DNA from: an uncultured Collinsella sp.
Lineage (GTDB): Bacteria > Actinomycetota > Coriobacteriia > Coriobacteriales > Coriobacteriaceae
Reading direction: 5' to 3'
Assembly: GCA_900555225.1 (NCBI GenBank)
Contig: USKL01000006.1
Span: forward strand, 1-16,104
Length of the DNA: 16,104 nt
Shown: positions 1 through 16,104 of the stretch, piece by piece
Numbering within the stretch: position 1 is the stretch's first letter
Layout: each line of letters opens with the position of its first letter
Notes under the pieces: model-generated
Told to the model about the DNA's origin: nothing
Databases searched by the model: none
Seen by the model: only the letters and a program-made list of their open reading frames with translations
Translations under genes and position numbers: made by a program

Positions 1-1
1 C

Positions 2-115
2 TACTGCTACTGGAAGGCCGACAAGTGGGTTCTCTGCCATGCTGACAGCCCCAAGGCTGCCGAAGGCGGCTACGTAGGTCTCATCGGCAAGAACCTCGAC
101 ATCGCCGTGGACTAG
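2..115 (+). CDS. 3' end of an unrecognised protein gene (partial)
   Basis: An open frame enters from the left edge and ends at TAG 113-115, giving 37 C-terminal residues that begin YCYWKADKWVLCHAD and end in GKNLDIAVD. It is Trp/Cys/Gly-rich and hydrophilic, with no membrane segment. I do not recognise the family and assign no function. Two points support it as real coding sequence. The frame stays open to the edge. Its last 18 codons recur almost unchanged at 1482-1536 with the same stop codon, one difference being a synonymous GGT/GGC change. A palindrome follows 8 bases after the stop and may act as its 3' hairpin. Confidence 0.55.
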   Translation, partial: YCYWKADKWVLCHADSPKAAEGGYVGLIGKNLDIAVD

Positions 116-180
116 AATCTTTCGTCTCGATCTGTAACATCTAGCGGGCTAAATTGTCTCTACCTGTTACAGATCGAGAC
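61..180 (+). repeat. 120-bp direct repeat, left copy
   Basis: This segment matches 1482-1601 over 120 bases without a gap; I count five substitutions by eye. It covers the last 18 codons and stop of the left-edge gene plus the palindrome at 124-180. The two copies are in the same orientation and bracket the AAA+ ATPase gene. Similarity stops abruptly on both sides of each copy. Confidence 0.9.
124..180. repeat. Palindromic repeat A, copy 1
   Basis: Perfect 16-bp inverted repeat: GTCTCGATCTGTAACA at 124-139 and its complement at 165-180, with a 25-base loop. It lies just 3' of the left-edge gene. Related copies are at 204-258 and 1545-1601. It could act as a transcript-end hairpin, but no T-run follows. 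Confidence 0.9.
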
Positions 181-203
181 ATACCGTAGAGGCCGCCCGA
201 AAA

Positions 204-258
204 TCTCGATCTGTAACACCAGGCCCGATTTTGGCGGCCTAACTGTTACAGATCGAGA
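204..258. repeat. Palindromic repeat A, copy 2
   Basis: Inverted repeat with arms TCTCGATCTGTAACA (204-218) and its complement (244-258). The arms match copy 1, but the 25-base loop is different (GC-rich, containing GGCCCG). Conserved arms with a variable loop suggest the stem is what is maintained. Confidence 0.9.
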
Positions 259-273
259 CAAACCGGGCCCAAT

Positions 274-306
274 CCACCACAAAGGTGCCTGTCCCCATTG
301 TGGTGG
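274..306. repeat. Palindromic repeat B, copy 1 (GGTGCCTGTCCCC type)
   Basis: Arms CCACCACAA (274-282) and TTGTGGTGG (298-306) around GGTGCCTGTCCCC. It lies 4 bases beyond the 3' end of the ATPase gene, so on the minus strand it is positioned as a 3' hairpin, though no T-run follows. Other family members are at 1605-1664 and 8237-8269. It resembles REP-type dispersed palindromes. Confidence 0.85.
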
Positions 307-310
307 CTGC

Positions 311-1417
311 CTAGAGCTGGCTGCGCAGATAGTCAGCCATATATGGAACAGCGAAACGCACGTAACCGCGGCGCGCTTGTTCGATAACGCCGGCGTCGAT
401 GAGGCGACGGCGATACTTTTGCGCATAGTCGGGTGTGACTGACATGCGCTTCGCAACATCGGAAATGCGCGAGACGGCGTCTTCGTCATCAATCATTGCG
501 TCGAGAAACGCGACGTCTTGGTCCGATAGCGCGGCGAGCGTCGTTTCACAAACATCGTTTTCGAAATCGGCCTTTGACGCTTCGATAGCTCCGTCGACTT
601 GCTCTGGCGTTACGCGTTTTCCGGCCTCGCAACGATTGGCGATGTTGTAGCCGATGAGCTGCAGCATATAGGGCGAACCTTGGGTTGCACGAGCGGCACG
701 GAGGCGAAGATCGCCTGGAATATCAAGGTTGAGCTCTTCGAAAGCCCGTTGATAATATGCATCGACATCTCCGACTGAAAGCGGTTCGAGCGTGACTTTG
801 CATGCGCGGTTGAGAAATGTCAGTACGCGGTCGTTGAGTGTCGCGGAGACTGCTCCCGGGAGGCCCGCCATGACGAGCGCGACGTTGAGTCCCTCGCCGA
901 CGAGCTCTTGATAGGCGGTGACGAGCTGTCTGATCTCGGGTGAATTTGCTTGGAGCTCGTCGATAAGGACGAGGGTGCCGTGTCCCTGCTCGGTCAGTTT
1001 GCGCGCGAGCTGCGTGAGTTTGAACTGAAAGCTCTTGGTCTCCTGCACGTCTCGTGTGAACTCGAGGCCTGCCGAGAACCCAAAAACACTTAGACTGCCG
1101 CTCGTGAGTTTGGGAAGGCGGCGTTTATTGACGTACGGCTCGCCTGCTTCCTGGATTTTCTCAACAATGCGCTCGAGCATATCCTCGGAGGCTACGGTGG
1201 GCGTGGCGACAACAAAGCCGAGCTTGCGTGCGCGATCGGCAAGTTCCCACAGCAGAACCGTTTTGCCGCTGCCTCGCTGGCCGAGCATGAGCATGGCTCG
1301 GTCTCGATTGCCCGGCTCCTGCTCAAGGCCGGAGATGAATGTCGAAATCACGTTCCCGCGCCCCACCAGATAGGACGGGCGATTTCCAAATGAGGGAGAG
1401 AAGATGGTTTCAGTCAT
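311..1417 (-). CDS. AAA+ family ATPase with C-terminal winged-helix region
   Basis: The 368-residue protein has a P-loop GQRGSGKT at residues 46-53 and a Walker B strand LVLIDELQ with acidic residues near 153-154. A region near residue 180 (VMAGLPG) fits a sensor-1 strand. The C-terminal third looks like a winged helix (MSVTPDYAQKYRRRLIDAGV, then a Gly-Tyr-Val wing). This order resembles the Orc/Cdc6-like and AAA_16 group, often annotated only as ATP-binding protein. A nucleotide-driven, DNA- or partner-binding switch is plausible, but the substrate is unknown. The start has an AGGAGA Shine-Dalgarno 5 bases upstream, behind a purine-rich leader. The gene stands alone between two direct repeats that duplicate the tail of the left-edge gene, which suggests a transferable or inserted gene. 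Confidence 0.85.
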   Translation of the reverse strand: MTETIFSPSFGNRPSYLVGRGNVISTFISGLEQEPGNRDRAMLMLGQRGSGKTVLLWELADRARKLGFVVATPTVASEDMLERIVEKIQEAGEPYVNKRRLPKLTSGSLSVFGFSAGLEFTRDVQETKSFQFKLTQLARKLTEQGHGTLVLIDELQANSPEIRQLVTAYQELVGEGLNVALVMAGLPGAVSATLNDRVLTFLNRACKVTLEPLSVGDVDAYYQRAFEELNLDIPGDLRLRAARATQGSPYMLQLIGYNIANRCEAGKRVTPEQVDGAIEASKADFENDVCETTLAALSDQDVAFLDAMIDDEDAVSRISDVAKRMSVTPDYAQKYRRRLIDAGVIEQARRGYVRFAVPYMADYLRSQL

Positions 1418-1440
1418 GAGTCTCCTTTCCTTTTTTTCCT

Positions 1441-1469
1441 ATTTTTTCCTTTTTTCCCTATTCAGTCAA
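1441..1469 (-). promoter_or_regulatory. Candidate promoter of the AAA+ ATPase gene
   Basis: On the minus strand, TTGACT (1469-1464) is followed after 17 bases by AAAAAT (1446-1441), about 25 bases before the start codon. The spacer and leader are an A/G-rich run. The promoter ends 12 bases from the repeat boundary at 1482, so the ATPase and its promoter fit as one cassette. Confidence 0.5.
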
Positions 1470-1481
1470 ATATCCCGCCGG

Positions 1482-1536
1482 CGAAGGCGGCTACGTAGGC
1501 CTCATCGGCAAGAACCTCGACATCGCCGTGGACTAG
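1482..1536 (+). pseudogene. Duplicated 3' fragment of the left-edge gene
   Basis: The frame reads GEGGYVGLIGKNLDIAVD and stops at TAG 1534-1536. It repeats the last 18 codons of the gene ending at 115. Upstream of 1482 the sequence changes to the ATPase promoter region, with no start codon or ribosome binding site fitting this frame, so this is a tail fragment and not a working gene. It marks the right copy of the 120-bp direct repeat. Confidence 0.7.
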
Positions 1537-1544
1537 AATCTTCT

Positions 1545-1601
1545 GTCTCGATCTGTAACATCTAGTGGGCTAAATCGTCTCTACCTGTTACAGATCGAGA
1601 C
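1545..1601. repeat. Palindromic repeat A, copy 3
   Basis: Perfect 16-bp arms GTCTCGATCTGTAACA (1545-1560) and complement (1586-1601). The loop matches copy 1 except for two C/T differences. Confidence 0.9.
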
Positions 1602-1604
1602 AAA

Positions 1605-1664
1605 CCTGCCCAAACCACCACAAAGGTGCCCGTCCCCTTTGTGGTGGTTGGTGGTTTGGGCAGG
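1605..1664. repeat. Nested palindromic repeat B, copy 2
   Basis: Inner perfect 12-bp stem CCACCACAAAGG (1615-1626) / CCTTTGTGGTGG (1636-1647) around a TGCCCGTCC loop. Outer perfect 16-bp arms CCTGCCCAAACCACCA (1605-1620) and complement (1649-1664) overlap the inner arms, so two alternative stems compete. It follows palindrome A copy 3, the same A-then-B order seen at 124-306. Confidence 0.85.
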
Positions 1665-1727
1665 CGGGTATCAAAAAGTGTCCGAGCACCCGCGCGTGAA
1701 AAGAAGTATCGGCCTGCGTCGTTGCCG

Positions 1728-1756
1728 TTGAGCGACGCGTTGTTTGTAGGGATACT
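1728..1756 (+). promoter_or_regulatory. Candidate promoter of the 6-phospho-beta-glucosidase gene
   Basis: TTGAGC (1728-1733), a 17-base spacer and GATACT (1751-1756), about 35 bases before the start codon. Both hexamers match the sigma-70 consensus at four of six positions. I see no antiterminator-type hairpin in the short leader. Confidence 0.45.
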
Positions 1757-1779
1757 GAGCCTATGACAACAGCGTATGA

Positions 1780-3325
<1,546 letters not shown>

Positions 3326-3379
3326 GGGCGGGCCTGACCGCTGTGGATTTCGCGTGCTCATCCTCATAGCCTCCTGACC

Positions 3380-3418
3380 AAGGCACCCGGCGAGCAGTTA
3401 ATGCTCGCCGGGCGCCTT
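3380..3418. terminator. GC-rich hairpin, possible terminator
   Basis: The arms AAGGCACCCGGCGAGCA and TGCTCGCCGGGCGCCTT form a long GC stem with one A/C mismatch and a GTTAA loop. There is no clean T-run after it on either strand, so termination strength is uncertain. It may be a second 3' barrier behind the glucosidase gene. Confidence 0.55.
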
Positions 3419-3438
3419 GCCGTCTGCGGATTTTGGGG

Positions 3439-3469
3439 CCACTCATTGGGGACGTACTTAAATGAGTGG
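3439..3469. repeat. GGGGACGT-core palindromic repeat, copy 1
   Basis: Arms CCACTCAT (3439-3446) and ATGAGTGG (3462-3469) enclose TGGGGACGTACTTAA. The same core with other arms recurs at 11455-11487, 12462-12490 and 12538-12570. The rest of the 3223-3656 interval holds the hairpins listed here and an AT-rich stretch (about 3605-3630) where a promoter for the next gene may lie; I could not fix a good -35/-10 pair. Confidence 0.8.
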
Positions 3470-3656
3470 TAGTTGGAGACACTCCTGGCCGAGCTAGAGA
3501 TCGCGCGCGTCCCTTCTGGTCCATGCGGCTCAAAATCGCGGCGTGATGTGGACGGCTGGGGTCGAATTGGCAACATTTCGAGCCTGGCTTCGATATTGAG
3601 ACTGGTTCTTTATTAAAATAGATTTCCAGACAATTGAGCGGCTGGGGGGGTTAACC

Positions 3657-5201
3657 ATGAGGGGCATGGGAGACACAACCGCATATCTGCGTCGGGGCAT
3701 TCGGGAGATTATATGCCTGGCGCTGTTCTTCTTCACGTTTTTGGCGTGCGAGTATCTCTTTGATGTGCGCATAGCCGAGTTCGTGCCATCGAGTGAGGTC
3801 GTCATCTACGAGAGCATCGTTGTCGGCGCGAGCGTGATTGGCTTTTTCGTGCGCCCATTTCTGTACTATCGCCTTCCCCAGACGATCGATGCGACGAGCG
3901 ATATTACAGGCGTGCTGTTGGTATCGGCGTTGCTGCTGATGATTACGGCAGTGCGGTTTGAGGTAGTAATTGCCGGCGGCCTGGTGGCGTGCTGCGCCCT
4001 GGGCTATTGCGGATCGACCGCCCATGCCAATCTTGCGCGGCGCTTTGCGCGAACGCCCTGCTTGGCGCGCGCCGCCGCACTTTCCTATGCCATGGGCGTT
4101 CTGGTACAGGTGATCAACCACATGGTGATGCCTGTCGGCATTCCTCAGCAGGCTGTTCTGGTCGTCTGTGCGATCGCGCAGGTGGCGTTGCTCCACGGTG
4201 CCCGACGCGCCAAGCTGCGCGACGAGTCCGATCCCAGCTTTGAACCCAGTGCTGCCGGGCTTTCGGTAGATGCTCTGGAATATGGCGCCAAGTGGCATGA
4301 CGATCCCGAGGCAAAGGCGGCATTCCGTCGCGCCGTAGTTCGCCTGACCGTGGCGACGGCGTATCTTTCCAGCGTATTCGCTGCTCTCAACGCGGGCTTC
4401 ACGACCCTGCATGCTGTCGGAACCGTCGATTTGGGCGATTGGCCGCGCCTGCTGCTTGTCGTGAGCTCGTTGGTCGCTGGCGCACTATTTGACCTGCACG
4501 GCCGCTCGTATATGAATATCGGCATGACATGTGCCGCCATACTGTCCACGTTTTCGTTCTTTGTGCTCATCGTCGATGGCAATGGCGGCAACGAGCTTGC
4601 TGCCACGATCATCTTTTATCTGGGCTCGGGCTTTTTCGTGGTGTTCTTTACCACAAAATATGCCGACGTCTCGCTCTATGCGCGCTGGTCATATTTTTGG
4701 CCGTGCATGGGTCGCGTCGTCAACAACGTGTGCTCGATGTTCGTGACGGCGCCGGCAGTGGCGATTATCTCGAGTCAAAACGTGCTGGCTGCGGTCGGTG
4801 CGGCGCTCGTGATGTTTGTGGGCATTGCGATTACGCTGCTGGGGCAGTTGGGGCAACGAGCCGATGATGCCGCGATGCGGGACGGACTGCCGCTTGCCAC
4901 CGACGATCTTGGTGGGGATCTTGCGCCCACATGCTCCGACCCCGAGCCCGTGGAGGCAGCGGAGCTCACGTCCGATGAACGCCTCGATGCTTTCGTCGCC
5001 ACCTTTGGGCTTACAGAGCGCGAGCGCGATATTCTTGAGGTCTTGGTCGTTTCGGACCAGAGCGTTCAGGACATCGCCACAACGCTCTTTCTTTCGCGCT
5101 CCACGCTCTACCGCCACATTTCCTCGATCAACAAAAAGGCCGGTACCGCCTCGCGTGTAGCCCTTATCAACTTCTTCTGGTCCTGGACGCCCAAGGACTA
5201 G
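3657..5201 (+). CDS. LuxR-family transcriptional regulator with a 12-helix membrane domain
   Basis: The 514-residue protein has about 12 hydrophobic segments between residues 16 and 395, in two groups split by a hydrophilic stretch near 180-225. An acidic linker (about 400-445) leads to a LuxR/GerE-type helix-turn-helix from about residue 450 (LTERERDILEVL, then VQDIATTLFLSRSTLYRHISSINKK). Such proteins are expanded in Coriobacteriia, where they are thought to sense a signal at the membrane and regulate nearby genes; the ligand is unknown. The start at 3657 has a G-run 6 bases upstream. An in-frame ATG at 3666, behind GAGGGG, is an alternative. It is a monocistronic gene; the glucosidase upstream and mgtA downstream are possible but unproven targets. 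Confidence 0.88.
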   Translation: MRGMGDTTAYLRRGIREIICLALFFFTFLACEYLFDVRIAEFVPSSEVVIYESIVVGASVIGFFVRPFLYYRLPQTIDATSDITGVLLVSALLLMITAVRFEVVIAGGLVACCALGYCGSTAHANLARRFARTPCLARAAALSYAMGVLVQVINHMVMPVGIPQQAVLVVCAIAQVALLHGARRAKLRDESDPSFEPSAAGLSVDALEYGAKWHDDPEAKAAFRRAVVRLTVATAYLSSVFAALNAGFTTLHAVGTVDLGDWPRLLLVVSSLVAGALFDLHGRSYMNIGMTCAAILSTFSFFVLIVDGNGGNELAATIIFYLGSGFFVVFFTTKYADVSLYARWSYFWPCMGRVVNNVCSMFVTAPAVAIISSQNVLAAVGAALVMFVGIAITLLGQLGQRADDAAMRDGLPLATDDLGGDLAPTCSDPEPVEAAELTSDERLDAFVATFGLTERERDILEVLVVSDQSVQDIATTLFLSRSTLYRHISSINKKAGTASRVALINFFWSWTPKD

Positions 5202-5215
5202 CTAATCCTCCAATA

Positions 5216-5282
5216 AGTTGCGGTGGAATAGTCCCTAAATTAAAGTCACGGGGCTTTAAACAGGAACTATTTCACCGCAACT
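5216..5282. repeat. Palindromic element downstream of the LuxR and mgtA genes
   Basis: 17-bp arms AGTTGCGGTGGAATAGT (5216-5232) and ACTATTTCACCGCAACT (5266-5282) pair with a single G/T mismatch. The 33-base loop contains a smaller TTAAAG/CTTTAA stem. It sits between the convergent ends of the LuxR gene (5201) and mgtA (5383), so it can serve as a two-way 3' hairpin. It looks like a dispersed repeat because it is longer than a terminator needs to be and has no T-run. Confidence 0.8.
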
Positions 5283-5295
5283 GCTGGGGGGATAG

Positions 5296-5366
5296 ACTGC
5301 GGCGGCGGCAGAGGCAACGGCAGCGGCGTTGGCAGCTGTGGTAGTGGCAACGGCAGCTGGCAGGGT
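5296..5366. repeat. Low-complexity GGCAACGGCAGC-type repeat
   Basis: Degenerate 6/12-base units (GGCAACGGCAGC, GGCGTTGGCAGC, GGCAACGGCAGC) fill the interval between the palindrome and the 3' end of mgtA. Read on the minus strand in a frame other than that of mgtA, they give a Leu-Pro-rich string. No ribosome binding site or start supports a separate gene, so I treat it as non-coding simple sequence. Confidence 0.6.
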
Positions 5367-5382
5367 GTTTTCCGTCTACTTG

Positions 5383-8151
5383 CTACAGCAGCTCGCCGTG
5401 GCGGGCAATGTAGCGGCGCTTCGCCAGCTGGGTGAGCGCGATATAGGCGGTAACGATGCCAATGAGCAGCCCAAAAAAGCTCGTGGGCAGCGGCATGAGG
5501 CCGAGCGCATCGGCGATGGGGCTTGTCGGCAGCCAGGTGACGAGCGCCAGGCCCACCACGGTAAGAACGCACAATGCGGGCGCGGCGTGGTCGCGCGGGC
5601 TCGGCAGATGCGGGGAGCGCAACATGTGGACCACGAGTGTCTGCGACCACATGGACTCGACAAACCAGCCGCTCTGGAAGAGCGCAGCAAAGGTCGCCAT
5701 ACCCGCGACGTCGCCCGCGGCGGCAAGCTCGGACCAGCTTGCGTCCACGGCGGCGGGGCACACGACAAAGAAGAGCGCGGCGAAGGTCACGATGTCAAAC
5801 AGCGAGCTCACGGGGCCCAGCTCGAGCATAAAGCCCTTGATGGATGCGGCGTCCCAGGCACGCGGGCGGGCAGTCCAGGCGTCATCGACGGTGTCCCACG
5901 GCAGTGCGATGCACACGATCTCGTAGACCAGCGACAGCAGTACCAGCTGCAGGGCGCTCATGGGCAAAAACGGCAAGAACAGGCTCGCGACGGTCACGGA
6001 CAGCACATTGCCAAAGTTGGAGCTCACCGTGGTCTTGAGGTACTTGATCAGGTTGCCGTAAGTGCGGCGGCCTTCGATGATGCCGCGCTCGAGCACGCCC
6101 AGGTCCTTCTGAAGCAAGATGATATCGGCGGATTCCTTGGCAATATCGACGGCCGAATCGACCGAGATGCCGCAATCGCTCGCACGCATGGCGGCGGCGT
6201 CGTTGATGCCGTCGCCCATAAAGCCCACGGTGTGGCCGAGCATCTCGCGCATGACACGTACCAGGCGCGCCTTCTGCAGCGGCGAGAGCTTGGCGAAGAG
6301 GTGGGTTTTCTCGGCGCGCTCGGCAAGTTCGGCGTCATCGAGCGCATCGATCTCGGAGCCGAGCAAGACGTTGCTCGCATCGATACCAATCTGCTCGCAG
6401 ACGGTGGCGGCGACGCGGTCGTTGTCGCCGGTTAGGACCTTGACCGCCACGCCCTTGGCCTCGAGGGCGGCGACGGCGCCCGCGGCACTTGCTTTGGGCG
6501 GATCGAGGAAGGCCAAAAAGCCCATCAGCACCATGTCGCACTCGTCGGCGATGCCAAACTCGCCCACGCAGCGCGGATTGGTCTTCTGCGCCACGGCAAT
6601 TACGCGTAGGCCCTCAGCGTTAAGTCCGACGATCTGCTTGCGAATCTGGGCGAGCTTCTCGTCGGTGAGCGGCTGAGCGATGCCATCGATCTCGACAAAG
6701 GAGCAGATCTCGAGCATTTCCTCGGCAGCTCCCTTGGTAACCATCTGGGTTTTGCCCTGGGCGTCGGCTACAACTACGCTCAGGCGACGGCGCGAGAAAT
6801 CGAAGGGCACCTCGTCGACCTTGGTATAGCGGTCGCGCAGGCTCTGACCCAGCATGGAATCGGGTGCGACGGTCGAGGGCGTCACGTCGGCACGGTCGAT
6901 TACGGCCAGGTCGATAAGGTTCTTGAGGCCGGTCTGGAAGAAGCTGTTCAAAAACGCATGACGCAGCACGCGTGCGTCCTCGTTGCCGTCGGTGTTGAGG
7001 TAGCGCTCGAGCACGATGCGGTCTTCGGTGAGGGTGCCGGTCTTGTCGCAGCACAGGACGTCCATCGCGCCGAGGTTTTGGATTGCCGGCAGCTCCTTGA
7101 CGATAACCTGGCGGCGGGCGAGGTCCTTGGCGCCCTGCGACAGGCTTGTGGTCACGATGACGGGGAGCATCTGCGGCGTGATGCCCACGGCCACGCTCGT
7201 GGCGAACAGCAGCGCGTCGATGACGTTGCCCTTGGTGGCGGCGTTGATGGCAAAGACGGCCGGCGCCATAACGAGCATGAGGCGTACGAGTAGCATGGAG
7301 ACGCTCGAGACACCGCGGTCAAACGCGCTCTTCTCGCCGCGCCCGTTGAGCATCTTGGCGATGCTGCCCAGGTAGGTGTCCGAGCCGGTGGCAACGACAA
7401 GCGCCATGGCGGTGCCGTTTTGCACGGAGGTGCCGGTAAAGACGATGTTCTTGCAGGCGGAGAGCGGCAGCGCGGAGCCGTCGGCACCCTCGACGACGGT
7501 GATGGCAGCTGTCTTCTCGACGGCCTCGCTCTCGCCGGTGAGCGCGGACTCGATCACAAACAGATCGCGCGCGGTGATGATGCGGGCATCGGCCGGCACC
7601 ATATCGCCGGCAGAGAGACGGATCACATCGCCGGGGACGAGCTCGTCGAAGGGGATCTCGACGCGCTCGCCGTCGCGCAGGGCGGTGCAAGTGTTGGAGA
7701 CCAGGTCCTTGAGGGCCTCTGCCGCATTGCCGCTGCGGGCTTCCTGGATAAACTTCATGCCGCCCGATACCAGCAGCATGATGCCGATGACGATGACCGT
7801 GGAGGGGTCGCGCTGCGGCTCGGGCACGGCGAGCACGTCGATGTAGAGCGAGACCAGCGCGAGCGCGGCGAGGATGCCGGCGAAGGGATCGATGAACGCG
7901 TCGGCGATGCGGCGGGCGAGCGTCTTGGTCGGTGCCTCGATGGTGTTGGGGCCGGAGGCGTCCAGGCGCTCGGTTGCCTGCTCGGCGGTGAGGCCGTTTG
8001 CCGTGGCGTCAAGCAGTACGAGGGCGTCCTCGGCGCTATGGGTGGCGGCGAATATGGTGTTCTTGGACAGGCCGGTGTGAGCGGCAGGGCGCGCCGTGCG
8101 GCGGCGCTTGGAGATGGCTTCGAGTACCGTGGCGGTTTTGAGCATCAGCAT
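5383..8151 (-). CDS. mgtA: Magnesium-translocating P-type ATPase (P3B)
   Basis: This membrane pump imports Mg2+ with ATP hydrolysis. The product is 922 residues from the start chosen here, close to the usual 900. Visible in order: a Lys/Arg-rich N-terminus; a cation-ATPase N-domain (GLTAEQATERLDASGPN); early membrane helices; the actuator motif TGES; the phosphorylation site DKTGTLT with Asp at about 369; the hinge GDGINDA; then an MgtA-like stretch (SNFGNVLSVTVASLFLPFLPM) and further C-terminal helices. The frame is open to 8202, but AAGGAGG lies 5 bases before the ATG at 8151, so that start is preferred. It is transcribed alone with a long leader. MgtA is commonly induced by low Mg2+; here only sequence-level hints of leader control are seen. 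Confidence 0.95.
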   Translation of the reverse strand: MLMLKTATVLEAISKRRRTARPAAHTGLSKNTIFAATHSAEDALVLLDATANGLTAEQATERLDASGPNTIEAPTKTLARRIADAFIDPFAGILAALALVSLYIDVLAVPEPQRDPSTVIVIGIMLLVSGGMKFIQEARSGNAAEALKDLVSNTCTALRDGERVEIPFDELVPGDVIRLSAGDMVPADARIITARDLFVIESALTGESEAVEKTAAITVVEGADGSALPLSACKNIVFTGTSVQNGTAMALVVATGSDTYLGSIAKMLNGRGEKSAFDRGVSSVSMLLVRLMLVMAPAVFAINAATKGNVIDALLFATSVAVGITPQMLPVIVTTSLSQGAKDLARRQVIVKELPAIQNLGAMDVLCCDKTGTLTEDRIVLERYLNTDGNEDARVLRHAFLNSFFQTGLKNLIDLAVIDRADVTPSTVAPDSMLGQSLRDRYTKVDEVPFDFSRRRLSVVVADAQGKTQMVTKGAAEEMLEICSFVEIDGIAQPLTDEKLAQIRKQIVGLNAEGLRVIAVAQKTNPRCVGEFGIADECDMVLMGFLAFLDPPKASAAGAVAALEAKGVAVKVLTGDNDRVAATVCEQIGIDASNVLLGSEIDALDDAELAERAEKTHLFAKLSPLQKARLVRVMREMLGHTVGFMGDGINDAAAMRASDCGISVDSAVDIAKESADIILLQKDLGVLERGIIEGRRTYGNLIKYLKTTVSSNFGNVLSVTVASLFLPFLPMSALQLVLLSLVYEIVCIALPWDTVDDAWTARPRAWDAASIKGFMLELGPVSSLFDIVTFAALFFVVCPAAVDASWSELAAAGDVAGMATFAALFQSGWFVESMWSQTLVVHMLRSPHLPSPRDHAAPALCVLTVVGLALVTWLPTSPIADALGLMPLPTSFFGLLIGIVTAYIALTQLAKRRYIARHGELL

Positions 8152-8236
8152 AGGGTCCTCCTTGTTGAAGGGAGTTAGCGTACGTGTCGTATTGAGTTGC
8201 AAAAAACCTAGATGTCGCTCACGTCAAGCTCACGAA

Positions 8237-8269
8237 CCCCCACAAAGGGGACAGACACCTTTGTGGGGG
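8237..8269. repeat. Palindromic repeat B, copy 3, within the mgtA leader
   Basis: Perfect 12-bp arms CCCCCACAAAGG (8237-8248) and CCTTTGTGGGGG (8258-8269). On the minus strand the core reads GGTGTCTGTCCCC, so this is the copies at 274 and 1605 in reverse orientation. The third arm pair is C/G here and A/T in the other copies, a compensating change. If mgtA is transcribed from 8433-8461, this hairpin lies in its leader. Confidence 0.85.
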
Positions 8270-8293
8270 GGGGTGACGATCTGCCGGTGGCGT

Positions 8294-8365
8294 TTATGCG
8301 TGTGCGGAGTCCTCGCGGCGTGCCGAGGGCGACATGCAGGTTTTTCGACTAGGACTGCCTTCCAT
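8294..8365 (-). CDS. Possible 23-codon leader peptide upstream of mgtA
   Basis: A short frame starts at ATG 8365-8363 and ends at TAA 8296-8294. It begins MEGSPSRKTC and ends REDSAHA. It is preceded by TAGGAGGTG (8378-8370) at ideal distance, a far better Shine-Dalgarno than chance usually gives. It is on the same strand as mgtA, with 142 bases between. Enteric mgtA has a known leader peptide, mgtL, that couples translation to Mg2+ control, but this peptide shares no visible sequence with it. A cryptic small protein or coincidence are the alternatives. No homologue could be searched. Confidence 0.4.
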   Translation of the reverse strand: MEGSPSRKTCMSPSARREDSAHA

Positions 8366-8400
8366 GGCACACCTCCTAAAGGCTGAGCGCAGCGCGCTTT

Positions 8401-8420
8401 GGGTATCTCGTACCCCTTTT
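8401..8420 (+). terminator. Short hairpin followed by T-run
   Basis: GGGTA (8401-8405) pairs with TACCC (8411-8415) around a TCTCG loop and is followed by a C and five Ts (8417-8421). On the plus strand this resembles a weak intrinsic terminator that would keep transcription from entering pyrE. On the minus strand it lies near the 5' end of the proposed mgtA leader. The stem is only five pairs. Confidence 0.35.
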
Positions 8421-8432
8421 TAATCCGCCCGT

Positions 8433-8461
8433 ATTCTTGATGAGGGGGTTTGACATGTCAA
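8433..8461 (-). promoter_or_regulatory. Candidate mgtA promoter with palindromic operator TTGACATGTCAA
   Basis: On the minus strand a consensus TTGACA (8461-8456) is followed after 17 bases by AAGAAT (8438-8433). The -35 lies in a perfect 12-base palindrome TTGACATGTCAA (8450-8461), flanked by GGGG on one side and CCCC on the other, which looks like a repressor site. This would give a leader of about 275 bases with the short ORF and repeat B inside. The palindrome also offers TTGACA toward pyrE, but I see no matching -10 there. Confidence 0.45.
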
Positions 8462-8591
8462 CCCCATTGTTCGGAAAACCATTCCCCCTGACAAAGCCTT
8501 TACAGAATGCCGTGGCCCCAAAGCGCGCCCGCATCGACGCTTCGCCTGCGCTAAACTGGAAGGCACGTACGCGATTACGAGAGGAGCCCGC

Positions 8592-9272
8592 ATGGAGGCT
8601 TACAAGCAAGAGTTCATCAAGTTTATGGTCGAGTCCGACGTCCTTAAGTTCGGCAGCTTTACGCTCAAGAGCGGCCGTCAGTCCCCGTTCTTTATGAACG
8701 CCGGCGCTTACGTGACGGGCTATCAGCTCAAGAAGCTGGGCGAGTATTACGCCCAGGCCATCCACGATAACTTTGGCGACGACTTTGATGTGCTGTTTGG
8801 ACCGGCCTACAAGGGTATTCCGCTGGCCGTCGTGACCGCAATTGCCTACCACGAGCTGTACGGCAAGGAGGTCAAGTACTGCTGCGACCGCAAGGAGGCC
8901 AAGGACCACGGTGCCGATAAGGGCAACCTGCTGGGTTATGAGCCCAAGGACGGCGACCGTGTGGTCATGGTCGAGGACGTTACCACCAGCGGCAAGTCCA
9001 TCGACGAGACCTATCCCAAGGTCAAGGCTGCTGCCGATGTCGAGATCAAGGGCCTGATCGTGTCCCTCAACCGCATGGAGGTCGGCAAGGGCGGTGTGAC
9101 CACCGCGCAGAAGGAGATCGAGGCCAAGTACGGTTTCCCCGTCGCGAGCATCGTCTCCATGGCTGAGGTCGTCGAGACCCTCTACAACCACGAGATCGAC
9201 GGCAAGGTTGTCATCGACGACGAGCTCAAGACCGCCATCGACGCCTACTACGAGCAGTACGGAGCACGTTAG
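8592..9272 (+). CDS. pyrE: Orotate phosphoribosyltransferase
   Basis: This cytosolic enzyme joins orotate and PRPP to give orotidine 5'-monophosphate, the fifth step of pyrimidine synthesis. Of its 226 residues, the clearest is the PRPP-binding loop VVMVEDVTTSGKSI at 124-137. FGPAYKGIPLAV (about 76-87) and the N-terminal FGSFTLKSGRQSPFFMNAG match the orotate/PRPP pocket of PyrE and not other phosphoribosyltransferases. YCCDRKEAKDHG fits the flexible catalytic loop with its Lys/His. It is somewhat longer than the enteric enzyme (about 213). GAGAGGAG sits 7-8 bases before the ATG. No other pyr gene is adjacent, so the gene is separate from the rest of its pathway here. A hairpin starts in its stop codon. 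Confidence 0.95.
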   Translation: MEAYKQEFIKFMVESDVLKFGSFTLKSGRQSPFFMNAGAYVTGYQLKKLGEYYAQAIHDNFGDDFDVLFGPAYKGIPLAVVTAIAYHELYGKEVKYCCDRKEAKDHGADKGNLLGYEPKDGDRVVMVEDVTTSGKSIDETYPKVKAAADVEIKGLIVSLNRMEVGKGGVTTAQKEIEAKYGFPVASIVSMAEVVETLYNHEIDGKVVIDDELKTAIDAYYEQYGAR

Positions 9273-9300
9273 TTACGGCGTTTTACCAAACGCCGTAACT
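9271..9300 (+). terminator. Hairpin overlapping the pyrE stop codon
   Basis: Perfect 13-bp arms AGTTACGGCGTTT (9271-9283) and AAACGCCGTAACT (9288-9300) with a TACC loop. The 5' arm starts at the second base of the TAG stop. No T-run follows, so it may act mainly as 3' end protection. Confidence 0.65.
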
Positions 9301-9347
9301 GCTCGACGCTGCGCGGGCCGCATTTGGACAATCTGACGTTCAACTTC

Positions 9348-9377
9348 AAGGGCGCGACCAGAAGGTCAGCGCCCTTT
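9348..9377 (+). terminator. Likely rho-independent terminator
   Basis: AAGGGCGC (9348-9355) pairs with GCGCCCTT (9369-9376), extended inward by GACC/GGTC with one bulged A, and followed by TCGTTT. It is probably the main terminator of pyrE. From 9378 to about 9555 I see no gene or repeat I can support. Confidence 0.65.
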
Positions 9378-9563
9378 CGTTTCACGTCACCTTGTCTCAA
9401 ATGCGACTCGCTCGCTGGCGATGCCAAAACATCGGCGTTTTTGTTGTCGGGACGGCAGTTAGTAGTCGTCGAGTAGTCATTGGTGCTCAGCGGCAGTCCC
9501 CATTGCACCAAGTGGCGTGTGCCGTTAAGCGGAGAGGCGTATTGTTGACCCATCGTTTGGGCA

Positions 9564-9569
9564 TACAAT
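9564..9569 (+). promoter_or_regulatory. Candidate -10 box of the adenine deaminase gene
   Basis: TACAAT matches the -10 consensus at five of six positions. Upstream, TTGTTG at 16 bases is a poor -35, while TTGACC matches well but is only 13 bases away. The promoter may need an activator. A terminator-like hairpin follows directly. Confidence 0.4.
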
Positions 9570-9581
9570 GGCTATGAGCAT

Positions 9582-9617
9582 GCTGCGGTGAAGGCTTGTC
9601 CGCTCCGCAGCTTTTTT
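9582..9617 (+). terminator. Intrinsic terminator in the leader of adenine deaminase
   Basis: GCTGCGG (9582-9588) pairs with CCGCAGC (9605-9611), followed by six Ts (9612-9617). It stands between the candidate -10 box and the start at 9638, so transcription from that box would have to read through it. It may be an attenuator, or the end of a transcript arriving from upstream. Confidence 0.65.
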
Positions 9618-9637
9618 CTACGGTTAAAGGAGTATGT

Positions 9638-11458
9638 ATGTCCGTTGAGGTCATGAGGACTGTGATCGAGGCCGCCGAGGGCCGCGTGCCCGTCGACACG
9701 CTGTTTACCAATGCACAGATCGTCGACGTGTATGGCCAGCGCGTGGCGCCCGGTAGCGTTGCCGTCAAGGACGGTGTGATCGTCGGCGTGCTCTACGATG
9801 GTCGCGACGATGCCGCTGGCACCTATGAGGCAACTGAGGTCATCGACTGCCAGGGTCGCTATCTCGCTCCCGGTTTTATTGACGGGCATCTGCATATCGA
9901 GTCTTCGAACATCCGTCCCGCCGAGTATGCTCGCATGGCCGCGACGCGCGGTACTACCACCGCCATTGCCGACAGCCACGAGATTGCTAATGTGGCGGGC
10001 CTGGACGGCCTGCGCTTTATGATTGAGGACGGCCGCCGCGCACCCATCTCCATCAAATACATGATGCCTTCGTGCGTGCCCGCGCTGCCCGACGAGCAGG
10101 CCGGTGCCGTTATTTCTGCTGCCGATATGCAGGCGTTTTTTGCCGAGCATCCAGGCGATGTCTTTGGTCTGGGCGAAATGATGAACCTGCCGGGCGTCTT
10201 TATGGCCGACCCCGAGACTTGCGCTCGCGTCGATGCTGCCAACCAGACGCCGTCCAAGCAGGTTGACGGCCACGCGCCGCTCGTTGCCGGCAAGGACCTC
10301 AACGCCTATGCCGCGGCGGGTATTATCGCCGACCACGAGTCGACGATTCCCGAGGAGGCGCTCGATAAACTGTCCCGCGGCATGTATGTGATGCTGCGTG
10401 AGGGCACGTGCAGCCACGATCTGGCCAATTTGTCCCCGATGCTGCTGGAAAACCCCGCCCGCGCCCGCCGCTGCTGCTTTGCGACCGACGACCGCGCTCC
10501 CTCCGACGCGCTTTCGACCGGCATGATCGACAACGCCTGCCGCGTGGCCATCGAGGCCGGCGTCGACCCGGTGGTCGCCATCTCTATGGCGTCCCTTTCC
10601 ACGGCTGAGGCGTTTGGGCTAGATCACGGCTGCCGCGACCCGCACGAGCTACGCGGTGCAATCGCCCCGGGCAAGCGCGCCGACCTGCTGCTGCTCGATG
10701 ACCTGACGTTTGCCAAGGCTCCGCATCGTGTTTATGCCGCCGGTGCCCTGGTGGCGCAGGATGGCACCTTTGTGGGCGAGGTCGCACCCGAGACGGCCGA
10801 GGTCGCAGCGCTTGCCGATGAGCTGCGTGCTTCCGTTAAGCTGCCGAAGCTTTCGCTTGACGTGTTCGATTATGCCTTTAAGCCGGGCGAGGCCGTTATC
10901 GATGTTATCCCGGGTATGGCTATCACGGGTATGGCCCGCCCCGAGAGCGCCGAGGACTTGCGCCGCATTATGCTGATTGAGCGCCATGGCCGCGGCGTGT
11001 CGCTGCAGGCCGAGGGCGCCGATGGCGACGGCCCCGCTGGCCTGGGCCTGGTCGGCAAGCATATCGGTCGCGGCTGGGTGCGCGGTTTCACCATCACGGG
11101 TGGCGCCATTGCCTCCACGATCGGCCACGACTCACACAACGTGTGCGTGGTGGGCGACAATGCGGCGGATATGATGGCTGCCGTTGAGGCCGTGGGCCAG
11201 GGCGGTCACGTACTGGTGCGCAACGGCGAGGTCGTGGCGCGCATTCCGCTGGCGCTCGGTGGTCTTATGAGCGAAGGCACGGCAGAGGATGTCGCCGCAC
11301 AGCACGACGACTTTATGGTCAAGGCGCGCGCCATGGGCATCGAGCCGCCGCTCGACCCCATCATGGGCATCATCTTCCTGCCCCTGCCGGTCATCCCGAC
11401 GCTCCGCATCCGCCCCGAGGGCATGTTCGACGTTACAACCTTCACCTTCGCCGACTAG
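9638..11458 (+). CDS. ade: Adenine deaminase
   Basis: This enzyme of the amidohydrolase superfamily converts adenine to hypoxanthine and ammonia for purine salvage. From ATG 9638 it has 606 residues, near the family's usual 570-600. The metal-binding DGHLHIESS lies at 82-90 with the HxH pair at 84 and 86, followed by TTTAIADSHEIANVAG and a second metal-site Glu in GLGEMMNLPG. HAP, ADHES and FATDDR follow in the usual order. The C-terminal domain contains TGGAIASTIGHDSHN and PLALGGLMS, both typical of Ade. AAAGGAG stands 5 bases before ATG 9638. The longer open frame from a TTG at 9596 runs through the leader hairpin and is not used. A repeat begins at its stop codon. Confidence 0.94.
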   Translation: MSVEVMRTVIEAAEGRVPVDTLFTNAQIVDVYGQRVAPGSVAVKDGVIVGVLYDGRDDAAGTYEATEVIDCQGRYLAPGFIDGHLHIESSNIRPAEYARMAATRGTTTAIADSHEIANVAGLDGLRFMIEDGRRAPISIKYMMPSCVPALPDEQAGAVISAADMQAFFAEHPGDVFGLGEMMNLPGVFMADPETCARVDAANQTPSKQVDGHAPLVAGKDLNAYAAAGIIADHESTIPEEALDKLSRGMYVMLREGTCSHDLANLSPMLLENPARARRCCFATDDRAPSDALSTGMIDNACRVAIEAGVDPVVAISMASLSTAEAFGLDHGCRDPHELRGAIAPGKRADLLLLDDLTFAKAPHRVYAAGALVAQDGTFVGEVAPETAEVAALADELRASVKLPKLSLDVFDYAFKPGEAVIDVIPGMAITGMARPESAEDLRRIMLIERHGRGVSLQAEGADGDGPAGLGLVGKHIGRGWVRGFTITGGAIASTIGHDSHNVCVVGDNAADMMAAVEAVGQGGHVLVRNGEVVARIPLALGGLMSEGTAEDVAAQHDDFMVKARAMGIEPPLDPIMGIIFLPLPVIPTLRIRPEGMFDVTTFTFAD

Positions 11459-11487
11459 TCATCGGGGACGTTCTTAAACGACTAGTC
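11455..11487. repeat. GGGGACGT-core palindromic repeat, copy 2
   Basis: A 33-base unit: CTAGTCATCGGGGACGTTCT, then TAAACGACTAGTC. The GACTAGTC ends are themselves palindromic. It overlaps the TAG stop of ade (11456-11458). The same unit in reverse orientation, differing by one base, is at 12538-12570. A partial, degenerate core (GGGGACATTCTTTGG) follows at 11491-11505. Confidence 0.85.
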
Positions 11488-11565
11488 GTTGGGGACATTC
11501 TTTGGCGGGCCGCCTGACGTCGCGACCGTGGGGCCTCTGGCATGTGTGAGCTATTTGCCAGGTCC

Positions 11566-11594
11566 TTGTAACGTTTACGCCCGCGGAGTCTTAT
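11566..11594 (+). promoter_or_regulatory. Candidate promoter of the first HAD gene
   Basis: TTGTAA (11566-11571), 17 bases, TCTTAT (11589-11594). Each matches the consensus at four of six positions. Transcription would begin near 11601, inside the 5' arm of the hairpin at 11598-11659. Confidence 0.4.
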
Positions 11595-11597
11595 TTG

Positions 11598-11659
11598 AGC
11601 TCCCTTTGGGTACGTTGGAATCGGATACACGTTCGATTCCAACAAGCCCGAAGGGAGCT
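11598..11659 (+). promoter_or_regulatory. Long leader hairpin that contains the Shine-Dalgarno of the HAD gene
   Basis: Outer arms AGCTCCCTT (11598-11606) and AAGGGAGCT (11651-11659) are perfectly complementary, and an inner GTTGGAATCG/CGATTCCAAC stem extends it. The AAGGGAG ribosome binding site for ATG 11665 lies in the 3' arm, so a folded leader would hide it. TTTT follows the stem, so it could also pass for a terminator. Confidence 0.55.
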
Positions 11660-11664
11660 TTTCC

Positions 11665-12459
11665 ATGTTTAAACTGATTGCATCCGATATGGACGGCACA
11701 CTGCTTGACGAAAACGACCAGGTGCCTCCCGAGACCTACGAACTGATTCTGGCGCTACACGAGCATGGCGTGCATTTCGCTGCATCGTCAGGTCGTCGCT
11801 ACGATCGCCTGTGCGAGTTCTTTGCGCCCGTTCGCGACAAGATGGACTTTGTCGCCGCTAACGGCGCTCAGGTCTACGCCGACGGTAAGATGGTAGACCG
11901 TGAGGTGTATTCCCACCTGGCGATTCGAAGGCTCGCCCAAGCCGTCAGGACGTTTCCCAATCTGCATCTTGCGCTCTTTGACCGAACCAAGTCCTTCCTG
12001 CTCGATGACGAGTGCAAGTTCGTGCGTGAGGTCGATAAGGACCTTCCCAATGCCGAGCGCATTTGGGAGCTGCCCGATCCCAGCGTAAATATCATCAAAG
12101 CGAGTATCTTTTGCGACGACAGTGCGGTTATGGACAGCGCGTACGTGCTACAGCGCGAACTTGGTCAGCTCTTTACTTTTGCGCCTTCGGGCAACGCGTG
12201 GATCGATGCCATGCAGCCTGGTGTGTCGAAGGCCTCGGGTATCGCGCAGCTCGCGGAGCATTACGGCATTGGACGCGACGAGGTCATGGCGTTTGGCGAC
12301 TCGATGAACGACTACGAGATCATTCGCTTTGTCGGCACGGGCTGCGCGATGGAAAACGCGCGCCCCGCGCTCAAGGCGGTGGCCGATCGTGTGGTGGGTT
12401 GTAACCGCGACCACGCCGTCCAGCAGGAGCTCCGTCGCGTGCTGGAGAGTCTCTCCTAA
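11665..12459 (+). CDS. HAD-superfamily IIB (Cof-type) phosphatase
   Basis: This 264-residue cytosolic Mg2+-dependent phosphatase is of the Cof/YbiV type, which often acts on sugar phosphates or flavin-related phosphates. The true substrate cannot be read from sequence. Motif I is ASDMDGTLLD, with nucleophile Asp 8 and acid/base Asp 10. Motif II is FAASSGR (about 38-44). Motif III lysine is probably in GVSKASGIA. Motif IV is FGDSMNDYEI with Asp 212 and Asp 216. The cap between motifs II and III has the alpha/beta composition of type IIB. AAGGGAG lies 7 bases before the start, inside a hairpin. It faces a second HAD-IIB gene at 12567-13409, possibly an old paralogue. Confidence 0.9.
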   Translation: MFKLIASDMDGTLLDENDQVPPETYELILALHEHGVHFAASSGRRYDRLCEFFAPVRDKMDFVAANGAQVYADGKMVDREVYSHLAIRRLAQAVRTFPNLHLALFDRTKSFLLDDECKFVREVDKDLPNAERIWELPDPSVNIIKASIFCDDSAVMDSAYVLQRELGQLFTFAPSGNAWIDAMQPGVSKASGIAQLAEHYGIGRDEVMAFGDSMNDYEIIRFVGTGCAMENARPALKAVADRVVGCNRDHAVQQELRRVLESLS

Positions 12460-12461
12460 TC

Positions 12462-12490
12462 CGGCAGATGGGGACGTTCCTTTTCTGCCG
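12462..12490. repeat. GGGGACGT-core palindromic repeat, copy 3
   Basis: Arms CGGCAGA (12462-12468) and TCTGCCG (12484-12490) around TGGGGACGTTCCTTT. It shares its core with the copies at 3439 and 11455 but has unrelated, self-complementary arms. A further loose inverted repeat (GTGGGGGACA near 12494 and TGTCCCCAGTG near 12528) follows. Confidence 0.75.
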
Positions 12491-12537
12491 ACAGTGGGGG
12501 ACAGTCCTTGCGGCTTTTTGCGAAGAGTGTCCCCAGT

Positions 12538-12570
12538 GACTAGTCGTTTAAGAACGTCCCCAATGACTAG
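12538..12570. repeat. GGGGACGT-core palindromic repeat, copy 4 (inverted)
   Basis: Reverse complement of the 33-base unit at 11455-11487 with one difference. It overlaps the stop codon of the second HAD gene (12567-12569), just as the other copy overlaps the stop of ade. The two inverted copies bracket the first HAD gene. Confidence 0.85.
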
Positions 12571-13409
12571 GCAAGGGCGGCCATGATGGTGCGGGCGACG
12601 CCGTCGTGGTCGTTGTCGTATTCGGTAATGGCGTCGGCGGCCTTGCGATCTTCGGGCTCGGCGTTGATCATGGCCATGCCATGGCCCGCTGCCTGCAGCA
12701 TGGGGATGTCGTTGATGTTGTCGCCGAACGCCCAGGCGTCGGCGAGACGCTCGCCCAGGTGCTCGCATAGCCACGTGAGGGCCGTTCCCTTGGTGGCGCC
12801 CTCACCCATGACCTCGATATTCATGGCGTACGAACGCGTGACCTCAATGCCTCCGAGCGTGTCGAGCGCCGCCGCGATGGCGTCGCGATCGGCCGGGTCG
12901 TGCCAGTACATGGCGATACGTTCGAGCGTCTCGACCTCGTCGATCTTGCTGTCGATATCCATGTCGATCGGTGTTCGTGTGCGCTTGAGCGAAGCCGCGA
13001 TGTGGGGGTCACCGCCGCAGAACTCATCCAGGCGCCCGTAAAGCGAGCGGGGGAGGAAGCACTGTCCATCCGCGAAGATATCGAAGGTCACATCGTGGCC
13101 GGCGGCAATGCGATGGATGCGGTGGGCAATGCCGCAATCGAGCGGACGGCTCAAGATGCACGTGGCGCGCGAGGCGTCGGTGGGCGTATCCTCGTCGAGC
13201 TGCCAGACGCTGGCGCCGTTGGCACAGACCGCGTAGTGCACGGCGGGATGGGCGAGAATGAGCTCAAAGATGCCCGACAGCGGACGTCCCGTGCAGGGCA
13301 CAAATTCAATCCCGCGTCGAGCGAGCTCGTCGAGCATCGCCCAGGTGGCATCGCTCATCTGCTTATCGCTCGTCAACAGCGTTCCATCCATATCGGAAAA
13401 CACAATCAT
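12567..13409 (-). CDS. HAD-superfamily IIB (Cof-type) phosphatase
   Basis: From ATG 13409 the protein has 280 residues. Motif I is VFSDMDGTLL with Asp 6 and Asp 8, motif II is FVPCTGRPL, the motif III lysine is probably in ATKGTALTWL, and motif IV is AFGDNINDIPML. The GDNxND form and the C2B-type cap fit Cof-like sugar-phosphate or flavin-phosphate phosphatases; the substrate is not determinable. The frame is open upstream to 13469, but that extension runs through the citrate synthase terminator. The ATG at 13409 has AAAGGG 9 bases upstream and begins right at the conserved motif I strand. It lies downstream of citrate synthase on the same strand, beyond a terminator, so it is probably a separate unit or is reached by read-through. 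Confidence 0.9.
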   Translation of the reverse strand: MIVFSDMDGTLLTSDKQMSDATWAMLDELARRGIEFVPCTGRPLSGIFELILAHPAVHYAVCANGASVWQLDEDTPTDASRATCILSRPLDCGIAHRIHRIAAGHDVTFDIFADGQCFLPRSLYGRLDEFCGGDPHIAASLKRTRTPIDMDIDSKIDEVETLERIAMYWHDPADRDAIAAALDTLGGIEVTRSYAMNIEVMGEGATKGTALTWLCEHLGERLADAWAFGDNINDIPMLQAAGHGMAMINAEPEDRKAADAITEYDNDHDGVARTIMAALA

Positions 13410-13433
13410 TTGATGCAGCCCTTTCTGCTGGCA

Positions 13434-13472
13434 TAAAAAGCGTGGCCGAGGGCTTGGGTCCCTGGCCACGCT
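13434..13472 (-). terminator. Rho-independent terminator of citrate synthase
   Basis: On the minus strand AGCGTGGCC (13472-13464) pairs with GGCCACGCT (13447-13439), extended by AGGG/CCCT, and runs directly into TTTTT (13438-13434). It starts 24 bases past the citrate synthase stop and is the clearest terminator on this strand. Confidence 0.85.
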
Positions 13473-13495
13473 CGAGTTCTATAACGGTCCGCGTC

Positions 13496-14914
13496 CTAGC
13501 GGTCGGCGAGTGGCTTGTACTCCAGCGGCTCGATCACCGGACGATAGGCCGGGCGAATAATACGGTGCGCGCAGAAGAGCTCTTCCATGCGGTGTGCCGA
13601 CCAGCCGGCCATGCGGGCGACGGCGAATAGCGGCGTAAAGAGCGTCTCGGGCACGCCGAGCATCTTGTAGATAAAGCCCGTGTACAGGTCGATGTTGGCG
13701 CAGATGGGCTTGGTCATGCCGTGGTCGCGCATCACCTGCGGTGCCAGGCGCTCGATGCGCTCGATGAGTGCGAACTCTTCGCCCAAGTCCTTCTTGGCTG
13801 CCAGTGAGCGCGCGTAACGGCGGCAGACCTCGGCGCGCGGGTCGCTGAGCGTATAGACGGCGTGGCCCATGCCGTAGATGAGGCCCGTGCCGTCGAAGGC
13901 CTGCTTGTCGAGGATCTTGCCCAGGTAGGCCGCGACCTCGTCCTCGTCCTCCCAGTTGGAGACATGCGCGCGGATGTCCTCGTGCATAGACACGACCTTG
14001 GCATTGGCGCCGCCGTGGCGCGGGCCCTTGAGCGAGCCGATAGCCGCGGCGTAGGCGGAATACGGGTCGGTGGCCGAAGACGACAGCACGCGGCAAGCGA
14101 AGGTGGAGTTGTTGCCGCCGCCGTGCTCGGCATGCAGCATGAGCATAACGTCGAGCAGCATCGCCTCATCGCGGGTGAACGCCATGCCGCCGCGCAGGAC
14201 CTGTAGGATGGTCTCGGCGGTGGAGAGACCGGGCGTAGGGTGCGGCACGTGAACCTCGGAGCCGCGAAGCTTGGCGACCGAGGCCATGTGTGCGAAGGCG
14301 GCGATGCGCGGGAGACGTGCGAGCATGGAAATGGCGACGTCGATTTCGTGCTCAGGCGTGATCACGTCTGGTTCGGCATCGAAGGCGTAGAGCAGCAGTA
14401 CGGCGCGCTGGAGCACGTTCATGATGCTCGACGACACCGTGGTCATAGGGAACTCTTTAACGTACTCGTCGCTCAGATGTCTAAAGGCACCTAGGCGCTC
14501 GCAGAAGCCGTCGAGCTCTTCCTTGTTGGGCAGCGAACCCGTGATAAGCAGATAGGCGACTTCTTCGTAGCCGTAGCGATTCTCGGCCTGGGCATTGTTG
14601 ACCAGATCCTCGATGCTGTAGCCGCGAAGCGTGAGCTTGCCCTGATCGGGCACGACCTTTCCGTCGACCTTGTTGTAGCCGTGCACATCCGAGATACGAG
14701 TGAGGCCCGCGACCACGCCCGAGCCGTCGGCATTGCGCAGGCCGCGCTTGACATTGTGCTCGACAAACAGGTCCTCGTCATAAGGGTCGGTCGGCAGGCC
14801 GTGGTAGAGGCTTTCGCTCTCAGACGAAATCTGGCGGCTTGCTTCGTAATCCAGAACCAGTCGGCTCAAGTGGTCATCGAAGCGGTAATAGATTTTCTTG
14901 GCGTCGTAGGCCAT
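13496..14914 (-). CDS. Citrate synthase
   Basis: This enzyme condenses oxaloacetate and acetyl-CoA to citrate. In an anaerobe it probably feeds 2-oxoglutarate and glutamate synthesis through a partial cycle. At 472 residues it is longer than the enteric GltA (about 427) because of a long N-terminal part. Expected catalytic residues are present: His 264 in HAEHGGGNNST, His 351 in GMGHAVYTLSDPRA and Asp 409 in ANIDLYTGFIY. GPRHGGANAK with His 300 is the substrate loop. The alanine after His 351 is an arginine in many bacterial enzymes, so kinetics may differ. 2-Methylcitrate synthase cannot be fully excluded, but no prp genes are nearby. GAGAGGAG precedes the start. It is probably co-transcribed with the ACT gene 77 bases upstream. 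Confidence 0.93.
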   Translation of the reverse strand: MAYDAKKIYYRFDDHLSRLVLDYEASRQISSESESLYHGLPTDPYDEDLFVEHNVKRGLRNADGSGVVAGLTRISDVHGYNKVDGKVVPDQGKLTLRGYSIEDLVNNAQAENRYGYEEVAYLLITGSLPNKEELDGFCERLGAFRHLSDEYVKEFPMTTVSSSIMNVLQRAVLLLYAFDAEPDVITPEHEIDVAISMLARLPRIAAFAHMASVAKLRGSEVHVPHPTPGLSTAETILQVLRGGMAFTRDEAMLLDVMLMLHAEHGGGNNSTFACRVLSSSATDPYSAYAAAIGSLKGPRHGGANAKVVSMHEDIRAHVSNWEDEDEVAAYLGKILDKQAFDGTGLIYGMGHAVYTLSDPRAEVCRRYARSLAAKKDLGEEFALIERIERLAPQVMRDHGMTKPICANIDLYTGFIYKMLGVPETLFTPLFAVARMAGWSAHRMEELFCAHRIIRPAYRPVIEPLEYKPLADR

Positions 14915-14991
14915 GCGCGCTCCTCTCCGGGCCGCATCGGGGTGGCTTGCATGGGCATGCGCGCGTCAGGCTATCCCCAGCGGCTTGCTCG

Positions 14992-15279
14992 CTACAGGCG
15001 GTACATAAAGTTAAAGACGTCCTCGCGCTGGATGGACACGTTGACGCCCGAAAGCTCGCCGGCCTCGGCCAGGGCCTTCTGCAGCTCAGCGAAGTCGAGC
15101 TTGGACTCGGCGGTATCGGCCAGCATGGTCATGGTGAAGATGTCCTCGATAATGGACTGCGTGATGTCGCGGATGTCGACGTTGGCCTCGCCCAGGACGC
15201 GGGTGACGCCGGCGACGATGCCGGGGCGGTTCTTGCCAAGGACGGTGATGACGATACGGGAGGACGAGATCTCGGCCAT
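14992..15279 (-). CDS. ACT-domain protein, UPF0237 type
   Basis: The 95-residue protein is essentially one ACT domain. It opens with a beta strand and the ligand-binding turn (VITVLGKNRPGIVAGVTRVLGE, first 20 shown in part by VLGKNRPGIVAGV at about 13-25), then NVDIRDITQSIIEDIFTM as helix and strand. ACT domains bind small ligands, often amino acids, and this stand-alone class resembles the ACT repeats of GcvR. No enzyme domain is attached, so a regulatory or ligand-sensing role is inferred. AAAGGG lies 6 bases before the ATG. Its place directly upstream of citrate synthase on the same strand, with no terminator visible between, suggests co-expression and perhaps a link to amino-acid supply. 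Confidence 0.88.
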   Translation of the reverse strand: MAEISSSRIVITVLGKNRPGIVAGVTRVLGEANVDIRDITQSIIEDIFTMTMLADTAESKLDFAELQKALAEAGELSGVNVSIQREDVFNFMYRL

Positions 15280-15341
15280 GGGAAACCCTTTCGCGTGATT
15301 GCGGCGCGCGCGGGGCGCTCCGCTACGGTACAGTGTTCATC

Positions 15342-15347
15342 ATTGTA
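15342..15347 (-). promoter_or_regulatory. Candidate -10 box for the ACT-citrate synthase unit
   Basis: TACAAT on the minus strand, 62 bases before the ACT start codon. It lies within a GGTACA...TGTACC inverted repeat (15328-15348) that could be a protein-binding site. A convincing -35 at 16-18 bases was not found. Confidence 0.35.
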
Positions 15348-15472
15348 CCTGTCTGGCGCCAAAAGGGGTGTGCTTACTGCGGCGTTACACGTCTGCAACA
15401 TGGGAGAAGGGGCAACAGGGTGCGTGTCCGCTGCGGTTGGCCACGCCGTGTTGCACAAAGACCGTGAACCTT

Positions 15473-15501
15473 TTGTGGGACGCGCGGCGCTGTGGTACCA
15501 T
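15473..15501 (+). promoter_or_regulatory. rpmE: Candidate rpmE promoter
   Basis: TTGTGG (15473-15478), 17 bases, TACCAT (15496-15501). The -35 is weak and the -10 moderate. It would start a transcript near 15508, just before the two leader hairpins. The 306-base interval 15280-15585 otherwise holds the ACT promoter region and no supported gene. Confidence 0.4.
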
Positions 15502-15514
15502 AGCCGAGTTTGTT

Positions 15515-15563
15515 GTCTTGGTCGGAAACCAAGACGCCTTATGCGCTGATCGGTAACCAGCGC
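15515..15563 (+). promoter_or_regulatory. Two-hairpin rpmE leader, candidate L31 autoregulatory RNA
   Basis: Hairpin 1 has arms GTCTTGGT (15515-15522) and ACCAAGAC (15528-15535) with loop CGGAA. Hairpin 2 has arms GCGCTG (15543-15548) and CAGCGC (15558-15563), an A/C mismatch and a T-A pair, then loop CGGTA. Two unrelated stems show nearly the same loop, TCGGWAACC, 7 bases apart, and sit 22 bases before the L31 start. That arrangement suits a binding site for L31 or another regulator. Confidence 0.6.
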
Positions 15564-15585
15564 CTGACCAATAAGGAGTCCTACC

Positions 15586-15840
15586 ATGAAGCAGGGTATC
15601 CATCCCCAGTATGTCGAGTGCACGGTGACGTGCTCCTGCGGCAACACCTTCAAGACGCACGCTACCGTGTCCGAGATGAAGGTTGAGCTTTGCAACGAGT
15701 GCCACCCGTTCTACACCGGCCAGCAGAAGTTCGTCGACACCGGTGGACGCGTCCAGCGCTTCGCCGACAAGTTCGGTGGCGCCGCTGCCGCCCAGCTCAA
15801 GAAGGCCGAGGAGGCCAAGGCTGCCAAGGCTGCCAAGTAA
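15586..15840 (+). CDS. rpmE: Ribosomal protein L31 (zinc-binding form)
   Basis: The 84-residue large-subunit protein bL31 sits at the central protuberance and bridges to the small subunit. It starts [11 protein letters not shown], as in the family. Cys 16, Cys 18, Cys 36 and Cys 39 (CSC, then [10 protein letters not shown]) form the zinc ribbon, so this is the zinc-dependent type and not the cysteine-free paralogue used under zinc shortage. [16 protein letters not shown] closes the conserved core. An Ala/Lys-rich tail of about 19 residues extends beyond the 66-70 residues usual elsewhere. AAGGAG lies 7 bases before the ATG. It is a single gene with its own leader and terminator. Confidence 0.97.
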
Positions 15841-15860
15841 CTCTTTTTCCTGATACCCAA

Positions 15861-15891
15861 AAGAAACTCCGCCTTATGGGCGGAGTTTCTT
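15861..15891 (+). terminator. Rho-independent terminator of rpmE
   Basis: Perfect 13-bp arms AAGAAACTCCGCC (15861-15873) and GGCGGAGTTTCTT (15879-15891) with a TTATG loop and a T-rich 3' side. On the minus strand the A-rich left arm gives a T-run too, so it may work in both directions. Confidence 0.85.
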
Positions 15892-15937
15892 TTATGTGCA
15901 TTGCGGCAGACGGGGGCGGGTTATTTCCCACTCCACC

Positions 15938-15966
15938 TTGACGCGGCGGCGGTTTTTCGGTATACT
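15938..15966 (+). promoter_or_regulatory. Strong promoter for the right-edge gene
   Basis: TTGACG (15938-15943), exactly 17 bases, TATACT (15961-15966). Each hexamer matches the consensus at five of six positions. This is the best promoter in the window. Confidence 0.75.
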
Positions 15967-15991
15967 GTCCCAAACGGGAGGAGGAGCTTCT

Positions 15992-16104
15992 ATGGGATAT
16001 GTGGCATTGATCGGACTGTATTTCGTGCCGCTGCTGTGCCTGCTGGGCGCGGCGTGGTCCTACGTCCGCTATAAAAATGAGCATGAGGATAAGGAGCGCG
16101 CGGA
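15992..16104 (+). CDS. Small membrane protein, N-terminal part (cut by window edge)
   Basis: The frame starts at ATG 15992, 5 bases after GGGAGGAGGAG, and stays open to the edge (37 full codons). Residues 3-24 (YVALIGLYFVPLLCLLGAAW) form one membrane helix, followed by a charged stretch (RYKNEHEDKERA) that would lie in the cytosol. A single-pass or signal-anchor protein is likely. The rest of the gene is outside the window and I do not recognise the family. The strong promoter upstream indicates an actively transcribed unit separate from rpmE. Confidence 0.65.
   Translation, partial: MGYVALIGLYFVPLLCLLGAAWSYVRYKNEHEDKERA

What the first reader, a model, noticed from the sequence alone, without database searches (positions are those of the whole stretch)
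61..1601. AAA+ ATPase gene inserted between duplicated tails of another gene
Two 120-base direct repeats with about 96% identity by eye enclose one ATPase gene and its own promoter. Each repeat carries the last 18 codons and stop of the left-edge gene plus a 16-bp-arm palindrome, and each is followed by a type B palindrome. An element that regenerates the 3' end of its target gene on insertion leaves this picture; a tandem duplication with replacement is the alternative. No integrase or transposase is present, so the ATPase cassette may be moved in trans, possibly with a role in mobility or defence. The inserted-cassette reading is inference; the repeats are seen directly.
Basis: partly seen in the sequence, partly recalled or inferred. 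Interest (0 to 1): 0.72.

Follow-up and report, generated by a model that had tools for sequence, protein, structure and literature searches.

The report
ATPase gene between duplicated gene tails
In a gut bacterium an optional gene for a DNA-binding-type ATPase sits between two copies of the last bit of its neighbour gene, most likely a one-off insertion scar rather than a jumping element, while the ATPase family itself shows an odd trait: most members have their own private repeated sequence just in front of them.

Summary
The repeats are real: window 61-185 and 1482-1606 match over 125 nt at 95% and flank an ATPase gene (311-1417, minus strand) in Collinsella. Each holds the last 17 codons plus stop of a DUF4867 gene and a 16-bp-arm palindrome. 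Empty sites exist: of 22 genus genomes with this gene end, 4 are filled, 1 keeps only ATPase promoter repeats as a scar, 15 are empty, 2 undetermined. All six filled alleles seen share one junction, so a single event is likely. None of 45 other ATPase loci shows an intact copy of this picture; decayed ones would be missed. Both palindromes are dispersed genome repeats. Most likely the ATPase and its promoter were added once by one-sided homologous recombination or template switching; the duplicated tail is the by-product. Off the question: 29 of 31 ATPase clusters carry 9-20-nt periodic tandem repeats just upstream (10 of 245 control ORFs do). The unit differs between paralogues; three types searched genus-wide lay beside their own ATPase or its relic in 31 of 33 genomes. 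I read them as private operators; binding is untested.

The parts
1..115 (+). 3' end of the DUF4867 gene, cut by the window edge; stop TAG 113-115
   Evidence: full-length gene in L065 is PF16161
61..185 (+). left copy of the direct repeat: last 17 codons + stop of the DUF4867 gene and type A palindrome
124..180 (.). type A palindrome, left copy (16-bp arms GTCTCGATCTGTAACA/TGTTACAGATCGAGAC)
   Evidence: I14; dispersed, in 23 of 43 genus genomes
204..258 (.). extra type A palindrome, in the window present only in the left copy
   Evidence: it lies on the other side in some relatives
274..306 (.). type B palindrome, left copy
   Evidence: D2, I4; dispersed
311..1417 (-). ATPase gene, 368 aa: AAA+ domain with Walker A/B and a C-terminal winged-helix-like domain (my reading of the model); SSO1545/Pab2304-like fold
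   Evidence: dN/dS 0.04-0.11 in 14 of 15 pairs
1426..1469 (-). promoter-operator region: TTGAC box (-35-like, my reading) followed by four AGGAAA-type tandem repeats (minus strand), conserved in 61-69% identical relatives of other genera
1482..1606 (+). right copy of the direct repeat (tail of DUF4867 without the rest of the gene, stop 1534-1536, plus type A palindrome 1545-1601)
1615..1647 (.). type B palindrome, right copy
1792..3222 (+). glycoside hydrolase family 1 gene, right-hand neighbour in the filled alleles and in 6 of 15 empty ones

Best explanation
The locus is an accessory gene cassette (ATPase gene plus its own promoter with tandem repeats) that was added once at the 3' end of the DUF4867 gene in an ancestor of part of the Collinsella aerofaciens group. 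The ATPase lies exactly at the joint of a duplicated stretch (gene tail, palindromes A and B). Such a structure arises in one step when DNA that already carries tail-palindromes-ATPase joins by a single homologous crossover (circle or one-ended donor DNA), or when a replication fork stalled at the palindromes copies the ATPase and then restarts upstream in the tail. Shown: the duplication, its constant junction in six alleles, the empty alleles, a scar allele, decay of the right-hand tail in one lineage and likeness of the two tails within the other. Inferred: the joining mechanism, and that crossing over between the repeats can remove the ATPase again without trace. The ATPase is kept by selection; from its fold and the private tandem repeats in its promoter I infer a DNA-binding ATPase that regulates its own gene. 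What else it does is not shown.
For: Empty, filled and scar alleles at one site. The same junction (promoter repeats, GTCAAAT, 10-11 variable nt, then CGA[A/G]GGCGGCT of the tail) in all six filled alleles seen: window, L125, G004, G005, G011, G021. Right tail decayed in G011 (23 of 123 positions differ from its left copy), cut to about 18 nt in G004, split by an IS110-type element in G005. In window, G021 and L125 the coding part of the two tails differs within a genome by 2, 0 and 1 of 62 positions, between genomes by 2-6 of 62, which speaks for exchange between the copies; the extra type A palindrome sits on the left in window and L125, on the right in G005, G011 and G021. No intact repeat of this kind at 45 other loci of the family. 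dN/dS of the ATPase 0.04-0.11 in 14 of 15 pairs; the fifteenth, G011-G005 (0.33), is between nearly identical genes. Promoter repeats conserved in relatives of other genera at 61-69% protein identity.
Against: The direction is not proved: the filled allele could be older, and some empty alleles could be products of loss. The filled state (scar counted in) is scattered on two gene trees (6 changes on gltA, 4 on the upstream region), so repeated loss or transfer is needed, and the two trees disagree. No allele with the ATPase but without any trace of a second tail was found, so the donor form is hypothetical. The within-genome likeness of the tails rests on three genomes; over the whole 125 nt it is weaker (4-6 differences within, 5-12 between genomes). 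The test of other loci misses decayed repeats. Self-regulation rests on sequence pattern only.
Confidence: 0.6

Rival explanations
1. Tandem duplication first: the gene tail with its palindromes was duplicated in tandem, and the ATPase gene was inserted between the copies later; or an originally present ATPase was lost from most lineages so that the empty alleles are derived.
For: Palindromes A and B are dispersed repeats, and such spots favour local duplication (general knowledge). Losses do occur: G012 keeps only the promoter repeats, and 6 genomes carry a deleted relic of another family member.
Against: No allele with two tails and no ATPase was seen among the 20 decidable genomes; insertion exactly at the duplication joint would be a coincidence; 15 of these 20 have one tail and no ATPase.
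Confidence: 0.22
2. Site-specific integrative element: the 3' end of the DUF4867 gene is the attachment site, the element restores the gene end, and the recombinase acts in trans or has been lost.
For: Picture of a regenerated gene end with the displaced copy on the far side; empty alleles exist.
Against: No recombinase in the cassette. In the 15 empty genomes no inserted gene lies between the DUF4867 end and the GH1 gene (6) or in the 600 nt printed (9). The tail matched once in each of 21 of 22 genomes and twice in G021 (which also misses decayed copies) and is not found in viral contigs. Other ATPase loci lack intact repeats of this kind. The repeat is long for a core site (recalled).
Confidence: 0.1
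3. Spread of the filled allele between strains by ordinary double crossover in the flanking genes, after an origin that can no longer be reconstructed.
For: The filled state is scattered on gene trees; G011 and G005 share a nearly identical ATPase (99.8%) and upstream region but differ more in neighbouring bgl (95.5%) and in gltA (96.1%); between the two lineages the ATPase differs more (86.9-90.1% identity) than bgl (90.9-94.5%) in the same pairs.
Against: Does not by itself explain the tail duplication; it is compatible with the best explanation as a later stage.
Confidence: 0.3

Closest known systems
SSO1545 / Pab2304 archaeal ATPases (Pfam ATPase_2, STAND-related)
   Different: Only 16-18% identity; the Pfam ATPase_2 hit is below its cut-off (25.9 of 33.2 bits); the function of the archaeal proteins was not looked up
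Archaeal Orc1/Cdc6 initiators
IniR of mycobacteria (regulator with SSO1545-like ATPase domain)
   Same: Actinobacterial protein with an SSO1545-like ATPase domain that binds a promoter (PMC5760070, passages seen)
   Different: 818 aa with a MalT-like domain and an SdiA-like DNA-binding domain, acts on the iniBAC operon; here 368 aa, no such sensor domain, repeats found only at its own gene
Integrative elements that restore the 3' end of a target gene
   Same: Gene end kept intact on the element side, displaced gene end on the far side
   Different: No recombinase, one site only as far as seen, repeat longer than a usual core site (recalled)
REP/BIME-type dispersed palindromes
   Same: Palindromes A and B are short, dispersed palindromes
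   Different: An associated transposase was not sought

Membership tests
Integrative element with attachment site in a gene's 3' end | empty-site allele with one copy of the repeat | tested here: met
   6 genomes with the same right-hand gene, 9 without it
Integrative element with attachment site in a gene's 3' end | recombinase gene on the element | tested here: not met
   between the repeats the ATPase is the only ORF over 112 aa, and it is no recombinase
Integrative element with attachment site in a gene's 3' end | same element ends at other sites, or other elements at this site | tested here: inconclusive
   0 of 45 other ATPase loci with an intact repeat, but decayed ones would be missed; no inserted gene in the stretches examined behind the gene end of 15 empty genomes
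Transposon or IS | terminal inverted repeats, short target duplication, transposase | tested here: not met
   the palindromes are dispersed repeats, not paired ends; the repeat is a gene tail, not a short target duplication; no transposase in the cassette
SSO1545/Pab2304-like STAND-related ATPases | shared fold over the whole protein | tested here: met
SSO1545/Pab2304-like STAND-related ATPases | sequence above the Pfam ATPase_2 cut-off | tested here: not met
   25.9 bits against 33.2; AAA_16 and AAA_22 do pass
Archaeal Orc1/Cdc6 initiators | initiation of DNA replication at adjacent repeats | not testable with these tools
   only fold and repeats are known
Known anti-phage defence systems | match to a PADLOC model | tested here: inconclusive
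   best E 0.0094, short stretch

The most novel reading that the evidence does not exclude
Each ATPase of this family with its private tandem repeats is a minimal self-recognising module, like an initiator with its iterons: the ATPase assembles on its own repeats and can keep a small circular copy of itself alive for a while; such circles carrying a piece of neighbouring DNA re-enter chromosomes by a single crossover, which leaves the gene-tail duplication seen here. The family would then be integrated, replicon-like cassettes of these gut actinobacteria that are repeatedly gained and lost.
Probability: 0.07. Interest if true: 0.85.

Novelty: new variant of a known kind. Interest (0 to 1): 0.42.

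Why it matters
The locus itself is a clear natural series (empty, filled, decayed, scar) for how an accessory gene can land in a chromosome without an enzyme of its own for moving, leaving a duplicated gene end that may later undo it. The wider point is the ATPase family: about 30 clusters, mostly from one genus, of which nearly all have a tandem repeat in front of the gene, with a unit that differs between paralogues; the three types searched were found almost nowhere else. If each protein reads only its own repeat, this is a ready set of matched protein and DNA-site pairs for a STAND/Orc-like fold, which would make it possible to test how such ATPases recognise DNA and why cells keep several insulated copies. 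I found no description of this in the paper searches made (listings only), which cover open-licence papers only.

Tried and rejected
Rejected: palindromes as the cassette's ends (they are dispersed). Not borne out: a family habit of duplicating gene tails. One search tested 48 ATPase hits; 6 are the filled site itself (G004's twice) and one other locus is there twice, which leaves 41 other loci, many of them orthologues of each other in different genomes; one search added 4 (L129-L132). None has a repeat of 100 nt or more close on both sides. Nine have short 27-52-nt repeats, and L097 has a 186-nt repeat whose left copy is over 1 kb away; none was followed up. The test uses 1500-nt flanks and sees well-kept repeats only: at the filled site itself it gave just 41 nt for G004 and nothing for G005.

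Led nowhere: viral contigs for the ATPase and for the tail; plasmid collection (one Collinsella record, best place 12% of the query in three pieces); Rfam (one hit at E 0.41); PADLOC; NCBIfam (below cut-off); sequence search of solved structures (best E 0.038). Partial Mantel test on 29 full-length clusters of repeat likeness against winged-helix likeness with the AAA domain held constant: r 0.17, permutation p 0.015; the other way round the AAA domain gives r 0.51, so co-evolution with the winged helix in particular is not shown. In the phylum sample the periodic repeats thin out: of 29 loci tested (one more gave no hit), 8 of 11 from the order of G001 and 2 of 18 from outside it reach p<=0.01, and four of those 8 are proteins already; one of the two outside is a 13-nt array of another look (L146), the other is L143. 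A first gltA tree was wrong because some loci were on the other strand; it was rebuilt.

Full report
WHAT IS THERE. The window is Collinsella DNA of the C. aerofaciens group (named relatives; the window's own assembly is not held). At its left edge lies the end of a gene that, in an empty-site relative (L065), is a full-length DUF4867 gene behind luxS, a sugar kinase and transketolase genes (names other than DUF4867 are my reading of the translations). The last 17 codons and stop, a palindrome with 16-bp arms (type A) and a palindrome of type B appear twice, at 61-306 and 1482-1647, on either side of an ATPase gene on the minus strand at 311-1417. The core repeat is 125 nt at 95.2%. The left copy has an extra type A palindrome at about 204-258.

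ALLELES AT THE SITE. I searched the 43 held genomes of the genus. 22 have the DUF4867 end. Fetched and compared: filled 4 (G004, G005, G011, G021); scar 1 (G012); empty with the same GH1 gene to the right 6 (G003, G019, G024, G031, G034, G035); empty without the GH1 gene 9 (G001, G002, G006, G007, G008, G009, G010, G018, G026); undetermined because the contig ends or reads badly there 2 (G032, G033). A further filled allele is C. aerofaciens BSD2780061688st1_F5 (L125), which is not one of the four.

ONE EVENT, THEN DRIFT. In all six filled alleles seen (window, L125, G004, G005, G011, G021) the same order holds: gene end, palindromes, ATPase, promoter repeats, GTCAAAT, 10-11 nt of variable sequence, then the second tail beginning at CGA[A/G]GGCGGCT. 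Two lineages exist. In window, L125 and G021 both tails are intact, and in their coding part more alike within a genome (2, 1, 0 of 62 positions differ) than between genomes (2-6 of 62); over the full 125 nt the contrast is weaker (4-6 within, 5-12 between). In G011 the right tail is decayed (23 of 123 positions), in G005 it is split by an IS110-type element, in G004 about 18 nt remain. The extra type A palindrome lies left in window and L125 and right in G005, G011 and G021. Likeness and swap both suggest exchange between the flanks. G012 has lost the ATPase reading frame but keeps its promoter repeats (41 nt at 95%). With the scar counted as filled, the state changes 6 times on a gltA tree (window and 21 genomes, two of them without a state) and 4 times on a tree of the upstream region (21 genomes and L125), and these trees disagree, so loss or transfer by recombination has been common. 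ATPase identity between the two lineages is 86.9-90.1%, lower than in bgl of the same pairs (90.9-94.5%): the cassette is not young.

NOT SHOWN TO BE A MOBILE FAMILY HABIT. I tested 41 other ATPase loci and 4 more (L129-L132). Many are orthologues of one another. None of the 45 has a direct repeat of 100 nt or more close to the ATPase on both sides. The test would miss decayed repeats: at the filled site itself it found 41 nt in G004 and nothing in G005. Neither a relative of the ATPase nor the tail was found in viral contigs (close matches only).

MECHANISM. The ATPase sits exactly at the joint of a duplicated stretch. A single homologous crossover of a circle or one-ended donor that already carried tail-palindromes-ATPase gives this in one step, and so does template switching at the palindromes. 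Duplication followed by independent insertion needs a coincidence, but cannot be excluded. Direct repeats of this length could also let the ATPase be lost without trace (inference from general knowledge of recombination).

PRIVATE REPEATS, THE UNEXPECTED PART. The 100 nt upstream of the start carry tandem repeats with 9-20-nt period. Clustering 85 ATPase hits at 80% identity gave 31 clusters; 29 have periodicity at p<=0.01 against 200 dinucleotide shuffles; L007 (p 0.13) and L029 (p 0.04) do not. Starts were picked by a simple rule. Clusters are not all independent: six, the window's among them, are one subfamily, and L016 and L026 (a broken copy) look like the same gene. As control, 10 of 245 other mechanical ORFs of 200 aa or more in the same loci reach p<=0.01 with 100 shuffles; some of these ORFs are surely not genes, and they were not matched for A+T. 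The unit differs between paralogues, but is the same in relatives of other genera at 61-69% identity. I searched three repeat types through the 43 genomes with up to 3 mismatches. Window type: 6 genomes, 4 beside the ATPase, 1 the G012 scar, 1 orphan in G015 between the ends of two genes. Second type: 13 genomes, 7 beside a full ATPase and 6 beside a deleted relic of it. Third type: 14 genomes, all beside the ATPase (positions compared). That is 25 of 33 beside a full-length ATPase, 6 beside a relic and 2 beside none. No match lay in front of an unrelated gene, but long patterns would miss single or diverged sites, and the G021 copy of the window type, which has an indel, was missed. A TTGAC box precedes the window-type repeats, so a protein bound there would lie on the promoter; self-repression is the simplest reading and is untested. 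In the phylum sample 8 of 11 loci from the order of G001 (four of them proteins already counted) but only 2 of 18 from outside it show periodicity at p<=0.01; several of the latter seem to have one inverted repeat near the start by eye, not scored.

COMPARISON. The nearest described protein I found is IniR of mycobacteria, an 818-aa regulator with an SSO1545-like ATPase domain that binds a promoter (PMC5760070, passages seen). It differs in size, further domains and target. My paper searches (listings only, open-licence library) found no account of this Collinsella family or its repeats.

VERDICT. Observation confirmed. The inserted-cassette reading is right in outline; the mobile-element reading is not supported. 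The locus alone is of modest interest; the family of ATPases with private promoter repeats deserves the bench tests listed.

Noticed in passing
window 1426-1469 and upstream regions of the ATPases in L005-L029, L076-L112, L129-L132: Nearly every ATPase cluster has its own A/T-rich 9-20-nt periodic tandem repeat just upstream of the start (29 of 31 clusters); the repeat sequence differs between paralogues.
   Followed up: partly
L133 3584-3618 (G015:C3:1179083-1179117): Orphan copy of the window-type promoter repeats (1 mismatch) between the ends of a LacI-type and a HAD-type gene (my reading of the translations), with no ATPase there.
   Followed up: partly
L194-L199: In six genomes a second ATPase paralogue is a relic: promoter repeats kept, a stretch with the Walker A region and a later stretch missing, winged-helix end still readable.
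   Followed up: partly
L064 about 6430-7490 (G021): The GH1 gene beside the filled allele of G021 lacks an internal stretch of about 600 nt.
   Followed up: no
L063 4741-5919 (G005): IS110-type transposase gene inside the right-hand gene tail.
   Followed up: yes
window 3443-3489, 11455-11502, 12520-12570: Another repeated sequence (CATTGGGGACGT...): arms 11455-11502 and 12523-12570 are 92% complementary and 1020 nt apart, and 3443-3489 is a further relative.
   Followed up: no
L145, L147, L153, L160, L163: ATPase relatives outside the order of G001 seem to have a single inverted repeat close to the start instead of tandem repeats (by eye).
   Followed up: no
P0013: A 552-aa metagenome protein, 95% identical to the ATPase over 87% of it, is labelled PF01546 (a peptidase family, recalled), perhaps a deletion fusion.
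   Followed up: no
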